Below, one piece after another: positions 1 through 64,000 of a stretch of DNA of 64,000 bases. Position 1 is the first letter of the stretch. The number at the start of each line of letters is the position of its first letter. Position numbers and translations under genes: made by a program. The notes beneath the pieces are model-generated. The model was given only the letters and a program-made list of their open reading frames with translations. It was not told the DNA's origin and did not search any database. Origin of the DNA: Achromobacter sp. B7 (GTDB lineage: Bacteria; Pseudomonadota; Gammaproteobacteria; Burkholderiales; Burkholderiaceae_B); NCBI RefSeq assembly GCF_003600685.1, contig NZ_CP032084.1:62001-126000 (forward strand), read 5' to 3'.

Positions 1-228
1 CCTGACTTCGTGGCGCTGGCGCGCGCGTTCGGCTGGGGCGCGGCGCGCGTGGATGATCCGGCCACGCTGGACGCCGCGCTGGCCGAATGCCTGGCGCATG
101 ACGGGCCGTACTTTCTTGACGTGGCGGTGACCGCGCAAGAGAACTGCTTTCCGATGATGCCGGCGGGCCATGGCCACCAGAAGATGATGCTGGCCGAAGG
201 CGTCTGGTACCAGGACGAGACGACCTGA
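1..228 (+). CDS. Acetolactate synthase-like ThDP enzyme, C-terminal fragment
   Basis: Only the last 75 codons are present; the frame is open from base 1. The tail reads like the C-terminus of an acetolactate synthase large subunit. It has a DFVALARAFG segment, a run of alternating helix residues, then a YFLDVAV strand and ENCFPMMPAG. This corresponds to the end of the thiamine-diphosphate-binding domain, where the family normally carries a 'DV..EN.FPM.PAG' motif. Such enzymes condense two pyruvates, or pyruvate plus 2-oxobutyrate, in branched-chain amino acid synthesis; catabolic and oxalyl-CoA-type relatives share the fold. The gene converges on the SDR gene, leaving 4 bp between stop codons. 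The exact substrate cannot be judged from this fragment. Confidence 0.75.
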   Translation, partial: PDFVALARAFGWGAARVDDPATLDAALAECLAHDGPYFLDVAVTAQENCFPMMPAGHGHQKMMLAEGVWYQDETT

Positions 229-232
229 TCGC

Positions 233-1012
233 CTAGAACTGGATCGACAGGCCGCCGTCCACCACCAGCACGTGCCCGTTCACGTAGGACGCGGCCGGTG
301 ACGCCAGGAACACCGCCGCGCCGGCGATTTCCTCCGGCTCGCCCCACCGGCCCGTTGGATTGCGCGCGGCGATGCGCGGGCCGAAGTTCGGGTCCGCCAC
401 CATGGCCGCATTGGTTTCCGTGGCGAACGTGCCCGGCGCGATGGCGTTGCTGGTGATGTGCTGGCCGCCAAATTCTGCCGCCAGCGCGCGCACCATGCCC
501 GTCAAACCCTGCTTGGCGGCGGGATAGACCGCGTCGCCCGCCCTCGCCAATTCCCCCACCACCGACGTGATCGCGATCAGGCGCCCGCCGCCCTGGCGCA
601 CCATGCGTTCGGCCGCGAACTTGGCCAGCAGCATGCCGGCCACCAGATCGGTATCGATCAACTCGCGGATTTCGGCCGGCGTCGTGTCGCGCAGCGTCTT
701 GCGGTTGCGTGCGCCCACGTTGTTGACCAGCACGTCCAGCCGGCCATGCTCGTCGTCGATGCGTTGAAAGGCGCGCGCCATGTCGGCGTCGTTGCTGACG
801 TCGAACGGCAAGGCATGCGCGTCCAGGCCCGCATCGGCCAGCTCGGCCACGGCGGCGTCCACCGACGCGCTGTTGCGGCCGTTGATCAACACGCGCGCGC
901 CGCAGCCGGCCAACGCGCGCGCAATGCAAAAGCCCAGCCCGCGCGCGGACCCGGTTATCAGCGCCACCTGGCCCGTCAGGTCGAAGTTACGCAAATAGGG
1001 AAGAGTGCTCAT
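233..1012 (-). CDS. SDR family oxidoreductase
   Basis: A 259-residue classical short-chain dehydrogenase. Visible motifs are the TGSARGLG dinucleotide-binding loop near residue 20, NNVGA (usually NNAG) near 95, and the catalytic Ser...YPAAK (YxxxK) near 150-165. It ends with the DGG-containing C-terminal loop usual for the family. An ATG at 1012 is preferred over the TTG one codon upstream. It is the last gene of an ABC transporter operon, starting 25 bp after the permease stop, so it probably acts on the imported compound or a product of it. The closest-looking subfamily is the gluconate 5-dehydrogenase/3-oxoacyl reductase type, but the substrate is unknown. Confidence 0.85.
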   Translation of the reverse strand: MSTLPYLRNFDLTGQVALITGSARGLGFCIARALAGCGARVLINGRNSASVDAAVAELADAGLDAHALPFDVSNDADMARAFQRIDDEHGRLDVLVNNVGARNRKTLRDTTPAEIRELIDTDLVAGMLLAKFAAERMVRQGGGRLIAITSVVGELARAGDAVYPAAKQGLTGMVRALAAEFGGQHITSNAIAPGTFATETNAAMVADPNFGPRIAARNPTGRWGEPEEIAGAAVFLASPAASYVNGHVLVVDGGLSIQF

Positions 1013-1037
1013 CAATGCTGTCCCGAATGTTCCATGG

Positions 1038-1892
1038 TCATTCCCTGAATTCCGGCGCCCAATGCAGCAGCCGCCGTTCCAGCCAGGTCACACAATAAAC
1101 CAGCGCGATACCGACGATGGACAGCAGCGTTACGGCCGCGAACATGTCGGTGGCGTTCAAGGTGGCCAGCGCGGTGATCATCAGGTAGCCCATGCCCGTG
1201 GTCGACCCGACGAATTCGGCCAGCACCACGCCAATCAACGCGAAGCTGATGGCGTTGGGCAAGGCGGCGAACGTCCAGGCCGCGGCGGTAGGTATGCGCA
1301 CCCGCCACAGGATCTGGCGCGGCGAGCCGCCCAGCGTGCGGCAGAAGTCCACCAGTTCACGCTCGACGCTGCGCCCGCCCTTGTAGGTGTTGAAGAACAC
1401 CAGGAAGAACACCACGAACCACGATGTCACCACCTTGGAAGCCAGCCCCAGGCCGAAGAACATGGTGATGAGCGGCACGAAGGCGATGCGCGGCATCGAG
1501 TTGAACGCCACGATGAACGGGTTGAAGACGTCGGCCAGGAAGCGGCTGCGGCTAAGCGTCATGCCGACGATAAAGCCGCTGCCCACCCCCACCACCAGCC
1601 CCACCATCGTGGCTTGCAAGGTCAGCCAAAGATGCGGCCACACCGAGCGCGGGCCGGGTTGCAGCCATTCCCACAAACGCACCGCCACGCGGGACGGCTG
1701 GCTGATGAAGAACGGGTCGAACAACGTGTTCTGCGTGAACCACGGAATGCGCGTCAGCGTTTCCCATGACCCAAGAATGACGGCAAGAATCAGCACCTGC
1801 CACAACGTGATGCGGACTCGGCGCTTGATGCCGGCGCGGCGGTCCAGCCGTAGCTGGTCTTGCAAGGAATTTGAGGTTTCAGTCGGAATCAT
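1038..1892 (-). CDS. ABC transporter permease, SsuC/TauC type
   Basis: A 284-residue inner-membrane permease with about six hydrophobic segments. It carries the EAA-type cytoplasmic loop ('ELVDFCRTLGGSPRQILWRV') that docks onto the ATPase. Length and sequence fit the nitrate/sulfonate/taurine (NitT/TauT) importer permease family. An open frame extends 45 codons upstream, but that part lies inside the ATPase gene; the ATG at 1892, 13 bp after the ATPase stop, is the sensible start. It is the third gene of the operon binding protein-ATPase-permease-SDR. The cargo is unknown; relatives carry sulfonates, aromatic acids or pyrimidine precursors. Confidence 0.88.
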   Translation of the reverse strand: MIPTETSNSLQDQLRLDRRAGIKRRVRITLWQVLILAVILGSWETLTRIPWFTQNTLFDPFFISQPSRVAVRLWEWLQPGPRSVWPHLWLTLQATMVGLVVGVGSGFIVGMTLSRSRFLADVFNPFIVAFNSMPRIAFVPLITMFFGLGLASKVVTSWFVVFFLVFFNTYKGGRSVERELVDFCRTLGGSPRQILWRVRIPTAAAWTFAALPNAISFALIGVVLAEFVGSTTGMGYLMITALATLNATDMFAAVTLLSIVGIALVYCVTWLERRLLHWAPEFRE

Positions 1893-1905
1893 GGGGCAGG
1901 AAGAA

Positions 1906-2676
1906 TCAGGCGGCGGCGCGGAACTGCTGGCCCAGCACACTCCAGAGGCTTTGCACATGGGCGACGAACTGCGGCGTTTCGCGCAGCGTGAACACGTCGC
2001 GCGGATGCGGGATGCGGATGCGTTCATCGAGCAGCACGCGGCTGGGCGGGCCGGACAGCACCACCACGCGGTCCGACAGCAGGATGGCTTCGTCCAGGTC
2101 GTGCGTGACCATCACGATGGTCTGGCCCAGCTTGCGCCAGATCTCCATCAGCTCGCGATGCAGGTGCGTCTTGGTGTGCGTGTCCAGCGCGCCGAAGGGC
2201 TCGTCCAACAGCAGGATGCGCGGCTCGACTGCCAGGCTCATCAACAGCGCCACGCGCCGCCGCATGCCGCCCGACAGCTGGTGCGGATAGGCGTCGGCGA
2301 AGTCGGTCAGGTGGCCAAGCTCAAGCAGTTCGGCCACGCGCTGCGCGATCTTGTCGGCGGCCACGCCGTGAAACTTCAGCCCCAGCGCCACGTTCTTCTT
2401 GACGCTGAACCACGGCAGCAAGGTGTCTTTCTGAAAGATGTAGCCCAGCGCAGGAGGCACCTGCCCGTCCACTTGCCGGCCGTCCACGTGGATGCTGCCG
2501 GTGGTGGGCCGCAAAAAGCCGGCGATCATGTTCAGCAGCGTGCTCTTGCCGCAGCCCGAGGGGCCGACGATGGAGACGAATTCACCCGCTTCGATGGTCA
2601 GGCTGACGTCGCCCACCGCATGCGTCGTGCCCTGGCGTGACTGGTACGCCTTGCCGACCTTGTCCAGCGTAATCAT
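1906..2676 (-). CDS. ABC transporter ATP-binding protein, SsuB/TauB type
   Basis: A 256-residue ATPase with intact motifs: Walker A GPSGCGKST (about residues 38-46), signature LSGGM (134-138), Walker B ILLLDEP (154-160) and a switch VTHD. The start is set at 2676, where TGATG joins the stop of the binding-protein gene to this ATG, implying translational coupling. An upstream in-frame start would overlap the previous gene by 42 bp. It energises the NitT/TauT-type importer encoded around it. Confidence 0.92.
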   Translation of the reverse strand: MITLDKVGKAYQSRQGTTHAVGDVSLTIEAGEFVSIVGPSGCGKSTLLNMIAGFLRPTTGSIHVDGRQVDGQVPPALGYIFQKDTLLPWFSVKKNVALGLKFHGVAADKIAQRVAELLELGHLTDFADAYPHQLSGGMRRRVALLMSLAVEPRILLLDEPFGALDTHTKTHLHRELMEIWRKLGQTIVMVTHDLDEAILLSDRVVVLSGPPSRVLLDERIRIPHPRDVFTLRETPQFVAHVQSLWSVLGQQFRAAA

Positions 2677-3734
2677 CAAAGGCCCCGCGCTTTGCGCACG
2701 AAGCTCATGTTCACGCATTTGGCATAGGGGACGGTCTTGATTTCGTCATTGGAAAACTGGCGGCCGTCGCCCATGATGGCCGTCATGCGGTTGTATGCGT
2801 CTTCGGTGATGATGTTGTCTTTCAAGAACACCGTGTCTTTGTAGACGCCCAGCGTTTTCTCGATGGCGGCGCGCGGGAACGCGCTGAGGTAGTCGTCGTA
2901 GATGACGTCGGCGATGCCCGAGGCCGGGGTGGCGGTGATGAAGTCCTGCGCCTTGACCATTGCGCTGACGAAGGCCTGCACCACTTCCGGGCGCTTCTGG
3001 ATGGTGTCTTGCAGCGTCAACGCGGCAATGCCGGGCACGTCGCCGCCCATGAATTCGTTCCACGAGGCTTCGGTGGTGGCGTCGAAAATTGGCACGCCCC
3101 AGCCTTCCTGGCGAGCCTGTTCCATCATCGACATGGTGGCCATGCTGGCGGATACCGAGCCGGTCTTGAGCGCGCCCAGCATCGTGGCCAGATCGCCCAG
3201 GGGCCGGATGTCGACCTTGTCGGCCACGCCGGCTTTCTGCATCAGGTACAGCGCCATCAGCCAGGTGCTGGACTGCGGTTGCGTGGCGCCGACGCGCTTG
3301 CCGGCCAGGTCTTTCAACGACTTGATCTTGCCGCTTTCGAAGTCTTCGCGGCGCACGATGATGTTGGCGTACGTCAGCTTGCGGTCAAAGCCGAACACCA
3401 GCGTGGCGGCCTTGCCGGCAATGGTCAGCGCGGGGGCGGCCGTGGCGGCGGTGGCGCCGAACACGATCTGGCCGGCCGCCAGCAGCTGGTTGGTGCGCGG
3501 GCCGCTTTGCGAATTCAGGTATTCAACGTCCAGGCCGCCTTCGTTGAAGTAGCCCTTCTTGAGCGCCACGTAGCCGGCCGCGAAAAAGGGATCGATGCTG
3601 CCTTGTCCGTAGACGACGCGGCCCAGCTTGGGCTGGGCAAAGGCAACGCGCCCGTCAAGCAAGGCGACACCGGCCAGGGCGCCGGCGGCGGTCAGGATGC
3701 GGCGGCGCGTGGTGAAGCGGGGGCTGTGGGTCAT
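2676..3734 (-). CDS. ABC transporter substrate-binding protein, NMT1/SsuA type
   Basis: A 352-residue exported binding protein. The N-terminus has a positively charged stretch with RRR, a hydrophobic core and a VAFA cleavage region near residue 34, so a Sec or Tat signal peptide is likely. The mature part begins with a VVYGQGSIDPFFAAGYVALKK-like segment typical of the NMT1/SsuA-like fold, followed by 'DLAGKRVGATQPQSS'. The ATG at 3734 is chosen because the signal peptide begins directly after it; the upstream extension is not signal-like. It is the first gene of the operon. The ligand is unknown. Confidence 0.88.
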   Translation of the reverse strand: MTHSPRFTTRRRILTAAGALAGVALLDGRVAFAQPKLGRVVYGQGSIDPFFAAGYVALKKGYFNEGGLDVEYLNSQSGPRTNQLLAAGQIVFGATAATAAPALTIAGKAATLVFGFDRKLTYANIIVRREDFESGKIKSLKDLAGKRVGATQPQSSTWLMALYLMQKAGVADKVDIRPLGDLATMLGALKTGSVSASMATMSMMEQARQEGWGVPIFDATTEASWNEFMGGDVPGIAALTLQDTIQKRPEVVQAFVSAMVKAQDFITATPASGIADVIYDDYLSAFPRAAIEKTLGVYKDTVFLKDNIITEDAYNRMTAIMGDGRQFSNDEIKTVPYAKCVNMSFVRKARGL

Positions 3735-3824
3735 GTCGTCCTCGAATTGATTTTTGGTTGGCGCTTTGGGTGGCGCTGTTTGGCGTAAACAATACCCCAG
3801 CGTGTGCGGCCCAACAATGGAAAA

Positions 3825-3843
3825 CGCCCGGGTTGTCCGGGCG
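3825..3843 (-). terminator. Rho-independent terminator downstream of topB
   Basis: A perfect 7-bp stem (CGCCCGG / CCGGGCG) with a 5-nt loop, followed on the minus strand by TTTTCC. It lies 86-104 bp beyond the topB stop and upstream of the ABC operon start, so it should separate the two minus-strand units. Confidence 0.7.
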
Positions 3844-3928
3844 TGGGTCGGCAAATGGCAGCCGGGTACGGGATCAGGCGTGATCAGGGGCGAGTGGCTC
3901 CGCCCTTTTCGTCGCGCCTGGATTCCCG

Positions 3929-6577
3929 TTACGAAGCGGTTTTCTTCGGCGCGGCCTTTTTGACAGCCTTCTTGGCGGCGGTCTTGGTGGCCGTCTTGGT
4001 GGCTGTCTTAGTTGCGGTTTTCTTCACCGCCGCTTTCTTGGCCGGCGCTTTTTTCGCTGCCGTCTTCGCTGCGGTCTTCGTCGCCGTCTTCGAGGCGGTC
4101 TTGGACGGCGCGCGACCCGGTTTTTCAGGACGCGGCTCGAACTCGAAGCCGATCTTGCCGTCGGGCTGACGCACCAGGAATGCCTTGAACTTGCGGTTCG
4201 TGCGGCTGGACACAAAGCCGTCCAAGAGGTCGGTGCGGCCCGTGGTCAGCAGCTTGCCCATCTGTTCGGCCGAGATCTCCTGTTGCAGGATGACCTTGCC
4301 CGAGCGGAAGTCGCAGGTCTTCTCAGGCCCGACCGACTTTTCGCAAACGTAGCTCATGCCGTGCTCGAACACGCGCGACTGGCACTTGGGGCAGGGGCCG
4401 ACCGGCGTGTGGCCGGAGAAGTCCACCGCTTCGGTGTCGTCTTCGTCGTTCTGGCCGAAGTCGAACTCCAGCTTGTACTCGTCGCTGATACGCAGAATGG
4501 CGGCAAACGGACGGCCCATCTTGCTGATGAAGCCTTGCAGCGGACCGATTTCGCGCTTGGCCAGCAGCTCTTCGACTTCCGGCAGTTCGAACGTGCGGCC
4601 GCCCGGATGCTTGCCGATCGAGAAATCGCAGGCGGTGCAGGCAAAGCGGCGATAGTTTTCCTTGACCACCGCGCCGCACTTGGGGCACGGCGTTTGCAAG
4701 GTGGCGTAGTCGCCGGGCACCGTGTCGCGCTCGTATTCCTTGGCGCGCTTGACGATCACCTGGGTCATCTGCGCGATTTCGCGCATGAAGGCCTCGCGGC
4801 CCAGGCCGCCCTGCTCGATCTGCTTGAGCTTGTGTTCCCATTCGCCCGTCAGTTCGGGCGAGGTCAGTTCGGTCACATCCAGGCCGGACAGCAGCGTCAT
4901 CAGCTGGCGCGCCTTGGCGGTGGGCACCAGGTCGCGGCCTTCGCGGCGCAGGTACACCTCGTTGAGCAGGCCTTCGATGATGGCGGCGCGTGTGGCCGGC
5001 GTACCGAGGCCGCGTTCGGACATGGCTTCGCGCAGTTCTTCGTCGTCCACCAGCTTGCCGGCGCCTTCCATGGCGGACAACAAGGTGCCTTCGTTAAAGC
5101 GGGCGGGCGGTTTGGTCGAGAGGCCCACGGCTTCGACGTCTTCCGTGCGCACCGTTTCGCCATCGGCAACCGGCACCAGGTTGGCGTCTTCGCCTTGGGC
5201 TTCCTTGCCGTACACGGCCAGCCAGCCCGGGGTGACCAGCACCTTGCCGTCGGTGCGGAAGCGATGCCCCTGCACTTCGGTCAGGCGCGTGGTGACGCGG
5301 TATTCGGCCGCCGGGAAGAACACGGCCAGGAAGCGCTTGAGCACCAGGTCGTACAGCTTGGCCTCGGCTTCGCTCAGGTCGTGCGGGATTTGCAGCGTGG
5401 GGATGATGGCAAAGTGATCCGACACCTTCTTGTTGTCGAAGATGCGGCGGTTGGGCTTCACCCACTGCTGGCTGACGACGGTGCCCGCGTGGCGCGACAG
5501 GCCGCCCACGGCGTTCGAGCCGCCCGTGGCCAGCGCGCGCATCGTTTCCTGCACCGTGGTGATGTAGTCCTCGGGCAGGTAGCGGGAGTCGGTACGCGGA
5601 TAGGTCAGCGCCTTGTGGCGTTCGTACAGGGTCTGGGCCAGCGACAGCGTGGTCTTGGCCGAAAAGCCGAACCGGCCGTTGGCCTCGCGCTGCAACGACG
5701 TCAGGTCGTACAGGGCCGGCGACATCTGGGTCGACGGCTTGGATTCTTCGGTGACGTTGCCCGGCTGGTCGCGGCAGGCTGCCACCACGCTTTGCGCGGC
5801 GGCGGCGGACCACAGGCGCGATTCACGCTTTTCCGGGTCGCGGTCGTCTTTCTTGAATTGGGGGTCGATCCAGCGGCCTTCGTACAAGCCGGCGGCGGCG
5901 ATGAAGGTGGCGCGCACTTCCCAGTAGTCGCGGGGCACGAAGCGGCGGATGCGCTCTTCGCGCTCGGCCACGATGGCCAGCGTGGGCGTTTGCACCCGGC
6001 CCACCGGCGTCTTGAAGAAGCCGCCGTCCTTGCTGTTGAAGGCGGTCATGGCGCGCGTGCCGTTGATGCCGACCAGCCAGTCGGCTTCAGCGCGCGAGCG
6101 GGCGGCCGCTTCCAGCGGCTTGAGCTGCACGTCGTCGCGCAGGTTGGCGAAGGCTTCGCGGATGGCGGCCTGCGTCATCGATTGCAGCCAGAGGCGCTGA
6201 ATCGGCTTTTTCACACCCGCATACTGAATGATGTAGCGGAAGATCAGTTCGCCCTCGCGTCCCGCGTCACAGGCGTTGATGATCGAATCCACGTCCTTGC
6301 GCTTGGCCAGGCGGACCAGCAGCTTCAGGCGTTCCGCCGACTTCTTGTCGGTGGGGCCGAGTTCGAATTCCGGCGGAATCACGGGCAGGTGCGCGAAGCT
6401 CCACTTTCCCTTGACCGGATCATTGGGCGCGACCAAGCTCAGCAAATGGCCGATGCTGGATGCGAGTACGTAACGTTCGCTTTCAAAATAGTCGCCCTCG
6501 CGCGCAAAGCCTCCCAAGGCGCGTGATATATCAAGGGCCACCGAGGGCTTCTCGGCAATAATCAGCGTTTTATTCAT
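3929..6577 (-). CDS. topB: DNA topoisomerase III with basic C-terminal tail
   Basis: An 882-residue type IA topoisomerase. The TOPRIM domain begins right after the start (IIAEKPSVA), with the acidic motif DAGREGE at 104-110. The active-site region reads TYPRTDSRY, making Tyr326 the DNA-linking residue. Downstream are two Cys4-like zinc ribbons (CPKC...CTAC and CPKC...C). The last 60 or so residues are almost entirely Lys, Thr and Ala in KTA/KKA repeats, resembling histone H1-like tails. The enzyme decatenates single-stranded junctions during replication and recombination. The ATG at 6577 directly precedes the TOPRIM strand; the longer upstream frame overlaps the divergent gene and is rejected. 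The tail makes it longer than E. coli TopB (about 650 residues). Confidence 0.95.
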   Translation of the reverse strand: MNKTLIIAEKPSVALDISRALGGFAREGDYFESERYVLASSIGHLLSLVAPNDPVKGKWSFAHLPVIPPEFELGPTDKKSAERLKLLVRLAKRKDVDSIINACDAGREGELIFRYIIQYAGVKKPIQRLWLQSMTQAAIREAFANLRDDVQLKPLEAAARSRAEADWLVGINGTRAMTAFNSKDGGFFKTPVGRVQTPTLAIVAEREERIRRFVPRDYWEVRATFIAAAGLYEGRWIDPQFKKDDRDPEKRESRLWSAAAAQSVVAACRDQPGNVTEESKPSTQMSPALYDLTSLQREANGRFGFSAKTTLSLAQTLYERHKALTYPRTDSRYLPEDYITTVQETMRALATGGSNAVGGLSRHAGTVVSQQWVKPNRRIFDNKKVSDHFAIIPTLQIPHDLSEAEAKLYDLVLKRFLAVFFPAAEYRVTTRLTEVQGHRFRTDGKVLVTPGWLAVYGKEAQGEDANLVPVADGETVRTEDVEAVGLSTKPPARFNEGTLLSAMEGAGKLVDDEELREAMSERGLGTPATRAAIIEGLLNEVYLRREGRDLVPTAKARQLMTLLSGLDVTELTSPELTGEWEHKLKQIEQGGLGREAFMREIAQMTQVIVKRAKEYERDTVPGDYATLQTPCPKCGAVVKENYRRFACTACDFSIGKHPGGRTFELPEVEELLAKREIGPLQGFISKMGRPFAAILRISDEYKLEFDFGQNDEDDTEAVDFSGHTPVGPCPKCQSRVFEHGMSYVCEKSVGPEKTCDFRSGKVILQQEISAEQMGKLLTTGRTDLLDGFVSSRTNRKFKAFLVRQPDGKIGFEFEPRPEKPGRAPSKTASKTATKTAAKTAAKKAPAKKAAVKKTATKTATKTATKTAAKKAVKKAAPKKTAS

Positions 6578-6639
6578 GTGTATCCAGTGGCGGTAGTCCC
6601 GCCTTAGTAGCGCGGATAATAAGATCGGAGATTCGCCAG

Positions 6640-9267
6640 ATGCAAGTCGGCACTGAAAGGCAAGCGGGATCCGAACTGCACGCTTGGCGTCAATTCTTGG
6701 CGCGAAGCACCTTGTGGCTAGGCGTTTTGCTGCTGGGCAGCGCTGCGATTTGCTGGGTTGCCGCCAACTGGCAAGACATGACAAAAGTGCAACGCTTTGC
6801 CGGCACGCAGGGTTTGCTGGCGATCTCGGCGTTGGCGGCGGCCTGGGCCGGTTTGCGCCTTCGGGCCTCGCCTGGCGTGCGGCGCAGCGTCCCCGGCGCG
6901 CTTCTGGCATTGGCCGGCATCTTGCTGGGCGCCTTGCTCGCGTTATTGGGTCAAACTTACCAGACTGGCGCCGATACCTGGGAATTGTTCGCCTGGTGGG
7001 CGGTTCTGCTGCTGCCCTGGGCGCTGGCTTCGGCCAGCCAGGCGGTGTGGCTGTTGTGGGCGCTGGTGCTGAATGTGGCGGCCGCATTGTGGCTGGGCGA
7101 ACGCGTCTTCACCTGGTATGCCCTCTATGACGGCTCGGGCCTGCCCAACCTCATCATGGCCGCGCTAAACCTGACGCTGCTGTTGGGCTGGGAACTGGCG
7201 GCGCGCCGCTGGCGGGCCAGCACGCTGATCGGGCCGCGCGTCTTGGCCTTCATCGCCATCAGCGCCCTGGTGCTGTCCCTGATGTTCGGGGACTTCATCC
7301 TGCGCGGGGTGGGCTCGCTTAACGGCATCGCCTGGCTGGCCGCGACGCTGGGGCTGGGCTTTTACTATCAGCGCGGCCGGCGCGACCTGGTCATTCTGGC
7401 CATGCTGGCGGCGGGCGTCATCTGCGTGTCCCTGCGGGTGGTGGGCGAATGGCTGTTGCGGCTGGAGCCCGGCGTATGGGCTGCGCTGCCCCTGGCCGCC
7501 CTGCTCATGGCCGAGGCCGTGCTGGCCGCGCGCTGGTTGCGCAAGCTGGCCGCCGAACCCGACGCCGCCTTGGTCACCGCCGATGCCGAACCGGCCGCCG
7601 CGTCGGCGGGCAACGCGGTCGAATCCGGCGATGCCGGCACCCCCGTCGTGCAACTGGCCCCTGCCGCCATGCCGCATGCCGAACCGCCCTGGTATGTGCA
7701 ATGCCTGCTGGGCCTGAGCGCCTGGCTGGCCACTTTGCTGCTTCTGGTGTTCGTGGCGTTCTCGGGCATCGTGACGTCGGAAGAAGGCGCGCTGGTGGCC
7801 GGGCTGGTTTTGTGCGGCGCGGGCGTGGCGGTGCTGCGCAGCGACGCCGGACCATTCTGGCGCCAATGCGGCACCGCGATGGCCTTCACGGGCCAGATCC
7901 TCATCATCTACGGGCTCTCCAGTTCCACATCGTTCACCAGCGCCTGCTTATTTGTATTGCTGCTGGCGGCGGTGGTCTACGCGCTGGGGCCGGATGTGAT
8001 CCTGCGTTTTCTGTCGGGCCTGTTGGTCGCGGCGGCGGGCGCCGCCCTGATCTGGCGCGGCCTGTCCCCGGAGTTGATGCGCGACGACCTGCTGGACGCC
8101 TGGCTGTACTTCGACGCGGGCCGCGCCGGCTTCGTCTGGCTGCCGATTGCCGTGATCGGCGCCTGGGCCACGGCCGTCATCCTGACCTGGAGCCATCGTG
8201 TGGGCGGCAAGCGCGGCCACGCGATGGAGCCGCTGGCCTGGGCCTTCCTGCTGTCCGTGCAAGGCATGGTCTGGCTGGCGGGCGGCATCTCGGCCCTGCA
8301 CCTGCCGGCCATGTGGAAGTTGAATCCCCAGGGCGCGTTGCTGGTCGTGGCCGGGGCGCTGCTGCCGGCCGCCGCCGCGCTGGCGGTGCTATGGCCGCGC
8401 CGCCACGTGCTGACGGGTGGCGTGACCTGGGGCGTGCCCATCGCCTTGCTGGCCCTGGCGCTTTTCTGGCTGCCCAGCCCGGGCGTGGGCTTTGCGCTGG
8501 CCTGGCTGTTGCTGGGCTTTGGCCTGAACCAGCTACGGCTGGTGATCTTCGGCGTGCTCAGCCTGCTGGCTTATCTGGGCGTCTATTACTACCAGCTGGA
8601 TGTGCCCTTGCTGCAAAAGGCGCTGTGGCTGGGCGGCGGCGCCTTGCTGTTGTTCGTGCTGCGCGGCCTGGTCTGGCTGGTGCCCCGACTCATGCGTACG
8701 CAGGCGCCCGACCGGCGCGCGCCGCTACCGCCGGTGTCCGGCCCGCTGCGCTGGCGCACGCTGGCCATTCTGGGCGGTCTGGCGCTGGTGCTGGTGGTGG
8801 CCAATGGCGGCATCTGGCAGCGCGAAAAGCTGCTGGCTACCGGCAAGGTGGTGATTCTGGAACTGGCGCCGGTCGATCCCCGTTCGTTGATGCAGGGCGA
8901 CTACATGGCGCTGAATTTCGCCGCCAGCCGCGACATCACCCGCTTGCGGCTGGGGGGCGATCGCCTGGCGGACGAGGATTCGCTGATGGGGTTCGAACCC
9001 GACGGCTATGTGATGCTGCAAGCCGATTCGCGCGGCGTGGCCACGCCGTTGCGCATCCAGCCGGACGCGCAGCCGCATGCACCGACCGAGGTGCCGTTGC
9101 GATACCGCGTCCGCGATCGCGGTGTGCGTATCGTCACCAACGCCTGGTTCTTCCAGGAGGGCGAGGCCAAGCGCTTTGAAGTGGCGCGGTATGGCGAACT
9201 GCGCGTGGCGGAAAACGGCGAAGCCTTGCTGGTGCGGATGCTGGGCGAAGACCTGCAACCGCTGTAG
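6640..9267 (+). CDS. Fused DUF2157 / DUF4401 / GDYXXLXY membrane protein
   Basis: An 875-residue polytopic membrane protein. The N-terminal part matches the DUF2157 pattern, with WVAANWQDM near residue 45 and a GQTYQTGADTWELF loop near 108-120. The middle holds many Leu/Ala-rich membrane helices like DUF4401. The C-terminal 170 residues form a soluble domain containing GDYMALNF, the GDYXXLXY signature. In many bacteria the GDYXXLXY protein is a separate small gene beside the DUF2157 gene; here they are one chain. Function is unknown for all three domains. The gene is divergent from topB (62 bp apart) and convergent with gluQRS (7 bp), so it sits alone on its strand. Confidence 0.88.
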   Translation: MQVGTERQAGSELHAWRQFLARSTLWLGVLLLGSAAICWVAANWQDMTKVQRFAGTQGLLAISALAAAWAGLRLRASPGVRRSVPGALLALAGILLGALLALLGQTYQTGADTWELFAWWAVLLLPWALASASQAVWLLWALVLNVAAALWLGERVFTWYALYDGSGLPNLIMAALNLTLLLGWELAARRWRASTLIGPRVLAFIAISALVLSLMFGDFILRGVGSLNGIAWLAATLGLGFYYQRGRRDLVILAMLAAGVICVSLRVVGEWLLRLEPGVWAALPLAALLMAEAVLAARWLRKLAAEPDAALVTADAEPAAASAGNAVESGDAGTPVVQLAPAAMPHAEPPWYVQCLLGLSAWLATLLLLVFVAFSGIVTSEEGALVAGLVLCGAGVAVLRSDAGPFWRQCGTAMAFTGQILIIYGLSSSTSFTSACLFVLLLAAVVYALGPDVILRFLSGLLVAAAGAALIWRGLSPELMRDDLLDAWLYFDAGRAGFVWLPIAVIGAWATAVILTWSHRVGGKRGHAMEPLAWAFLLSVQGMVWLAGGISALHLPAMWKLNPQGALLVVAGALLPAAAALAVLWPRRHVLTGGVTWGVPIALLALALFWLPSPGVGFALAWLLLGFGLNQLRLVIFGVLSLLAYLGVYYYQLDVPLLQKALWLGGGALLLFVLRGLVWLVPRLMRTQAPDRRAPLPPVSGPLRWRTLAILGGLALVLVVANGGIWQREKLLATGKVVILELAPVDPRSLMQGDYMALNFAASRDITRLRLGGDRLADEDSLMGFEPDGYVMLQADSRGVATPLRIQPDAQPHAPTEVPLRYRVRDRGVRIVTNAWFFQEGEAKRFEVARYGELRVAENGEALLVRMLGEDLQPL

Positions 9268-9274
9268 CGGCACA

Positions 9275-10168
<894 letters not shown>

Positions 10169-10207
10169 CGCAACCGGTCACAGCAACCGCAAAGAGCCTG
10201 CGCCGCG

Positions 10208-10666
10208 TCAATGCAACAACCGCACGCCCTCTTCGTCCAGCAGCTCTTCCAGGACCAGGTTGTCGATCTCGGCTTCCTGGCTCCAGAGAACCATGAGGGC
10301 GATGATCTTGATCTTGGATAGCGGCACGGGCGTTTCGGGCGAAGCCAGGCCTCGGTCGATGACGATCTCACGCAGGGGCGCCGGCAGCACGCCGGCCGAT
10401 TCCAAGAAGGCGATGAAGCCGATGGATTCGGAGCCGAGCTGGCTGTATTCGTTGTCGGTGTAGATCCGGGTTCCGGTGTTGGGCGCCTGAGCGAGGTCGA
10501 CACATCGTTCGGTGGTCTCGGCAAGGCCATACAGCCAACCGAGCGCGTCGTCGATGTCTTCGTGCTCGAAACCGGCGGCGGCTAGCCGCTTTGCGAGCAC
10601 ATCGGCCGCAGGACAGGCTTGCGGCGTGTAGTAATTCTCGAACAGATAAACCAGGATATCGAACAT
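10208..10666 (-). CDS. smg: Smg protein (DUF494)
   Basis: A 152-residue acidic protein starting MFDILVYLFENYY, the hallmark opening of the Smg/DUF494 family. It continues with 'AGFEHEDIDDALGWLYGL' and ends in an acidic helix ('VLEELLDEEGVRLL'). Upstream in-frame codons lack family similarity, so the ATG at 10666 is used. The molecular function is not established. In many proteobacteria smg lies between dprA and topB; here gluQRS and an opposite-strand membrane gene separate it from topB, and no dprA is upstream within this window. Confidence 0.92.
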   Translation of the reverse strand: MFDILVYLFENYYTPQACPAADVLAKRLAAAGFEHEDIDDALGWLYGLAETTERCVDLAQAPNTGTRIYTDNEYSQLGSESIGFIAFLESAGVLPAPLREIVIDRGLASPETPVPLSKIKIIALMVLWSQEAEIDNLVLEELLDEEGVRLLH

Positions 10667-10860
10667 ATGGCGCAGTGTTGTGCCTGTTTGCACAGTCGGC
10701 CCGCATATCGGCAGACCAGCAAACATGAATTTTACTTTACGCTGATTTATTTAGCCGGGCAACCGGCGAAAAGGCGGAATGTTGTATGGCGTCACCCTGT
10801 CGTGGACGGCCCCCATTCTGCCCGTATTTGCTGCCAAAATGCGCGATTGTGCAAAAGAAA

Positions 10861-10890
10861 ACAGGGGCGGACACTCAGGTCCGCCCCTGT
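10861..10890. terminator. Bidirectional rho-independent terminator
   Basis: A perfect 12-bp stem (ACAGGGGCGGAC / GTCCGCCCCTGT) with a 6-nt loop. It has TTTTTT on the plus side and a T-rich TTTCTTTT on the minus side. It lies 38 bp past the stop of the TRAP permease gene, so it should end that minus-strand operon. The remaining 195 bp up to smg is moderately AT-rich and should hold the smg promoter. Confidence 0.9.
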
Positions 10891-10928
10891 TTTTTCTGCC
10901 TGGCCGGGTCGCCCCGGCAAGGCGGCGC

Positions 10929-12953
10929 TCAGGCTGCCTTGGCCGCGTTCTCCAGCTTCAGTCCGGCAAGCTGGCGGATGAAGACCGGAATGCAGATGGC
11001 CAGCCCGATCACGCCGCTGGTCACGCCCGGCACGATGGTCAGCAACGCGCCCAGCGTGCACAGCCACCGTTCCCAACTTTTCATGCCGACCAGCATGTAA
11101 CGCGAGAACGCCGCCGACAGCAGCACCAGGCCCACCATGCAGCCCACCAGCGTGACGAAGAAGTCGTACCAGGTAAAGCCCTGCACCGAAATCAGCAGCG
11201 ACGGCGAAAACACGAACACGAACGGCACGATCAGCTTGGTGATGCCCAGCCTGAATGCCGTGTTGCCGGTCTTGAACGGGTCACTGCCCGCCATGCCCGC
11301 CGCCGCGTAGGCCGCCAGCGCCACCGGTGGCGTAATGTCCGCCAGGATGCCGAAATAGAACACGAAGAAGTGCGCCGCAATCGGCTGCACGCCCAGTTGC
11401 ACCAGGGTGGGAGCGGCCACCGCCACCATGATCAGGTAGTTGGCCGTGGTGGGAATGCCGCAGCCCATCAGGATGCAGACGATGCCCGTCATGATCAACG
11501 CCGCCACCAAGGTCAGCGACTGCGTGTTCGCGATGGCTTCCGGAATCACCACCGAGGCCACGCCGGCGATGGACTGCGCCGCCGAGATCACGATGTACGA
11601 CACCTTGAAGCCCACGCCGGTCAGCGTCACCACACCGATCACGATACCCACCGTGCCGGCGGCGGCGCCCACGGCCAGCGCGTACTTGGCGCCGGTCTCG
11701 AAGGCTTCGTACAGGTCACGCCAACGCAAGCGCTGATACGGATTCAGCAGCCCCACCAGGATGCAGCCGGTGATGCCCGCGAACGCCGCCAGGTACGGTG
11801 TGCGGCCGCTGGCCAGCACGCCGATCAGCAGGAACAGCGGGATCAAGGTCGGCCAGCGCATCTTGATCGATTGCTTCAGCTTGGGCATTTCCTCGGCCGT
11901 CAGGCCGCGCAGCCCCTCGCGCTTGGCCTCGAAGTGCACCTGCATGAACAGGCCGAAGAAGTACAGGAAGGCCGGGAAAATGCCGGCGATGGCGATCTGC
12001 TGGTACGGGATGCCCAAAAATTCGATCATCAGGAACGCGGCCGCGCCCATGATGGGCGGCGTGATCTGCCCGCCCGTGCTGCTGGCGGCTTCGACCCCGG
12101 CCGCGAAGTGGCGCGGATAGCCCACGCGGATCATCGCGGGAATGGTCAGCGACCCCACCGTGACCGCGTTGGCCACCGATGATCCGGACAACATGCCGAA
12201 CATGGCCGAGCCAAACACCGACACCTTGGCCGGGCCGCCCGCATAGCGGCCGGCAATGGTCGAGGCCACGTCCAGGAATAACTGGCCCAGGCCGATGCGG
12301 GTAGCCAGCACGCCGAACAGCACGAAGTGAAACACGTAGGTCGCCACCACGCCCACCGCCACGCCGTACACGCCCTGGCTCGTCAGGTACATGTGGTTGA
12401 CGATCTGGGACCAGGTGTTGCCCGCGTGTTGCAGCAGCCCGGGGAAATACGGTCCGAACATGGCGTAGGCCATGAACACCAGGGCGATGATCGGCAGCGG
12501 CCAGCCCATGGCGCGGCGCGTGGCTTCCAGCAGGCCGATCAGCAGGATGGACCCCATGAACACGTCGATGGGCAGCGGATTGCCCACGCGGAACGCCAGG
12601 TCTTCGAAGATGTACGGGATGTACATGACCGACAGCGCCAGCGCCACGGCGATGATCCAGTCATACAGCGGGATGCCGCCGGGGGCGTACCAGGTGGACT
12701 TCGGCTCGCGCTGATAGTGCGACTTTGAAAAGCCGAACACCAGGAAAATCAGGCTGAGCACAAACGCCAGGTGCACGCCGCGATGCGTGGCCTCGCGCAG
12801 CAGGCCAAAGCCCGCGGTGTAGTAATGAAAGATCGAGAGCGTGACCAGCAGGCCCGAGACGATCCAGGTGGCGGTCTTGTCCAGTGGCCGGAAGCGGATT
12901 TCGGAATCGTACTTTTCCGCCAGTTGCTGGGTCTTTTCGTGGTCTATTTCCAT
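10929..12953 (-). CDS. TRAP transporter fused permease (TAXI type)
   Basis: A 674-residue polytopic inner-membrane protein. It matches the fused DctQ-DctM architecture: several N-terminal helices for the small subunit, then about twelve helices for the large subunit with Gly/Pro-rich loops such as GGQITPPIMGAAAF and 'ADITPPVALAAYAAAGMA'. The ATG at 12953 (MEIDHEKTQ) is selected because the longer frame adds only non-conserved Arg-rich residues. It works with the TAXI-type binding protein encoded 121 bp upstream to drive sodium- or proton-coupled uptake of an organic acid. The cargo is unknown; TAXI systems studied elsewhere carry glutamate-like or dicarboxylate ligands. Confidence 0.92.
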   Translation of the reverse strand: MEIDHEKTQQLAEKYDSEIRFRPLDKTATWIVSGLLVTLSIFHYYTAGFGLLREATHRGVHLAFVLSLIFLVFGFSKSHYQREPKSTWYAPGGIPLYDWIIAVALALSVMYIPYIFEDLAFRVGNPLPIDVFMGSILLIGLLEATRRAMGWPLPIIALVFMAYAMFGPYFPGLLQHAGNTWSQIVNHMYLTSQGVYGVAVGVVATYVFHFVLFGVLATRIGLGQLFLDVASTIAGRYAGGPAKVSVFGSAMFGMLSGSSVANAVTVGSLTIPAMIRVGYPRHFAAGVEAASSTGGQITPPIMGAAAFLMIEFLGIPYQQIAIAGIFPAFLYFFGLFMQVHFEAKREGLRGLTAEEMPKLKQSIKMRWPTLIPLFLLIGVLASGRTPYLAAFAGITGCILVGLLNPYQRLRWRDLYEAFETGAKYALAVGAAAGTVGIVIGVVTLTGVGFKVSYIVISAAQSIAGVASVVIPEAIANTQSLTLVAALIMTGIVCILMGCGIPTTANYLIMVAVAAPTLVQLGVQPIAAHFFVFYFGILADITPPVALAAYAAAGMAGSDPFKTGNTAFRLGITKLIVPFVFVFSPSLLISVQGFTWYDFFVTLVGCMVGLVLLSAAFSRYMLVGMKSWERWLCTLGALLTIVPGVTSGVIGLAICIPVFIRQLAGLKLENAAKAA

Positions 12954-12981
12954 CGACGTATTTCTCAGGTGAATCCGCAAA

Positions 12982-13004
12982 CAGGGCCGCACGAGGCGGC
13001 CCTG
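12982..13004 (-). terminator. Intercistronic hairpin between TRAP binding protein and permease
   Basis: A 9-bp stem (CAGGGCCGC / GCGGCCCTG) with loop ACGAG. On the minus strand it is followed only by TGTTTGCGG, so it is a weak terminator or an RNA-stabilising hairpin. Its position just after the binding-protein gene is where such elements allow more binding protein than permease to be made. Confidence 0.55.
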
Positions 13005-13074
13005 CGCAATGCCGGCGCAACACCGGGGGGTACCCGGCGCGCCGGCGTATCGCCGTCGCGAGTACGGCTTGGGC

Positions 13075-14037
13075 TTACTTCAACAAGCCGATTTCCTTGT
13101 AGAACTTCTCGGCGCCCGGGTGGAACGGGATGCCGGCGCCCTTGATGGCGTTTTCGCGCGTGATCAGCTTGCCCTTGGCGTGGCCGTTGTCCAGCGTCTT
13201 GCGCGTGGCGTCGCTGTACAGCGCCTTGGTGACGTCATACACGACCTGTTCCGGCAGCTTGGCCGACGTGACCATTTGCGCATTGACCGAAATGGTCTTG
13301 ACCTCGCCCACGTTCTGATACGTGTTGGCGGCGATGGTGTCGGGCGTGAAGAACTCCTGCTTGGCGCGCAGCGCGTCGATTTCCGGGCCGACCAGCGGCA
13401 CGATTTCGATGCCCGCGCCGCTGGAGGCCAGTTCGGCGATGGCGCCGGCCGGCGCACCGCCCACGAAGAAGAACGCGTCCAGCCCGCCGTCCTTGAGCTT
13501 GTCGCCCGCCTGGTTCGGCTTCAAGTATTCGGCCTTGATGTCCTTGTCGGTCATGCCGTAGGCGCCCAGGATCAGGCGCACGTCAACCAGCGTGCCCGAG
13601 CCCGGTTCGTCCATCGACACGCGCTTGCCCTTCAGGTCAGCCACGCTCTTGATGCCCGCGCCCTTGCGCGTCACCAGGTGGATGCTTTCGGGATACAGCG
13701 TGGCGATCAGGCGCAGGTCTTGCGCCTTGGGCTTGCCTTCGAACGTGCCCGTGCCGCTATAGGCCCAGAACGCCACGTCCGACTGCGTGAAGCCGGCTTC
13801 GAACGAGCCGCCCAGAATGCCGTTGATGTTGGCCACCGACCCGTTGGACGCCACGGCCGTGGCAACTAGCTTGCCCGGCTGCGACACGGCGTTGGCGATG
13901 ATGCCGCCGATGGGGTAGTACGTGCCGGCCGTGCCGCCCGTGCCGATGCGGAAGAACTGCTGGGCCTGTGCGGAACCCACGGCGCCGACGGCGGCAACCG
14001 CGACGGTCAGGGCGGTGATCCAGTGTTTGAGTTTCAT
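13075..14037 (-). CDS. TAXI family TRAP transporter solute-binding subunit
   Basis: A 320-residue periplasmic protein. The N-terminal 25 residues form a signal peptide (Lys-rich start, Ala/Val core, AQA cleavage). The mature chain begins FFRIGTGGTAGTYYPIGG, the defining TAXI-family opening. It continues with 'GKRVSMDEPGSGT' and a FFFVGGAPAGA stretch. It captures the substrate for the TRAP permease downstream. It is the first gene of the two-gene unit, with the promoter expected in the 288-bp gap shared with the divergent PLP-enzyme gene. Confidence 0.93.
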   Translation of the reverse strand: MKLKHWITALTVAVAAVGAVGSAQAQQFFRIGTGGTAGTYYPIGGIIANAVSQPGKLVATAVASNGSVANINGILGGSFEAGFTQSDVAFWAYSGTGTFEGKPKAQDLRLIATLYPESIHLVTRKGAGIKSVADLKGKRVSMDEPGSGTLVDVRLILGAYGMTDKDIKAEYLKPNQAGDKLKDGGLDAFFFVGGAPAGAIAELASSGAGIEIVPLVGPEIDALRAKQEFFTPDTIAANTYQNVGEVKTISVNAQMVTSAKLPEQVVYDVTKALYSDATRKTLDNGHAKGKLITRENAIKGAGIPFHPGAEKFYKEIGLLK

Positions 14038-14325
14038 GCGAGCTTCTCCGGTGTTGTCAGGTAGGGTTCTTGTGACGGAAATCGTCTTGTCATTCCTGTG
14101 GCGGACGGTTCAATGAAAGCGCCGTCCGGGCACAAAAATGGGCCTCCCCTTGGGGGCCGTTTTCATGTTGAAATTCTGGCATGCGGGGCATCCGTAGCCA
14201 ATGGTTACGGAGCTATCGTTTACCTGGGGGTGAATAAGCCTTGGGGTTATGGAAGGTCGTGCTTTAGTTATGGTGTCGCCGCTGGCGGTTACATCCCACG
14301 CGCTGTAGATCACGGAGTTACCTCG

Positions 14326-15465
14326 ATGTCCCAGGAAGTCATACGCGGCATAGCGCTGCCCCCGCCCGCGCAACCGGGCGACCCGTTGGCCCGCGTCGAC
14401 ACGCCCAGCCTGGTGCTGGACCTTGGCCCCTTCGAGGCCAACCTGCGCGCCATGCAGGCCTGGGCGGACCGCCACGAAGTCGCCCTGCGCCCGCACGCCA
14501 AGGCGCACAAATGTCCCGAGATCGCGCGGCGCCAGCTGGCACTGGGCGCGCGCGGCATCTGCTGCCAGAAGGTCAGCGAAGCGCTGCCTTTCGTGGCGGC
14601 CGGCATCCACGACATCCACATCAGTAACGAAGTCGTCGGGCCGGCCAAGCTGGCCCTGCTGGGCCAGCTGGCGCGCGTGGCCAAGCTGAGCGTCTGCGTG
14701 GATAACGCGAAAAACCTGGCGGACATTTCCCAAGCCATGGTGCAAGCCGGCGCCCAGATCGATGTGCTGGTCGAAGTGGACGTCGGACAAGGTCGTTGCG
14801 GCGTCTCGGACGACGCCCTGGTGCTGGCGCTGGCGCAACAGGCGCGCGATCTGCCGGGTGTGGACTTCGTGGGCCTTCAGGCCTATCACGGCTCGGTGCA
14901 GCACGCCCGTACGCGCGAAGAACGCGCGCGGATCTGCCGCAAGGCCGCGCGCATCGCCGCGTCTTACGCCCAGCTGCTGCGCGAAAGCGGCATCGCGTGC
15001 GACATCATCACCGGCGGCGGCACGGGCAGCGCGGAATTCGATGCGGCAAGCGGCGTCTACACCGAACTGCAAGCGGGCTCGTACGCGTTCATGGATGGCG
15101 ATTACGGCGCCAACGATTGGGACGGCGCGCTTACGTTCCAGAACAGCCTGTTCGTGCTGTCCACCGTCATGAGCGTGCCCGCGCCCGAGCGCGTCATCCT
15201 GGACGCGGGTCTGAAATCGACCACCGCCGAATGCGGCCCGCCAGCCGTCTTCGACGCGCCGGGCCTGACCTACGTCGCCATCAATGATGAACATGGCGTG
15301 GTGCGTGTCGCGCCCGGCGCCACCGCGCCAGCGCTGGGCGACGTGCTGCGCCTGGTGCCCTCGCACGTGGACCCTACATTCAATCTGCATGACGGCCTGG
15401 TCGTGGTGCGCGATGGCGTGGTGCAAGACATTTGGGAAATCGCCGCGCGCGGCTTTTCGCGCTGA
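14326..15465 (+). CDS. DSD1-type PLP enzyme, probably D-threo-3-hydroxyaspartate dehydratase
   Basis: A 379-residue fold-type III PLP enzyme. The RPHAKAHK stretch near residues 60-70 carries the Schiff-base lysine. A glycine-rich phosphate loop (TGGGTGSAEFD) is near 230, and a C-terminal SHVDPTFNLHD segment fits the divalent-metal site of the eukaryotic D-serine dehydratase/D-threonine aldolase family (HxC or HxD). Members in betaproteobacteria deaminate D-threo-3-hydroxyaspartate; D-threonine aldolase is the alternative. The ATG at 14326 follows a TTACCTCG sequence and begins the family-like N-terminus. The gene is divergent from the TRAP operon and convergent with an amino acid ABC importer (12 bp), so the neighbours may supply its substrate. 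Confidence 0.82.
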   Translation: MSQEVIRGIALPPPAQPGDPLARVDTPSLVLDLGPFEANLRAMQAWADRHEVALRPHAKAHKCPEIARRQLALGARGICCQKVSEALPFVAAGIHDIHISNEVVGPAKLALLGQLARVAKLSVCVDNAKNLADISQAMVQAGAQIDVLVEVDVGQGRCGVSDDALVLALAQQARDLPGVDFVGLQAYHGSVQHARTREERARICRKAARIAASYAQLLRESGIACDIITGGGTGSAEFDAASGVYTELQAGSYAFMDGDYGANDWDGALTFQNSLFVLSTVMSVPAPERVILDAGLKSTTAECGPPAVFDAPGLTYVAINDEHGVVRVAPGATAPALGDVLRLVPSHVDPTFNLHDGLVVVRDGVVQDIWEIAARGFSR

Positions 15466-15477
15466 TCGCGCTTCCCG

Positions 15478-16215
15478 TCACATCGCCAGGTTCGTCATCC
15501 CCAGGAATTGCCGCAGTTCGGGGGTGGCGGGCGATGCGAACAACTCCTCGGGCGGCCCGATCTCATGCACGCGGCCCTGGTGCATGAAGACGACGCGGTC
15601 GCAGACCTCGCGCGCAAAGCGCATCTCGTGCGTGACCATCAGCAGCGTCATGCCGTCGGCCGCCAGCTCGCGCACCACCGCCAGCACTTCATTGACCAGC
15701 TCCGGGTCCAGCGCCGATGTGATTTCGTCGCACAGCAGCGCCAGCGGCTGCATCGCCAACGCGCGCGCAATCGCCACGCGCTGTTGCTGACCGCCGGACA
15801 GTTCCTCGGGCCACGCATCGAACTTGTGCGCCAGCCCCACGCGCGTCAGCATGGCGCGCGCCATGTCGGCCGCGTCCGCTTCCGGCATGCGCTTGGCCAC
15901 CATGGGCGACAGCATCACGTTGCGCCCCACCGTCAGGTGCGGAAACAGGTTGAACTGCTGGAAGATCATGCCAACCTTGAGCCGCAGCGCGCGCAGCCGC
16001 AGCTCGTCGTCGCCCAACTGCGCGTCGGCCACCATGATGGCGCCGCCGTCAATCTGCTCCAACCCGTTCACGCAGCGCAGCAGCGTGCTCTTGCCCGAGC
16101 CGCTCTTGCCGATGATGGCGATGACCTCGCCGGGTTCAACGCGCAGCGTCACCCCCTTCAGGACTTCGTTGTCGCCGAATTTCTTGCGGACGTCTTCAAG
16201 GGCGATGAGGGGCAT
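15478..16215 (-). CDS. Polar amino acid ABC transporter ATPase
   Basis: A 245-residue GlnQ/HisP-type ATPase: Walker A GKSGSGKST (36-44), Q-loop FQQFNLFPHLTV near 86-97, signature LSGGQQQR (139-146), Walker B LLCDEITSALD (160-170) with the catalytic Glu, and an H-loop VTHEM. The 'QQFNLFPH' and 'TSALDPELV' strings are typical of polar amino acid importers. The gene overlaps the preceding permease by 20 bp. It is the last gene of the operon binding protein-permease-permease-ATPase. Confidence 0.94.
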   Translation of the reverse strand: MPLIALEDVRKKFGDNEVLKGVTLRVEPGEVIAIIGKSGSGKSTLLRCVNGLEQIDGGAIMVADAQLGDDELRLRALRLKVGMIFQQFNLFPHLTVGRNVMLSPMVAKRMPEADAADMARAMLTRVGLAHKFDAWPEELSGGQQQRVAIARALAMQPLALLCDEITSALDPELVNEVLAVVRELAADGMTLLMVTHEMRFAREVCDRVVFMHQGRVHEIGPPEELFASPATPELRQFLGMTNLAM

Positions 16216-16852
16216 GCAACTTCCTTTCCAGCCGGAGGCTAAGGCGCGACAGGGGCCAGCACAGCGCGAAGTAGATCAGCGCGGCGCAGGCGTAGACGGT
16301 GAAGGGACTGAACGTGGCGTTGGTGATCACCGTGCTGGCCTTGGACAGCTCGGTGAACCCGATGATGGAGGTCAGCGCCGTACTCTTGACGATCTGCACG
16401 GCGAAGCCGACGGTGGGCGCAATGGCGATGCGCAGCGCCTGCGGCAGCACCACGTAGCGCATCTGCTGCACGTAGCCCAGCGCCAGGCTGGCGGACGCTT
16501 CCCATTGGCCTTTTGGAATGGCTTCCACGCAGCCACGCCAGATCTCGGCCAGGAACGCGCCCGACCACAGCGTCAGCGCGGCGCCCGCTGCCAGCCAGGG
16601 CGGCACTTCCAGCCCCAGCAGCGACAGCCCGAAGAACGCCAGGAACAGCTGCATCAACAGCGGCGTGCCCTGGAACAGTTCGATATACGCCCAGCTGGCG
16701 CGGCGCATCAGCGCCACGCGCGACGTGCGCATCATCAGCGCCAGCATGCCCATCAGCGCGCCGCCCACGAACGCCACCAGCGACAGCACCACCGTCCAGC
16801 GCGCGGCCAGCAGCAGGTTGCGGACGATGTCCCACATTGAAAATTCAATCAT
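16196..16852 (-). CDS. Polar amino acid ABC permease, second
   Basis: A 218-residue HisM/GlnP-type permease with about five membrane helices and the 'ELFQGTPLLMQLF' and 'SLALGYVQQMRYVVLPQALRIAIAP' motifs that mark the polar amino acid family. Its ATG overlaps the stop of the first permease by four bases (ATGA) and its 3' end overlaps the ATPase start. It probably forms a heterodimer with the first permease. Confidence 0.93.
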   Translation of the reverse strand: MIEFSMWDIVRNLLLAARWTVVLSLVAFVGGALMGMLALMMRTSRVALMRRASWAYIELFQGTPLLMQLFLAFFGLSLLGLEVPPWLAAGAALTLWSGAFLAEIWRGCVEAIPKGQWEASASLALGYVQQMRYVVLPQALRIAIAPTVGFAVQIVKSTALTSIIGFTELSKASTVITNATFSPFTVYACAALIYFALCWPLSRLSLRLERKLHAPHRP

Positions 16853-17517
16853 CGCGCCGCCTTGCGAAACAGTCGCCAGCCCGCCAGGCGCAGCAACTGG
16901 CGCAGGACAATGGCCAGCACCAGGTAGATGCCGGTGGTGACCAGGTACACCTCAAACGCGCGGAAATTGCGCGACTGGATGAAGTTGGCGGCAAAGGTCA
17001 GGTCTTCGGCCGCAATCTGCGAGCACACCGCCGAGCCCAGCATCACTATCACGATCTGCGACGACAGCGCCGGCCAGATGCGTTTCAAGGCGGGCTTCAG
17101 CACCACGTGCCGGAACACCTGAAAGCGCGTCATCGCCAGGCTGGCGCCCGCCTCGTACTGCCCTTTGGGCGTGGCGTCGATGCCGGCGCGGATGATCTCG
17201 GCGCTGTAGGCGCCCAGGTTCAGCGCCATCGCCAGGCACGCCGCCTGCATCTCGCCCAGCTGCACGCCCAGCGATGGCAGGCCGAAGAACACGAAGAACA
17301 GCTGGATCAGGAACGGCGTGTTGCGTATCACCTCGACATAGGCGGCCACGGGCGCGCGCAGCCCGCGCGGCCCCTGCGTGCGGACCCAGGCGCAGGCGAT
17401 GCCCAGCGCCACGCCCGCCACCGCGCCGAAGGCGATCAGTTCCACCGTCACGCCGATGCCTTTCAACAGCACCGGCGTGTAGTCGAATACCGACGCGAAG
17501 TCGTATTGGTAAGCCAT
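16849..17517 (-). CDS. Polar amino acid ABC permease, first
   Basis: A 222-residue HisQ/GltJ-type permease. Family motifs are visible: 'VEVIRNTPFLIQLFF' in the centre and 'EAGASLAMTRFQVFRHVVLKPALKRIWPA' as the EAA loop. It starts 18 bp after the binding-protein stop and is coupled to the second permease by an ATGA overlap. Partner choice and gene order fit a glutamate, glutamine or aspartate-like importer; the specificity is set by the binding protein. Confidence 0.93.
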   Translation of the reverse strand: MAYQYDFASVFDYTPVLLKGIGVTVELIAFGAVAGVALGIACAWVRTQGPRGLRAPVAAYVEVIRNTPFLIQLFFVFFGLPSLGVQLGEMQAACLAMALNLGAYSAEIIRAGIDATPKGQYEAGASLAMTRFQVFRHVVLKPALKRIWPALSSQIVIVMLGSAVCSQIAAEDLTFAANFIQSRNFRAFEVYLVTTGIYLVLAIVLRQLLRLAGWRLFRKAAR

Positions 17518-17535
17518 GATGGCCGCCGTCGGAAC

Positions 17536-18318
17536 TTACAGGTCCTTGGGCAGCTCGGCCCCCAGCCACTTCTGCGATATCGCCGACAACGAGCCGTCAC
17601 GCTTGGCGGCGGCCAGAATGTCGTTGACCTTGGCGCGCAGCTTGGGCTCGTCCTTGTTCATGCCGATGTAGCACGGCGAATTCTTGATCAGGAATTTCGT
17701 CTCGGGCTTCTTGGCCGGCTTGCGCGCCAGGATGGCGGCCGCCACCACGTTGCCCGTGGCAATCATCGGCACCTGGCCCGACAGGAAGGCGGTGATGGTG
17801 CCGTTGTTGTCTTCATAGCGCTTCAGGGTGGCCGAGGCCGGTGCGATCTTCGACAGCTCGATGTCTTCCACCGCGCCACGCGTGACGCCGATGGTCTTGC
17901 CGGCCAGGTCCGCCGCCGACGACACCTTCAAATCCGCCGGGCCGAACACGCCATTGAAGAACGGCGCGTAAGCGTCGGAAAAGTCGATGGCTTTCTCGCG
18001 TTCCGCATTCTTGCCCAGGCTGGAGATCACCAGGTCCACCTTGCGGGTCTGCAAGTAAGGCACCCGGTTGGCGCTGGTGACGGGCACCAGTTCCAGCTTC
18101 ACGCCCAATTGCTTGGCGATCAGCGCGGCCGTATCGATGTCATAGCCCAGCGGCTTCATGTCGGCGCCCACCGAGCCGAACGGCGGGAAGTCCTGCGGCA
18201 CGGCGATCTTGATGGTGCCGGCTTTGACGATGTCATCCAACGTGTCGGCGTGCGTCAGCGGCGCGGCCAGCAGGCTGGCGGCGGTGCAAAGGGACAACAA
18301 CAGGGTTCTACGGTTCAT
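17536..18318 (-). CDS. Polar amino acid ABC transporter binding protein
   Basis: A 260-residue family 3 solute-binding protein. The N-terminus (MNRRTLLLSLCTAASLLA) is a signal peptide with cleavage after THA near residue 24. The mature part has 'KIAVPQDFPPFG', 'LGYDIDTAALIAKQLGV' and 'RVPYLQTRKVDLVISSL', the usual lysine/arginine/glutamine-binding fold motifs. A single Cys near the C-terminal third is not a lipobox. It is first in the operon; the ATG at 18318 is chosen for its signal peptide. The 240-bp stretch upstream, up to the LysR stop, holds no convincing gene. Given the neighbouring hydroxyaspartate-type dehydratase, an acidic amino acid is a reasonable guess for the ligand. Confidence 0.92.
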   Translation of the reverse strand: MNRRTLLLSLCTAASLLAAPLTHADTLDDIVKAGTIKIAVPQDFPPFGSVGADMKPLGYDIDTAALIAKQLGVKLELVPVTSANRVPYLQTRKVDLVISSLGKNAEREKAIDFSDAYAPFFNGVFGPADLKVSSAADLAGKTIGVTRGAVEDIELSKIAPASATLKRYEDNNGTITAFLSGQVPMIATGNVVAAAILARKPAKKPETKFLIKNSPCYIGMNKDEPKLRAKVNDILAAAKRDGSLSAISQKWLGAELPKDL

Positions 18319-18558
18319 GAGGAACTCTCCAGGGCGCGCGTCGCCCGGGACGGGTCGACGCGTTGCACACCGATTCGGTATACAAAGCTGGAAAAGCAAG
18401 TTCCGTGCCATTGCGCATGGCGCGCGGTGGCGCTGTGGATGCGTTGCTCGGCCGCCGCGCGCCGCCCCGTTTTGGTGCGGCGGGTGCGCCGGCGGCGAGC
18501 GCGTTTCGCACCGCTTTGGCTCGCCCGGCAAGCGCGGCATGGGCGGCATGCGCGGGTT

Positions 18559-19461
18559 TCAGGCCTCCAGATGGGGCCGCATCAGCGATTCAAACCAATC
18601 CTGGAACACGGTCAGGCGCCGCGTGCGCTGGCGTCGATGCGGGTAGATCAGCGACACCGGCATCGGCGCTGCGCGAAACGCCGGCATCACTTCCACCAGC
18701 TCGCCGGCATCCAGCAGATGCTGCACGTCAAAGCGCGGTATCTGGATCAGGCCCATCCCCGCCAGACAGCAGGCGATGTAGTTTTCGGCGTTGTCCACGA
18801 TCACGCGGCTGCGCGGTTGCGCGATGTGCCCGTCGTCGGCATGAAATTCCCAAGGCAGCTCGCGGCGCGTCTTCGGGGAGGCATAGCCCACCGTCCAGTG
18901 CCCTTCCGACAGGTCGGCGGGTTTGCGCGGCTCGCCGTGTTCGCGCAGGTAGCCGGGGCTGGCGCAGTTGATCAGGGCGATTCGACCCAGCGGCCGCACC
19001 ACCAGGCTGCTATCGGCCAGCGCGCCGATCCGTACGGCGCAATCCACGCCTTCCTGCACCAGGTCGATGGCGCGGTCGGTCGAGGTCAACGCCAACACCA
19101 GGCGGGGATGGCGGCGCAGCAGGCTGGGCAACGCGGGCGCGATCAGGCGGCGCGCCACCCGGCTGGGCACGTCGATGCTTAATCTGCCCGAGGCCTGCAA
19201 CTGGCTGGCATGGAACAACTGGTCGATGTCTTCCACGTCCGCCAGCAGCGGCTGCACGCGCGCCAGCAATTGTTCGCCGTCGGCCGTCAGCCGCACCTGC
19301 CGCGTCGTGCGGTGCAGCAGGCGTACGCCAAGTTGGGCCTCCAGTTGCTGGATGGCCGCGGACACCGACGCGCGAGGTGCGTTCAGCGCGTTGGCGGCCT
19401 TGATGAAGCTGCCCATCTCGGCGACTTGGGCGAATACGCGGTACTGGTCGAATCGGTCCAT
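18559..19461 (-). CDS. LysR family transcriptional regulator
   Basis: A 300-residue LysR-type regulator. The winged HTH occupies residues 1-60 ('FAQVAEMGSFIKAANALN' then 'VSAAIQQLEAQLGVRLLHRTTRQV'), followed by a linker and a two-lobed effector-binding domain. It belongs to the subgroup with 'GRLSIDVPSRVARRLIAPALP', common for repressors/activators of nearby oxidoreductases. It starts 21 bp after the SDR stop, so it is probably cotranscribed with that gene. The target could be the SDR unit or the amino acid importer downstream. Confidence 0.93.
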   Translation of the reverse strand: MDRFDQYRVFAQVAEMGSFIKAANALNAPRASVSAAIQQLEAQLGVRLLHRTTRQVRLTADGEQLLARVQPLLADVEDIDQLFHASQLQASGRLSIDVPSRVARRLIAPALPSLLRRHPRLVLALTSTDRAIDLVQEGVDCAVRIGALADSSLVVRPLGRIALINCASPGYLREHGEPRKPADLSEGHWTVGYASPKTRRELPWEFHADDGHIAQPRSRVIVDNAENYIACCLAGMGLIQIPRFDVQHLLDAGELVEVMPAFRAAPMPVSLIYPHRRQRTRRLTVFQDWFESLMRPHLEA

Positions 19462-19482
19462 GCCCGACAGATTAGCGGCTAC

Positions 19483-20256
19483 TTACTTGGTGGTGTAGCC
19501 GCCGTTGATCAAAATAGTCTGGCCCGTGATCCACCAGCCGTCGCTGACCAGGTGGCGAATGAAGGGCACGACGTCTTCAATGTCGGTCAAGCCCGTCTTG
19601 CTGAACGGCGACAGCGCGGCCGCGGTCTTGTGATATGCCACCGCGTCCTCGCCTTCGGCCGGGTAGAAGAACGGCGTGTCCATGGGGCCGGGGCCCACCG
19701 CCGTGACCGAGATCCCGCGCGCGCCGAACTCCTTGGACGCGGCGCGGGTGTAATGCTCGACCGGCGCCTTGGTGCCGGCGTACGCGGCATAGAACGGCGT
19801 GAACGCGCCCAGCAGCGACGTCACCAGCGTGCATACCTTGCCGTTGTCGTTGACGTGCCGGCCCGCTTCGCGCAGGAAGAAAAAGGCCGTCTTGGAATTG
19901 ACCGCCGTCATCTCGTCGTACTCGGCCTCGCTGATTTCGGTGAACGGTTTTTTCAGCACCTTGCCGACGGTGTTGATCGCAATATCCGGTTTGCCCACGG
20001 CGGCTACCGCATCGGCAAACAGCTTCTCGACAGCGCCCGCGGTTGTTAGGTCGGCTTGCAAGGCCACGGCTTTGGCGCCGGCCGCTTCGACGGCGGCTAC
20101 CGTTGCGTCCGCCGCTGCCTTGGACGCCGCGCTGTTGTAGTGGATCGCGATGGCGCGGGCGCCGTGCGCGGCCAGATCGCGCGCAATCAAGCCGCCCAGG
20201 TTCTTTGCGCCGCCGGCAATCAGCACGACTTTGCCCTTGATGGAATGGTCTGCCAT
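19483..20256 (-). CDS. SDR family oxidoreductase
   Basis: A 257-residue short-chain dehydrogenase. The cofactor loop reads AGGAKNLGG instead of TGGxxGxG, and NTVG replaces NNAG. The catalytic area has Ser...YAAYAGTK (YxxxK). The ATG at 20256 is preceded by AAGGGG at good spacing; a second ATG 15 bp upstream is possible. The 'DDIEDVVPFIRHLVSDGWWITGQTILINGG' C-terminus is normal for the family. Substrate unknown. The gene probably forms an operon with the LysR gene that follows. Confidence 0.86.
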   Translation of the reverse strand: MADHSIKGKVVLIAGGAKNLGGLIARDLAAHGARAIAIHYNSAASKAAADATVAAVEAAGAKAVALQADLTTAGAVEKLFADAVAAVGKPDIAINTVGKVLKKPFTEISEAEYDEMTAVNSKTAFFFLREAGRHVNDNGKVCTLVTSLLGAFTPFYAAYAGTKAPVEHYTRAASKEFGARGISVTAVGPGPMDTPFFYPAEGEDAVAYHKTAAALSPFSKTGLTDIEDVVPFIRHLVSDGWWITGQTILINGGYTTK

Positions 20257-20390
20257 GGAAAACCCCTTCATGAATCGATGGAGTTTCGAGCTTAGGCAAG
20301 CGCAACCCACCGATAAACCGGCTGCGGCAAGATGCACTATCCAGAAAAACCACCCAAAGCGGCGGCATTGGGCAAGGTGGCGTCCATAAA

Positions 20391-20422
20391 AAAGCCGTCC
20401 CGTGCAAAACAGGGACGGCTTT
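20391..20422 (-). terminator. Rho-independent terminator after Bug gene
   Basis: An 11-bp stem (AAAGCCGTCCC / GGGACGGCTTT) with a 10-nt loop, followed by TTTTTT on the minus strand. It lies 18 bp beyond the stop of the Bug-type gene. Confidence 0.9.
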
Positions 20423-20439
20423 GGCGGAAGGAGGAACGC

Positions 20440-21405
20440 TTAGTCCACCTGCGCGCCGGACTGCTTGACCGCGCGGCCCCACTTGTCCACTTCGCTGGCA
20501 ATGAACTTGCCCGTGGCCTCGGGGCTGAGCGGCATCGGTTCGGCGCCCCGGTCACGCAGGAACTTCTGCATCTCCGGCGTATTCAGCGCCACGCCGATCT
20601 GACGGCTCAGGTAGGTGGTGACGTCGGCCGGCGTATCGCGCGGGGCCAGCACGGCGGCCCAGCCGATGGCCTCGAAACCCGGATAACCCGATTCGGCCAC
20701 CGTCGGCACGTCCGGCAGTTGCGGCAGGCGCTTGGCGGTGGTCACGGCCAGCGCCACGGCTTTTTTGCTCTGCACGTGCGGCAGGCCCGCGGTCACGGAA
20801 TCCACCATCAGCGGCACCTGGTGCCCCAGGAAATCCGCCTGCGCCGGGCCACTGCCCTTGTACGGAATGTGGCGGATATCGATGTTGGCCGCCGCCTTGA
20901 ACATCTCGGCCGACAGATGCTGCGTGCCGCCGATGCCGGCGCTGGCGTAAGCCAGTTCACCCGGATTGGCGCGCGCCTGCGTCACCAGCTGCTTCAGGGA
21001 CGTGATGCCCGAGGCCGGCGTGGCCAGGAACATCAGCGGCACCGAGAACACGCCCGACACCGGCGCGAAATCCTTGGTCAGGCTGTAGTTGATGGTCTTG
21101 TACAGCGTCTGGTTGACGGCGGCGGCGCTACCCGCGATGACCAGCGTGTAGCCATCGGCCGGGGCGCGCATGGCTTGTTCCATGCCGATATTGCTGCCCG
21201 CGCCGGCGCGGTTTTCCACCACGATGGGCTGCTTGACGGCGGCGCCCAGCTTTTCAGCCAGCGCGCGGGCAAAGATGTCGGTGGCCTGCCCGGGCGGGAA
21301 CGGCACGATCAGGCGGATGGCGCGTTCAGGATATTCGGCGTGCACCGGCGCGCCGGCCGCCGCCAGCGCCAGGCCGGCGGCAAGACTGGAAAGAATACGT
21401 TTCAT
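20440..21405 (-). CDS. Bug-type tripartite tricarboxylate transporter binding protein
   Basis: A 321-residue Bug-family periplasmic protein. It has a 23-residue signal peptide ending HA, then YPERAIRLIVPFPPG, the standard Bug opening. 'VVENRAGAGSNIG' and 'DGYTLVIAGSA' are also family motifs, as is 'RHIPYKGSGPAQADFLGHQV' in the second lobe. These proteins bind carboxylates such as citrate, glutamate or nicotinate-like acids. No TctA or TctB membrane gene is adjacent, as is common for the many orphan Bug genes in this family of organisms. Its own terminator indicates a single-gene unit. Confidence 0.95.
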   Translation of the reverse strand: MKRILSSLAAGLALAAAGAPVHAEYPERAIRLIVPFPPGQATDIFARALAEKLGAAVKQPIVVENRAGAGSNIGMEQAMRAPADGYTLVIAGSAAAVNQTLYKTINYSLTKDFAPVSGVFSVPLMFLATPASGITSLKQLVTQARANPGELAYASAGIGGTQHLSAEMFKAAANIDIRHIPYKGSGPAQADFLGHQVPLMVDSVTAGLPHVQSKKAVALAVTTAKRLPQLPDVPTVAESGYPGFEAIGWAAVLAPRDTPADVTTYLSRQIGVALNTPEMQKFLRDRGAEPMPLSPEATGKFIASEVDKWGRAVKQSGAQVD

Positions 21406-21620
21406 GATTGGTCAGTAAAAAGCGACAAGGGCTGCGCGCGAGGGGCGCGCCACTTCTCATAAAATAGAGCGCCCGAACGGCGGCCCTTGTGAGGCGGCCC
21501 GGGGCGATTCGGCGGGGGGTGCGTCACGATAGCATCCCTCTGTCGGTGCTACATTTGCCTTTTCGCGCTTAGCCCGCGAAGTTTTTCCTTCACCGCTGTC
21601 CTTACCCCGCAGGAACCGCC

Positions 21621-22814
21621 ATGGAATTCAGCCAGTTCAACGTCAACACCCTCATGGACATCACTTCCCGCCCGGACCTCGTGTTCGTCAGCGGCAAGGG
21701 CTCCTGGCTGGAGGATCATGCGGGCAAGCGATACCTGGACTTCGTGCAGGGCTGGGCGGTGAACACGCTGGGCCATTCGGCTCCGGAAATGCAGCGCGCG
21801 CTGGTCGAACAGTCGCAAAAGCTGATGAACCCGTCGCCGGCGTTCTACAACATTCCCTCGATCGAGCTGGCCCAACGCCTGACCGGCGCGTCCTGCTTTG
21901 ACCGCGTCTTCTTCGCCAACAGCGGCGGCGAAGCCAACGAAGGCGCCATCAAGCTGGCGCGCAAGTGGGGCCAGGTCAAGAAGAACGGCGCCTACAAGAT
22001 CATCACGATGAACCACGGCTTCCACGGCCGCACGCTGGCCACGATGTCCGCATCGGGCAAGCCGGGCTGGGACAAGATGTTCGCCCCGCAAGTCGAAGGC
22101 TTCCCCAAGGCAGAATTGAACGACCTGGAATCCGTGAAGAAGCTGATCGACGACAAGACCGTCGCCATCATGCTGGAGCCGGTGCAAGGCGAAGGCGGCG
22201 TCATCCCCGCCACCAAGGAGTTCATGCAAGGCCTGCGCAAGCTGGCCGACGAGAACCAGCTGCTGCTGATCGTGGACGAAGTCCAGACCGGCATGGGCCG
22301 CACCGGCAAGATGTTCGCCTACCAGCATTCCGACGTCACGCCGGACATCATGACGCTGGCCAAGGGCATCGGCGGCGGCGTGCCGCTGGCCGCGCTGCTG
22401 GCCCGCCAGGACGCCTGCGTGTTCTCGCACGGCGACCAGGGCGGTACGTATAACGGCAACCCGCTGACCACCGCCGTGGGCGTGGCCGTGTTCGACGCCC
22501 TGGCCGCCCCGGGCTTCATGGACGCCGTCAACGCGCGCGCCAAGCAACTGTCCGAAGGCCTGCTGGCCCTGTCGGCCAAGTACGGCATGAAGGGCGAACG
22601 CGGCCAAGGCCTGCTGCGCGCCCTGATCATGGACCGCGACGACGGCCCCGCCATCGTCGAAGCCGCCCGCAACCAGAACCCGCAAGGCCTGCTGCTGAAC
22701 GCCCCGCGCCCCAACCTGCTGCGCTTCATGCCCGCGCTGAACGTCACGGCCGAAGAAATCGACCTGATGCTGACGCAACTGGACGCGCTGATCGGGCAGG
22801 TGCGCAAGGCTTGA
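21621..22814 (+). CDS. argD: Class III aminotransferase, acetylornithine transaminase-like
   Basis: A 397-residue class III PLP aminotransferase. It has the [15 protein letters not shown] phosphate-binding motif near 100, HGFHGRTLA near 130, the cofactor aspartate in '[16 protein letters not shown]' near 220, and the Schiff-base lysine in TLAKGIGGG near 250. The fit is to acetylornithine transaminase/aspartate aminotransferase family proteins of arginine biosynthesis. Other uses, such as succinylornithine or 4-aminobutyrate transamination, are possible since no arg genes adjoin. The start is preceded by CGCAGGAACCGCC. It has its own terminator. Confidence 0.85.
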
Positions 22815-22840
22815 TTGATTCAGGCTGGCAAGAGTGAGCA

Positions 22841-22866
22841 AGGGCCGCGGATTCGCGGCCCTTTTT
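22841..22866 (+). terminator. Rho-independent terminator after the aminotransferase gene
   Basis: A 9-bp stem (AGGGCCGCG / CGCGGCCCT) with loop GATT, followed by TTTTCTT on the plus strand, 26 bp past the stop codon. Confidence 0.9.
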
Positions 22867-22920
22867 CTTGCGCGGACAGGCGTTAGGGGGCGCGGGGGAC
22901 GGGGACCGCACCCTTCATCA

Positions 22921-23035
22921 TTAGCCTATAGTGCAGCAATCACGCAAAGTCTGTTGCACTATAGGCTAATAAAATCTGCCGTTTTGCTGCGCTATAGGCT
23001 AATATTTTCCTAACTTATGACCGCGTACAGGCTAG
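22921..23035 (+). promoter_or_regulatory. Operator array in front of mmyA
   Basis: Four related sites precede mmyA. Site 1 is TTAGCCTATAGTGCA at 22921-22935. Site 2 is its exact inverse, TGCACTATAGGCTAA at 22955-22969. Site 3 is CTATAGGCTAATA at 22992-23004 (13 bp identical to site 2; its 19-bp extension matches the inverse of site 1 with one change). Site 4 is a degenerate GTACAGGCTAG at 23025-23035, just before the start codon. Sites 2, 3 and 4 begin at 22959, 22992 and 23025 within the common core, exactly 33 bp apart, about three helical turns. The stretch is much more AT-rich than its surroundings. This is the expected place for autoregulation by MmyA. Binding is inferred, not shown. Confidence 0.75.
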
Positions 23036-23038
23036 AAA

Positions 23039-23500
23039 ATGTCCCCCGAACTCAACCAACTTCGCTTGGAACAACTGCAGGCCGCGCTCTCTGCTTACGC
23101 AAACCTGCTGGGGCGAAAACCGCCTGCTAGCGGTTGGTTGAAGCTGATCCGGGAGTCACTTGGCTTGACTCAGCGGCAGCAAGCCGAACGCTTGGGAATT
23201 TCGGCACCCACGCTTCATAAATCAGAACAAGCGGAAGCGGACGAACGCATCTCGCTCAGGCAACTGCGCAAGCTGGCGGACGGACTTGATTGCGAACTTG
23301 TTTATGCCTTGGTGCCTCGCAAGCCGCTCACGGATAGGGTTCAAGAGCGCGCCCGCGCTGTCGCGCTGGAAGAGGTCGGAGGCGTTGCGCACACCATGGG
23401 CCTCGAAGACCAGCGCCCAACAGAGGACCGACTCCGTAAACAAGTAGAGCGCAGAATCGATGAACTGCTACGGGGCCGATGGTCCGAGCTATGGCGCTAG
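23039..23500 (+). CDS. mmyA: Mobile mystery protein A (HTH regulator of Fic pair)
   Basis: A 153-residue protein with a Cro/C1-type HTH at about residues 35-90 ('LTQRQQAERLGISAPTLHKSEQAE'). It is preceded by a short helical region and followed by a charged C-terminal helix. It fits the mobile mystery protein A family, known as the upstream member of a two-gene module with a Fic protein and often found on mobile or plasmid DNA. Codon choice is less GC-biased than neighbours. The ATG at 23039 has no clear Shine-Dalgarno, and the last operator-like repeat ends 3 bp before it. It probably binds the repeat array upstream and controls the pair; whether it also neutralises the Fic protein is unknown. 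Confidence 0.88.
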   Translation: MSPELNQLRLEQLQAALSAYANLLGRKPPASGWLKLIRESLGLTQRQQAERLGISAPTLHKSEQAEADERISLRQLRKLADGLDCELVYALVPRKPLTDRVQERARAVALEEVGGVAHTMGLEDQRPTEDRLRKQVERRIDELLRGRWSELWR

Positions 23501-24081
23501 ATCTTGACTATCAAGACGGCCAGACACCACTGGACCCCGATGAACGGGCGGGCCTCATCCCCGAGCACCTGAGCACCAAGGGCGACTTGAATGATTGGGA
23601 GCAGGAAAACCTGTTGCGTGCGGTGCGCTGGTTGAAAAGGGCTCGTTCGCCAGATGTTCTAAGCGAAGGATTCTGCCGAACGCTCCATTCCAAAATGTTT
23701 GACCAGACGTGGAGCTGGGCAGGGACCTTCCGGCGGTCAGACAAGAATATCGGTTGTGACTGGACGCAGGTCAGCACACGTCTATCGCAACTGCTTGCCA
23801 ACACCCGTTGGGGAATCGAGCGTGGCGCCTATCCACCCGACGAAATCGCTGCCCGCTTTCACCGCGACCTGGTCTGGATTCACCCATTCCCAAACGGCAA
23901 CGGGCGGCATTCCCGAATGATGGCTGACGCTCTTCTACGTAGCCTGGGGCAAGCGCAGTTTTCCTGGGGGGGCGCGGGAAATCTTGTGAACGCCTCCAAC
24001 GCTCGGACTCGCTATCTCAACGCGCTACGCGCCGCGGACCAGGGCGAATATCACTTGCTGCTTGCGTTTGTTCGCAGCTAA
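23491..24081 (+). CDS. mmyB: Mobile mystery protein B (Fic domain)
   Basis: A 196-residue Fic-fold protein. An N-terminal segment (GQTPLDPDERAGLIPEHLSTKGDLNDWEQ) is the family signature. The Fic motif is HPFPNGNGRHSR at 131-142. Fic enzymes transfer AMP or another nucleotide phosphate to target proteins; the histidine is catalytic. At the usual metal-binding Asp/Glu position (residue 135) there is Asn, which may change cofactor use. No clear (S/T)xxxE(G/N) inhibitory helix is seen in either protein. The ATG at 23491 overlaps mmyA by 10 bp, so expression is coupled; an ATG at 23479 is the alternative. Targets and biological role are unknown. Confidence 0.88.
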   Translation: MALDLDYQDGQTPLDPDERAGLIPEHLSTKGDLNDWEQENLLRAVRWLKRARSPDVLSEGFCRTLHSKMFDQTWSWAGTFRRSDKNIGCDWTQVSTRLSQLLANTRWGIERGAYPPDEIAARFHRDLVWIHPFPNGNGRHSRMMADALLRSLGQAQFSWGGAGNLVNASNARTRYLNALRAADQGEYHLLLAFVRS

Positions 24082-24142
24082 AAGCGCCTTGCCCAGCGGG
24101 CCTGTCTATCGCGGCACCCCGGACAAGCGGTAGCCCCCGACC

Positions 24143-25114
24143 TCAGTGCGACGACACATAGGTGGCGTCGGCAAACGACGCAGGAATCGCGAAGCTTTCG
24201 CGCATGCGTCTCGCCTCGGCCGCCGGCGTCAAGCCGAAAAGCCGCTTGAACTCTCGGCTGAATTGCGATGTGCTTGTGTAGCCTACGGCGTGGCCCGCCG
24301 CTTCAGCGGTCAAGTCCTGGCGCACCATTAACAGCCTTGCCTGATGAAGCCGCGTCGATTTCACGTACTGCATCGGGGACACTTGCGTGACCGCCTTGAA
24401 ATGGCTGTGGAAGCTGGGAACGCTCATGCCCGCCTTCTGCGCAAGCTGCGTCACATCAAGCGGTTCGGCGTACGCGGCATGAATATGCCGTAGCGACATC
24501 CCTATCCTGCCAAACTGCCCTCGCATCGCCAGTGCCTCGCGCATCGCCCCGCCTTGTGGCCCGGTCAACACGCGGAAGTACAGTTCGCGCAGCAGGCCCG
24601 GGCCCAGCACGGCGGCTTCGATTGGCTGGTGCATGGCTTCAAGAAAGCGCAGAACGCAGGTGTGCATCCTGTGGTCCATCCGAGTCGACATCATGCTCTT
24701 GGGCACCTCCGCCCCATCGCCCGCGCTTGCGTTGCCGATCTGCGCGGCCAGCTCGGCAGCCACCGTGAAATCAAGGTGCAGATAAAGCGCCAGCAATGGG
24801 CGTTCCGGTGTTGCATCGGTTTCCATGCTGAAAGGAACCGGCACCGAGACGGCAAGATAATGATCCTCGTCGTACTGATACATCTGCCCGCCAAAGTACC
24901 CCCGCTTGCGCCCTTGGCACACGATCACAATGCCGGGGTCATACAAAACGGGGGTGCGTGAAAGCGCTCGGTCGGAACGCAGGATGCGCACGCTGGGCAG
25001 CGCGGTCAGGTTATAGCCTTCGGCGGGCGCCAAGGCGCGCAGTAGCGCGACCGTGCGCTTGGGCGTATCGGAATGCGTGGCCGAACATTGAGTCAAGGCG
25101 GCGTTTAGGCTCAT
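24143..25114 (-). CDS. AraC family transcriptional regulator
   Basis: A 323-residue regulator with an AraC_N-type (PF06719-like) ligand-sensing domain in the first 190 residues ('PVLYDPGIVIVCQGRKRGYFGG...Y'). A double AraC HTH lies in the last 110 ('VTQLAQKAGMSVPSFHSHFKAVTQVSPMQYVK' and 'AGHAVGYTSTSQFSREFKRLFG'). The ATG at 25114 is used; a longer frame would run through the promoter region of the divergent gene. The 93-bp gap to the divergent SDR gene should hold both promoters, and this pairing of AraC_N regulator with an SDR is common, so the SDR is the probable target. Confidence 0.92.
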   Translation of the reverse strand: MSLNAALTQCSATHSDTPKRTVALLRALAPAEGYNLTALPSVRILRSDRALSRTPVLYDPGIVIVCQGRKRGYFGGQMYQYDEDHYLAVSVPVPFSMETDATPERPLLALYLHLDFTVAAELAAQIGNASAGDGAEVPKSMMSTRMDHRMHTCVLRFLEAMHQPIEAAVLGPGLLRELYFRVLTGPQGGAMREALAMRGQFGRIGMSLRHIHAAYAEPLDVTQLAQKAGMSVPSFHSHFKAVTQVSPMQYVKSTRLHQARLLMVRQDLTAEAAGHAVGYTSTSQFSREFKRLFGLTPAAEARRMRESFAIPASFADATYVSSH

Positions 25115-25207
25115 AGCTTTATGCAAGAAATTCAGCGAATTCGGGCTGATAAGTGGTCTATGGCAAGAATAGTATGCAGTCTCCTCTTTGCATTTTGGAG
25201 ACGCAAC

Positions 25208-26038
25208 ATGGCGTTGAACAAGATATTCCTGATCTCCGGAGTCAGCAGCGGATTCGGCCGCGCGCTGGCGCAAGAAGCGCTGGCCGCCGGGCACACGGTG
25301 GTGGGCACGGTAAGAAGCGCAGACGCGAAGCGCGATTTCGAATCGCTGTCCGATGCGGCCTATGGGCGCGTGCTGGACGTCACCCAGTTCGACCGCATTG
25401 ACGACGTCGTATCGGAAATCGAAACCAGCGTGGGACCTATCGACGTCCTGGTCAACAACGCCGGGTATGGGCACGAGGGCGTACTGGAAGAATCGCCGCT
25501 ATCGGAGATGCGCAGGCAGTTCGACGTGAACGTGTTCGGCGCCGTCGCCATGATGAAGGCAGTGCTGCCCTACCTGCGCGCGCGACGACGCGGTCATATC
25601 CTGAATATCACGTCGATGGGCGGACACATAACGATGCCGGGAATCGCCTACTACTGCGGCAGCAAATTCGCGCTGGAAGGCATTTCGGAAAGCCTGGGCA
25701 AAGAGGTCAAGCCCTTGGGCATTGCCGTCACCGCGGTCGCGCCCGGCTCTTTCCGAACCGACTGGGCCGGCCGCTCAATGACAAGAACCCCACGTTCCAT
25801 CCCGGACTACGATGTCATCTTCGACCCGATCCGGCAGGCGCGTGAAGAGAAAAGCGGCAAGCAGCTTGGCGACCCGGTCAAGGCTGCCCGCGCGATGCTT
25901 GCCGCGATCGAGGCCGACAATCCTCCGGCGCATCTATTGCTGGGCCGCGATGCGTTGATGCTGGTGCGAGCCAAGCTTGCTGCGTTGGATGACGAGTTTA
26001 GAGCGTGGGAGGCGACTACGGTGTCGACGGATGCCTGA
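25208..26038 (+). CDS. SDR family oxidoreductase, AraC-associated
   Basis: A 276-residue short-chain dehydrogenase: SGVSSGFG cofactor loop (TGxxxGxG type) near residue 12, NNAGYG near 83, and catalytic Ser...YYCGSK (YxxxK) near 137-152. The longer C-terminus (about 275 residues instead of 250) fits the 'oxidoreductase' subgroup often paired with AraC regulators. The ATG at 25208 has GGAG 9 bp upstream; the longer frame would begin inside the divergent promoter. Substrate unknown, NADP(H) likely. Confidence 0.9.
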   Translation: MALNKIFLISGVSSGFGRALAQEALAAGHTVVGTVRSADAKRDFESLSDAAYGRVLDVTQFDRIDDVVSEIETSVGPIDVLVNNAGYGHEGVLEESPLSEMRRQFDVNVFGAVAMMKAVLPYLRARRRGHILNITSMGGHITMPGIAYYCGSKFALEGISESLGKEVKPLGIAVTAVAPGSFRTDWAGRSMTRTPRSIPDYDVIFDPIRQAREEKSGKQLGDPVKAARAMLAAIEADNPPAHLLLGRDALMLVRAKLAALDDEFRAWEATTVSTDA

Positions 26039-26088
26039 TACGCTGTAATCAACACATGCCTTCATAGGAACAACCAGGAGAACCGCCG

Positions 26089-26271
26089 ATGAGCCGACCG
26101 GAATTCATCAAGCACTGGACCGAACTTGAAGCGCCCGACGCGCATTCCTACCAGGGCGATACCGAACCCATGGGGCTGGACGCGCCGCCATGGAATAAAA
26201 GGGGCGTAACGAAGCGTGCCTTGCGATTGCAGCGGTCTTCTCCGAATAGTGCATCCGATTGCGCCTCCTGA
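26089..26271 (+). pseudogene. Truncated cupin gene, 5' remnant
   Basis: The first 34 codons (MSRPEFIKHWTELEAPDAHS..., then TEPMGLDAP) match the N-terminus of cupin-domain proteins that normally continue for 120 or more residues with a jelly-roll barrel. After about base 26190 the similarity stops and 26 unrelated, Arg/Ser-rich residues lead to a TGA. The remaining cupin barrel is not found in any frame downstream. An AGGAG ribosome-binding site still precedes the ATG, so a 60-residue peptide could be made. The TGA is directly followed by an ATG in frame with the methyltransferase. A deletion or insertion at about 26190 is the simplest explanation. Confidence 0.65.
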
Positions 26272-26292
26272 ATGCTATTTCGACCAAAGAAG

Positions 26293-26910
26293 ATGCCCTC
26301 ACCCGCCGATAACGTTATCGCCATCTATCAAGACCACGCAGCAGCGTTTGAAGCGCTGCGCGGGACGGGGCTTGTCGAACTCGGCTGGTTGACGAAGTTC
26401 TTGTCTTTGATGCCCGTCCAGAATGCGCAAGTGCTCGACATCGGTTGCGGCAACGGTGTCCCAATCGCGCGTCATTTGATCGAAAACGGGTGCTTGGTGA
26501 CGGGCATCGATACGTCGTTGCCCTTGTTATCGCGGGCGAAATCCACTTTCCCTGACCATCAATGGATCGCCGCTGATATGCGGCGGTTGCCGTTCACCCA
26601 GAGCTTTCACGGCTTGATCGCCTGGCATAGCTTCTTTCATCTGAGCCCCGAGGACCAGCGTCCCATGTTCAGCACTTTTCGTCGTCTGGCGGCGCCCGGG
26701 GCGGTGTTGATGTTCACCAGCGGGACGTCGCTGGGAGAAGCCATTGGCCAGTTCGAAACCAAGCCGCTTTATCACGGCAGTTTGGACCCCAATGAGTACC
26801 GGCAACTGCTCAACGCCAATGGGTTTTCCGTGAAGCAGCATATGGAAAAGGATCCGGCTTGCGGTGGCGCGACGGTATGGCTGGCGCAACGGGACGCTGC
26901 CGAGTCCTGA
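26293..26910 (+). CDS. Class I SAM-dependent methyltransferase
   Basis: A 205-residue methyltransferase. Motif I is LDIGCGNGVPIARHL near residue 50. Acidic motif II GIDTSLPLLSRAK follows, then motif III/IV 'GLIAWHSFFHLSPEDQ', and a C-terminal beta strand pair around 'GATVWLA'. This fits the Methyltransf_11/25-type small-molecule enzymes. The ATG at 26293 follows AAAGAAG; an ATG at 26272 abuts the stop of the cupin remnant and is possible. Base use is less GC-rich than most neighbours, in keeping with acquisition or rearrangement at the cupin junction. Substrate unknown. Confidence 0.87.
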   Translation: MPSPADNVIAIYQDHAAAFEALRGTGLVELGWLTKFLSLMPVQNAQVLDIGCGNGVPIARHLIENGCLVTGIDTSLPLLSRAKSTFPDHQWIAADMRRLPFTQSFHGLIAWHSFFHLSPEDQRPMFSTFRRLAAPGAVLMFTSGTSLGEAIGQFETKPLYHGSLDPNEYRQLLNANGFSVKQHMEKDPACGGATVWLAQRDAAES

Positions 26911-26937
26911 GCCATAACCATCCCGCGGCGCCATTCG

Positions 26938-27882
26938 CTACCCCGCCTCTTGCGCCACAATCCCCAGTTCCGCCGCATACCCCGCCAACTGCGCGCCCAC
27001 GTGCAGCTTCAACGCGTCCACGAACAACTTGATCTTTGCATCCACGAATTGTCGTGATGGGTACAGCGCATACACGTTGCGCTGGTTCGTGTAATAGCCG
27101 GGCAGCACCCGCACCAGCGTGCCCCGGCGCAGATCCTCGATTGCCGAGAAGCCGGCAAGCAGGCCGATGCCCGCGCCATCGCGCAGGGCCGTCGCCATGG
27201 CGTCCATATCGTTCACGCCGAAATGCGCGCCGGGCGGGCAGTGGGTGAACGTGCCATCCGCGCTTTCCAGATGCCATTCGTCCGGGGCGTAGTCCACGGT
27301 GCTGAGCAGCACGCAGTCATGCCGGGCAAGGTCTTCGGGGGTTTGCACGGGCGGATGCTGCTTCAGGTAGGCGGGCGATGCGGCCAGGATGCAGTGGCTG
27401 ACGCCGATTTTCTGGCTGACGTAGGTGGAGTCGGGCAAGGCGCGCGCGATCACGATCCCGACGTCAAGCTGCTCTTCCAGCAGGTTCGGCATGCGCTGCG
27501 AAAGCAGCAGGTCAACGGAAACATCGGGGTATTCCTGTCTGTAAGCCATCGCCGCGCGGGTGACCAGAGTGCGACCCAGGCCAGGCACCGCGTGAACGCG
27601 CAAGACGCCACGTGGCGAGATCGTTGCACGGCCTGCTTCGGCTTCCGCCCGTTCGACATCGCCCAGGATCGCCACACAGCGGTCATAGAACCGATGCCCC
27701 ACGTCGGTCACAACCAGGCGGCGGGTGGATCGCTGGATCAGCCGGGCGTTCAGCCCTTCTTCCAGCGTCGTGACCGCGCGTGAAATGTTGCCGACCGTGG
27801 TGGAAAGGTGGTTGGCGACGGCAGTGAAGCTGCCCATTTCGACCACCTTCGCAAACACCGACATGTTGTAAAGCTTGTCCAT
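26938..27882 (-). CDS. LysR family transcriptional regulator
   Basis: A 314-residue LysR regulator with the winged HTH at 1-60 ('VVEMGSFTAVANHL' and 'ISRAVTTLEEGLNARLIQRSTRRL') and a periplasmic-binding-protein-like sensor domain. It is divergent from the aldehyde dehydrogenase operon with a 155-bp shared upstream region, so that operon is the expected target. The C-terminus is some 15 residues longer than usual. Confidence 0.93.
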   Translation of the reverse strand: MDKLYNMSVFAKVVEMGSFTAVANHLSTTVGNISRAVTTLEEGLNARLIQRSTRRLVVTDVGHRFYDRCVAILGDVERAEAEAGRATISPRGVLRVHAVPGLGRTLVTRAAMAYRQEYPDVSVDLLLSQRMPNLLEEQLDVGIVIARALPDSTYVSQKIGVSHCILAASPAYLKQHPPVQTPEDLARHDCVLLSTVDYAPDEWHLESADGTFTHCPPGAHFGVNDMDAMATALRDGAGIGLLAGFSAIEDLRRGTLVRVLPGYYTNQRNVYALYPSRQFVDAKIKLFVDALKLHVGAQLAGYAAELGIVAQEAG

Positions 27883-28037
27883 CGTGGGTCCATTGTGGGG
27901 GGGGCGACTTTTCCTCTGGCAGAGAAAGTCATTCCTTCGCCGGGGGCTAAATCCGCGCCCGTCTCGCGCCTAGACTTCGTTCCATGGTCAGGTCCTGGCC
28001 CGGCAGGAAACGAACAATCTTATCGGAGTTTGCAGCC

Positions 28038-29474
28038 ATGAACGGCAACTATGATCCGCTTTACCTCTTCATCAACGGCGAATGGATAGGCGCTGGCGAC
28101 CGCGACACCGCCGCCGTCATCAACCCGGCCACGCACCAGGAACTGGGCCGCGTGCCGCTTGCGACGCCCGCCGACCTGGAGCGCGCGCTTGACGTGACGC
28201 AGCAGGCGTTCAATGCATGGCGCACCGCGTTTCCCAACGAGCGTGCCCGGGTGCTCAAGCGCGGTGCGGAATTGATGCGCGAGCGGGCCGAGCACATTGC
28301 CACGCTGATGACGCTTGAAGAAGGCAAGCCGCTGGTTGAAAGCCGTGATGAAGTGTTGCGCGCGGCCGATTACTTCGACTGGTTTGCCGAAGAAGCCAAA
28401 CGCATAGACGGCCGCGTGGTGCCCGCCAACCGCCCCGGCGTGCAGCAGCTGGTCAAGCGGCAAGCAATCGGGCCGGTGGCCGCTTTCACGCCCTGGAACT
28501 TTCCGGCCATCACGCCGGCACGCAAGCTTGCCGCCGCGCTTGCCGCCGGGTGCAGCGTCATCATCAAGCCGGGCGAAGAAAGCCCCGCCACCGCGCTGGC
28601 ACTGGCACGTGCCCTGGACGATGCCGGCCTGCCCAAAGGCGTGCTGCAAGTGGTCTTTGGCGTGCCCGACGACGTCTCGCGGCAGTTGATTGCGTCTCCG
28701 GTGATCCGCAAGGTGACGTTCACCGGGTCGGTGCCGATTGGCAGGTTGTTGTCGGCACGCGCCGCCGAAGGGGTGAAGCCCATCACGCTGGAGCTGGGCG
28801 GGCACGGGCCGGTTCTGGTGTTCAACGATGCCGACGTCGCACGCGCCGCGGTCGAAGGCGCCGCCAACCGGTTTCGTGGTACGGGCCAGGTCTGCATTTC
28901 GTCGACACGCTTTCTGGTGCAGCGCGGTGTCTATGACGAATTCCGCGAACATTTCGTCAAGGCCACGCGCGCCCTGAAAGTGGGCAACGGGCTTGATCCC
29001 GCCACGCAGGTCGGGCCGCTGGCGAACCCGCGCCAACTTGAGAAGATGCAGGCCTTGATCGCGGATGCGGTGGCGTGCGGGGCCACGGTGCTGACTGGCG
29101 GCAAAGCCATCGAAGGGGAAGGCTATTTCTTCGAACCGACAGTGCTGGCCGATGTACCGATGCAAGCCAGGATCATGCACGAAGAGCCCTTTGGCCCCAT
29201 CGCGGTGCTGATGGCCTTTGATGAGCTTGCGGACGGTTTGCAGGAAGCCAACCGCTTGCCCTACGGCTTGTCCGCCTACGCGTTCACCCGCGATGCGCGC
29301 ACGGCGATCGACGTGGCCGATGGGCTGGAAGCCGGCATGATCGGCATCAACCAATATCGCATCGTCGCGACCGAGCTGCCGTTCGGGGGCATGAAGGAAA
29401 GCGGACACGGTTCGGAAGGCGGCGTTGAAGGTATCGAGTACTACCTCACGCACAAGTTCATCAGTCAGGCTTGA
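28038..29474 (+). CDS. NAD(P)-dependent aldehyde dehydrogenase, succinate-semialdehyde type
   Basis: A 478-residue aldehyde dehydrogenase. Key parts are TPWNFPAITPARKLAAALAA (151-170), the FTGS cofactor loop (228-231), the general base Glu252 in LELGGHGP, and the nucleophile Cys286 in GTGQVCISSTRF. EEPFGP follows later. Overall pattern is that of GabD-like succinate-semialdehyde or related semialdehyde dehydrogenases. The ATG at 28038 is preferred since it begins the conserved LFINGEW segment. It starts an operon with a carboxymuconolactone decarboxylase-family gene and a quinone oxidoreductase, so an aromatic or nitro-organic breakdown product may be the actual aldehyde. Confidence 0.9.
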   Translation: MNGNYDPLYLFINGEWIGAGDRDTAAVINPATHQELGRVPLATPADLERALDVTQQAFNAWRTAFPNERARVLKRGAELMRERAEHIATLMTLEEGKPLVESRDEVLRAADYFDWFAEEAKRIDGRVVPANRPGVQQLVKRQAIGPVAAFTPWNFPAITPARKLAAALAAGCSVIIKPGEESPATALALARALDDAGLPKGVLQVVFGVPDDVSRQLIASPVIRKVTFTGSVPIGRLLSARAAEGVKPITLELGGHGPVLVFNDADVARAAVEGAANRFRGTGQVCISSTRFLVQRGVYDEFREHFVKATRALKVGNGLDPATQVGPLANPRQLEKMQALIADAVACGATVLTGGKAIEGEGYFFEPTVLADVPMQARIMHEEPFGPIAVLMAFDELADGLQEANRLPYGLSAYAFTRDARTAIDVADGLEAGMIGINQYRIVATELPFGGMKESGHGSEGGVEGIEYYLTHKFISQA

Positions 29475-29487
29475 ACAGGGAAAGCAC

Positions 29488-29838
29488 ATGTCCAACATCG
29501 ATTTCAGCCAGCCGCGTGAGGCCGCGCGCGCCTTTACGCCCACGCTGTCGGCCTTCGTCGACAACACGCTTTACCCCGACGTGTGGGGCGACCCCGCGCT
29601 GGGGCTCCGAGACCGCAGCCTGGTCACCGTGGCCGCGCTGATTGCCGCTGGCCACACGGACGAACTGCCTGCCCATTTGCGTCGCGCCGTCGGCAACGGT
29701 GTGACGCGTGAAGAACTGGCGGCGGCGATCACGCACCTGGCGTTCTACGTCGGCTTTCCCGCAGCAATTACCGCATCGGCGATTGCACAACACACACTTG
29801 CCGCAACACCCGAAATCGGCGCGAAGGACAAGCAATGA
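29488..29838 (+). CDS. Carboxymuconolactone decarboxylase family protein
   Basis: A 116-residue all-helical protein. The 'LGLRDRSLVTVAALIAAGHTDELPAHLRRAVGNGVTREE' run is the CMD core; the second helix carries His but not the CxxC of AhpD-type peroxidases. Enzymes of the family decarboxylate 4-carboxymuconolactone, while many others have no known reaction. The ATG at 29488 is preceded by CAGGGAAA. The gene lies 13 bp after the dehydrogenase and overlaps the next gene by ATGA, so all three are translated as a unit. Confidence 0.88.
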   Translation: MSNIDFSQPREAARAFTPTLSAFVDNTLYPDVWGDPALGLRDRSLVTVAALIAAGHTDELPAHLRRAVGNGVTREELAAAITHLAFYVGFPAAITASAIAQHTLAATPEIGAKDKQ

Positions 29839-30824
29839 AAGCGATTATTTTTGAACAGTTTGGCGAGGCCGACGTGCTTGAAGTGGCCGATGTTCCCCCG
29901 CCCGAAATGCGCCCGGACGACCTTATCGTCCGCGTGCATGCCGCTGGCGTGAATCGCGCCGACCTGACGCACCGCCGGGGTGGCTACGGCCGCCCGAATT
30001 TTGGCGATTCCACCATCATGGGCCTGGAGATTGCCGGCGTAGTGCTGCAAGCAGGAAGCGCCGTGCGTGGATTCAAGGTGGGCGACCGCGTGATGGGTGT
30101 GGTGGGCGGCGGCGCCTACGCGGAAGTTGCGCGCTTGGACTGGCGCATGGCCTTGCCCGTTCCCGACGCGCTGGATTACGTCCATGCCGCCGCGATCCCC
30201 GAAGTGTTCGTCACCGCGCACGAAGCCATGCTGCACCTTGGGCGCTTGCGTGCCGGAGATTCCGTGCTGATCCACGCGGCGGCCGGCGGCGTGGGTTCCG
30301 CGGCGGTGCAGCTTGCCAGAGCGACGGGCGCCACCGTGTACGCCACGGCCGAGGCCAGCAAGCTGGCACAGGTGCAGCAACTGGGCGCCGATTGCGTCAT
30401 CGACTATCGCACGCAGGACTACGCGCGGGTCGTGGCCGAACACACGTCCAAGCGGGGCGTGGACGTAGTCATCGACTTCATCGGCGCGCCCAACTTCGCA
30501 CGCAACATCGCGTCGCTGGCCAACGGCGGGCGGCTGGTTCAGGTGGGTATCCTGGGCGGCGGCGGCCAGGTCAACATCGCGCTTGAAGACATCCTCTATC
30601 GCCATCTGCAAATTTTTGGCACCGTCATGAAATCGCGTCCACAAGCCGAAAAACACGCAATGGTGCAGCGCTTTCGCGAGCATTGGCTGGACCGCTTTTC
30701 CAGCGGCGCCGGGCTGGTTCCCGTCGTCGACAGCACCTATACGCTTGAACGCGCATCGGACGCGCACCGCCGAATGGAATCGTCCCAGAACGTGGGGAAG
30801 ATCATTTTGACGATGGGGGCGTAG
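29835..30824 (+). CDS. NAD(P)H quinone oxidoreductase, MDR family
   Basis: A 329-residue medium-chain reductase lacking the zinc ligands of true alcohol dehydrogenases. The N-terminal GroES-like domain ends near residue 120. The Rossmann domain has AAAGGVGSAAVQLAR near 150, the usual AxxGGVG cofactor loop of quinone reductases. 'QVGILGGG' near 240 and the C-terminal 'ERASDAHRRMESSQNVGKIIL' are typical of the PIG3-like group. It closes the operon begun by the aldehyde dehydrogenase. Confidence 0.92.
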   Translation: MKAIIFEQFGEADVLEVADVPPPEMRPDDLIVRVHAAGVNRADLTHRRGGYGRPNFGDSTIMGLEIAGVVLQAGSAVRGFKVGDRVMGVVGGGAYAEVARLDWRMALPVPDALDYVHAAAIPEVFVTAHEAMLHLGRLRAGDSVLIHAAAGGVGSAAVQLARATGATVYATAEASKLAQVQQLGADCVIDYRTQDYARVVAEHTSKRGVDVVIDFIGAPNFARNIASLANGGRLVQVGILGGGGQVNIALEDILYRHLQIFGTVMKSRPQAEKHAMVQRFREHWLDRFSSGAGLVPVVDSTYTLERASDAHRRMESSQNVGKIILTMGA

Positions 30825-30910
30825 GGGAACCAGGGCAGCGCGCGCGGGTGCCTGGGGCGCCAATCAGTTGTATCCTTTTGCCCGTCGTCATCATTCACGA
30901 GAGAGCGCGC

Positions 30911-31510
30911 GTGCATTGTCAAACTTGTGGGGCGGCGCATCGCGGTCGTGGCCGGCTTTGCGACGAGTGCAGCAAAACCTTGTCCGGCTTGTCCGACGCC
31001 AAGCAGGCGCCGCCACCGCTGGGTGGCTTCGATGTGGAAAAGGAGCCGGCTGCTCCGACGTATAAAGAACCGCTCTCCAAGGAGGGCGGCTGGCATCGGC
31101 CGCAGCTCGTGCGCATGGACGTCATACCCATCGCGCTGGCGGGCCGTTCGCTACAGCGGGGATGGCTTACCGCGTTCGGCGCGGCGGGGCTGGCCGTCAC
31201 CATTGGCGAAGTGGCTTTCAAGTGGGGCGTGTGGTGGTTCTGGTTTGTTGTGCCCAGCGCGATTGCGTTTCTGATCGGCCATGGTTTGATGAAGAAGCGG
31301 TTTGTACGGCTTGCCGGCTTGTTCAACTTCGAAGCCGATAAGTCGGGGCGGGTCTACCTCACCACGATGGGTGGGAGCTGCCCCGTCTGCAATGCGGAAA
31401 TCAAGCTGAAAGATATCGGGCCGCAGAAGCGCAGCAAGACGGTCATTCAGTGTGCGGATAACAGGACGCATCAATGGGCGTTCGACCCCAAGCAGCTGGA
31501 GTCGCTGTAG
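30911..31510 (+). CDS. Zinc-ribbon membrane protein of unknown function
   Basis: A 199-residue protein I do not recognise. The N-terminus carries two CxxC pairs (Cys3/Cys6 and Cys17/Cys20), a zinc-ribbon pattern. Two close hydrophobic segments follow at about 95-140 ('WLTAFGAAGLAVTIG', 'WWFWFVVPSAIAFLIG'). The C-terminal part has another CPVC plus a later Cys and His, a possible second ribbon. This gives cytoplasmic metal-binding ends around a membrane hairpin. The GTG at 30911 after GAGAGAG is chosen; a GTG at 30848 would add 21 uncharacteristic residues. It stands alone on its strand and converges with a minus-strand gene. Confidence 0.7.
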   Translation: MHCQTCGAAHRGRGRLCDECSKTLSGLSDAKQAPPPLGGFDVEKEPAAPTYKEPLSKEGGWHRPQLVRMDVIPIALAGRSLQRGWLTAFGAAGLAVTIGEVAFKWGVWWFWFVVPSAIAFLIGHGLMKKRFVRLAGLFNFEADKSGRVYLTTMGGSCPVCNAEIKLKDIGPQKRSKTVIQCADNRTHQWAFDPKQLESL

Positions 31511-31519
31511 CCGGGTGGT

Positions 31520-32176
31520 TCATTCATCCACCGAACGCATATCGCAGGTCGTCTCGGCGGACGCGCAGAGGCCCCGAAACCACGCGCGGCCCCGCGCACG
31601 ATCCTTCGGGGCAAGGCGTTCGAATTTCTCGTTGTTGCGCATCTCGTAATCAAGCAGCAGCCAGTCGCCTTCGCATGCCACGATGCCTTGCAGCGTGGCG
31701 CGTTCGGTCAGCCAGTCGTGGCCCAGGTCCAGCAGCCGTTCGGTGGCGATGTCCGGGCGCGCGTAACCCCGCGCCGATTGGATGCCGACTTGCGCATCCG
31801 CCGCTTCGATCCAGCCTTCGCCGCGATACACGGGCCGGGGCTGGCTGACGTCGCCACCCGTCATGTCGTCGCTGGCATTCTTGATCTTGAGCCAGCCGTC
31901 GCGCGCCTCGGTGACATCGAACGTGACGCTGTAGTAATCGATATCCGGATCGGGGCCATCGCCCAGCGTAGTGGGCAGGCTGCCCAGCACGTCGGACGTG
32001 GCGGACGCCTCGGCGCGCACCAGAATTTCGGACTTCTGGTTGGTGGTCCACCCTGAAAAGGCGCATGCCGTCGGGCCTGGCGGCGTCCAGGCGGCGACGC
32101 TGGACGGGGCTTGCGCGCCCACAAGGGGCGGCAGCGTCAGCGCGGCAAGCAGCACAAGCGTACGTTGAACGGTCAT
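31520..32176 (-). CDS. Exported SH3-like protein, uncharacterised
   Basis: A 218-residue protein with a 21-residue signal peptide ending GAQA. The mature part resembles bacterial SH3-type repeats: 'SEILVRAEASATSDVLGSLPTTL' is the conserved opening (usually 'LNVRAGPSTSSPVLGTL') and 'RDGWLKIKNAS' the closing strand. It has five cysteines that could form disulphides in the periplasm. Function unknown. It starts 6 bp after the lipoprotein stop, so the two are likely cotranscribed. Confidence 0.72.
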   Translation of the reverse strand: MTVQRTLVLLAALTLPPLVGAQAPSSVAAWTPPGPTACAFSGWTTNQKSEILVRAEASATSDVLGSLPTTLGDGPDPDIDYYSVTFDVTEARDGWLKIKNASDDMTGGDVSQPRPVYRGEGWIEAADAQVGIQSARGYARPDIATERLLDLGHDWLTERATLQGIVACEGDWLLLDYEMRNNEKFERLAPKDRARGRAWFRGLCASAETTCDMRSVDE

Positions 32177-32182
32177 TGGGAA

Positions 32183-32635
32183 TTACCGCTGAAGGCAGCT
32201 GCTGATGTCCGAAGCGAGCCGGGCCATTTCCTTGTCCACGCCCAGGTCCGTGCAATAAGCGCCCGCGCCACGCAAAGACAGCTTCAAGGTAGACGTCTTC
32301 TTTGAGACCTCGGCCCGCAGACGGAAGCCGCCGGTGTTGGGCGTGCTGTAATTTTTTGACTCCAGCACGCCGGATTGCGTGTCGCGGATGGCGTAGCCGC
32401 TGTCGAACAGCGAACCATGGTCTTTGCTGGAGACGCTTGCCTGATCGATGCAGGCGAACACCGCATCAACCGATGCGTTTTGCGGCACCGCGATCGACGC
32501 GCTTTTGCTGGGACCGAATGCGTCGCACATGCCGGAAGACATAGAACAAGCGCCCAGCAATGCGGCAATACCCAACGTCAATGCCAGGCGGCCCGATCGC
32601 TGCCAGCTTGCCCACGCCTTGCGATTGCAGTGCAT
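32183..32635 (-). CDS. Putative lipoprotein, uncharacterised
   Basis: A 150-residue protein with a type II signal peptide: Arg/Lys-rich start, hydrophobic core 'LALTLGIAALLG' and lipobox LGAC with the lipidated Cys at about residue 30. The mature chain contains four further Cys and no domain I recognise. GGAG is well placed before the ATG at 32635; the longer frame upstream is not signal-like. It probably sits in an envelope membrane together with the exported SH3-like product of the next gene. Confidence 0.75.
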   Translation of the reverse strand: MHCNRKAWASWQRSGRLALTLGIAALLGACSMSSGMCDAFGPSKSASIAVPQNASVDAVFACIDQASVSSKDHGSLFDSGYAIRDTQSGVLESKNYSTPNTGGFRLRAEVSKKTSTLKLSLRGAGAYCTDLGVDKEMARLASDISSCLQR

Positions 32636-32684
32636 ATCCTTGATCTCCTGAAACGCCTTGAAGTGCCATGAAGTGGCACCGTGG

Positions 32685-33560
32685 TTACCGTGTCGCAGCG
32701 ATATTCGCGCGCCGCAACGAGGCGCGCAACGTGTGTTCCAGCTGGCCCAGACCCACATTGCCGCAGCCAACCAAGGTCAGTTCCTGCAAGCGTCGCAACG
32801 TTGCCAGCACGCTGATATCCGCAATGCGCGCGCAGTACTGGATGTTCAGAAATTCCAACTCGGCAAGGGTCGCAATCGAGCCGATCGTATCCAGCAAGGG
32901 TAGGTTCTTCAGACGCAGCGAACGCAGGCCGGGCAGCTGTTCAATGCCGGATAGCGTTGTCAGGGTCCGCCCACCCAACAGGCCAAGCGCGACCAGCGGC
33001 AGCGGCGCCAGGCGATTGAACAGCGACGAATCGAACGGCACGTTCCACAGGTTCAGTTCTTTCAACGCCAGCTGCAACGCGCTATCCACCAACGCGCCGC
33101 GCCGATCGGGAATGGCCGATAGCGATATCAACGCGGGGAAGTCCTGTGGGTCCAAGCGCAGCGTTGCGCCGACGGTCAGGGATTCCAGGCGGGGCATCGG
33201 ACCCGCCTGCCAGGTATAGGTGCCCGATTGGGGATGCATGGACAAGTGGCGCAGGCTGGCGGGCAGCATATCGGCGCGCAGCCCCTTTACGACGCTGGGC
33301 AGGATGACGCCCGGTCCAATCGACAAATGGACCAGCGAGGGCAGCCGGGCGATGAGCTCGGGCAGGACTTGCAGGGGATCTTCGTGCGGCGCCCACAGGT
33401 GCACGTCTGTGATCTGGGCCAGCGTGGCCTCGTCCGGTGGCGCATCGTAGAACACGAGGCGCGCATCGTCGCCGGGAAAGTGCGCGGACTGGCGGCTATG
33501 CATGAAGCGCCAAGTCTGATCCCGGCCGGGCAGGGGCGTCGAAAACGGGATGGGCGACAT
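32685..33560 (-). CDS. Leucine-rich repeat protein
   Basis: A 291-residue protein. From about residue 55 onward it shows irregular LRR units of roughly 20-25 residues ('LPSLVHLSIGPGVILPS', 'LKELNLWNVPF', 'LPGLRSLRLKNLPLLDTI', 'LAELEFLNIQYCARIADIS', 'LRRLQELTLVGCGN'). No signal peptide is evident, so it is probably cytoplasmic unless secreted by a specialised system. Without a catalytic domain such proteins usually bind other proteins. The ATG at 33560 follows GGAAAA. The next two genes on the strand are small exported proteins; a shared operon is possible (49-bp gap). Confidence 0.75.
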   Translation of the reverse strand: MSPIPFSTPLPGRDQTWRFMHSRQSAHFPGDDARLVFYDAPPDEATLAQITDVHLWAPHEDPLQVLPELIARLPSLVHLSIGPGVILPSVVKGLRADMLPASLRHLSMHPQSGTYTWQAGPMPRLESLTVGATLRLDPQDFPALISLSAIPDRRGALVDSALQLALKELNLWNVPFDSSLFNRLAPLPLVALGLLGGRTLTTLSGIEQLPGLRSLRLKNLPLLDTIGSIATLAELEFLNIQYCARIADISVLATLRRLQELTLVGCGNVGLGQLEHTLRASLRRANIAATR

Positions 33561-33651
33561 GCGGTTTTCCAAAGGAATTTGGATCGCCAGTTTACGACGC
33601 GGATCAAGACCGCGATCACCCATGTGTAGCGCGGCCCGGGCTCTTTGGGCC

Positions 33652-34068
33652 TTATGGGGCCGACCTGTCAAAAACGTGAACGACGCGGAAGCGCTCACAC
33701 ACCAGCATCATGTCCGGCGAGTAACCGCCATTGCGTTCGAAGTAGGCAATGTGTTCGTCGCGCCAGACCGGGTACGGGCCTTCGCCTTCGGCGACGGCGA
33801 ACGCTTCGTCGACCTGGTCAAAGCGCTGGATCAATACGCCGGTCGTCTCGATGACGCAGGCGGGGCGGCCCTGGCCGTCCAGCACGACATCGCGCCGGCC
33901 CGCTTGGGGTACGGGCTCTTCGTCGCCGAAGTGGTGCAGCGCCCCGCAAGTGGCGGTCTTGGTTCCGGCCAGCACAAGGGCCAGCAAGGCGTCGGCAAGT
34001 TCCGGCGAATCGCCGAATTGAAACGTCACGGCGTCTTCGAAGGGGGCGGGTGGTTTCATGGTTGGCAT
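33652..34068 (-). CDS. ASCH domain-containing protein
   Basis: A 138-residue ASCH-fold protein (formerly DUF984). The family signature is seen in 'FGDSPELADALLALVLAGTKTATCGAL' near the N-terminus and 'PYPVWRDEHIAYFERNGGYSPDMMLVCERFRVV' near the C-terminus. ASCH proteins have an RNA-binding PUA-like beta-barrel; some hydrolyse N4-acetylcytidine. An ATG three codons in is an equal start candidate. The gene is not tightly linked to neighbours (91 bp to the LRR gene). Confidence 0.88.
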   Translation of the reverse strand: MPTMKPPAPFEDAVTFQFGDSPELADALLALVLAGTKTATCGALHHFGDEEPVPQAGRRDVVLDGQGRPACVIETTGVLIQRFDQVDEAFAVAEGEGPYPVWRDEHIAYFERNGGYSPDMMLVCERFRVVHVFDRSAP

Positions 34069-34241
34069 GGGTGCTGCACCTGATTCGGGTCGGGGATGGA
34101 CGTTGTGCGGTCCACGGCCAGGCGCCTCTTTTCAGCGCGGGCCGAGTACAAGACAGAAACGTGATGATGGCATTCTAGTGACTTTGATGCGGGCGAGCCG
34201 TGACCCCGCCGGCATGCCCATTACGTGCCACCGCCCAGCCC

Positions 34242-35489
34242 CTACGCGCCTGCCGCCGCGCGCGCGTGCGACCGTGACGTCAGGGTGGCCAGCATCGCCG
34301 CCACCAGCAGCACCACGGCGCTGACTGCAAAGGTGCTTCGATACCCGCTGTGGTCGAACAGCAGCCCCCCTATCGTCGACCCCAGCGCAATGGACAGCTG
34401 GATCACCGCCACCATCAAGCCGCCTGCGGCTTCGGCGGATCGGGGCATGGCTTGCGCCACCCAACTCCACCAGCCGACGGGCGCGGCAGTGGCCAGCAGC
34501 CCCCACAAGCCCAACAGCATCGCGACCACGGTCAGCGAGGCGCCGAATGGGATCAGCGCCAGGGCGATGACCGCCATCAACACGGGGATGACGATCAGGG
34601 GCGGATACAGGCCTTTTTTGAGGACCGTGCCAATCAGGCCGGTGCTCACGACGCCCGCCACGCCAATGGCCAGCAAGACCAGCGACAACGCCGACACGCC
34701 CACGTGCGTGACGGTTTCCAGGAAAGGCCGCAAATAGGTGAACAGCGCGAATTGCCCCATGAAGAACGCACCGCAAGCGGCCATGGCCAGCGCAACGAAG
34801 GGGCGCTTGAGCAGCGTGACTGCGTTGCCCGACGCTCGCGTAGGCGGCTCGGCTTGCATGGCGGGCAGGCTGACCCATTGCCACGCCAGCGCCAGTGCCG
34901 CCACCGGCACCAGGCACAGGAAGGCGCCGCGCCACCCTATCGCCGCCGCCAGGTAGCTGCCCAGCGGCGGCGCCACGACGGTGGCCAGCGCATTGCCGCC
35001 ATTGAAGACGGCCAAGGCGCGTGGCACCTGAAGCGGCGGTACCAGCCGCATGGCGGTCGCCGCCGACATCGACCAGAAACCGCCGATGACCACGCCGATC
35101 AGCGCGCGGCCCACCATGTACACCGGGTAATTCGGCGCCAGCGCCACGGTGGCGCCAGAGACGGCCATCAGCGCCGTCAATCCCAGCAACAGCGACTTGC
35201 GGTTCATGCTGCCGGCCAGTCTGCCGATGGACAGGCTGGTCAGTACGGCGAACGCGCCCGAAATGGCAATGCCCTGCCCCGCCAGCCCTTCGCTGACCTG
35301 GAGGTCCGTGGCGATCAGGGTCAGCAGGCTGACCGGCATGAATTCCGAGGCGATCAGCGCAAAGACGCACAACGTCATCGCGAAGACGCCACCCCAATGG
35401 GCCGGCGCATCGGGGCTGACGTGCCCAGCGCCGGGTGCGTCGTGATCCGGCGTGCCGGCCGCCGTGGCCTGCTGCGTGGATGTGGTCAT
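34242..35489 (-). CDS. MFS transporter, DHA1 type
   Basis: A 415-residue 12-helix major facilitator. The 'GQGIAISGAFAVLTSLSIGRLAGSMNRKSLL' loop between helices 2 and 3 fits the drug/sugar efflux DHA1 family (AraJ/NepI-like). The N-terminal 40 residues are hydrophilic. Its ATG overlaps the stop of the Tat-exported hydrolase gene (ATGA, 35486-35489), so the two are translationally coupled. An export role for a product or inhibitor connected to the hydrolase is likely; substrate unknown. Confidence 0.9.
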   Translation of the reverse strand: MTTSTQQATAAGTPDHDAPGAGHVSPDAPAHWGGVFAMTLCVFALIASEFMPVSLLTLIATDLQVSEGLAGQGIAISGAFAVLTSLSIGRLAGSMNRKSLLLGLTALMAVSGATVALAPNYPVYMVGRALIGVVIGGFWSMSAATAMRLVPPLQVPRALAVFNGGNALATVVAPPLGSYLAAAIGWRGAFLCLVPVAALALAWQWVSLPAMQAEPPTRASGNAVTLLKRPFVALAMAACGAFFMGQFALFTYLRPFLETVTHVGVSALSLVLLAIGVAGVVSTGLIGTVLKKGLYPPLIVIPVLMAVIALALIPFGASLTVVAMLLGLWGLLATAAPVGWWSWVAQAMPRSAEAAGGLMVAVIQLSIALGSTIGGLLFDHSGYRSTFAVSAVVLLVAAMLATLTSRSHARAAAGA

Positions 35490-36640
35490 GACGCCTCCAC
35501 GCGCCCCAGATGCTTGTCGAAGAATGCGTTCAACGTCGCCCACGGAATCAACGTGACGCGGTCGTAGAGGTCGACATGGCCGGCACCGGGAACGATGTAC
35601 AGGGTCTTGGGCTCGGCCGCCCGGCGATAGGCGTCTTCGCTGAACTCGCGCGAATGCGCCTGATCGCCCGCGATCAACAGCAGCGGGCGGGGCGAAATCG
35701 TTTCAATGTCGTTGAACGGATAGAAGTTCATGAACTTGACGTTGCTGGTCAGCGTGGGGTGCGTCGTCAATGCGGGTGAGGAGCCGGCAGGCGTGAATTG
35801 CCCGCGCGGCGTGCGGTAGAAGTCGTAGAACTCGCGGTCCACAGGCGTCGATTCGGCGGTCAGCTGATGCACGCTGCCGCTGGTGTACTTTCGTTCGCCA
35901 CCGGCGAATTCCACATCGCGTTGCTGCGCGGCGTCGGCAATGATGGCCTGGCGTTGCGCAGGCGTCAGCGCGCGGTTCAACGCGTGGCGGTTGGCGGCGC
36001 CCATGTCGTACATGCTGACCGTGGCAATGGCCTTGATGCGTGGGTCGATCTTGGCCGCGCTGATGACGAAGCTGCCGCTTCCGCAAACGCCGATGGCGCC
36101 GACGTTGTCCCGATCAACCATGGGCTGCGCCCGCAGGAAGTCCACGGCCGCGCTGAAGTCTTCGGCGTAGATGTCCGGCGATACGGCGTTGCGCGGCTGG
36201 CCGGCGCTTGCGCCCCAGAACGACAGGTCCAAAGACAACGTGACGAAGCCCTGCTCGGCCATCTTGGTGGCATACAGGTTTGCGCTTTGTTCCTTGACGG
36301 CGCCCATGGGGTGGCCGACCACAATCGCGGGCGTTTTTTTGCGGCGGTCCAGATCCTTGGGGGTGAACAGGTTGCCGGCCACCTCCATCTGGTATTGGTT
36401 CTTGAACGTCACCTTCTGGACCGTGACGCGGTCGCTGGTGTAGAAGTTATCGGCGCCTTCGGGCGTTGCGCCTGCCGGTTGCGCGGCAGCGGCCAATGCG
36501 GCGGTGCCCGTGGACGACAGCCCGCTTAGCGCTGCCATGCCGGTGCCGATGCCGGCGGCCTTTAACAAGGTGCGGCGGTTGGCATCGGGTTGATGGGCCG
36601 GGTCGACAGCGGCGGTTTCAAGGGGGTTGGACGCTTGCAT
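35486..36640 (-). CDS. Tat-exported alpha/beta hydrolase with cysteine nucleophile
   Basis: A 384-residue hydrolase. Residues 20-55 form a twin-arginine signal (NRRTLLKAAGIGTGMAAL). The nucleophile elbow reads GVCGSGSF, placing Cys186 where serine normally sits, as in dienelactone-hydrolase-like and YcjY-like enzymes. The acid is probably in LLLIAGDQAHS and the histidine in VPGAGHVDLYD. The ATG at 36640 has GGAAG upstream, whereas the ATG at 36679 has none. It is the first gene of a two-gene operon with an MFS transporter and is divergent from a LysR gene, its probable regulator. Substrate unknown. Confidence 0.83.
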   Translation of the reverse strand: MQASNPLETAAVDPAHQPDANRRTLLKAAGIGTGMAALSGLSSTGTAALAAAAQPAGATPEGADNFYTSDRVTVQKVTFKNQYQMEVAGNLFTPKDLDRRKKTPAIVVGHPMGAVKEQSANLYATKMAEQGFVTLSLDLSFWGASAGQPRNAVSPDIYAEDFSAAVDFLRAQPMVDRDNVGAIGVCGSGSFVISAAKIDPRIKAIATVSMYDMGAANRHALNRALTPAQRQAIIADAAQQRDVEFAGGERKYTSGSVHQLTAESTPVDREFYDFYRTPRGQFTPAGSSPALTTHPTLTSNVKFMNFYPFNDIETISPRPLLLIAGDQAHSREFSEDAYRRAAEPKTLYIVPGAGHVDLYDRVTLIPWATLNAFFDKHLGRVEAS

Positions 36641-36730
36641 GGCGGCTTCCTTCACGGGAATTGACGGGATGGTCTCCATTTTGAAGATGAGCGATAAGCT
36701 AGACTAGATAATGAATCCTTAATTGCCCTA

Positions 36731-36743
36731 TTAGCCCAGCTAA
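36731..36743. promoter_or_regulatory. Candidate LysR-type operator
   Basis: TTAGCCCAGCTAA is a perfect 5-bp inverted repeat with a 3-bp centre and fits the T-N11-A LysR box. It sits in the AT-rich 124-bp gap between the divergent hydrolase and LysR genes, 22 bp before the LysR ATG. A second short palindrome, CTAGACTAG, lies at 36699-36707. Confidence 0.5.
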
Positions 36744-36764
36744 TAAATAAGACGAGCCGCGCGC

Positions 36765-37655
36765 ATGGCGAAACGCAACCTGAACGATCTGCTGGCCTTT
36801 GTTACCGTGGCGCGGGAACGCAGCTTCACGCGTGCGGCGGGCACGCTGGGCGTGACGCAATCGGCGTTAAGCCAGGCGGTGCGCGGCCTGGAAGAACGGC
36901 TGCAAATCCGGCTGCTGACGCGCACCACGCGCAGCGTGTCGCCCACGCCCGCCGGCGAGCGGCTGATGCAGGCCATCGGCCACCGCTTTGACGAGATCGA
37001 AGCGGAGCTGGATGCGCTGACCGAACTGCGCGACAAGCCCGCCGGCACCGTGCGCATCACCTGCGGCGATCACATCCTGCGGTCCGTGCTGTTGCCCCGG
37101 CTGGCGCCGGTACTGCGCGACTACCCCGAAATCAATGTCGAGTTCGACGTCAGCTATGGGCTGCGCGATATCGTCGCCGACCGCTTCGATGCAGGCGTGC
37201 GCCTGGGTAACACCATCGACAAAGACATGATCGCCGTGCCGATCGGGCCGGTGCTGCGCATGGCGGTGGTGGGCTCGCCCGACTACTTTTCCCGGCATCC
37301 CATACCGTTGACGCCCGACGACCTGACCGCGCATCAATGCATCAATCAGCGCATGCCGACGTCTGGCGGCTTGTATGTGTGGGACTTTGAACGCCGGGGC
37401 CGGCAGGTGAATGTGCGCGTGGATGGGCAGCTGATCTTCAACACCGCACCGCCGCAGGTGGACGCGGCGCTGGCGGGGCTGGGCTTGGCCCTGCTGCCCG
37501 AAGATGAACTGATGCCGCACATCGAAGCCGGCGCACTGGTGCGCGTACTGGAAGACTGGTGCCCGACGTTCACCGGCTATCACCTTTACTATCCCAGCCG
37601 CCGCCAGCCCTCGCCGGCGTTTTCCATCGTGTTGAAGGCGCTGCGACGCGGGTGA
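36765..37655 (+). CDS. LysR family transcriptional regulator
   Basis: A 296-residue LysR regulator. HTH at 1-65 ('FVTVARERSFTRAAGTLGVTQSALSQAVRGLEERLQIRLLTRTTRSV') and the effector domain with 'FDAGVRLGNTIDKDMIAVPIGP', typical of the subgroup regulating divergent oxidoreductase or hydrolase genes. It faces the Tat hydrolase-MFS operon across a short AT-rich region. A set of 14-bp tandem repeats follows its stop. Confidence 0.94.
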   Translation: MAKRNLNDLLAFVTVARERSFTRAAGTLGVTQSALSQAVRGLEERLQIRLLTRTTRSVSPTPAGERLMQAIGHRFDEIEAELDALTELRDKPAGTVRITCGDHILRSVLLPRLAPVLRDYPEINVEFDVSYGLRDIVADRFDAGVRLGNTIDKDMIAVPIGPVLRMAVVGSPDYFSRHPIPLTPDDLTAHQCINQRMPTSGGLYVWDFERRGRQVNVRVDGQLIFNTAPPQVDAALAGLGLALLPEDELMPHIEAGALVRVLEDWCPTFTGYHLYYPSRRQPSPAFSIVLKALRRG

Positions 37656-37670
37656 TGTGTGATCGGCGCT

Positions 37671-37722
37671 GCGTTATCGATGTTGCGTTATCGATGTTGC
37701 TTTATCGACGTTGCGTTATCGG
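37671..37722. repeat. 14-bp tandem repeat, 3.7 copies
   Basis: GCGTTATCGATGTT at 37671-37684 and 37685-37698, GCTTTATCGACGTT at 37699-37712, then a partial GCGTTATCGG to 37722. It begins 15 bp after the LysR stop and ends 24 bp before the stop of the convergent LysE gene. No coding role is seen. Confidence 0.9.
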
Positions 37723-37746
37723 ATCCACGCGCTTGGCGCGCTCGGA

Positions 37747-38367
37747 TCAGCGCACGTCCGTCGCCAGCTTCACGCTCAGGCCGATCAACGCCAACCCGGC
37801 CAGCCGCCTCGCCACAGTCCGGGCGCCCGGCAATGCCGAGCAGCGCCGCGCCACCCGGTGGCCGATCGACACCAAGGCGGTTTGGTAAAGCAGGCTTAGC
37901 ACCGTCACGTGCAGCATCATCGCCAACAGCGTTGCAGGGCTGGCTTGCGGCTTCAGGAACAAGGGAAAGAACGCAACAAAGAACAGCATGACCTTGGGGT
38001 TGGTCAGGCTGACCAGGAACGCGCGGCGAAAGGCGGCCCGCGCCGACACGCGCCTGGCAGGCGCCCCGCCATCCATCGCGCCCTGTTTGCGCAATAGCTG
38101 CACGCCCAGCCACAACAAGTACGCCACGCCGGACCATTGCAGCGCCCGGAAGATCAGCGGGTGCGCCTGCATGATGGCGGCCAGGCCCGCCACGGCCGCC
38201 ACCATGAACAGCAGGTCGCCCACCAGCGTGCCCATCACCGCGGCCATGCCCGCGCGCTTGCCGTTGCGCGCGGTGGCGTCCAGAATGGCGATCGTGCCCG
38301 CGCCGGGCACCGCCTGGAATATCAGGATGGCAACGATGAAACTGCCGTAGTGCTGGATATCGAGCAT
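37747..38367 (-). CDS. LysE/RhtB family amino acid exporter
   Basis: A 206-residue membrane protein with about six helices. 'AVPGAGTIAILDATARNGKRAGMAAVMGTLVGDLLF' replaces the usual 'PGP....V...s...G...G...GI..G' signature, and 'FLVSLTNPKVMLFFVAFFPLF' is the second family motif. The ATG at 38367 begins the first helix. It exports an amino acid or derivative. It is divergent from an Lrp/AsnC regulator, a well-known arrangement in which the regulator senses the exported amino acid. Confidence 0.92.
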   Translation of the reverse strand: MLDIQHYGSFIVAILIFQAVPGAGTIAILDATARNGKRAGMAAVMGTLVGDLLFMVAAVAGLAAIMQAHPLIFRALQWSGVAYLLWLGVQLLRKQGAMDGGAPARRVSARAAFRRAFLVSLTNPKVMLFFVAFFPLFLKPQASPATLLAMMLHVTVLSLLYQTALVSIGHRVARRCSALPGARTVARRLAGLALIGLSVKLATDVR

Positions 38368-38450
38368 GCTGTTTTGGTTCAGCCGTCTACGTTGAGGAAC
38401 CCAAATTATCGAGTTCACCCCAGGCTTCGATACAGTACATTCTTCTTCTG

Positions 38451-38474
38451 AAAAACGATTTTCCTGTCGTTTTT
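38451..38474. promoter_or_regulatory. Inverted repeat in the LysE/Lrp divergent region
   Basis: AAAAACGA at 38451-38458 and TCGTTTTT at 38467-38474, a perfect 8-bp inverted repeat with an 8-bp spacer, in a T/A-rich 133-bp gap. AT-rich dyads of this kind are typical Lrp/AsnC targets. It is 27 bp before the regulator ATG, so autoregulation is plausible. Confidence 0.55.
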
Positions 38475-38500
38475 TCTTGTGAAAACGGGGCTGCGCAAGA

Positions 38501-38968
38501 ATGGATAAAAATGATCTGGATGACATCGCGTGGCGTCTGTTGCGCGCGCTGCAAGAGGATGCGCGCGCGCCGTTGAAGACCTTGGCCCAAGCGGCCGGTT
38601 TGTCGGTGGCGGCCACGGCGGAAAGACTTAAGCGCTTGCAGGACGCGGGCATCGCGCAGCGTTTTTCGGTTGAGGTGGACGCCGCAAAAGCGGGATACCC
38701 GGTAAAGGCCATCGTTGGCATCACGGCGACGCAGCCGGGCAAGAAGGCGCTTCTGGATCGCTTGCGCCAGGCGCCCGAAGTGCTGGAGTGCCATCACGTC
38801 GCCGGCGCGGATTCCTACATGATGACGGTGGTGGCCACTGGCCTGGCGGATCTGGAACGCTTTATCGGCACGATCAACGGCTATGGCGAAACCCGAACAT
38901 CCATCGTTTTCTCCACGCCGATTGAGCGCCGGGGCGTGGTGCCGCCCGCCGTTGGCAAGCGAACCTAG
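38501..38968 (+). CDS. Lrp/AsnC family transcriptional regulator
   Basis: A 155-residue regulator with an N-terminal HTH (residues 8-60; 'DIAWRLLRALQEDARAPLKTLAQAAGLSVAATAERLKRLQDAGI') and the C-terminal RAM ligand domain ('GITATQPGKKALLDRLRQAPEVLECHHVAGADSYMMTVVA'). It probably controls the divergent LysE-type exporter in response to an amino acid. Length is standard for the family. Confidence 0.94.
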   Translation: MDKNDLDDIAWRLLRALQEDARAPLKTLAQAAGLSVAATAERLKRLQDAGIAQRFSVEVDAAKAGYPVKAIVGITATQPGKKALLDRLRQAPEVLECHHVAGADSYMMTVVATGLADLERFIGTINGYGETRTSIVFSTPIERRGVVPPAVGKRT

Positions 38969-39043
38969 CGCCCGGCCGGTGCCGCCTGCGCGCGCGGCAT
39001 GGGCTTCTGGTCGAACGCCCGTTCCTCTGGCAAACTTCCCGCC

Positions 39044-39682
39044 ATGCTACGCATCGACAACCTCAGCAAGCGCTACGGCGACTACCTTGTATTCCAAGGC
39101 CTGACTCATACGTTCGAGCCCGGCTGCATGGCGCTGTGCGAAGAAGACAGCACCGGAAAATCCAGCTTGCTGGGCATCATCGCGGGCGTGATCCCGCCTG
39201 ACGGCGGAGACGTCTGGATAGACGGGCATTCCCTTGAGCAAGCACCGCAGCTAGCCCGGTCGCGCGTGGCCTATGTGCCGGACAACTGCCTGGAATTTCC
39301 GACGCAGACCGGGCGCGACTTCCTGTTGAAAGCGGCGGCGGAAAAAAACGTCAGCCTGGATGACAGCGTGCTGGATCTGGCATCGCGCCTGGGGTTGGAA
39401 CCGCATCTGGACAAGCGCTTTGAGCAGATGTCCACGGGCACGCGCCGCAAGGTGTACCTGACCGCCGCCGCGCTGGGCGAGCCGGCCGTCGTGGTTGCCG
39501 ACGGTGCCAGCAACGGGCTGGACGCGCAGGCGCGCGCCGTGCTGGCCGACGTGTTCAAGACCTGGGCGCGCGACCGCGTCGTGCTGTTTGCCAGCCACGA
39601 CCCCGAACTGGTGCAAGCCTGCAACGCGCGCATGCTTAACGTGGCCGATCTGCGCCAGGCAGCGGGGCCAGCTAGCCGCTAG
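39044..39682 (+). CDS. ABC-type ATPase with degenerate catalytic motifs
   Basis: A 212-residue ABC ATPase domain close in layout to CcmA/NatA-type proteins. Walker A is EEDSTGKSS (33-41), where the first glycine is Glu; the signature is STGT (130-133) in 'QMSTGTRRKV'; Walker B ends VVVADGASNGLD, so the catalytic Glu is Gly154. The D-loop SNGLD and an H-loop ASHD are intact. Loss of the catalytic Glu suggests slow or no ATP hydrolysis. No membrane partner is adjacent: the neighbours are the Lrp gene and a DJ-1/PfpI gene. It may be a regulatory ATP-binding protein or work with a distant permease. The ATG at 39044 begins the first conserved strand. Confidence 0.8.
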   Translation: MLRIDNLSKRYGDYLVFQGLTHTFEPGCMALCEEDSTGKSSLLGIIAGVIPPDGGDVWIDGHSLEQAPQLARSRVAYVPDNCLEFPTQTGRDFLLKAAAEKNVSLDDSVLDLASRLGLEPHLDKRFEQMSTGTRRKVYLTAAALGEPAVVVADGASNGLDAQARAVLADVFKTWARDRVVLFASHDPELVQACNARMLNVADLRQAAGPASR

Positions 39683-39758
39683 CCGCTGGATTTTGACTGT
39701 TCACCGCCAGCCGAAGCCGCAAGCCGTTAGCCGATAGCCGTTAGCCGATAGCCGTTAT
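39671..39758. repeat. Short AGCCG-rich tandem repeats
   Basis: Heptamer repeats GCTAGCC begin within the last codons and stop of the ATPase gene (39671-39689). After 32 bp, AGCCGTTAGCCGAT occurs twice in tandem (39722-39735, 39736-39749) followed by AGCCGTTAT. The array ends 28 bp before the stop of the convergent PfpI-family gene. Confidence 0.85.
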
Positions 39759-39786
39759 CCCACAGCCCCCCACGCCTGGAAACACA

Positions 39787-40338
39787 TCAGCGCTTGGACG
39801 CCTGCAAGACCTCGATGAACGCCTTGCTGAATGCGGGGATGTCGTCGGGTTTGCGGCTGGATACCAGCGTGCCGTCCACCACCACTTCCTGATCCACCCA
39901 GTTGGCGCCGGCGTTGCGCAGGTCGTCCTGTAGCGACGGCCAGCTCGTCATGGTGCGGCCGCGCACGACGTTCGCGGACACCAGCAGCCACGGCCCGTGG
40001 CAGATAACGGCAACGGGCTTGCCCGCGTCCAACATGGCACGAACAAAGTCCTGCGCCTTGGGATGCATGCGGATTTCGTCCCCGTTCATTACGCCGCCGG
40101 GCAACAGCAGCCCGTCGAATACCGAGGGTTCCGCTTCGGCCTGCGTGAACGTCAGGTCCACGGGAAAGCGGTCGCCGGGTTTGTCGTGATGCATGCCTTG
40201 AATCGGCTCGCTGCGCGCCGATATCAACACGGTGCGGGCGCCTTCCGCTTGCAGACGGTCGCGCGGACCGGTCAGTTCTACCTGTTCGAAACCATCCACG
40301 GCCAGAATCGCGATGGTCATGTCGTTAAGAGTTGCCAT
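39787..40338 (-). CDS. DJ-1/PfpI family protein
   Basis: A 183-residue class I glutamine amidotransferase-like protein. The nucleophile elbow is VICHGPW with the reactive Cys, preceded by 'DGLLLPGG' and an early glutamate in the 'VDGFEQVEL' region. The layout matches the YhbO/YraA/PfpI group, reported as stress-protective deglycases or proteases in other bacteria. GGGAGC precedes the ATG at 40338. It is one of three minus-strand genes in a row, but gaps of about 130 bp suggest separate promoters. Confidence 0.92.
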   Translation of the reverse strand: MATLNDMTIAILAVDGFEQVELTGPRDRLQAEGARTVLISARSEPIQGMHHDKPGDRFPVDLTFTQAEAEPSVFDGLLLPGGVMNGDEIRMHPKAQDFVRAMLDAGKPVAVICHGPWLLVSANVVRGRTMTSWPSLQDDLRNAGANWVDQEVVVDGTLVSSRKPDDIPAFSKAFIEVLQASKR

Positions 40339-40467
40339 GATTGCTCCCTGTGCGGGGCCCCGTGCGAGCGACACGCGGCGGGCCGGGGCCGTGCCCGCCG
40401 AGTCGTTGGCGCAGCAAGTGCCATGCCGACAGCGCGCGCGGGCTAGGGAATATCTGGCGCGGACCGC

Positions 40468-40842
40468 TCAGGCCACGTTGGCGAAACGCTGGTCCAGATA
40501 CGCAATGATCTCGCTGGATTCATACATCCAGCGCGTGCCGGCGGCCTCGTCGATACGCAGGCAAGGCACCTTGATCTTGCCGCCGCCGGCCAGCAGCTGT
40601 TCACGCGCCTGGGGGTCGTTCTTGGCGTCGTGCAGCGTTACGGGCACGTTCAGGCGGTGCATGGCCCGACGCGTTTTCACGCAGAACGGGCAGGCCTTGA
40701 ATTGGTAGAGCGACAGCGCGGCGGCTTCCGCGTTGACGCTGGCCTGGCCTTGGGCCGATCGCTGTTGCGGGCGCGGACGAGTCAGCGCGTCGCCAATGAC
40801 GATCAGTTGACCCAGGCCGACACGCAGGGCTTTGACTAGCAT
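40468..40842 (-). CDS. Glutaredoxin-like protein with N-terminal hydrophobic segment
   Basis: A 124-residue thioredoxin-fold protein. The redox centre is CPFC (Cys51-Cys54) and the cis-Pro is in KIKVPCLRID. The first 20 residues (LVKALRVGLGQLIVIGDAL) are hydrophobic or amphipathic and may attach it to the membrane; classical glutaredoxins of about 85 residues lack this. The ATG at 40842 is used, with another five codons upstream. It likely reduces glutathionylated proteins or mixed disulphides. Confidence 0.88.
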   Translation of the reverse strand: MLVKALRVGLGQLIVIGDALTRPRPQQRSAQGQASVNAEAAALSLYQFKACPFCVKTRRAMHRLNVPVTLHDAKNDPQAREQLLAGGGKIKVPCLRIDEAAGTRWMYESSEIIAYLDQRFANVA

Positions 40843-40904
40843 GGAGAATGGACTCAAAACAAAGGAAAGAGGCGGTCAGTCTACTCTTTCGCCGCGCCCC
40901 GCCC

Positions 40905-42140
40905 TCAGGTCTGCGCCGACTCGTGGCCGTGCAGCGTCTTCAGCCTTCGCAATTCCGGAAACCACCGCATCCACAGCCCGGCGACCGCAATCGTGCCCAT
41001 GCCGCCCAGCACCACGGCCGGCACCGCGCCGAACAGCGCGGCCGTCAAACCGGATTCAAATTCGCCCAGCTGGTTCGACGCGCCGATAAACAAGGTGTTC
41101 ACCGCGCTGACACGGCCCAGCATGTGGTCGGGCGTGTTCAGCTGCACCAGCGAGGACCGCACCACGACACTGACCGCGTCGGCCGCGCCCAGCACGACCA
41201 GGGCCGCCACTGACAACGGAATTGACGTGGACAAACCAAATACGGTCGTCGCCAACCCGAACACGATCAGCGAACCGAACAGCAGCCGCCCGACGTTGTC
41301 GCCCAGGCTTAAGCGCGCCAGCGTCAACGACATCAAGGCCGCGCCGCACGCGGGCGCCGCACGCAAGGCGCCCAAGGCCCATGGCCCGGCATTAAGGATG
41401 TCTTTGGCGAACAGCGGCAGCAAGGCCGTGGCGCCGCCCAGCAGCACCGCGAATAGATCCAGCGACAAGGTGCCCAGCAGCAGCCGGCGTTGGAAGATGA
41501 AGGTGATGCCCGCGAACAGCGTGCGCCAGGTTGTGGGTTCCTTGCGCGGCGGCGCGCGTTCGATGACCAGGGTGGCAATGGACGCGAATGCCGTCAGGTA
41601 CAACGCGGCTGCCACGCAATAGATCCAGCCGGCGCCCAGGCTGTAGCCGATGCCGCCCAGCGCGGGTCCGGCGATCTGGGCGACCTGCCCGCCCGATGAT
41701 GACAGTGCCGTGGCGCGTGGCAGCCATGCGCGCGGCACCACGGCGGGGATGAGCGTGGACAAGGTGGGCGCTTCGAACGCGCGCGCCGAACTCATGATGA
41801 TGATGGTGGCGTAGATCAGCGTCTTGCCGCCCACGCCATGCAGCGCGGCAATGGCCAGCACCAGCGTCGCCAGCGTTTCCATCGCCATGCACACGGCGAC
41901 GATCTTGCGGCGGTCGTAGCGGTCGGCCACGTGGCCCACCACCAGCGTAAGCGCGGCCATGGGCAGGAACTGGGCCAGGCCGATCAAGCCCAGGTCCATG
42001 GCGCTGCCGGACAGCGCGTAGATCTGCCAGCCGACCGCTACCGAGACGATCTGGAAGGCCAGTGACGCGCTGACGCGGGCGAACAGGAAGTGCAGGAAAG
42101 GTGGGCGGGTAAGCGGACTGGGGGAATCGGGGGCGGGCAT
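40905..42140 (-). CDS. MFS transporter, MFS_3/EntS type
   Basis: A 411-residue major facilitator with 12 helices. 'FARVSASLAFQIVSVAVGWQIYALSGSAMDLGLIGL' and 'VGHVADRYDRRKIV' are the first-half signatures; 'GRVSAVNTLFIGASNQLGEFESG' in the second half is characteristic of the enterobactin-exporter-like MFS_3 family. It probably exports a small organic compound. The ATG at 42140 (MPAPDSPSP) is chosen; 14 extra Ala-rich residues upstream look non-conserved. The 221-bp gap upstream, before mccA, is GC-rich and carries only a 13-bp duplication. Confidence 0.9.
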   Translation of the reverse strand: MPAPDSPSPLTRPPFLHFLFARVSASLAFQIVSVAVGWQIYALSGSAMDLGLIGLAQFLPMAALTLVVGHVADRYDRRKIVAVCMAMETLATLVLAIAALHGVGGKTLIYATIIIMSSARAFEAPTLSTLIPAVVPRAWLPRATALSSSGGQVAQIAGPALGGIGYSLGAGWIYCVAAALYLTAFASIATLVIERAPPRKEPTTWRTLFAGITFIFQRRLLLGTLSLDLFAVLLGGATALLPLFAKDILNAGPWALGALRAAPACGAALMSLTLARLSLGDNVGRLLFGSLIVFGLATTVFGLSTSIPLSVAALVVLGAADAVSVVVRSSLVQLNTPDHMLGRVSAVNTLFIGASNQLGEFESGLTAALFGAVPAVVLGGMGTIAVAGLWMRWFPELRRLKTLHGHESAQT

Positions 42141-42314
42141 GAGAGCGTGCGCGGCAGGCGCGCGGGCGGCGCCGGAAGGCACATTCTAGTGACAGCCGGC
42201 TGACGCGAAACTAAAGCGACAGCCGGCGGCGCAATGCGCAGCGGTCAAGGCGGCAGAGCGCGCCTCGCAGGCCATGCCGCCGAGGGCGCCGCCAGCCCTT
42301 GCCGCCAGCCCGTG

Positions 42315-42340
42315 CCACCCCTCCGCGCCACCCCTCCGCG
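42315..42340. repeat. Perfect 13-bp tandem duplication
   Basis: CCACCCCTCCGCG occurs twice in direct succession, at 42315-42327 and 42328-42340, in the gap between the MFS gene start and the end of mccA. Confidence 0.9.
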
Positions 42341-42361
42341 ACCGTGTGCGGCGATTCTCGC

Positions 42362-44389
42362 TTACGCCCCGATCGACACCAGCTCGGCGCCTTCGGTGAC
42401 CTGGTCGCCCACGCCGTAGAACACCTCTTCGACCTTCCCGTCGCCCGGCGCGGAAATGGTGTGCTCCATTTTCATGGCTTCCATCACCAGAAGCGGTTGG
42501 CCCTTTTCGACCGTGTCGCCCGCCTTGACCGAGATCGAGATGATCTTGCCCGGCATCGGCGCGGTCAGGCCGCCGGCATGCTCGCCCTGCGTGTCCTGCG
42601 CGTGCGCCAGCGGGTCGTACAGTTCCAGCACGTGTACGCCGTTGTCGCCAAAGACGTGGGCGCGGTCGGCGTGCAGCACGACGGTGCCGGCGTTTTCATG
42701 GCCGGCCAGCGTAATGCGCAGGCCATAGGCCAGGTTGGGATTCGCGCTGGCATGCGCGCGCCACAGGAACGGCTGCGGACCCGCGCCGGTGTCCAGCGTC
42801 CACGCGCCGCCTTGGCGCGCAACGGTGACGCGGCGCGTCTCGCCGTTGTCCACCCATTGCAGGTGGCGCTGATACTGGCCGCCCAAGCGCCAGCCGTCGC
42901 GTGCGTCCCAAGGGTCGGCGGGGCCTTTGCCGGCAGACGTTGCGTTCGGCTGGGCCAGGCCCTGGCGCACCAGCACGGCGGCCGATGCCAGCGCCAGCGT
43001 GGCGGCGTCGGCGGGCTGCGGTTCGGGCAGCAGCGTGGCGCGCTGGCGTTCGATCAGGCCGGTGTCCAGGTCGGCCGCGGCAAACGCGGTGTCTTTCATC
43101 AGCCGCGACAGGAAGGCCACGTTGGTCTGCACGCCCACGGCCTGCGTTTGCGCCAACGCCTGCAACATGCGCTGGCGGGCCTGGTCGCGGTCGGCGCCAT
43201 GCACGATCAGCTTGGCGATCATGGGGTCATAGAACGGCGTGATCGTGTCGCCCGTGCGCACGCCACCATCGACGCGGATGTCGGCGTTGGCGAACGCGGT
43301 GTGCGGCGGCAGGCCCAGGTAGGCCAGGGTGCCGATCGACGGCAGGAATCCCTTTTCTGGGTTCTCGGCGTAGATGCGGGCCTCGATGGCATGGCCGTTG
43401 ATGCGCAGGTCTTCCTGGCGCGCCGGCAGCGGCTGGCCGGCGGCCACGCGCAGCTGCCATTCCACCAGGTCGTGGCCGGTGATCATTTCCGTGACCGGGT
43501 GTTCGACTTGCAGCCGCGTATTCATTTCCATGAAGTAAAAGCGGCCGTCGGGCTCGGCGATGAATTCCACCGTGCCCGCGCCCACATAGCCCACGGCGCG
43601 CGCGGCGGCCACGGCGGCTTCGCCCATGGCGCGGCGGCGCTCTTCGGTCATGCCGGGGGCGGGGGCTTCTTCGATGACTTTCTGGTGGCGGCGCTGCACC
43701 GAGCAATCGCGTTCAAACAGGTAGACGCAATTGCCCTGCGTGTCCGCGAACACCTGGATTTCAATGTGGCGTGGCTTTTGCAGATAGCGTTCGATCAGCA
43801 CGCGGTCATCGCCAAAGCTGGATGCCGCTTCGCGTTGGCAAGAGGCCAGCGCGTCCAGGAATGCACCGGACGATTCCACGACGCGCATGCCCTTGCCGCC
43901 GCCGCCCGCGCTGGCCTTGATCAGCACGGGGTAGCCGATGCCGTCCGCCTGCGTCTTCAGGAATTGCGGGTCCTGGTTGTCGCCGTGATAGCCGGGCACC
44001 AGCGGCACGCCGGCTTTTTCCATCAGCGATTTGGCGGCCGACTTGCTGCCCATGGCGGCAATGGCGGATGCCGGCGGGCCCACGAACGCGATGCCGGCCT
44101 TTTCAGCGGCTTGCGCGAACGCTTCGTTTTCCGACAAGAAGCCATACCCCGGGTGGATGGCGCCCGCGCCGGTGTCGCGCGCGGCTTGCAGGATGGCGTC
44201 GGCGCGCAGATAGCTGGCGCGCGGTTCCGATCCGCCGATGTACACGGCTTGATCGCAAGCGGCCACGTGGCGCGCGTTGGCGTCCGCATCCGAATAGACG
44301 GCGACGGTGCGGATGCCCATGCGGCGGGCAGTGGCGGCGACGCGGCAGGCGATCTCGCCGCGATTGGCAATCAGCAAAGTGTCGAACAT
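42362..44389 (-). CDS. mccA: Methylcrotonyl-CoA carboxylase, biotin-carrying alpha subunit
   Basis: A 675-residue biotin carboxylase/carrier fusion. It opens with LLIANRGEIACRV, the start of the biotin carboxylase domain. It has the glycine-rich ATP loop 'KASAGGGGKGMR' near 160, 'MNTRLQVEHPVTE' near 290, and a C-terminal biotinyl domain with EAMKMEH near 640, whose lysine carries biotin. Pairing with the adjacent 535-residue carboxyltransferase and isovaleryl-CoA dehydrogenase makes the leucine-pathway enzyme most likely; geranyl- or propionyl-CoA carboxylases share the design. The ATG at 44389 has AGGA upstream; an ATG at 44398 is also possible. Its product carboxylates 3-methylcrotonyl-CoA in leucine breakdown (liuD in Pseudomonas). 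Confidence 0.93.
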   Translation of the reverse strand: MFDTLLIANRGEIACRVAATARRMGIRTVAVYSDADANARHVAACDQAVYIGGSEPRASYLRADAILQAARDTGAGAIHPGYGFLSENEAFAQAAEKAGIAFVGPPASAIAAMGSKSAAKSLMEKAGVPLVPGYHGDNQDPQFLKTQADGIGYPVLIKASAGGGGKGMRVVESSGAFLDALASCQREAASSFGDDRVLIERYLQKPRHIEIQVFADTQGNCVYLFERDCSVQRRHQKVIEEAPAPGMTEERRRAMGEAAVAAARAVGYVGAGTVEFIAEPDGRFYFMEMNTRLQVEHPVTEMITGHDLVEWQLRVAAGQPLPARQEDLRINGHAIEARIYAENPEKGFLPSIGTLAYLGLPPHTAFANADIRVDGGVRTGDTITPFYDPMIAKLIVHGADRDQARQRMLQALAQTQAVGVQTNVAFLSRLMKDTAFAAADLDTGLIERQRATLLPEPQPADAATLALASAAVLVRQGLAQPNATSAGKGPADPWDARDGWRLGGQYQRHLQWVDNGETRRVTVARQGGAWTLDTGAGPQPFLWRAHASANPNLAYGLRITLAGHENAGTVVLHADRAHVFGDNGVHVLELYDPLAHAQDTQGEHAGGLTAPMPGKIISISVKAGDTVEKGQPLLVMEAMKMEHTISAPGDGKVEEVFYGVGDQVTEGAELVSIGA

Positions 44390-44460
44390 GAATGTCATCC
44401 TGGCTGTAATTCTTCTTGAACTGCAAGCGCTGCGGTAAGGGGCGCGATGGGGCCGATGCC

Positions 44461-46068
44461 CTACATGCGGAAGACGCCGAACCGCGTGTCTTCGATGGGC
44501 GCGTTCAGCGCGGCCGACAGCGCCAGCCCCAGCACGCGGCGCGTGTCGGCGGGCGCGATGATGCCGTCGTCCCACAGCCGCGCGGTGGCGTAGTACGGAT
44601 GGCCTTCGTGTTCGTACTGTTCGCGGATGGGCGCCTTGAACGCGGCTTCTTCGTCGGCCGACCACTGGCCGCCGCGTGCTTCGATGCCGTCGCGCTTGAC
44701 GGTGGCCAGCACGCTGGCGGCCTGCTCGCCGCCCATGACGGAGATGCGGGCGTTGGGCCACATGAACAGCATGCGCGGTGAATAGGCGCGACCGCACATG
44801 CCGTAGTTGCCGGCGCCGAACGAGCCGCCGATCAGCACGGTGAACTTGGGCACGGCGGCGGTGGCCACCGCCGTCACCATCTTGGCGCCGTGGCGCGCGA
44901 TGCCTTCGTTTTCGTACTTGCGGCCGACCATGAAGCCGGTGATGTTCTGCAGGAACACCAGCGGAATCTTGCGCTGCGCGCACAGTTCGATAAAGTGCGC
45001 GCCCTTTTGCGCCGACTCTGAAAACAGGATGCCGTTGTTGGCGACGATGCCCACGGGAATGCCCTGGATATGCGCAAAGCCGGTCACCAGCGTGGGGCCG
45101 AAGCGCGCCTTGAATTCATCGAACTCCGAGCCGTCCACGATGCGCGCGATGACTTCGCGCACGTCATAGGGCTTGCGCGTGTCGGCGGGAATGATGCCGT
45201 TCAGTTCGCTGGGGTCGTAGCGCGGTTCGCGCGGCGCGATGGTGGCCAGTTGCGCGGGCTTCTTGCGATTGAGCCGCGCGACGGCGTTGCGCGCCAGTTG
45301 CAGCGCGTGCATGTCGTTGGCGGCCAGGTGGTCCACCACGCCGGACAGGCGCGTGTGCACGTCGCCGCCGCCCAGGTCCTCGGCGCTGACTTCTTCGCCC
45401 GTGGCCGCCTTTACCAGCGGTGGGCCGCCCAGGAAGATGGTGCCCTGGTTCTTCACGATGATGGATTCATCGCTCATGGCGGGCACGTAGGCGCCGCCGG
45501 CGGTGCACGAGCCCATCACCACGGCGATCTGCGAAATGCCCTGCGCGGACATCTGCGCCTGGTTGTAGAAGATGCGGCCGAAGTGTTCGCGGTCGGGGAA
45601 CACTTCGTCTTGCTGCGGCAAGTTGGCGCCGCCCGAATCCACCAGGTAGACGCAGGGCAGATGGTTTTGCGCCGCGATTTCCTGTGCACGCAGGTGCTTC
45701 TTGACGGTCATCGGGTAGTACGTGCCGCCCTTGACGGTGGCGTCGTTGCAGACGATGACGCATTCGGTGCCCGACACACGCCCGATGCCGGTGATGACGC
45801 CCGCGCCGGGCGCCTCTCCGTCGTACATGCCGTGCGCCGCCATGGGCGACAGTTCCAGGAACGGGGTGCCCGGATCGATCAGGTTTTCGACGCGGTCGCG
45901 TGGCAGCAGCTTGCCGCGCGCCACGTGCTTGGCGCGCGCGGCTTCACTGCCGCCCAGCGCGGTCTGCGCCAGTTTCTGATTCAGATCGTCCAGCTGCGCC
46001 TGCATGGCGCGCGCGTTATCGGTGTAGTCCTGCGACCGCGGATTGATGCGGGATTCGATGATGGGCAT
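44461..46068 (-). CDS. mccB: Methylcrotonyl-CoA carboxylase, carboxyltransferase beta subunit
   Basis: A 535-residue acyl-CoA carboxyltransferase, exactly the usual length of MccB. '[22 protein letters not shown]' is the family N-terminus. Two crotonase-like halves follow, with '[31 protein letters not shown]' and '[41 protein letters not shown]' as the strongest family motifs. It transfers CO2 from biotin to 3-methylcrotonyl-CoA. The gene starts 255 bp after the thiolase stop, with a terminator-like hairpin in between, and is followed 71 bp later by mccA. The enoyl-CoA hydratase gene commonly found between these two is missing. Confidence 0.95.
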
Positions 46069-46250
46069 GGGGTTCCACCCGTCCTGCGTGATTGGAATTT
46101 GAAGGCGCTCTGGTCGAGCGGTTTGTCTCTGCTTCCCGGTGGGCCGGGCATTCTTGTCGAATGGGTTTTCGTTGCGGCTTTCCCGGCATGACCCGCGACT
46201 CGTGGTCGCGTCCGGAAGACATACAAGAAAGGCGCGGCGAAAAACCAATC

Positions 46251-46276
46251 GGGAGACGGAGATGATTCCGTCTCCC
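46251..46276 (-). terminator. Terminator-like hairpin between thiolase gene and mccB
   Basis: A perfect 10-bp stem (GGGAGACGGA / TCCGTCTCCC) with a 6-nt loop. On the minus strand GATTGG and then TTTTT follow, so the T-run is a few bases late. It could end or attenuate the ivd-aceK-thiolase transcript before mccBA. The rest of the 255-bp gap (46069-46323) shows no gene; mccB probably has a promoter there. Confidence 0.65.
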
Positions 46277-46287
46277 TGGTCGTGGTT

Positions 46288-46323
46288 CAGGCCGTGATTT
46301 AGGCCATGACTTAGGCCACGTAC
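46288..46323. repeat. 12-bp direct repeats directly after the thiolase stop
   Basis: Three abutting units: CAGGCCGTGATT (46288-46299), TAGGCCATGACT (46300-46311) and TAGGCCACGTAC (46312-46323). The fourth, less similar copy contains the thiolase stop codon. On the minus strand each unit brings a GGCCTAA or GGCCTGA, so the stop-codon region looks duplicated several times. Confidence 0.8.
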
Positions 46324-47505
46324 TTAGACCATTTCGATAGCCATCGCCACGGCTTCACCGCCGCCGATGCACAGCGTGGCAACGCCGCGCTTGCCGCCGG
46401 TCTTGCGCAATGCGCCGACCAGCGTGGCCATCAGGCGCGCGCCCGATGCCCCGATGGGGTGGCCCAGGGCGGTGGCGCCGCCATGCACGTTGACCTTGTC
46501 GTGCGGCAGCTTGAAGTCGTTCATGGCGGCCATGGTGACCACCGCGAAGGCTTCGTTGATTTCGTACAGGTCCACGTCCTCGGCCTTCCAGCCGGTCTTG
46601 GCGAACAGGTTTTTCAGCGCGCCAACCGGCGCGGTGGTGAACCAGCCCGGCTCTTGCGAATGCTGGCTGTGGCCGACGATGCGGGCCAGCGGCTTGACGC
46701 CGAGTTTTTCGGCGGTAGACGCGCGCATCAGCACCATCGCGGCGGCGCCGTCGGAAATCGACGACGAGTTGGCGGCGGTGATGGTGCCGTCTTTCTTGAA
46801 GGCGGGCTTGAGCGTGGGAATCTTTTCCGGCATGGCCTTGGTGGGGGCTTCGTCGGTGTCGATCACCGTGTCGCCCTTGCGGCCGGCAACGGTAACGGGC
46901 GCGATTTCCCACTTGAAGCTGCCGTCTTCGGTGGCGGCGCGGGCGCGGCGCAGCGATTCCAGCGAGAAAGCATCCTGCTGTTCACGCGTGAATTCGTACT
47001 TCGCGGCGCAGTCTTCGGCGAACACGCCCATGGCCTTGCCCTTGTCGTAGGCATCTTCCAGGCCGTCCAGCGCCATGTGGTCATACACGGTGTTGTGGCC
47101 GAAGCGGTAGCCCTGGCGTGCCTTGAGCAGCAAGTACGGCGCGTTGCTCATGCTTTCCTGGCCACCCGCCACCACCACCTGCGCGCTGCCGGCAGCCAGC
47201 AGGTCGTGGCCGAACATGGCTGCCTTCAGGCCTGAACCGCACACCTTGTGGATCGTGGTGCATGCCACGCCCAGCGGCAGGCCGGCACCCAGCGCCGCCT
47301 GGCGCGCGGGCGCCTGGCCCTGGCCGGCTTGCAGCACGTTGCCCATGATGACTTCGTCGACCTGGTCCGGCTTGATGCCGGCGCGTTCGATGGCGGCCTT
47401 GATGGCCACCGAACCCAGCTCATGCGCGGCCAGGCCGGACAGGCTGCCCAGCATGCCGCCCATGGGGGTGCGGGCGATGGAAACGATAACGATGGGATCT
47501 GACAT
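46324..47505 (-). CDS. Acetyl-CoA C-acetyltransferase (thiolase)
   Basis: A 393-residue thiolase. The acyl-binding nucleophile Cys89 lies in HKVCGSGLKA, the catalytic His in GGATALGHPIGASG near 350, and the second Cys in TLCIGGGEA near 380. The size and 'NEAFAVVTMAAM' motif fit acetoacetyl-CoA thiolases that act in fatty acid, ketone or leucine catabolism. Here it would cleave acetoacetyl-CoA, the end product of the leucine route, into acetyl-CoA. An AGGAG site precedes the ATG. The stop of aceK lies 3 bp upstream of the ATG, showing cotranscription. Confidence 0.93.
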   Translation of the reverse strand: MSDPIVIVSIARTPMGGMLGSLSGLAAHELGSVAIKAAIERAGIKPDQVDEVIMGNVLQAGQGQAPARQAALGAGLPLGVACTTIHKVCGSGLKAAMFGHDLLAAGSAQVVVAGGQESMSNAPYLLLKARQGYRFGHNTVYDHMALDGLEDAYDKGKAMGVFAEDCAAKYEFTREQQDAFSLESLRRARAATEDGSFKWEIAPVTVAGRKGDTVIDTDEAPTKAMPEKIPTLKPAFKKDGTITAANSSSISDGAAAMVLMRASTAEKLGVKPLARIVGHSQHSQEPGWFTTAPVGALKNLFAKTGWKAEDVDLYEINEAFAVVTMAAMNDFKLPHDKVNVHGGATALGHPIGASGARLMATLVGALRKTGGKRGVATLCIGGGEAVAMAIEMV

Positions 47506-47507
47506 GA

Positions 47508-49418
47508 CTAACTCCTGTGGGGGTCGGGACAGCGTCTGGGTGTCGGCGCTGCGCGGTCGCCAGAAAGGCGTGCCGGACGCAGGCGTCTGTCCGTATCGTA
47601 AGGGAAAAATTCTTCAATACGGCCCTGCGCCACTTGGGCGCGGCAGGCTTGCCACCAGTCCGGTTCCAGCAGGTCGGCATGGTGACGCATGAAGGCGCCG
47701 CGCACGCGCGCGTCGCCCAGCAGGAAGCGGCCGAATTCTTCGGGAAATACGTCGTTCGGTCCGATGGCGTACCAGGGTTCGGACGCCATTTCCGCTTCTT
47801 CGTTGGGAGCCGGCGGAATGCGCCGGAAATTCATCTCGGTCATGCGCTGGATTTCGTCGTAGTCATAAAAGACGACGCGGCCCAGGCGCGTCACGCCGAA
47901 GTTCTTGTAAAGCATGTCGCCGGGGAAGATATTGGCGGCGGCCAACTGGCGGATGGCGTCGCCGTATTCACGCACGGCGGGGTCCAGCAAGGCGTCGGAG
48001 GCCTGGCGCAGATAGATATTGAGCGGCGTCATCCGCCGTTCGATGTAGACGTGGCGGATGACGACCGTGTCGGCCGTTTCTTCGATCAGGCTGGGCACCA
48101 GGCGGCGCAGTTCGTCCAGCAAGGCGGGCGCGAAGCGGCTGCGCGGCAACGCCACCTGCGAATACTCCCAGGTATCGGCCATGCGGCCCACACGGTCATG
48201 CAGCTTGACCATCTGGTACTTGCGCCGCACGGTGGCGTGATCCATGCCGTCTTTGTCGATGCGGTCCTTGATGAGCTTGAACACATAGGGATAGGACGGC
48301 AACGTGAACACGCACATCACCATGCCCTTGATGCCGGGCGCAATGTCGAAGGCGTCGCGCGAATGGGCCAGGTGATGCAGGAAGTCGCGGTAGAACAGCG
48401 TCTTGCCCTGCTTTTGCAGGCCGATCATGGTGTAGAGCTCGGCCTTGGGCTTGCGCGGCAACAGGCTGGCCAGGAAGTTCACCACGGCGGCCGGCGTTTC
48501 CATGTCGACCAGGAAATAGGCGCGTGTGAAGCTGAACAGCGTGCTCAGGTCGTCGGCGCCCAGCAGCAGCGCGTCCAGCGTGACCTGGCCCGCCGGGTTG
48601 CGCGTCAGCGCCACGGCAAAGGGGTAGACGGTGGTCTGGTTGATCAGGCGGCCGACGATGTAGGCGCCCTTGTTGCGAAAGAACAGCGAGCCCAGCGCAT
48701 GGATCTGGCAATCGCTGGCGATTCGCCGGCCCACGTGGCGCGGCAGCAGCGTGCGCAATTGCGCGACGGCGGCGCGCGCCAGCATGCGCGTATCGCGCGG
48801 CAGGTCTTCGAAAGGCAGCGCCAGGCCGAAGTCGGCCACCATGCGGATCAGGCTTTTTTCCAGGCCGTCGGTTGCCGGGTAATACACCCGGTACGACGGC
48901 GTGCTGCTGTCCAGATAGTCGGTGGCAACGGCGGGCCGAACGAACAGGAAATCGTTGTGGAAATAGTCGCGGTGCAACAGGCGGCACGAGACCGAATTGA
49001 AGAAGGTCTCGGCGCATTCTGGCTGCTTGTGCTCGCCCAGCAGGCCCACGAATTCCTGCTTGATCTGTTGCCAGTAGGCGGTCTGGGCGCCGGTCAGGGC
49101 GGGTACGGCCGCGCCGTTGCCGTTGGCGTTGCCGTTGTGGCCCGGGATGTCGTCCAGCGCGCCTTCCGGGCGGCCGCGCAGCACCGCTTCCAGCTGCGTG
49201 GCGCATTCGCGCACACGCATGTCGTAGTACTCGATGCGTTCGCGCGACAGGTGCTGGATGCCGTGCCAGTCGCCCGATTCGAACAGCGCCTTGGCCCGCT
49301 GCGCGCTGTAGCGAAACAGCGCGTAGTGGCGGTCAAACCCGGCCAGGATGATCCGCGCCACGTCCAGCGCCGAGGGCCCCGGGGCGGGGGCCTGCTCGAT
49401 ATGCTGGACATCGGACAT
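47508..49418 (-). CDS. aceK: Isocitrate dehydrogenase kinase/phosphatase
   Basis: A 636-residue bifunctional AceK. Family-specific stretches are 'FFNSVSCRLLHRDYFHNDFLFVRPAV', 'GIKGMVMCVFTLPSYPYVFKLIKDRI' (the ATP-lysine region), 'MADTWEYSQVALPRSRF' and 'DMLYKNFGVTRLGRVVFYDYDEI' (the DYD metal motif). The enzyme phosphorylates isocitrate dehydrogenase to send carbon through the glyoxylate bypass and reverses this on richer carbon. Compared with E. coli AceK (578 residues) it has a Gly/Asn-rich insert near residue 95 and a 25-residue Arg/Pro-rich tail. An ATG three codons upstream (49427) is an alternative. It sits between the isovaleryl-CoA dehydrogenase and thiolase genes on the same strand, which links bypass control to growth on leucine-derived acetyl-CoA. 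Confidence 0.95.
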   Translation of the reverse strand: MSDVQHIEQAPAPGPSALDVARIILAGFDRHYALFRYSAQRAKALFESGDWHGIQHLSRERIEYYDMRVRECATQLEAVLRGRPEGALDDIPGHNGNANGNGAAVPALTGAQTAYWQQIKQEFVGLLGEHKQPECAETFFNSVSCRLLHRDYFHNDFLFVRPAVATDYLDSSTPSYRVYYPATDGLEKSLIRMVADFGLALPFEDLPRDTRMLARAAVAQLRTLLPRHVGRRIASDCQIHALGSLFFRNKGAYIVGRLINQTTVYPFAVALTRNPAGQVTLDALLLGADDLSTLFSFTRAYFLVDMETPAAVVNFLASLLPRKPKAELYTMIGLQKQGKTLFYRDFLHHLAHSRDAFDIAPGIKGMVMCVFTLPSYPYVFKLIKDRIDKDGMDHATVRRKYQMVKLHDRVGRMADTWEYSQVALPRSRFAPALLDELRRLVPSLIEETADTVVIRHVYIERRMTPLNIYLRQASDALLDPAVREYGDAIRQLAAANIFPGDMLYKNFGVTRLGRVVFYDYDEIQRMTEMNFRRIPPAPNEEAEMASEPWYAIGPNDVFPEEFGRFLLGDARVRGAFMRHHADLLEPDWWQACRAQVAQGRIEEFFPYDTDRRLRPARLSGDRAAPTPRRCPDPHRS

Positions 49419-49449
49419 GCGGATCATGGTGGGGCGCTCGGCCGGCGTG

Positions 49450-50628
49450 TCAGGCGGTTTCGTTGAACAGTTCGCGGCCGATCAGCATGCGGCGGATTTC
49501 GCTGGTGCCCGCGCCAATTTCATACAGCTTGGCGTCGCGCCACAGGCGCCCCACCGGGTATTCGTTGATGTAGCCGTTGCCGCCCAGGATCTGCACGCCT
49601 TCGCCCGCCATCCACGTGGCCTTCTCGGCCGTGTACAGGATCAATGCGGCGCAGTCCTTGCGCACCTGGCGCACGTGTTCGGCGCCCAGTTTGTCCAGGT
49701 TCTTGCCGACCTGGTAGCAGAAGGCGCGGCTGGCTTGCAGCGTGGTGTACAGGTCGGCGACCTTGCCCTGGATCAGCTGGAATTCGCCGATGGCCTGGCC
49801 AAACTGCTTGCGGTCATGGATGTAGGGCACGACCACGTCCATCACGGCCTGCATGATGCCCAGCGGGCCGCCGGACAAGACGGCGCGTTCGTAGTCCAGC
49901 CCGCTCATCAGCACCTTGACGCCGCCGTTGACCTGGCCCAGCACGTTTTCTTCGGGGATTTCGCAGTCCTGGAACACGAGTTCACCCGTGTGGCTGCCGC
50001 GCATGCCCAGCTTGTCCAGCTTTTGCGCCACCGAAAAGCCCTTGAAGCCTTTTTCGACCAGGAAGGCGGTGATGCCGCGCTGGTGGGCCTCGGGGTCGGT
50101 CTTGGCGTAGACCACCAGTGTGTCGGCGTCGGGGCCGTTGGTGATCCACATCTTGGTGCCGTTCAGCACGTAGCGGTCGCCCTTCTTGTCGGCGCGCAGT
50201 TTCATGCTGACCACGTCCGAGCCGGCGCCCGGTTCGCTCATGGCCAAGGCGCCCACGTGTTCGCCGGAGATCAGCTTGGGCAGGTACTTGGCCTTTTGTG
50301 CGGCCGTGCCGTTGCGGTTGATCTGGTTCACGCACAGGTTCGAGTGCGCGCCGTATGACAGGCCGACCGAGGCGCTGGCGCGCGAGATTTCTTCCATCAC
50401 CACCATATGGGCCAGGTAGCCCATGTTGGCGCCGCCGTATTCTTCGTCGGCCGTCATGCCCAGCACGCCAAGCTCACCGAATTTGCGCCAAAGGTCCATC
50501 GGGAACTGGTCGCTGCGATCCACCTCGGCAGCGCGCGGAGCGATCTCGGCCTGCGCAAAATTGCGCACGGCGTCGCGCAGCATGTCCAGGTCTTCGCCCA
50601 GGTCGAAGTTCAGGCCGGGAAGGTTCAT
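49450..50628 (-). CDS. ivd: Isovaleryl-CoA dehydrogenase
   Basis: A 392-residue acyl-CoA dehydrogenase. Characteristic strings are '[24 protein letters not shown]', '[16 protein letters not shown]', '[21 protein letters not shown]' and '[22 protein letters not shown]', which together point to the isovaleryl-specific branch. The catalytic base in this branch lies in the helix before the '[14 protein letters not shown]' region ('[10 protein letters not shown]'), not in the C-terminal loop. FAD enzyme; it converts isovaleryl-CoA to 3-methylcrotonyl-CoA in leucine degradation (liuA). GGAG precedes the ATG. A LiuR-type operator lies 128 bp upstream. It is the first gene of the unit ivd-aceK-thiolase. 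Confidence 0.95.
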
Positions 50629-50755
50629 CGATGTCTCCGTGATAGTGGGTGCTTACATTCTTATGGGCGCCTGTGGCCAGCGCCGTGCCGCCATCGTGTG
50701 GCTCATCATGCGCCGATCCGGTGTCGCCGCGCAATGATGCACCGCAAATATTACG

Positions 50756-50771
50756 TTTACGTAAACGTAAA
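50756..50771. promoter_or_regulatory. LiuR-type operator in the ivd / amidohydrolase region
   Basis: TTTACGT-AA-ACGTAAA, with TT following, lies in the 247-bp gap between the divergent ivd and amidohydrolase genes. It is embedded in a perfect 20-bp palindrome (50751-50770). The same 18 bases recur exactly in front of the MerR-family gene liuR. The pattern fits the operator described for LiuR, the MerR-type regulator of branched-chain amino acid catabolism in proteobacteria. Confidence 0.85.
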
Positions 50772-50875
50772 TTGGAGTCGGGTTATCCCTAGGAATTTGC
50801 CGCTTTCATGGGGAAGAACGCTGTTTACTATGCCTGCCTGTCCCCCGAATTTGCCTGACCGAAGCGGAGTGTGCC

Positions 50876-52054
50876 GTGCTTGAACTATCCAATCTGGACG
50901 AAATTGTGGCGCTGCGGCGCGATATCCATATGCACCCGGAGCTGTGCTACGAAGAGCACCGAACCGCCAAAGTGGTGGCGGACACGCTGCGCGGCTGGGG
51001 CATCGAGACGCATACGGGCATCGCCAAGACCGGTGTGGTGGGCGTGATCAAGCGTGGCACGTCGGACCGGGCCATCATGTTGCGCGCCGACATGGACGCC
51101 CTGCCCATGCAGGAAGAAAACCAGTTTGAACACCGCTCGCGCCATGACGGCAAGATGCACGGTTGCGGCCACGACGGCCACACCGCCATGCTGCTGGCGG
51201 CGGCGCGGCACTTGCAGACGGCCGGCGGCTTTGATGGCACCGTCTACCTGTGTTTCCAGCCTGCCGAGGAAGGCGGCGCCGGCGGCCGCGCCATGATCCA
51301 GGACGGCCTGTTCACGCGCTTTCCCTGTGAAGCCGTATTTGGCATGCACAACTGGCCGGGCCTGCCGGCCGGTGCGTTCGGCGTATGCGCCGGCCCGATG
51401 ATGGCGGCGGCCAATGGCTTCAAGATCACCGTCAAGGGCAAGGGTGGCCACGCCGCCGCGCCGCAGGATTGCAACGACCCGGTGCCCGCGCTGTTCGCCA
51501 TCGGCCAGGCGCTGCAAACCATCCTGACCCGCAGCAAGCGTCCGCTGGACGCGGCGGTGCTGTCGATCACGCAGGTGCAGGCCGGCGGCAGCGTCATCAA
51601 CGTCATTCCGAACACGGCGTGGCTGGGCGGCTCGGTGCGGGCGTATCGCACCGAGGTCGTCGACCTGATCGAACGCCGCATGAACGAAATAGCCGGCAAC
51701 ATCGCCGCCGCGCATGGCTGCGAGGCCGACGTGTTCTTCGAACGCCGCTACCCGGCGCTGGTCAACACCGTGGCCGAAACGGAATTCTGCATGCAGGTCA
51801 TGCGCGATGTGGTCGGCGACGAACGCGCGCTGACGATCGAACCCGCCATGGCATCGGAAGACTTCGCGTTCCTGTTGCAGGAAAAGCCGGGTTGCTATGT
51901 CTTCCTGGGCAACGGCGATGGCGAACACCGCCTGGCCGGCCACGGGCTGGGTCCGTGCATGTTGCACAACGCCAGCTATGACTTCAATGATTCCTTGATT
52001 CCGGCGGGCGCGTCGTACTGGGTTCGCCTGGCGCAACGCTATCTGACGGCCTGA
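50876..52054 (+). CDS. M20 family amidohydrolase (hippurate hydrolase-like)
   Basis: A 392-residue M20D metallopeptidase. Metal-binding motifs are seen in LRADMDALPM near 65-75, GCGHDGHTAML near 97-107, and QPAEEGGAGG near 128-137. The lid domain carries 'GKGGHAAAPQDCNDPV'. Enzymes of the group hydrolyse N-acyl amino acids or hippurate. The start is GTG at 50876 after GCGGAG. The gene is divergent from ivd and shares the operator region; a Bug-type binding protein gene follows 59 bp downstream, suggesting uptake and cleavage of an acyl amino acid. Confidence 0.92.
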   Translation: MLELSNLDEIVALRRDIHMHPELCYEEHRTAKVVADTLRGWGIETHTGIAKTGVVGVIKRGTSDRAIMLRADMDALPMQEENQFEHRSRHDGKMHGCGHDGHTAMLLAAARHLQTAGGFDGTVYLCFQPAEEGGAGGRAMIQDGLFTRFPCEAVFGMHNWPGLPAGAFGVCAGPMMAAANGFKITVKGKGGHAAAPQDCNDPVPALFAIGQALQTILTRSKRPLDAAVLSITQVQAGGSVINVIPNTAWLGGSVRAYRTEVVDLIERRMNEIAGNIAAAHGCEADVFFERRYPALVNTVAETEFCMQVMRDVVGDERALTIEPAMASEDFAFLLQEKPGCYVFLGNGDGEHRLAGHGLGPCMLHNASYDFNDSLIPAGASYWVRLAQRYLTA

Positions 52055-52113
52055 CGGGCCTGTTCGCCCGACGCTTTACCTCACGCAGTGCTACGCAACA
52101 TCACCAGGACAAT

Positions 52114-53085
52114 ATGAAAAAGAAGACTTTGCTGATCAAGGCCGCGGGGGCGGCTCTGGCAATCGTGGCAAGCGGCGCCATGGCCCAAGGCTGGCCCGCC
52201 AAACCCATCACGCTGGTGGTGCCGTACACGGCGGGCGGTAGCGCGGACGCCATCGGTCGCCGTTTGGGCGACGTGCTGCGCAAGGAAGCCAACGTTACGG
52301 TCATCGTTGAAAACAAGCCGGGCGCGGGCGCTTCGGTGGGCACTGACTTCGTCGCGCGTTCGCAGCCGGACGGCACGACGCTGCTGCTGGCGTCGACCAG
52401 CCCGCTGACGATCTTCCCGCATCTGGCCAAGACCAACTACGACCCGATGAAGGACCTGACGCCGGTGGCCAGCGTGGCCGTCGCGCCGGTGGCCATCGTT
52501 GCCACCAAGGCCCTGCCGGTCAAGGACTTTGCGGGCTTGATCGACTACGCCAAGTCGCATCCGGAAGGCGTGCGTTACGGCACGCCGGGCCAGGGCACCG
52601 TGGCGCATATCGGCATGGCCGCCGTCACCAGGCAGACCGGCACGCAGATGCTGCACGTGCCCTATCGGGGCAACAGTCAGGCGCTGACCGACGGGCTGGG
52701 CGGCGTGGTGGAATTGCTGGTGGTCAATAGCGACGTGGTGCTGCCGCACGTGGCAAACGGCGCGTTAAAGCCGCTGGCGGTGATGGCGCCGCAACGCCTG
52801 GCCGCATGGCCCGACGTGCCGACGATGGCCGAACTGAAACTGCCGCAGGCGCAGTACTACTCGAACTTCGGCGTGTTTGCGCCCGCCAACTTGCCGCCCA
52901 CCGTGTCCCAGCCGCTGCTGGCGGCGCTGACGCGCGCGGTGGCCAGCGCTGATTTCCAGGACCTGCTGGCCAAGTCGTATCTGCAACCGGGCACCGCGAC
53001 CGGCGAGGCGTTTGCCAAGCAGGTGCAGGCGGAATTCACCAACAACGCCCGCCTGATCAAAGAAGGCAATATCAAGGCCGATTAA
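52114..53085 (+). CDS. Bug-type tripartite tricarboxylate transporter binding protein
   Basis: A 323-residue Bug protein with a 24-residue signal peptide ending AMA. The mature chain starts QGWPAKPITLVVPYTAGG, a standard Bug opening; 'VENKPGAGASVGTDFVARS' and 'LHVPYRGNSQALTDGLGG' are further family motifs. The ligand is unknown. It follows the amidohydrolase and may bind the same compound. Its 3' end overlaps the convergent zinc-finger gene by 14 bp. Confidence 0.94.
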   Translation: MKKKTLLIKAAGAALAIVASGAMAQGWPAKPITLVVPYTAGGSADAIGRRLGDVLRKEANVTVIVENKPGAGASVGTDFVARSQPDGTTLLLASTSPLTIFPHLAKTNYDPMKDLTPVASVAVAPVAIVATKALPVKDFAGLIDYAKSHPEGVRYGTPGQGTVAHIGMAAVTRQTGTQMLHVPYRGNSQALTDGLGGVVELLVVNSDVVLPHVANGALKPLAVMAPQRLAAWPDVPTMAELKLPQAQYYSNFGVFAPANLPPTVSQPLLAALTRAVASADFQDLLAKSYLQPGTATGEAFAKQVQAEFTNNARLIKEGNIKAD

Positions 53086-54145
53086 GCCTGGGCTTGTGGG
53101 GCAGCCCGCGGTCATCCACCGGCAGCCCCATGACCCGATAACGCATGGCGGCCAACGATTTGGCATTGGTGATGCGGGCCATGTGGGCGCACTGCGCGCA
53201 CCAATGGCCCGCGCGAATCGACGCGAACGGCGCATGCCAATCGTGACCGCGATGACACAGCCAGTGCATTTTTCGGGTGGTGTTCAAGTACATGGACGTC
53301 AGGCATTCGCCACCGCGATCGCGGGCCGCCTGATGCGCGGCCTCGATGCCCAGCCGCTTGTTCAAGTTGGCGCAAACGCCGCACCAACTGCCCAGCAGAA
53401 TTTTGCCGCCGGTGGTCAGCCATTCGTGGCCGTCGGCGCAGCGGAATCGATACCGCACGCCCAGCCCGCGATACGCGTCCGACAGGCACAGGCCGCCCCG
53501 CTCTTTGGCCTTGCGTTGCAGGCGGGCCAGGCCGTCGGGATGCCGATAGCCTTCGACCTTGCGCAGGCGCGCGCATTCCGGGCACCAGGTTCGACGCAGC
53601 ACATCCGCACCCGCCGCTTCCCATTCGTGCCCCGCGCCGCAGCGGAACTGAAAGCTCTTTTGCCCGCGCGGGCTGGCGGTATCCAGGCACTGCCCGCCGC
53701 GCGCGATGGCGGTCTTCTGGATACGCACCAGCAGGTCGTCGCGCCGGCGCCGGTAGCCCGCGTCACGGCCACACACGGCGCAACCGATACGTTGCAGCGC
53801 CTTGTTGCCCTTGCGGTTCCAGGCGTGGCCGGCGTCGCATTGAAAGCGATGCGGTACATCCCAGCCCAGCCAGTGCGGCTCCAGGCAGGTGACCCCGTTC
53901 TTCTGCGCCAGTTCGCCCAGGCGTGTGAAGTTGGCCTCGGCCGCGCATAACGGGCATTTGACTTGCAGCGCGCGGCCGAACGTTTGCAGCGTGCGCTGGA
54001 ATTGGTGCCCTGCGGTGCATTGGAAACGGTACATCGCCGACAAGCCCCGCCAATGCGTATCCAGGCATTCAAAGCCGGCCGCGTCGGCGGCGATGCGCAA
54101 TTGCGGTTGGCGGTCGAGGATGGGGTGTTGGGGCTTCGTGTGCAT
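53072..54145 (-). CDS. Five-repeat Cys3His zinc-finger protein, uncharacterised
   Basis: A 357-residue protein built from five similar units of 60-67 residues. In every unit a Cys is followed exactly 16 residues later by C-x2-GH and then, 15-17 residues after the His, by C-x2-C. The unit cysteines begin at 27, 87, 153, 220 and 281; the GH histidines are 47, 107, 173, 240 and 301; the CxxC pairs are 64/67, 122/125, 188/191, 255/258 and 316/319. The linkers carry an Arg/Lys-rich helix ending RGGxCL. This resembles treble-clef or zinc-ribbon domains such as DUF4379, so nucleic-acid binding is likely. No enzymatic domain is present. The ATG at 54145 is chosen; the longer frame adds a non-repeat region. 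A solitary gene; function unknown. Confidence 0.78.
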   Translation of the reverse strand: MHTKPQHPILDRQPQLRIAADAAGFECLDTHWRGLSAMYRFQCTAGHQFQRTLQTFGRALQVKCPLCAAEANFTRLGELAQKNGVTCLEPHWLGWDVPHRFQCDAGHAWNRKGNKALQRIGCAVCGRDAGYRRRRDDLLVRIQKTAIARGGQCLDTASPRGQKSFQFRCGAGHEWEAAGADVLRRTWCPECARLRKVEGYRHPDGLARLQRKAKERGGLCLSDAYRGLGVRYRFRCADGHEWLTTGGKILLGSWCGVCANLNKRLGIEAAHQAARDRGGECLTSMYLNTTRKMHWLCHRGHDWHAPFASIRAGHWCAQCAHMARITNAKSLAAMRYRVMGLPVDDRGLPHKPRLNRP

Positions 54146-54392
54146 GAGGAATCCTGTTGCCAGAGACACCGCCATTGACCACCGTGCGCCGCCGCAAGAA
54201 CCCGGCAAGACAGAAGCAAAGCCGAAGGAAGGCGCGCAAGGGCTTCGGGCAATCACGGCCGCGATGCAGCGGGGATGGCGATTGCCGATCTTGCCTTCCT
54301 GTCGGACGCAAAGATATTGGATAAGTCTTATTTTTGATCGGAACTTTCTGAGGCGCAGACGGGGGAGGTCGGGCCGCGCAGGCCGCGCCGCG

Positions 54393-54725
54393 TCAGGTCG
54401 GGCGGGGTCCGAACATGATCACAAGCATGCCGGCCAGGCACAGGCCCACGCCCAGCCAGTCGCTTGCGCTGGGCCGCACGCCGTCAACCGCCCACAACCA
54501 CATCAACGCCATGCCGATGTACACGCCGCCGTAAGCGGCGTAGACGCGGCCGGAGGCGGCGGGGTGCAGCGTCAGCAGCCACGCGAAAAGCGCCAGGCTG
54601 GCCCCCGCCGGGGCAAGTAGCCAGATGGAATGGCCCTTGCGCAACCACAGGTATGGAAGGTAGCAGCCGATGATTTCGGCCAGCGCCGTCAGGACGAACA
54701 GCGCAAGGGTTTGCAGGGCCGCCAC
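54393..54725 (-). CDS. YnfA/UPF0060 family membrane protein
   Basis: A 110-residue protein with four membrane helices, matching the YnfA family ('[23 protein letters not shown]', '[24 protein letters not shown]', '[20 protein letters not shown]'). The glutamate in helix 1 is the kind of residue used for proton coupling in related small multidrug exporters. The start is taken as GTG at 54725, which gives the standard length and lies 10 bp after the liuR stop, so it is probably cotranscribed with liuR. Confidence 0.87.
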
Positions 54726-54735
54726 GTGCGCGCCC

Positions 54736-55116
54736 TCAGGGTTTTTGCGCCAGCAGCGCGCGGCATTCGCGTTCCTGCTGCGCAATTTCCTGCAAGGTGT
54801 CTTCGATGTCGCGGCGCTGTTGTTCCAGCGTGTCGCGGTGCTGCTCCAGCACGCTGAGGTACTGGCGCAATTGCACTTCGGTATCGCCGGGGCCGTCGTA
54901 CATGTCGATCAGCGTCAGGATTTCAGACAGCTGCAAGCCCAGGCGTTTGCCGCGTAGCGCCAGTTTCAGGCGCGTGCGGTCGCGCGGGCCAAAGATGCGG
55001 TTGCGGCCCTCGCGCGCCGGGCTGACGATACCCTGGTCTTCATAGAAGCGGATCGTGCGGGGCGTAACGTCGAACTCGCGGGCGAGCTCAGAGATGGTCC
55101 AGGTTGACGAGGGCAT
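54736..55116 (-). CDS. liuR: MerR family regulator LiuR
   Basis: A 126-residue MerR-type regulator. The HTH and wing are at 1-75 ('[46 protein letters not shown]'), followed by a long dimerisation coiled coil ('[33 protein letters not shown]'). No metal-binding cysteine pattern is present; the single Cys near the end is not in a sensor motif. Two operator-type palindromes lie directly upstream, one identical to that in front of ivd. This indicates LiuR, which controls leucine/isovalerate degradation in many proteobacteria. Confidence 0.88.
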
Positions 55117-55130
55117 GCGGCGTGTGGCAG

Positions 55131-55146
55131 TTTACGTAAACGTAAA
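55131..55146. promoter_or_regulatory. LiuR-type operator, proximal to liuR
   Basis: TTTACGT-AA-ACGTAAA, with TT following, the same 18 bases as at 50756-50773. It is 14 bp upstream of the liuR start and 44 bp from the start of the divergent hydrolase gene. Confidence 0.85.
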
Positions 55147-55156
55147 TTATGATGAC

Positions 55157-55172
55157 TTGACGTCAACGTCAA
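55157..55172. promoter_or_regulatory. LiuR-type operator, second copy
   Basis: TTGACGT-CA-ACGTCAA, a variant of the neighbouring operator with 13 of 16 bases shared. Its start is 26 bp from that of the first copy, and it ends 17 bp before the ATG of the MBL-fold gene. Two tandem sites suggest tighter control of the divergent liuR/hydrolase pair than of ivd. Confidence 0.78.
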
Positions 55173-55189
55173 GCGTGGAGCAAGAGGCA

Positions 55190-56257
55190 ATGAACCCCAA
55201 CGAACAGAAATTGCAGTACCCCTGGGCGGACTTCCAGCCCGAAGCCGGCCGGGCCCATGTGGTGGCGGAAGGCGTCAAGTGGATCCGGATGCCGCTGCCG
55301 TTCGCGCTGGATCATATCAACCTCTGGCTGCTGCGCGACCGCATCGACGGCCAGGACGGCTGGACCATCGTTGACTGTGGCATCTCGCGCGACGAGGTCA
55401 AGGCCTTGTGGGAAGACGTCTTCAAGAACGAACTTGAAGGCCTGCCCGTGCTGCGCGTCCTGGTCACGCATATGCACCCCGACCACATCGGCCTGGCGCA
55501 TTGGCTGTGCGAACGCTGGGACGCGCGGCTGTGGATGACGATGACGGACTTCATGGTGGCCTCGTTGTGGTCGTCGCGCCGTAACGAAGCGGGCGGCGGC
55601 CCGGGCGGCCAATCCGCCGTCGAACACTTTGCGCGCCATGGCCTGACGGACCTGGGCGCGCAAGAGCAGATCCGCCAGCGCGCCAACTACTACCCCAACC
55701 TGGTGCCGGCGGTGCCCGCCCGCTACACGCGCATCATGCACGGCGATCAGGTGCGCATCGGTGACCACGACTGGCGCGTGATCGTGGGTTACGGCCACGC
55801 GCCGGAACACGCCTCGCTATACAGCGCCGACCTGAACGTGCTGATCTCGGGCGACATGGTGCTGCCGCGCATTTCCACCAACATCAGCGTGTTCGATTAC
55901 GAGCCCGACGCCAACCCCTTGCCGCTGTACCTGCGGTCGCTGGACGGCTACGCCGGCCTGCCCCGCGACGCGCTGGTGCTGCCCTCGCACGGGCGGCCGT
56001 TCAAGGGCCTGCACGAGCGCATTGCGCAGCAGCACGAACACCACCGCGATCGTCTGGCCGAAGTGCTTGAGGCATGCGCCGCGCAGCCGCAGTCAACGAC
56101 GGACATCTTGCCGGTGCTGTTCAAGCGCAAGCTGGACCTGCATCAGCTGACCTTCGCCATGGGTGAAGCGCTGGCGCACCTGCATGCGCTGTATTTCGAG
56201 GGCAAGCTGCGTCGTGCCACCGGCGACGACGGCATTGTGCGGTTCACGGCTGCGTGA
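55190..56257 (+). CDS. MBL-fold metallo-hydrolase
   Basis: A 355-residue metallo-beta-lactamase-fold hydrolase. The metal motif is THMHPDHIG (HxHxDH) near residue 95; 'GYGHAPEHASLY' supplies the next His and 'LISGDMVLPRIS' the bridging Asp. The C-terminal third has 'LPSHGRPFKGLHERI' with the last His and a helical region. The ATG at 55190 is used since it starts just after the operators. It is divergent from liuR with both operators between, so it probably belongs to the LiuR regulon; a thioesterase-like role on an acyl-CoA is possible but not shown. Confidence 0.87.
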   Translation: MNPNEQKLQYPWADFQPEAGRAHVVAEGVKWIRMPLPFALDHINLWLLRDRIDGQDGWTIVDCGISRDEVKALWEDVFKNELEGLPVLRVLVTHMHPDHIGLAHWLCERWDARLWMTMTDFMVASLWSSRRNEAGGGPGGQSAVEHFARHGLTDLGAQEQIRQRANYYPNLVPAVPARYTRIMHGDQVRIGDHDWRVIVGYGHAPEHASLYSADLNVLISGDMVLPRISTNISVFDYEPDANPLPLYLRSLDGYAGLPRDALVLPSHGRPFKGLHERIAQQHEHHRDRLAEVLEACAAQPQSTTDILPVLFKRKLDLHQLTFAMGEALAHLHALYFEGKLRRATGDDGIVRFTAA

Positions 56258-56290
56258 TCGACAAGCGCGGCGGGTTCATGACCGGACCCG

Positions 56291-56917
56291 TCAGCGTGTC
56301 GCCGTGGCCAGCCTGACGGCAAGGCCCACGAACACCAGGGCGGCGATGCGATTGAGCCAACGCTTGGCCGTGACCGAGCGTTGCAGCAGTTCGCCGAACG
56401 CGCCGGAAAAGAACGCGATGGCGCCGAACACCAGCAACGTCGACACCATGAACACGGCGCCCAGCTGCATGACCTGCAAGCCGACCGGGCCCAGCGCGGG
56501 CGTGGTGAATTGCGGCAGGAAGGCGAAGAAGAACAGCAGCACCTTGGGGTTGGTCAGGTTCATGACGATGCCGCGCCGGTACAGCGCGCCGGGCTTGAGC
56601 GGTTCGGGCCGTTTGCCGTCTTCCGATTCCACGGGGGCGCGCAGGATCTGCCACGCCAGGTATGTCAGGTACGCCGCACCCGCCAGCTTAAGCGCCGTGA
56701 ACGCCATGGGCGAGGCCGCGAACACGGCGGCAAGCCCGAGGGCGACGGCGGCCGTGTGGCCCAGCAGACCGGTGCACAGCCCCAGCACCACCAGCATGCC
56801 CGCCTTGCGTCCCCAGATAGCGGACTGCATCAGCACGAACACATTGTCCGGCCCGGGCGTCAGCGCCAGCAGCACGGCAATGCCGAAAAAAGCGATCAGG
56901 GTGTCGAAGGGCAGCAT
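56291..56917 (-). CDS. LysE family amino acid exporter
   Basis: A 208-residue six-helix transporter with both family signatures, 'ALTPGPDNVFVLMQSAIWGRKAGMLVVLGLCTGLLGH' and 'NLTNPKVLLFFFAFLPQF'. It probably exports an amino acid such as a homoserine- or lysine-like compound. It converges with the MBL-fold gene (33 bp) and is divergent from the nitroreductase gene. No regulator is adjacent. Confidence 0.93.
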   Translation of the reverse strand: MLPFDTLIAFFGIAVLLALTPGPDNVFVLMQSAIWGRKAGMLVVLGLCTGLLGHTAAVALGLAAVFAASPMAFTALKLAGAAYLTYLAWQILRAPVESEDGKRPEPLKPGALYRRGIVMNLTNPKVLLFFFAFLPQFTTPALGPVGLQVMQLGAVFMVSTLLVFGAIAFFSGAFGELLQRSVTAKRWLNRIAALVFVGLAVRLATATR

Positions 56918-57031
56918 GGGACGTGGCCTGGTGGAGGTGGGCGCCGGGTAGCCCGGAGAATGGCATCATAAGGGCAAATTCCCCGCAGTTCAGCGCTGCC
57001 ACGGAACCCCAAGGACAGAGAGAGACACGCC

Positions 57032-57844
57032 ATGACGACAAACGCCGCGCAGGCATCGCAAGCATCGCAAGCGCCAGAAACATCGCAAGCGTCCCAAGCA
57101 TCGCAAGCCGCCCCGGCCCGACATGCCTCCCACGCTGGCCCCGGCCTCGACACCGCAGCCGGCCCCGACGCCGCGCTGCACGCCCTGCTGCTGGCCCGGC
57201 ACAGCTGCCGTGCCTTCCTGCCCGCGCCCGTGCCGCGCGACGTCATCGAACGCATCCTGACGCTGGCCCAGCGCACGGCGTCATGGTGCAACTGCCAGCC
57301 CTGGCGGGTCGCGGTGACCGAAGGCGCGGGTACCGAGCGCTTGCGCGCCGCGCTGCTGGCGCGCGCGCAACAAGCCGATGCGGCGTCAGGCTTTACCCCC
57401 GACTTCCCCTTCCCCCGCGAATACCGCAACGAATACCTGGCGCGCCGCCGCGAATCGGGCTTTCAGCTGTACGGCGCGGTGGGCGTGGCGCGCGGTGATC
57501 GCGACGCCTATCGCAGGCAAGAGTTGCGCAACTTCCAGCTGTTTGATGCGCCGCACGTAGCCATCATCACCACCGACGAGGCGCTGGGCGAATACGGCGC
57601 GATGGATTGCGGCGGCTACGTCGCCAACTTCCTGCTGGCGGCGCAGGCCAACGGCGTGGCCACGGTGGCCCAGGCGTCGCTGGCGATGTACCCCGAGGTG
57701 TTGCGCGACGTGCTGGGCATCGACGCCGACCGGCGCGTGGTCTGCGGCATCTCGTTCGGCTATGCCGACGCCGATCATCCGGCCAACAGCTACCGCACGC
57801 GCCGTGCCGACCTGCCCGAAACGGTCAGTTGGGTCACCGCCTAG
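57032..57844 (+). CDS. Nitroreductase family protein with repetitive N-terminus
   Basis: A 270-residue FMN-dependent nitroreductase. The core begins at about residue 45 ('LLARHSCRAFLPAPVP'), with FMN contacts in the RHSCR segment and 'TASWCNCQPWRVAV', then 'FLLAAQANGVATVAQASLAMYPEVLRDVLGI' and a final 'CGISFGYAD' strand. The first 25 residues are Gln-Ala-Ser repeats encoded by near-identical 9-base units, absent from typical members (about 220 residues). It reduces nitro or quinone groups using NAD(P)H. An ATG at 57032 follows GACAGAGAGAG. Confidence 0.9.
   Translation: MTTNAAQASQASQAPETSQASQASQAAPARHASHAGPGLDTAAGPDAALHALLLARHSCRAFLPAPVPRDVIERILTLAQRTASWCNCQPWRVAVTEGAGTERLRAALLARAQQADAASGFTPDFPFPREYRNEYLARRRESGFQLYGAVGVARGDRDAYRRQELRNFQLFDAPHVAIITTDEALGEYGAMDCGGYVANFLLAAQANGVATVAQASLAMYPEVLRDVLGIDADRRVVCGISFGYADADHPANSYRTRRADLPETVSWVTA
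57053..57106 (+). repeat. 9-bp in-frame repeat inside the nitroreductase gene
   Basis: Six 9-base units related to GCATCGCAA (57053-57061, 57062-57070, then three variants, then 57098-57106). They encode Ala/Ser/Gln triplets. Because each unit is three codons, gain or loss of copies would change length but not reading frame. Confidence 0.88.
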
Positions 57845-57927
57845 GGACAGGCGCCGCCACGCCTGATATGGTTCACCCTGTTCGCCCCGAGTCCGGCCCT
57901 GTTCATTTCTCCAGCGTTCCTTCGAAG

Positions 57928-59121
57928 ATGACCTCCAAACACATCGATACGGTTTTGCAGCACGCGGGCACCGCCCCGTTCGACCCCCAGACCGGTACCG
58001 CGCCCGTGCCGCTGCCGCCGATGCGCGCCAGCACCGTGCGGTTCCAGAACCTGGCCGCGCTGGAACAGGCGCAGCGCAGCAAGGCCGAAGGCGGTCGCGC
58101 CACCACCTATGGCCGCATGGGCATGGACACCCACGCCGCGCTGGAACAGGTCTTTACGCAGCTGGAAGGCGGCACGCATTGCTACCTGGCGCCCTCGGGC
58201 TTGTCCGCGATGACGATGGTGATGATGGCGCTGTGCTCGGCCGGCGACCATGCTCTGATCTCCGATTGCGTCTACGGCCCGATGCGGGAACTGGACGACG
58301 CCGTGCTCAAGCGCATGAACATCGACATCACCTACTTCGCGGCCGACGACGACCTGGACGCGCTGGTGCAGCCCAACACGAAACTGCTGTACGTGGAATC
58401 GCCCGGCTCGCTGCTGTTTGAAATGCTGGACATGGGCGCCATGGCCGCCTTCGCCAAGCGCCACGGGTTGGTGCTGGCCACCGATAACACCTGGGGCTCG
58501 GGCTACATCTACCGTCCGTTGACGCTGGGGGCGCAGGTGTCGATCATTGCCGGCACGAAGTACGTGGGCGGGCACTCGGACCTGATGCTGGGCGCGGTGG
58601 TGACCAACGACGAAGGCATTGCCAAAAAGCTGAACCGCACGCAGTACGCGATGGGTTATTCCATCAGCGCCGACGACGCCTGGCTGGCGCTGCGCGGGGT
58701 GCGCACGATGCCGATCCGCATGGCGCAGCACGCGCGCCATGCCTTGCAGGTGTGCGAATTCTTCAAGAGTCGCCCCGAAACCGTGCGCCTTTTCCACCCG
58801 GCGTTGCCCGAAGATCCCGGCCACGCGTTGTGGCAGCGCGATTGCTCCGGGTCCAACGGCATGCTGTCGGTTGAGTTGCGCTTGTCGCCCGCCGCCGCGC
58901 GCGCGTTCGTGGATGCCCTGACGTTGTTCGGCATCGGCTTTTCGTGGGGCGGCTACGAAAGCCTGGTGCAGCTGGTGTCGCCCAAGGATTTGTCCAAGCA
59001 CCGCTATTGGGGCGAAGGCGAGAACGCGGTGGTGCGCTTGCACATCGGCCTGGAAGCGCCCGAGGACATCATCGCTGACCTGACCCAGGCGCTGGAAAAA
59101 GCGGCGGCGGTCAGCGCATAG
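57928..59121 (+). CDS. metC: Cystathionine beta-lyase
   Basis: A 397-residue Cys/Met metabolism PLP enzyme. YGRMGMDTHAALEQ near 61-74 holds the phosphate-binding Tyr/Arg of the neighbouring subunit, 'APSGLSAMTMVMMAL' near 88-102 the glycine loop, 'LVLATDNTWGSGY' the cofactor Asp near 186, and AGTKYVGGHSD the Schiff-base Lys211. It cleaves cystathionine to homocysteine, or related thioethers. The ATG at 57928 begins the conserved N-terminus; an ATG at 57868 is possible. It lies 83 bp after the nitroreductase gene on the same strand. Confidence 0.92.
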   Translation: MTSKHIDTVLQHAGTAPFDPQTGTAPVPLPPMRASTVRFQNLAALEQAQRSKAEGGRATTYGRMGMDTHAALEQVFTQLEGGTHCYLAPSGLSAMTMVMMALCSAGDHALISDCVYGPMRELDDAVLKRMNIDITYFAADDDLDALVQPNTKLLYVESPGSLLFEMLDMGAMAAFAKRHGLVLATDNTWGSGYIYRPLTLGAQVSIIAGTKYVGGHSDLMLGAVVTNDEGIAKKLNRTQYAMGYSISADDAWLALRGVRTMPIRMAQHARHALQVCEFFKSRPETVRLFHPALPEDPGHALWQRDCSGSNGMLSVELRLSPAAARAFVDALTLFGIGFSWGGYESLVQLVSPKDLSKHRYWGEGENAVVRLHIGLEAPEDIIADLTQALEKAAAVSA

Positions 59122-59131
59122 CGCCGCCGGC

Positions 59132-60127
59132 TTATGTGACGCCGCCGCGGATCCACGCGCCGATGCGGGCGGCGATGTCGTCGCTGTTGTCGTCCATCAT
59201 CGGCATGTGCGAATTGCCGGCGATACCCATGTCGGCCAGCCGCCACGTGTCTACCCGGGCGCCGTGGCGTGCCAACGATTCTGCATAGTCCCGCCCGCTT
59301 GCGCACAGGCGTTGCCATAGCGGCGTGGCGTCCAGATAGTCGCCATAGACGAACAGGAACGGCTTGTTCGCCACGGCGGCGGCCGTGACGTCGGCGGAGT
59401 AGCCCGACGGTTCGATGCCGATCACACCACGCACCAGATCGGGCCGCGCATGAAGCGCCCGGTAAGCGACCTCGCCGCCATGGCTGTGCGCCACGACCAC
59501 GCAGGGTCCGATGCGATCCAGCGCCGCGCAAAAACCGTGCAACGCCGCCTCGTTGTTGCTCAGCCAGCGCGGCACCGCGTGCCGGATGAAATCGTCGAAC
59601 GCACCCACCGGAAAGCGCTGCCCCGCGAAGGGGCGGCGCATCCCGAAATCCTCGGCGCGGCCCAGACGGAACAACGACCAGCTTTCTTCGGCGGTACGCA
59701 TGATGGGCGCCTCGGGCCACACCTGCTCAAACGGCGCCCAGCCGGCGCGGCCGCGTTCGACGTTGTCCACCACATACACCGCGTGGCCCTGGCGCAGAAA
59801 GTGCTGCATCCAGCCCGCGCGACCGTCCGGCGTCTGTTCCCACATCGCGCCCGTCATGCCGCCGCCGTGCAGCAGCACGATGGGCAGCGGATGCGCCAAG
59901 CGCGCCGGGATGAAGTACTGCACATACGCCTGCTCGAAGTGGTACAGGCCGTTCGGGTCATACGCCAGCGACGCGCTTTTTGTGAAAGCAATCTCGCGCT
60001 GCGGCAGCCCGGCCACGCGCACCGGCCTGCCGCCCGCGTAGAAGCTGCCGAAGTCGGCCAGCGTGACGGCATCGCCCCGGGGCTGCGCGCGCGGGGCAGC
60101 CCCGGCGTCAGGCTTGGGCCGCGTCAT
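59132..60127 (-). CDS. Alpha/beta fold hydrolase
   Basis: A 331-residue alpha/beta hydrolase. LLHGGGMTGAMWEQTPDGR forms the oxyanion-hole strand near residue 90; the nucleophile elbow reads VVVAHSHGGE, with the catalytic Ser in HSHGG; the acid is probably in LFVYGDYLD and the His in GNSHMPM near the C-terminus. No signal peptide. The gene's ATG overlaps the stop of a LivK-type binding-protein gene (ATGA, 60124-60127), so the two are coupled and the hydrolase may open an ester or lactone related to the bound ligand. Confidence 0.88.
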   Translation of the reverse strand: MTRPKPDAGAAPRAQPRGDAVTLADFGSFYAGGRPVRVAGLPQREIAFTKSASLAYDPNGLYHFEQAYVQYFIPARLAHPLPIVLLHGGGMTGAMWEQTPDGRAGWMQHFLRQGHAVYVVDNVERGRAGWAPFEQVWPEAPIMRTAEESWSLFRLGRAEDFGMRRPFAGQRFPVGAFDDFIRHAVPRWLSNNEAALHGFCAALDRIGPCVVVAHSHGGEVAYRALHARPDLVRGVIGIEPSGYSADVTAAAVANKPFLFVYGDYLDATPLWQRLCASGRDYAESLARHGARVDTWRLADMGIAGNSHMPMMDDNSDDIAARIGAWIRGGVT

Positions 60128-61341
60128 CGCTTGACCAGCGGGCATTGGCTGTCCGACAGCGGCCAGGCCAGCGTGTCGCCGGGAATGCTGCGCACGATGT
60201 TGTAGTAGTCCCACGGGGCCTTGGACTGCGCGGGGGTCTTCACTTGCGCCAGCATCATGTCGCGCACCACCAGGCCGTCTTCGCGGATGCGTGCGTTCAT
60301 GCTGAACGGGTCATCGATAGGCAGCGATTTCATCTTGGCCATCACTGCGTCCGAGTCCGCCGTGCCGGCCGCCTTCACCGCTTGCAGGTAGTGCCGCACC
60401 TGGCCGTACACACCGGCTTGCAGGAAGGTGGGCGGGCGGCCGACGCGCGCCTCGAACTTCTTGGTGAAGGCGCGCGTGCCCTCGTTCATGTCCCAGTACG
60501 ACGGCACCGTCAGGTAGGTTTTCTGCGCCGCTTGCAGCCCCAGGCTGTGCACGTCCGTGATCAGCAGCAGCATCGCCGCCAGCTGTTGTGCGCCGCCAAT
60601 GCCGAATTCCGCCGCCTGCTTGATAGCCGAAATCGTGTCGCCGCCCGCATTCGCAATGGCAATGATCTGCGCCTTTGACCCCTGCGCCTGCAACAGGAAC
60701 GACGCAAAGTCCGACGCGTTCAGGGGGTGGAACACGGTGCCTGCGACTTCGCCGCCATTGGTTTTCACGACGGTTTCCGTGTCCGCCGCCAGCTGTTTGC
60801 CGAAGGCGTAGTCCGACGCCAGGATGAACCAGCGCTTGTTGCCTTCGTTCACCACGGCGGTGGCGGTGCCGCGCGACAAGGCGTAGGTGGTGTACGTCCA
60901 CTGCACGCCGTAAGGCGAGCACTGCGCCTGCGACAGCGCCGTGGTGCCGGGGCTGGAGAACAGCACCAGTTTTTTCTTTTCACGCGCGATGCCCTGCACC
61001 GCCAGCGCGACCGAGGAATTGGGCACGTCCACCACAACGTCCACGCCGTCGGTGTCGTACCACTTGCGGACCATGCTGCTGCCGATGTCGGGGCGGTGTT
61101 GGTGGTCGCCCGAGACCAGCGAGATGGGTTTGCCCAGCACCGTGCCGCCCATTTCTTCGATAGCCAGTCGGGCGGCTTCCACCGAGCCCTTGCCGGTGGC
61201 GTCGGCGGTAACGCCCGCCATGTCCGTCAGTACGCCGATCTTCACGCCGTCCGCCGTGTTGGCGTGCGTGGCGATGGCGGTCAATGCCAGGCACAGGCCA
61301 AGCGCTTGTGCCGCGCGTTTACGCAGGAATTGCTGCTTCAT
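60124..61341 (-). CDS. ABC transporter binding protein, LivK-type
   Basis: A 405-residue periplasmic protein of the branched-chain amino acid/amide type. The signal peptide (about 27 residues) ends THA. 'GVKIGVLTDMAGVTADATGKGSVEAARLAIEEMGG' is the first strand/helix, and 'KRWFILASDYAFGKQLAADTETVV' the second-lobe motif. Cys residues near the centre and C-terminus could make a disulphide. No Liv permease or ATPase genes are adjacent; only the hydrolase follows. The ligand may be an aromatic or amide compound. Confidence 0.91.
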   Translation of the reverse strand: MKQQFLRKRAAQALGLCLALTAIATHANTADGVKIGVLTDMAGVTADATGKGSVEAARLAIEEMGGTVLGKPISLVSGDHQHRPDIGSSMVRKWYDTDGVDVVVDVPNSSVALAVQGIAREKKKLVLFSSPGTTALSQAQCSPYGVQWTYTTYALSRGTATAVVNEGNKRWFILASDYAFGKQLAADTETVVKTNGGEVAGTVFHPLNASDFASFLLQAQGSKAQIIAIANAGGDTISAIKQAAEFGIGGAQQLAAMLLLITDVHSLGLQAAQKTYLTVPSYWDMNEGTRAFTKKFEARVGRPPTFLQAGVYGQVRHYLQAVKAAGTADSDAVMAKMKSLPIDDPFSMNARIREDGLVVRDMMLAQVKTPAQSKAPWDYYNIVRSIPGDTLAWPLSDSQCPLVKR

Positions 61342-61449
61342 TTGTCTTCCACCCTTTTGATGCCGTCGTCGCGGCGAATTCTTGTGGCAAAAGTGTAGCC
61401 CCGGCAAATCAGAAAGAGGGAAGACTTTCTCAACGATTTCCCAAAGAAA

Positions 61450-61477
61450 AACGCCCCGGCCATGTGGCCGAGGCGTT
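61450..61477 (-). terminator. Rho-independent terminator after dsbA
   Basis: An interrupted stem: AACGCC (61450-61455) with GGCGTT (61472-61477) outside, and CGGCC (61457-61461) with GGCCG (61466-61470) inside, separated by a C/A mismatch; loop ATGT. On the minus strand TTTCTTT follows. It lies 31 bp beyond the dsbA stop and should end the argS-SPOR-dsbA transcript. Confidence 0.85.
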
Positions 61478-61508
61478 TTGCACGATGAAGCGAAGGGGGG
61501 CGCGTGAC

Positions 61509-62141
61509 TTACTTGTTGCGCGCCATCGGGACCAGCTTGTCGACTTCCTTCAGGGCGCCTTCATAGCTGTTGCCGGCCATGACCGGCGAGGTCATGAACT
61601 TGCCGCCGACGGCAAACGACGGGGTGCCGTCGATGCGGTAGGCGTCGGCCAGCTGCGTGGCACGCTGCACTTGGGTTTGCACGCTGAACGAGTCAAACAC
61701 GGAATCGAACTTGGCGCGGTCCACGCCTTGCGAGGCGGCCCATTCGCCCATCGACTTCTTGTCGAACAGGCGCTTGTTTTCGCCGTGGATGGCGGTGAAG
61801 AACTTGGCGTGCAGGTCGGGGCGTTCCAGGGCCATGAACGTGTAGTAAACCTGTTGCAGCGGTTTCATGCCGGCATTGAAGGCGATGGGCACTTGCTTGA
61901 GGACGACGTCCGACGGCGCGGTCTTGGCCCAGGCTTCAACCATGGGTTCCATGGCGGCGCAGTGCGGGCAGGTGTAGGCGAAGAATTCCAGCACTTCCAC
62001 TTTGCCCGGGGTATCGGAGGGCAGCGGCGGGTTGATGGCCACGTAGGCTTGGGTGCCTTGGGCGTGGCTAACCGGGCTGAAGAACGCGGAGGCGGTCAGC
62101 GCGGCCGCGGCCATGATGCGAACGATCTTGGGGGACAACAT
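61509..62141 (-). CDS. dsbA: Thiol:disulfide interchange protein DsbA
   Basis: A 210-residue periplasmic oxidoreductase. The signal peptide ends SHA near residue 27. The active site is CPHC (58-61) in [14 protein letters not shown] and the cis-Pro is in [12 protein letters not shown] 75-residue helical insert separates the two, as usual for DsbA. It introduces disulphides into exported proteins. It follows the SPOR-domain gene on the same strand (81 bp gap). Confidence 0.96.
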
Positions 62142-62222
62142 GGATGAGAGGTTCCTGAGTAAAAAGTTACAGACAGGCCCGGGGCCGGATTAGTTCAATG
62201 AAAAAAATGGCGCCGCATCGCG

Positions 62223-62957
62223 CTACTGGCGCACCACGGCGGTTTCGATCTTGTTTTCGCCCAGGCGGCCGCGCGCCCGGTTCATGTCGTCCAGCCGCGC
62301 AAACGGGCCGACGCGCACGCGGTTCAGCGGCTTGCCGTTCACTTCGGCCTTTTGCACGGCAACCGGCAAGCCCAGCAGAATAATGCGGGCCTTGAGCGAT
62401 TCCGCGTCGTTTTCGCCTCGGAATGCGCCGGCTTGCAGGTAGTACGTGCCGGTTGCGGCCGGCGCGGCGGCCTTGGCGGCAGGAGCCGGCGTGGGCGCTG
62501 GCGCGGGCTTGGACAAAGGCGTGGGCGCGGTGCCGGGGGTGCTGGCCGCAGGCGCGGCGGCTTGCGGTTTGGCGGTGGACGGTAGCGTGGCGATCAGCGC
62601 GCCCAGATCGTCCAGCCGGGACGGGGTCTCGTCAGGCTTGGACGCGGCGCCCGATCCCGTGCCGGCGCCCGGTAGCGGCGCCGGAGCGGTGGCGGTGGGG
62701 CCGGTGGGTGGCGCGCCCGCCGCGCCGTCGCGCCCGTACAGGCCCGCGTTGGGGTCCGGTGCCTGACGCGGATCGGGCAGCTTGCCGGGGTCGCCCTGGC
62801 GAGTGGCCCGGTCCACGAAGGGGATCGGCGCCTTGGTGACGTAGAAGGCCACGACGGCGGCCACGATCAGACCGATGAGCAGGCCGGCGAGCGCCCCGTA
62901 AAGGGTGCTGCCGCTTTCGCCGGAGGAACGGCGGGTGGTTTTGCGCTTTGTTGCCAT
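62223..62957 (-). CDS. SPOR domain-containing membrane protein, FtsN-like
   Basis: A 244-residue protein with a basic N-terminus (KRKTTRR), one membrane helix at about 20-42, a long Pro/Ala/Gly-rich periplasmic linker, and a C-terminal SPOR domain ('GTYYLQAGAFRGENDAESLKARIILLGLPVAVQKAEVNGKPLNRVRVGPFA'). This is the layout of FtsN and related septal proteins that bind denuded peptidoglycan. Position between argS and dsbA is usual for the FtsN-like gene in betaproteobacteria. It starts 9 bp after the argS stop. Confidence 0.92.
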   Translation of the reverse strand: MATKRKTTRRSSGESGSTLYGALAGLLIGLIVAAVVAFYVTKAPIPFVDRATRQGDPGKLPDPRQAPDPNAGLYGRDGAAGAPPTGPTATAPAPLPGAGTGSGAASKPDETPSRLDDLGALIATLPSTAKPQAAAPAASTPGTAPTPLSKPAPAPTPAPAAKAAAPAATGTYYLQAGAFRGENDAESLKARIILLGLPVAVQKAEVNGKPLNRVRVGPFARLDDMNRARGRLGENKIETAVVRQ

Positions 62958-62966
62958 GAACCGATG

Positions 62967-64000
62967 TTACATCCGCTCGGGCGCGGATACGCCCATCAGT
63001 TCCAGGCCGTTGGCCAGGACCTGACGCGTGGTGGCGGCCAGGCGCAGGCGGGCCAGCTTCAGGGCCACGTCGTCAACCAGCACGCGTTCGGCGCTGTACC
63101 AGGCGTGGAAGTCCGAGGCGCAGTCGCGCAGCCAGAACGCGATGTGGTGCGGCGACAGGTCTTGCGCCGCCAACGCCACCACGTTGGGGAATTCGGCCAG
63201 GCGTTGCATCAGCGCGAATTCGGACGGCGCGGTCAGCAAGGACGTATCGGCGGCGGCCACGTCAGCGGCGGGCATGCCGGCGTTGTTGATCATCGTGCAG
63301 ATGCGAGCGTGCGCGTACTGGATGTAATAGACGGGGTTCTCGTCGCTTTTCGACAAGGCCAGGTCCACGTCAAATACAAATTCGGTGTCGGCGCGGCGCT
63401 GGATCAGGAAGTAGCGCACGGCGTCGCGCCCGACCCAGTCGATCAGGTCGCGCATGGTGACGTAGCTGCCGGCGCGCTTGGAGATCTTGACCTCTTCGCC
63501 CCCGCGCATCACCTTGACCATCTTGTGCAGCACGTACGACGGGTAATCCTTGGGGATGCCCTCTTCCAGCGCCTGCAAGCCGGCGCGCACGCGGGCCACG
63601 GTGCCGTGGTGGTCGCTGCCCTGGATGTTCACGGCGCGGTGAAAGCCGCGTTCCCATTTGGCCTTGTGATACGCCACGTCCGGCACGAAGTAGGTGTAGC
63701 CGCCTTCGCTTTTGCGCATGACGCGGTCTTTGTCGTCGCCCGTGCCCAGTTCGGTGGTGCGCAGCCACAGCGCGCCGCCTTCTTCATAGGTATGACCGCC
63801 GGCAACCAGCGCCTTGACGGTGGCTTCGACGCGGCCCGACGTGTACAGCGAGCTTTCCAGGTAGTAGTTGTCGAACGCCAGGCCGAACGCCTGCAAGTCC
63901 AGGTCTTGTTCGCGGCGCAGGTACGCTACGGCGAAAACGCGGATGTCGTCCAGGTTGTCGATGTTGCCGGTGGCGGTGACGGGTTCGCCGTCGGACGGCT
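62967..64000 (-). CDS. argS: Arginyl-tRNA synthetase, C-terminal part
   Basis: The gene runs off the window end; its last 344 codons are present. Class I features include KISKRAG as the KMSKS equivalent, '[22 protein letters not shown]' before it, and a C-terminal anticodon-binding domain with '[21 protein letters not shown]' and the conserved '[26 protein letters not shown]' ending. The enzyme charges tRNA-Arg. It heads the argS-SPOR-dsbA group. In this part no motif is missing. Confidence 0.95.

Follow-up and report, generated by a model that had tools for sequence, protein, structure and literature searches.

The operon at positions 22,920-24,081 of the DNA analysed here, which consists of two adjoining, co-directional genes, mmyA and mmyB, is probably a sporadic, autoregulated toxin-antitoxin module of a class I-like Fic type, in which an autorepressing antitoxin would have two functions. 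The whole stretch, referred to as the window, comprises 64,000 nucleotides (G000:C1:62,001-126,000) of the single-contig, 6.24 Mb genome of Achromobacter sp. B7. A toxin-antitoxin-like unit had been suspected in a sequence-only reading of this DNA, and the sequences support that suspicion: the two genes form an operon, stepped sites line its promoter, residues in the tail of MmyA are invariant, MmyB has the Fic fold, and gene loss is asymmetric. We infer the following scheme for DNA binding by MmyA and the resulting repression, for physical inhibition, and for the toxicity and chemistry of MmyB. MmyB would be a Fic-fold nucleotidyl transferase, most likely an AMPylase, and harmful if free. MmyA would bind, with its Cro/HipB-type HTH, palindrome-like operators placed every 33 bp across the promoter up to the mmyA start codon, and this binding would repress its own promoter. 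The tail sequence [S/T]-M-x-L-E-x-Q, at the end of a long helix, would bring an invariant Glu into the active site of MmyB, where the Glu would form a pair with the second Arg of the FIC motif and keep ATP from binding productively. GyrB and ParE are the targets of other class I Fic toxins and are for MmyB a precedent alone. Mobile mystery A and B, the families of the two proteins, are a widespread pair without an assigned function, for which a testable role is proposed here; the name is now reduced to specific tests on E123, one active-site motif and the 33-bp spacing. If the reading is true, the Fic inhibition motif would be shown to sit on a DNA-binding antitoxin, so that one small protein controls both the toxin and transcription. 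The features of the locus are, in window coordinates:

22840..22863, plus strand: terminator-like stem of argD, left edge of the variable cassette (scan)
22920..22939, minus strand: operator-like site, centre about -110 from the mmyA start (repeat and weight-matrix site)
22952..22971, plus strand: operator-like site, centre about -77 (repeat and weight-matrix site)
22985..23004, plus strand: operator-like site, centre about -44 (repeat and weight-matrix site)
23,000-23,005: -10-like TAATAT, overlapping the end of the -44 site (read by eye)
23018..23037, plus strand: degenerate operator-like site, centre about -11, against the mmyA start codon (weak weight-matrix score, 1.9)
23039..23500, plus strand: mmyA, HTH protein of 153 aa, proposed antitoxin and repressor (TIGR02612 above cut-off)
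23393..23413, plus strand: MmyA residues 119-125, T-M-G-L-E-D-Q, proposed Fic-inhibitory motif (M120, L122, E123 and Q125 invariant in 80/80)
23491..24081, plus strand: mmyB, Fic-domain protein of 196 aa, proposed toxin (TIGR02613 above cut-off, PF02661; start from relatives)
23881..23916, plus strand: FIC motif HPFPNGNGRHSR, residues 131-142 of the 196-aa MmyB (sequence)
24,143-25,117, minus strand: AraC-type gene

The HMM search bore out the earlier view that the mmyA-mmyB module is complete, as both proteins scored above the NCBIfam cut-offs: MmyA reached 136.6 bits against TIGR02612 (mobile mystery A; cut-off 122.6) and MmyB 233.8 bits against TIGR02613 (mobile mystery B; cut-off 124.4), with PF02661 matched as well. 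By score the pair are full members of both families, whose models are of the hypothetical equivalog kind and carry no function. The HTH_3 domain of MmyA spans residues 34-88. From the related-loci search the best 80 of 154 were kept; the nearest relatives with a name belong to Achromobacter, with MmyB identity of 88% for A. piechaudii (L080) and 93% for a protein annotated as Achromobacter spanius (P0002). The shorter mmyB start (ATG 23,491) is favoured because the longer frame, which starts at 23,479, is interrupted by a stop at its codon 3 in four relatives (L022, L055, L057 and L065) among the 84 loci. If mmyB begins at this ATG, the 10-bp gene overlap first read from the window is right; with script-chosen starts, 31 of 82 loci have an overlap of 10 bp and 24 have one of 22 bp.

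The stepped array of putative operators is the most unusual and the best supported part of mmyAB. The promoter had been called repeat-rich and does contain three 20-nt copies, two direct and one inverted, and a fourth, degenerate copy that abuts the start codon; in the G035 copy of the operon, the -11 site has a strong weight-matrix score (21.9 vs 1.9 in the window). The scan of the region that gave the argD terminator-like stem gave no sigma-70-type promoter. Upstream of mmyA, the core TATAGGCTA was found 54 times in 20,059 bases from 82 loci, being present in 36 of them (52 copies, and 35 of 80 loci, once two duplicate contigs are removed); the flanking DNA of those loci, 784,029 bases, holds none. 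All three copies of CTATAGGCTA in the own genome lie within the mmyA promoter, and a reversed control pattern also has three, genome-wide. For the analysis of spacing, 78 promoters were taken from the 84 loci, leaving out L003 and L005 (which share their contigs with L027 and L080), L060 and L088 (mmyA not found) and L089 and L097 (little upstream DNA). A weight matrix placed the sites of the relatives at about -11, -44, -77, -110, -143 and -176 from the start codon, with no site in 15 and one site in 9 of the 78 promoters; 82 of 113 neighbouring pairs were exactly 33 bp apart, and 95 were at 33, 66, 99 or 132 bp.

Since this matrix, run with a low threshold, was built from exact core matches in the same promoters that it scanned, a motif-free repeat test was done in which self-similar 10-base windows were counted at distances of 12-80. 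The counts peaked at 33, with 475 windows against a median of 7 for the 51 beta-type loci and 198 against 7 for the 27 distant loci, while the control downstream of mmyB gave 17 against 9 and 2 against 2, respectively. Sixty-six of the 78 promoters were positive at 33 bp, compared to a mean of 4.3 and a maximum of 9 in 200 shuffles, a control confined to these 78 promoters; a period of 32 or 33 bp was present in 74 of the 78. In a plasmid sample picked for diversity, 11 of 12 loci had the 33-bp period (85 windows at 33, median 1), and 33 was also the top distance in the downstream control there, with 18 windows in 3 of the 12 loci, 13 of them in L179. A later chromosomal sample was positive in 14 of 18 loci, one of which repeats L032 and five of which were positive by 1-2 windows only. 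The window alone held 33 clusters of at least three self-matching windows, and the promoter cluster, with 15, was barely above two others (14 and 13); this control and the downstream counts weaken the case for the 33-bp step. In the distant loci the letters of the operators differ yet remain palindrome-like by eye (AACCTATAGGT, CCAGGCTACAGCCTGG, ACAACATATATGTTGT), which suggests that the length of the 33-bp step is the conserved quantity while the letters drift. With promoter sites and HTH both present and conserved, autoregulation of mmyAB is putative. A step kept from Betaproteobacteria to Bdellovibrio and alphaproteobacterial plasmids would make it possible to ask, in a clean system, what makes exact spacing necessary for repressors. 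In E. coli hipBA the distances between the four operators are 28, 39 and 28 bp, and an equally spaced set of palindromes is reported, in the available part of the source, for PaaR2/YdaS of an E. coli O157:H7 cryptic prophage, a system studied in one prophage that differs from mmyAB in its toxin, which is non-Fic, and its regulators. No equivalent was among the matches listed by a literature search for 33-bp or regularly spaced TA operators. A more speculative extension, to which we give a modest chance, is that MmyA and MmyB form a regular nucleoprotein filament on the 33-bp lattice, so that the toxin would be stored, inhibited, on its own promoter and released with derepression. One MmyA dimer would then occupy each palindrome, and rigid contacts between neighbours, perhaps via bound MmyB, would set the step.

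The second function proposed for MmyA lies in its tail. Among 80 relatives, eight residues are invariant (E66, A80, Y89, M120, L122, E123, Q125 and W152), five of them in the tail, and an S or T stands four residues before E123, just before the M, in 79 of the 80. The best conserved stretch of eight residues is 87-94 (mean 0.91); residues 118-125 have a mean of 0.88, compared to 0.73 in the HTH and 0.65 across the tail as a whole. M-x-L-E-x-Q recurred in all 12 plasmid copies examined, 10 of which also have the S/T, and in 18 of 18 further loci (14 with S/T). In the predicted model of MmyA (pLDDT 89.7, pTM 0.65), a long helix, residues 97-122, ends at this motif. The Fic inhibition motif of class I antitoxins is (S/T)xxxE(G/N); in the Fic-1-AntF pair, the second Arg of the FIC motif is bonded by S24 and E28 of AntF, and inhibition is lost in AntF E28G, according to the part of PMC13327609 at hand, and VbhA inhibits in a like manner (PMC3667792, in excerpt). 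MmyB keeps this second arginine as R142. The tail of MmyA appears to share the spacing of the (S/T)xxxE motif, the agreement being one of register and conservation, and the residue after the Glu is G or N in 7 of the 80 relatives, mostly Asp, and Asp in the window. The tail had no Pfam match, the VbhA family PF18495 included, and hhalign gave a probability of 0.3% against a thin VbhA set of 6 sequences; homology to VbhA was set aside as unproven, with motif register alone in agreement. The survey of (S/T)xxxE(G/N) antitoxins that is described in the available portion of PMC3667792 may have included MmyA. The inhibition mechanism, listed as unresolved when the pair was first noted, need not stay so, because MmyA bears a Fic-inhibition-like motif.

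Three MmyA-like HTH proteins deviate from the family pattern. Those of G260 (L204:1473-2105) and G349 (L205:2188-2802) combine an MmyA-type HTH with a nucleotidyltransferase-like C-terminus, for which the Pfam matches are weak, PF01909 being just above the cut-off in L204 and below it in L205; they are possibly another adenylyl-transfer module with the same HTH. The C-terminus of the third, in G434, has no domain assignment, and this genome has a separate complete pair. By eye, all three lack the tail motif and an adjacent MmyB match, while two orphan mmyA genes of G207 keep M-x-L-E-x-Q, one of them with T; the motif therefore tends to accompany MmyB, though not strictly.

On the side of MmyB, R139 and R142 are invariant in 42 aligned sequences. 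Read strictly, the class I consensus HxFx(D/E)GNGRxxR does not describe MmyB, which has Asn at the D/E position. This Asn is the rule of the family: it was found in 74 of 75 loci, 72 of which have HPFPNGNGR, and one locus had no match (L022, L055, L057, L065 and L097, whose mmyB was shortened by start choice or a stop, were left out of the count). In a later sample, 15 of 18 MmyB matches had the FIC pattern, and it was absent in L202, L210 and L213, where the alignment is partial or the gene decayed. The same Asn deviation occurs in CccR of Yersinia pseudotuberculosis (HPFGNGNGR), which the consulted part of PMC9755527 reports to be an AMPylase.

The two genes are closely tied. mmyA lies beside mmyB in 82 of 84 loci, the other two being L088, near a contig edge, and L060, whose mmyB has an abnormal 5' end, and the class and phylum samples had an adjacent MmyA match in all 30 genomes with an MmyB match, some copies being decayed. 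Single-frame MmyA-MmyB fusions were seen in P0121, P0143 and L100, for each of which a sequencing error is possible; P0141 was dropped as a fusion, since similarity in its MmyA half fades beyond about residue 105 and the motif, judged by eye, is lacking. For the P0121 fusion (predicted model with pLDDT 88.0 and pTM 0.61), the VIA-align rows mainly covered residues 165-352; the 50 rows listed for MmyA alone covered the HTH, about residues 25-93, and no Fic antitoxin chain was among them. An mmyA without an intact mmyB was found once in G031 and twice in G207. This asymmetry of loss, with mmyA outlasting mmyB, would be the expectation for a toxin-antitoxin pair. In G031 (L176:2327-3057), a complete mmyA is followed by an mmyB with an in-frame loss of residues 55-156, including the FIC motif. 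In G207, two solitary mmyA genes (L191:2130-2600 and L192:2396-2968) are without mmyB and could possibly be anti-addiction antitoxins; a probable site-specific recombinase, recognised by eye, lies about 0.7 kb from the mmyA of L192.

The surroundings of the operon agree with the first description in several respects. argD does end in a terminator-like stem and the AraC-type gene was confirmed, and the lower GC of the module, first judged by eye, was borne out by computed GC (0.595 for mmyA, 0.587 for mmyB and 0.454 for the promoter, against 0.651 for the window) and GC3 (0.62-0.65 for mmyA and mmyB vs 0.90 for argD and 0.74 for araC). No integrase or transposase had been noticed nearby, and none was matched among 10 neighbouring ORFs scanned between 15.5 and 30.8 kb, a subset of the ORFs there. 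Genomes with an MmyB score above the cut-off numbered 4 of 43 in the genus, 14 of 185 in the class and 17 of 299 in the phylum. The pair comes immediately after argD in the window as well as in G035 and G018, is found some 11 kb further downstream in G027 and about 14 kb in G031, and is absent between matching flanks in G036 and G038, which fits a sporadic distribution; the case that would have spoken against a mobile module, the pair at the same place in all relatives and with native codon use, was not what we found, as GC and GC3 differ from those of the neighbours. G035 has 1,303 bp where G036 has 50 bp, between a left flank of 1,900 bp with 97.6% identity and a right flank of 2,860 bp with 95.3%. 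The left homology of the window to G036 ends at about 22,897 and that to G038 just after the argD terminator; in the comparison with G038 (97.0% left, 93.3% and 92.8% right), the right match begins at about the mmyB stop codon. By eye, no target-site duplication was seen. The positions in G027 and G031 and the absences make the place near argD look old in the genus, with loss and displacement, so that there is no need to assume a single recent insertion in this strain. Variability downstream of argD is suggested by other small genes, which occur beside or instead of mmyAB in the argD-AraC interval of G035, G036 and G038 (L104, L134 and L135). Relatives of MmyB were found on 252 of 72,556 plasmid records, 251 of them at less than 60% identity; phage records gave a single weak match among 50,697, with 28% identity across 71% of the query, and viral contigs gave no match to the patterns.

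Other explanations were weighed against these data. The strict pairing and the fusions would also fit an enzyme and its substrate, and the Asn of the FIC motif could point to an activity that is narrow or altered, as expected if the pair were a transcriptional switch in which MmyB modifies MmyA, for example by AMPylation, and thereby controls binding to the ladder; MmyB need not be toxic then. We regard such a switch as unlikely, since an invariant tail Glu preceded by S/T at four residues' distance is more like an inhibitor than a substrate, mmyA outliving mmyB would be less expected, and the exact core has no further copy in the own genome, so that the switch would control itself alone. Slightly less credit is due to a role in phage defence, in which MmyAB would sense infection and MmyB shut the cell down, and which could be the role of a toxin-antitoxin module. 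The suggestion of a defence unit drew weak backing from matches of MmyB to the PADLOC candidate profiles PDC-S04 (best 62.8 bits, E 8.2e-18; the tool gives no cut-off) and from the plasmids, where, among 11 annotated loci picked from the 252 matches, six have toxin-antitoxin- or defence-like gene names within about 3 kb and four a transposase or integrase nearby; but PDC-S04 is itself a candidate, no sensing element was seen, and the window copy stands among metabolic and regulatory genes.

Decay is also part of the picture: besides the decayed copy in G031, there are stop codons in the mmyB matches of G344, G271 and G079. That the window copy is a relic without present function is nevertheless very improbable, as its motifs are intact and dN/dS in two comparisons, with G035 and L080, lies at 0.05-0.11 (0.09 and 0.08 for mmyA, 0.11 and 0.05 for mmyB, dS to L080 exceeding 1). 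We give least credence of all to the repeats being recombination sites or replication iterons that move the cassette, rather than operators. In favour of this, some relatives have the cassette and others lack it between matched flanks, and plasmids often carry the family; against it, the position of the sites is fixed relative to the mmyA start codon (about -11, -44 and -77), they occur on chromosomes as well as plasmids, and the array does not contain the edges of the cassette, which the comparisons with G038 and G036 place at the terminator of argD and close to the stop of mmyB.

Compared to known systems, the proposed toxin-antitoxin module stands closest to the class I Fic pairs (VbhT-VbhA, EcFicT-EcFicA and Fic-1-AntF), from which it differs in that MmyA has an HTH and its own putative operators, in the residue after the Glu (Gly/Asn there, mostly Asp in MmyA) and in the FIC motif (Asp/Glu there, Asn in MmyB); MmyA has no profile similarity to VbhA. 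CccR is, like the proposed mmyAB, an autorepressing Fic system with an HTH, yet it is of class II, a single chain with its own inhibitory helix and the HTH at the C-terminus (PMC9755527, text available in part). HipB of E. coli is among the profile matches of MmyA and heads the Foldseek list for its HTH, not significantly (best E 0.028), and hipBA likewise has several operators over its promoter, those of mmyAB being putative; the partner of HipB is the HipA kinase, whereas that of MmyA is a Fic-domain protein, so that MmyA does not belong to HipBA. The C-terminal Trp of MmyA, W152 (window 23492-23494), is present in 80 of 80 relatives. HipB also has a conserved C-terminal Trp, W88, described as universally conserved and as part of a tail that marks HipB for Lon degradation in the portion of PMC3376134 at hand; a shared degron or contact is possible.

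In the collection searched, no paper that mentions 'mobile mystery protein' also mentions 'Fic'. In the text available to us, mobile mystery A and B are given as mobile-element genes of Ferrovum (PMC4886054, PMC4725956), and mobile mystery B of Rickettsia plasmids is classed under cell division and wall regulation (PMC4750851). A Mesorhizobium loti gene for 'mobile mystery protein b' is, as far as the available part of PMC3989490 goes, among the 50 most heat-shock-induced (M-value 4.02), which would fit derepression upon loss of a labile antitoxin. On the Agrobacterium tumefaciens plasmid pAtLMG305 (L181:816-1997), a second gene annotated as Fic-family adjoins mmyAB on the opposite strand. Elsewhere in the own genome, two matches to VbhA-type antitoxins (PF18495) lie at G000:C1:4620644-4620784 and G000:C1:5534027-5534149, and conventional FicTA pairs may therefore coexist with mmyAB.
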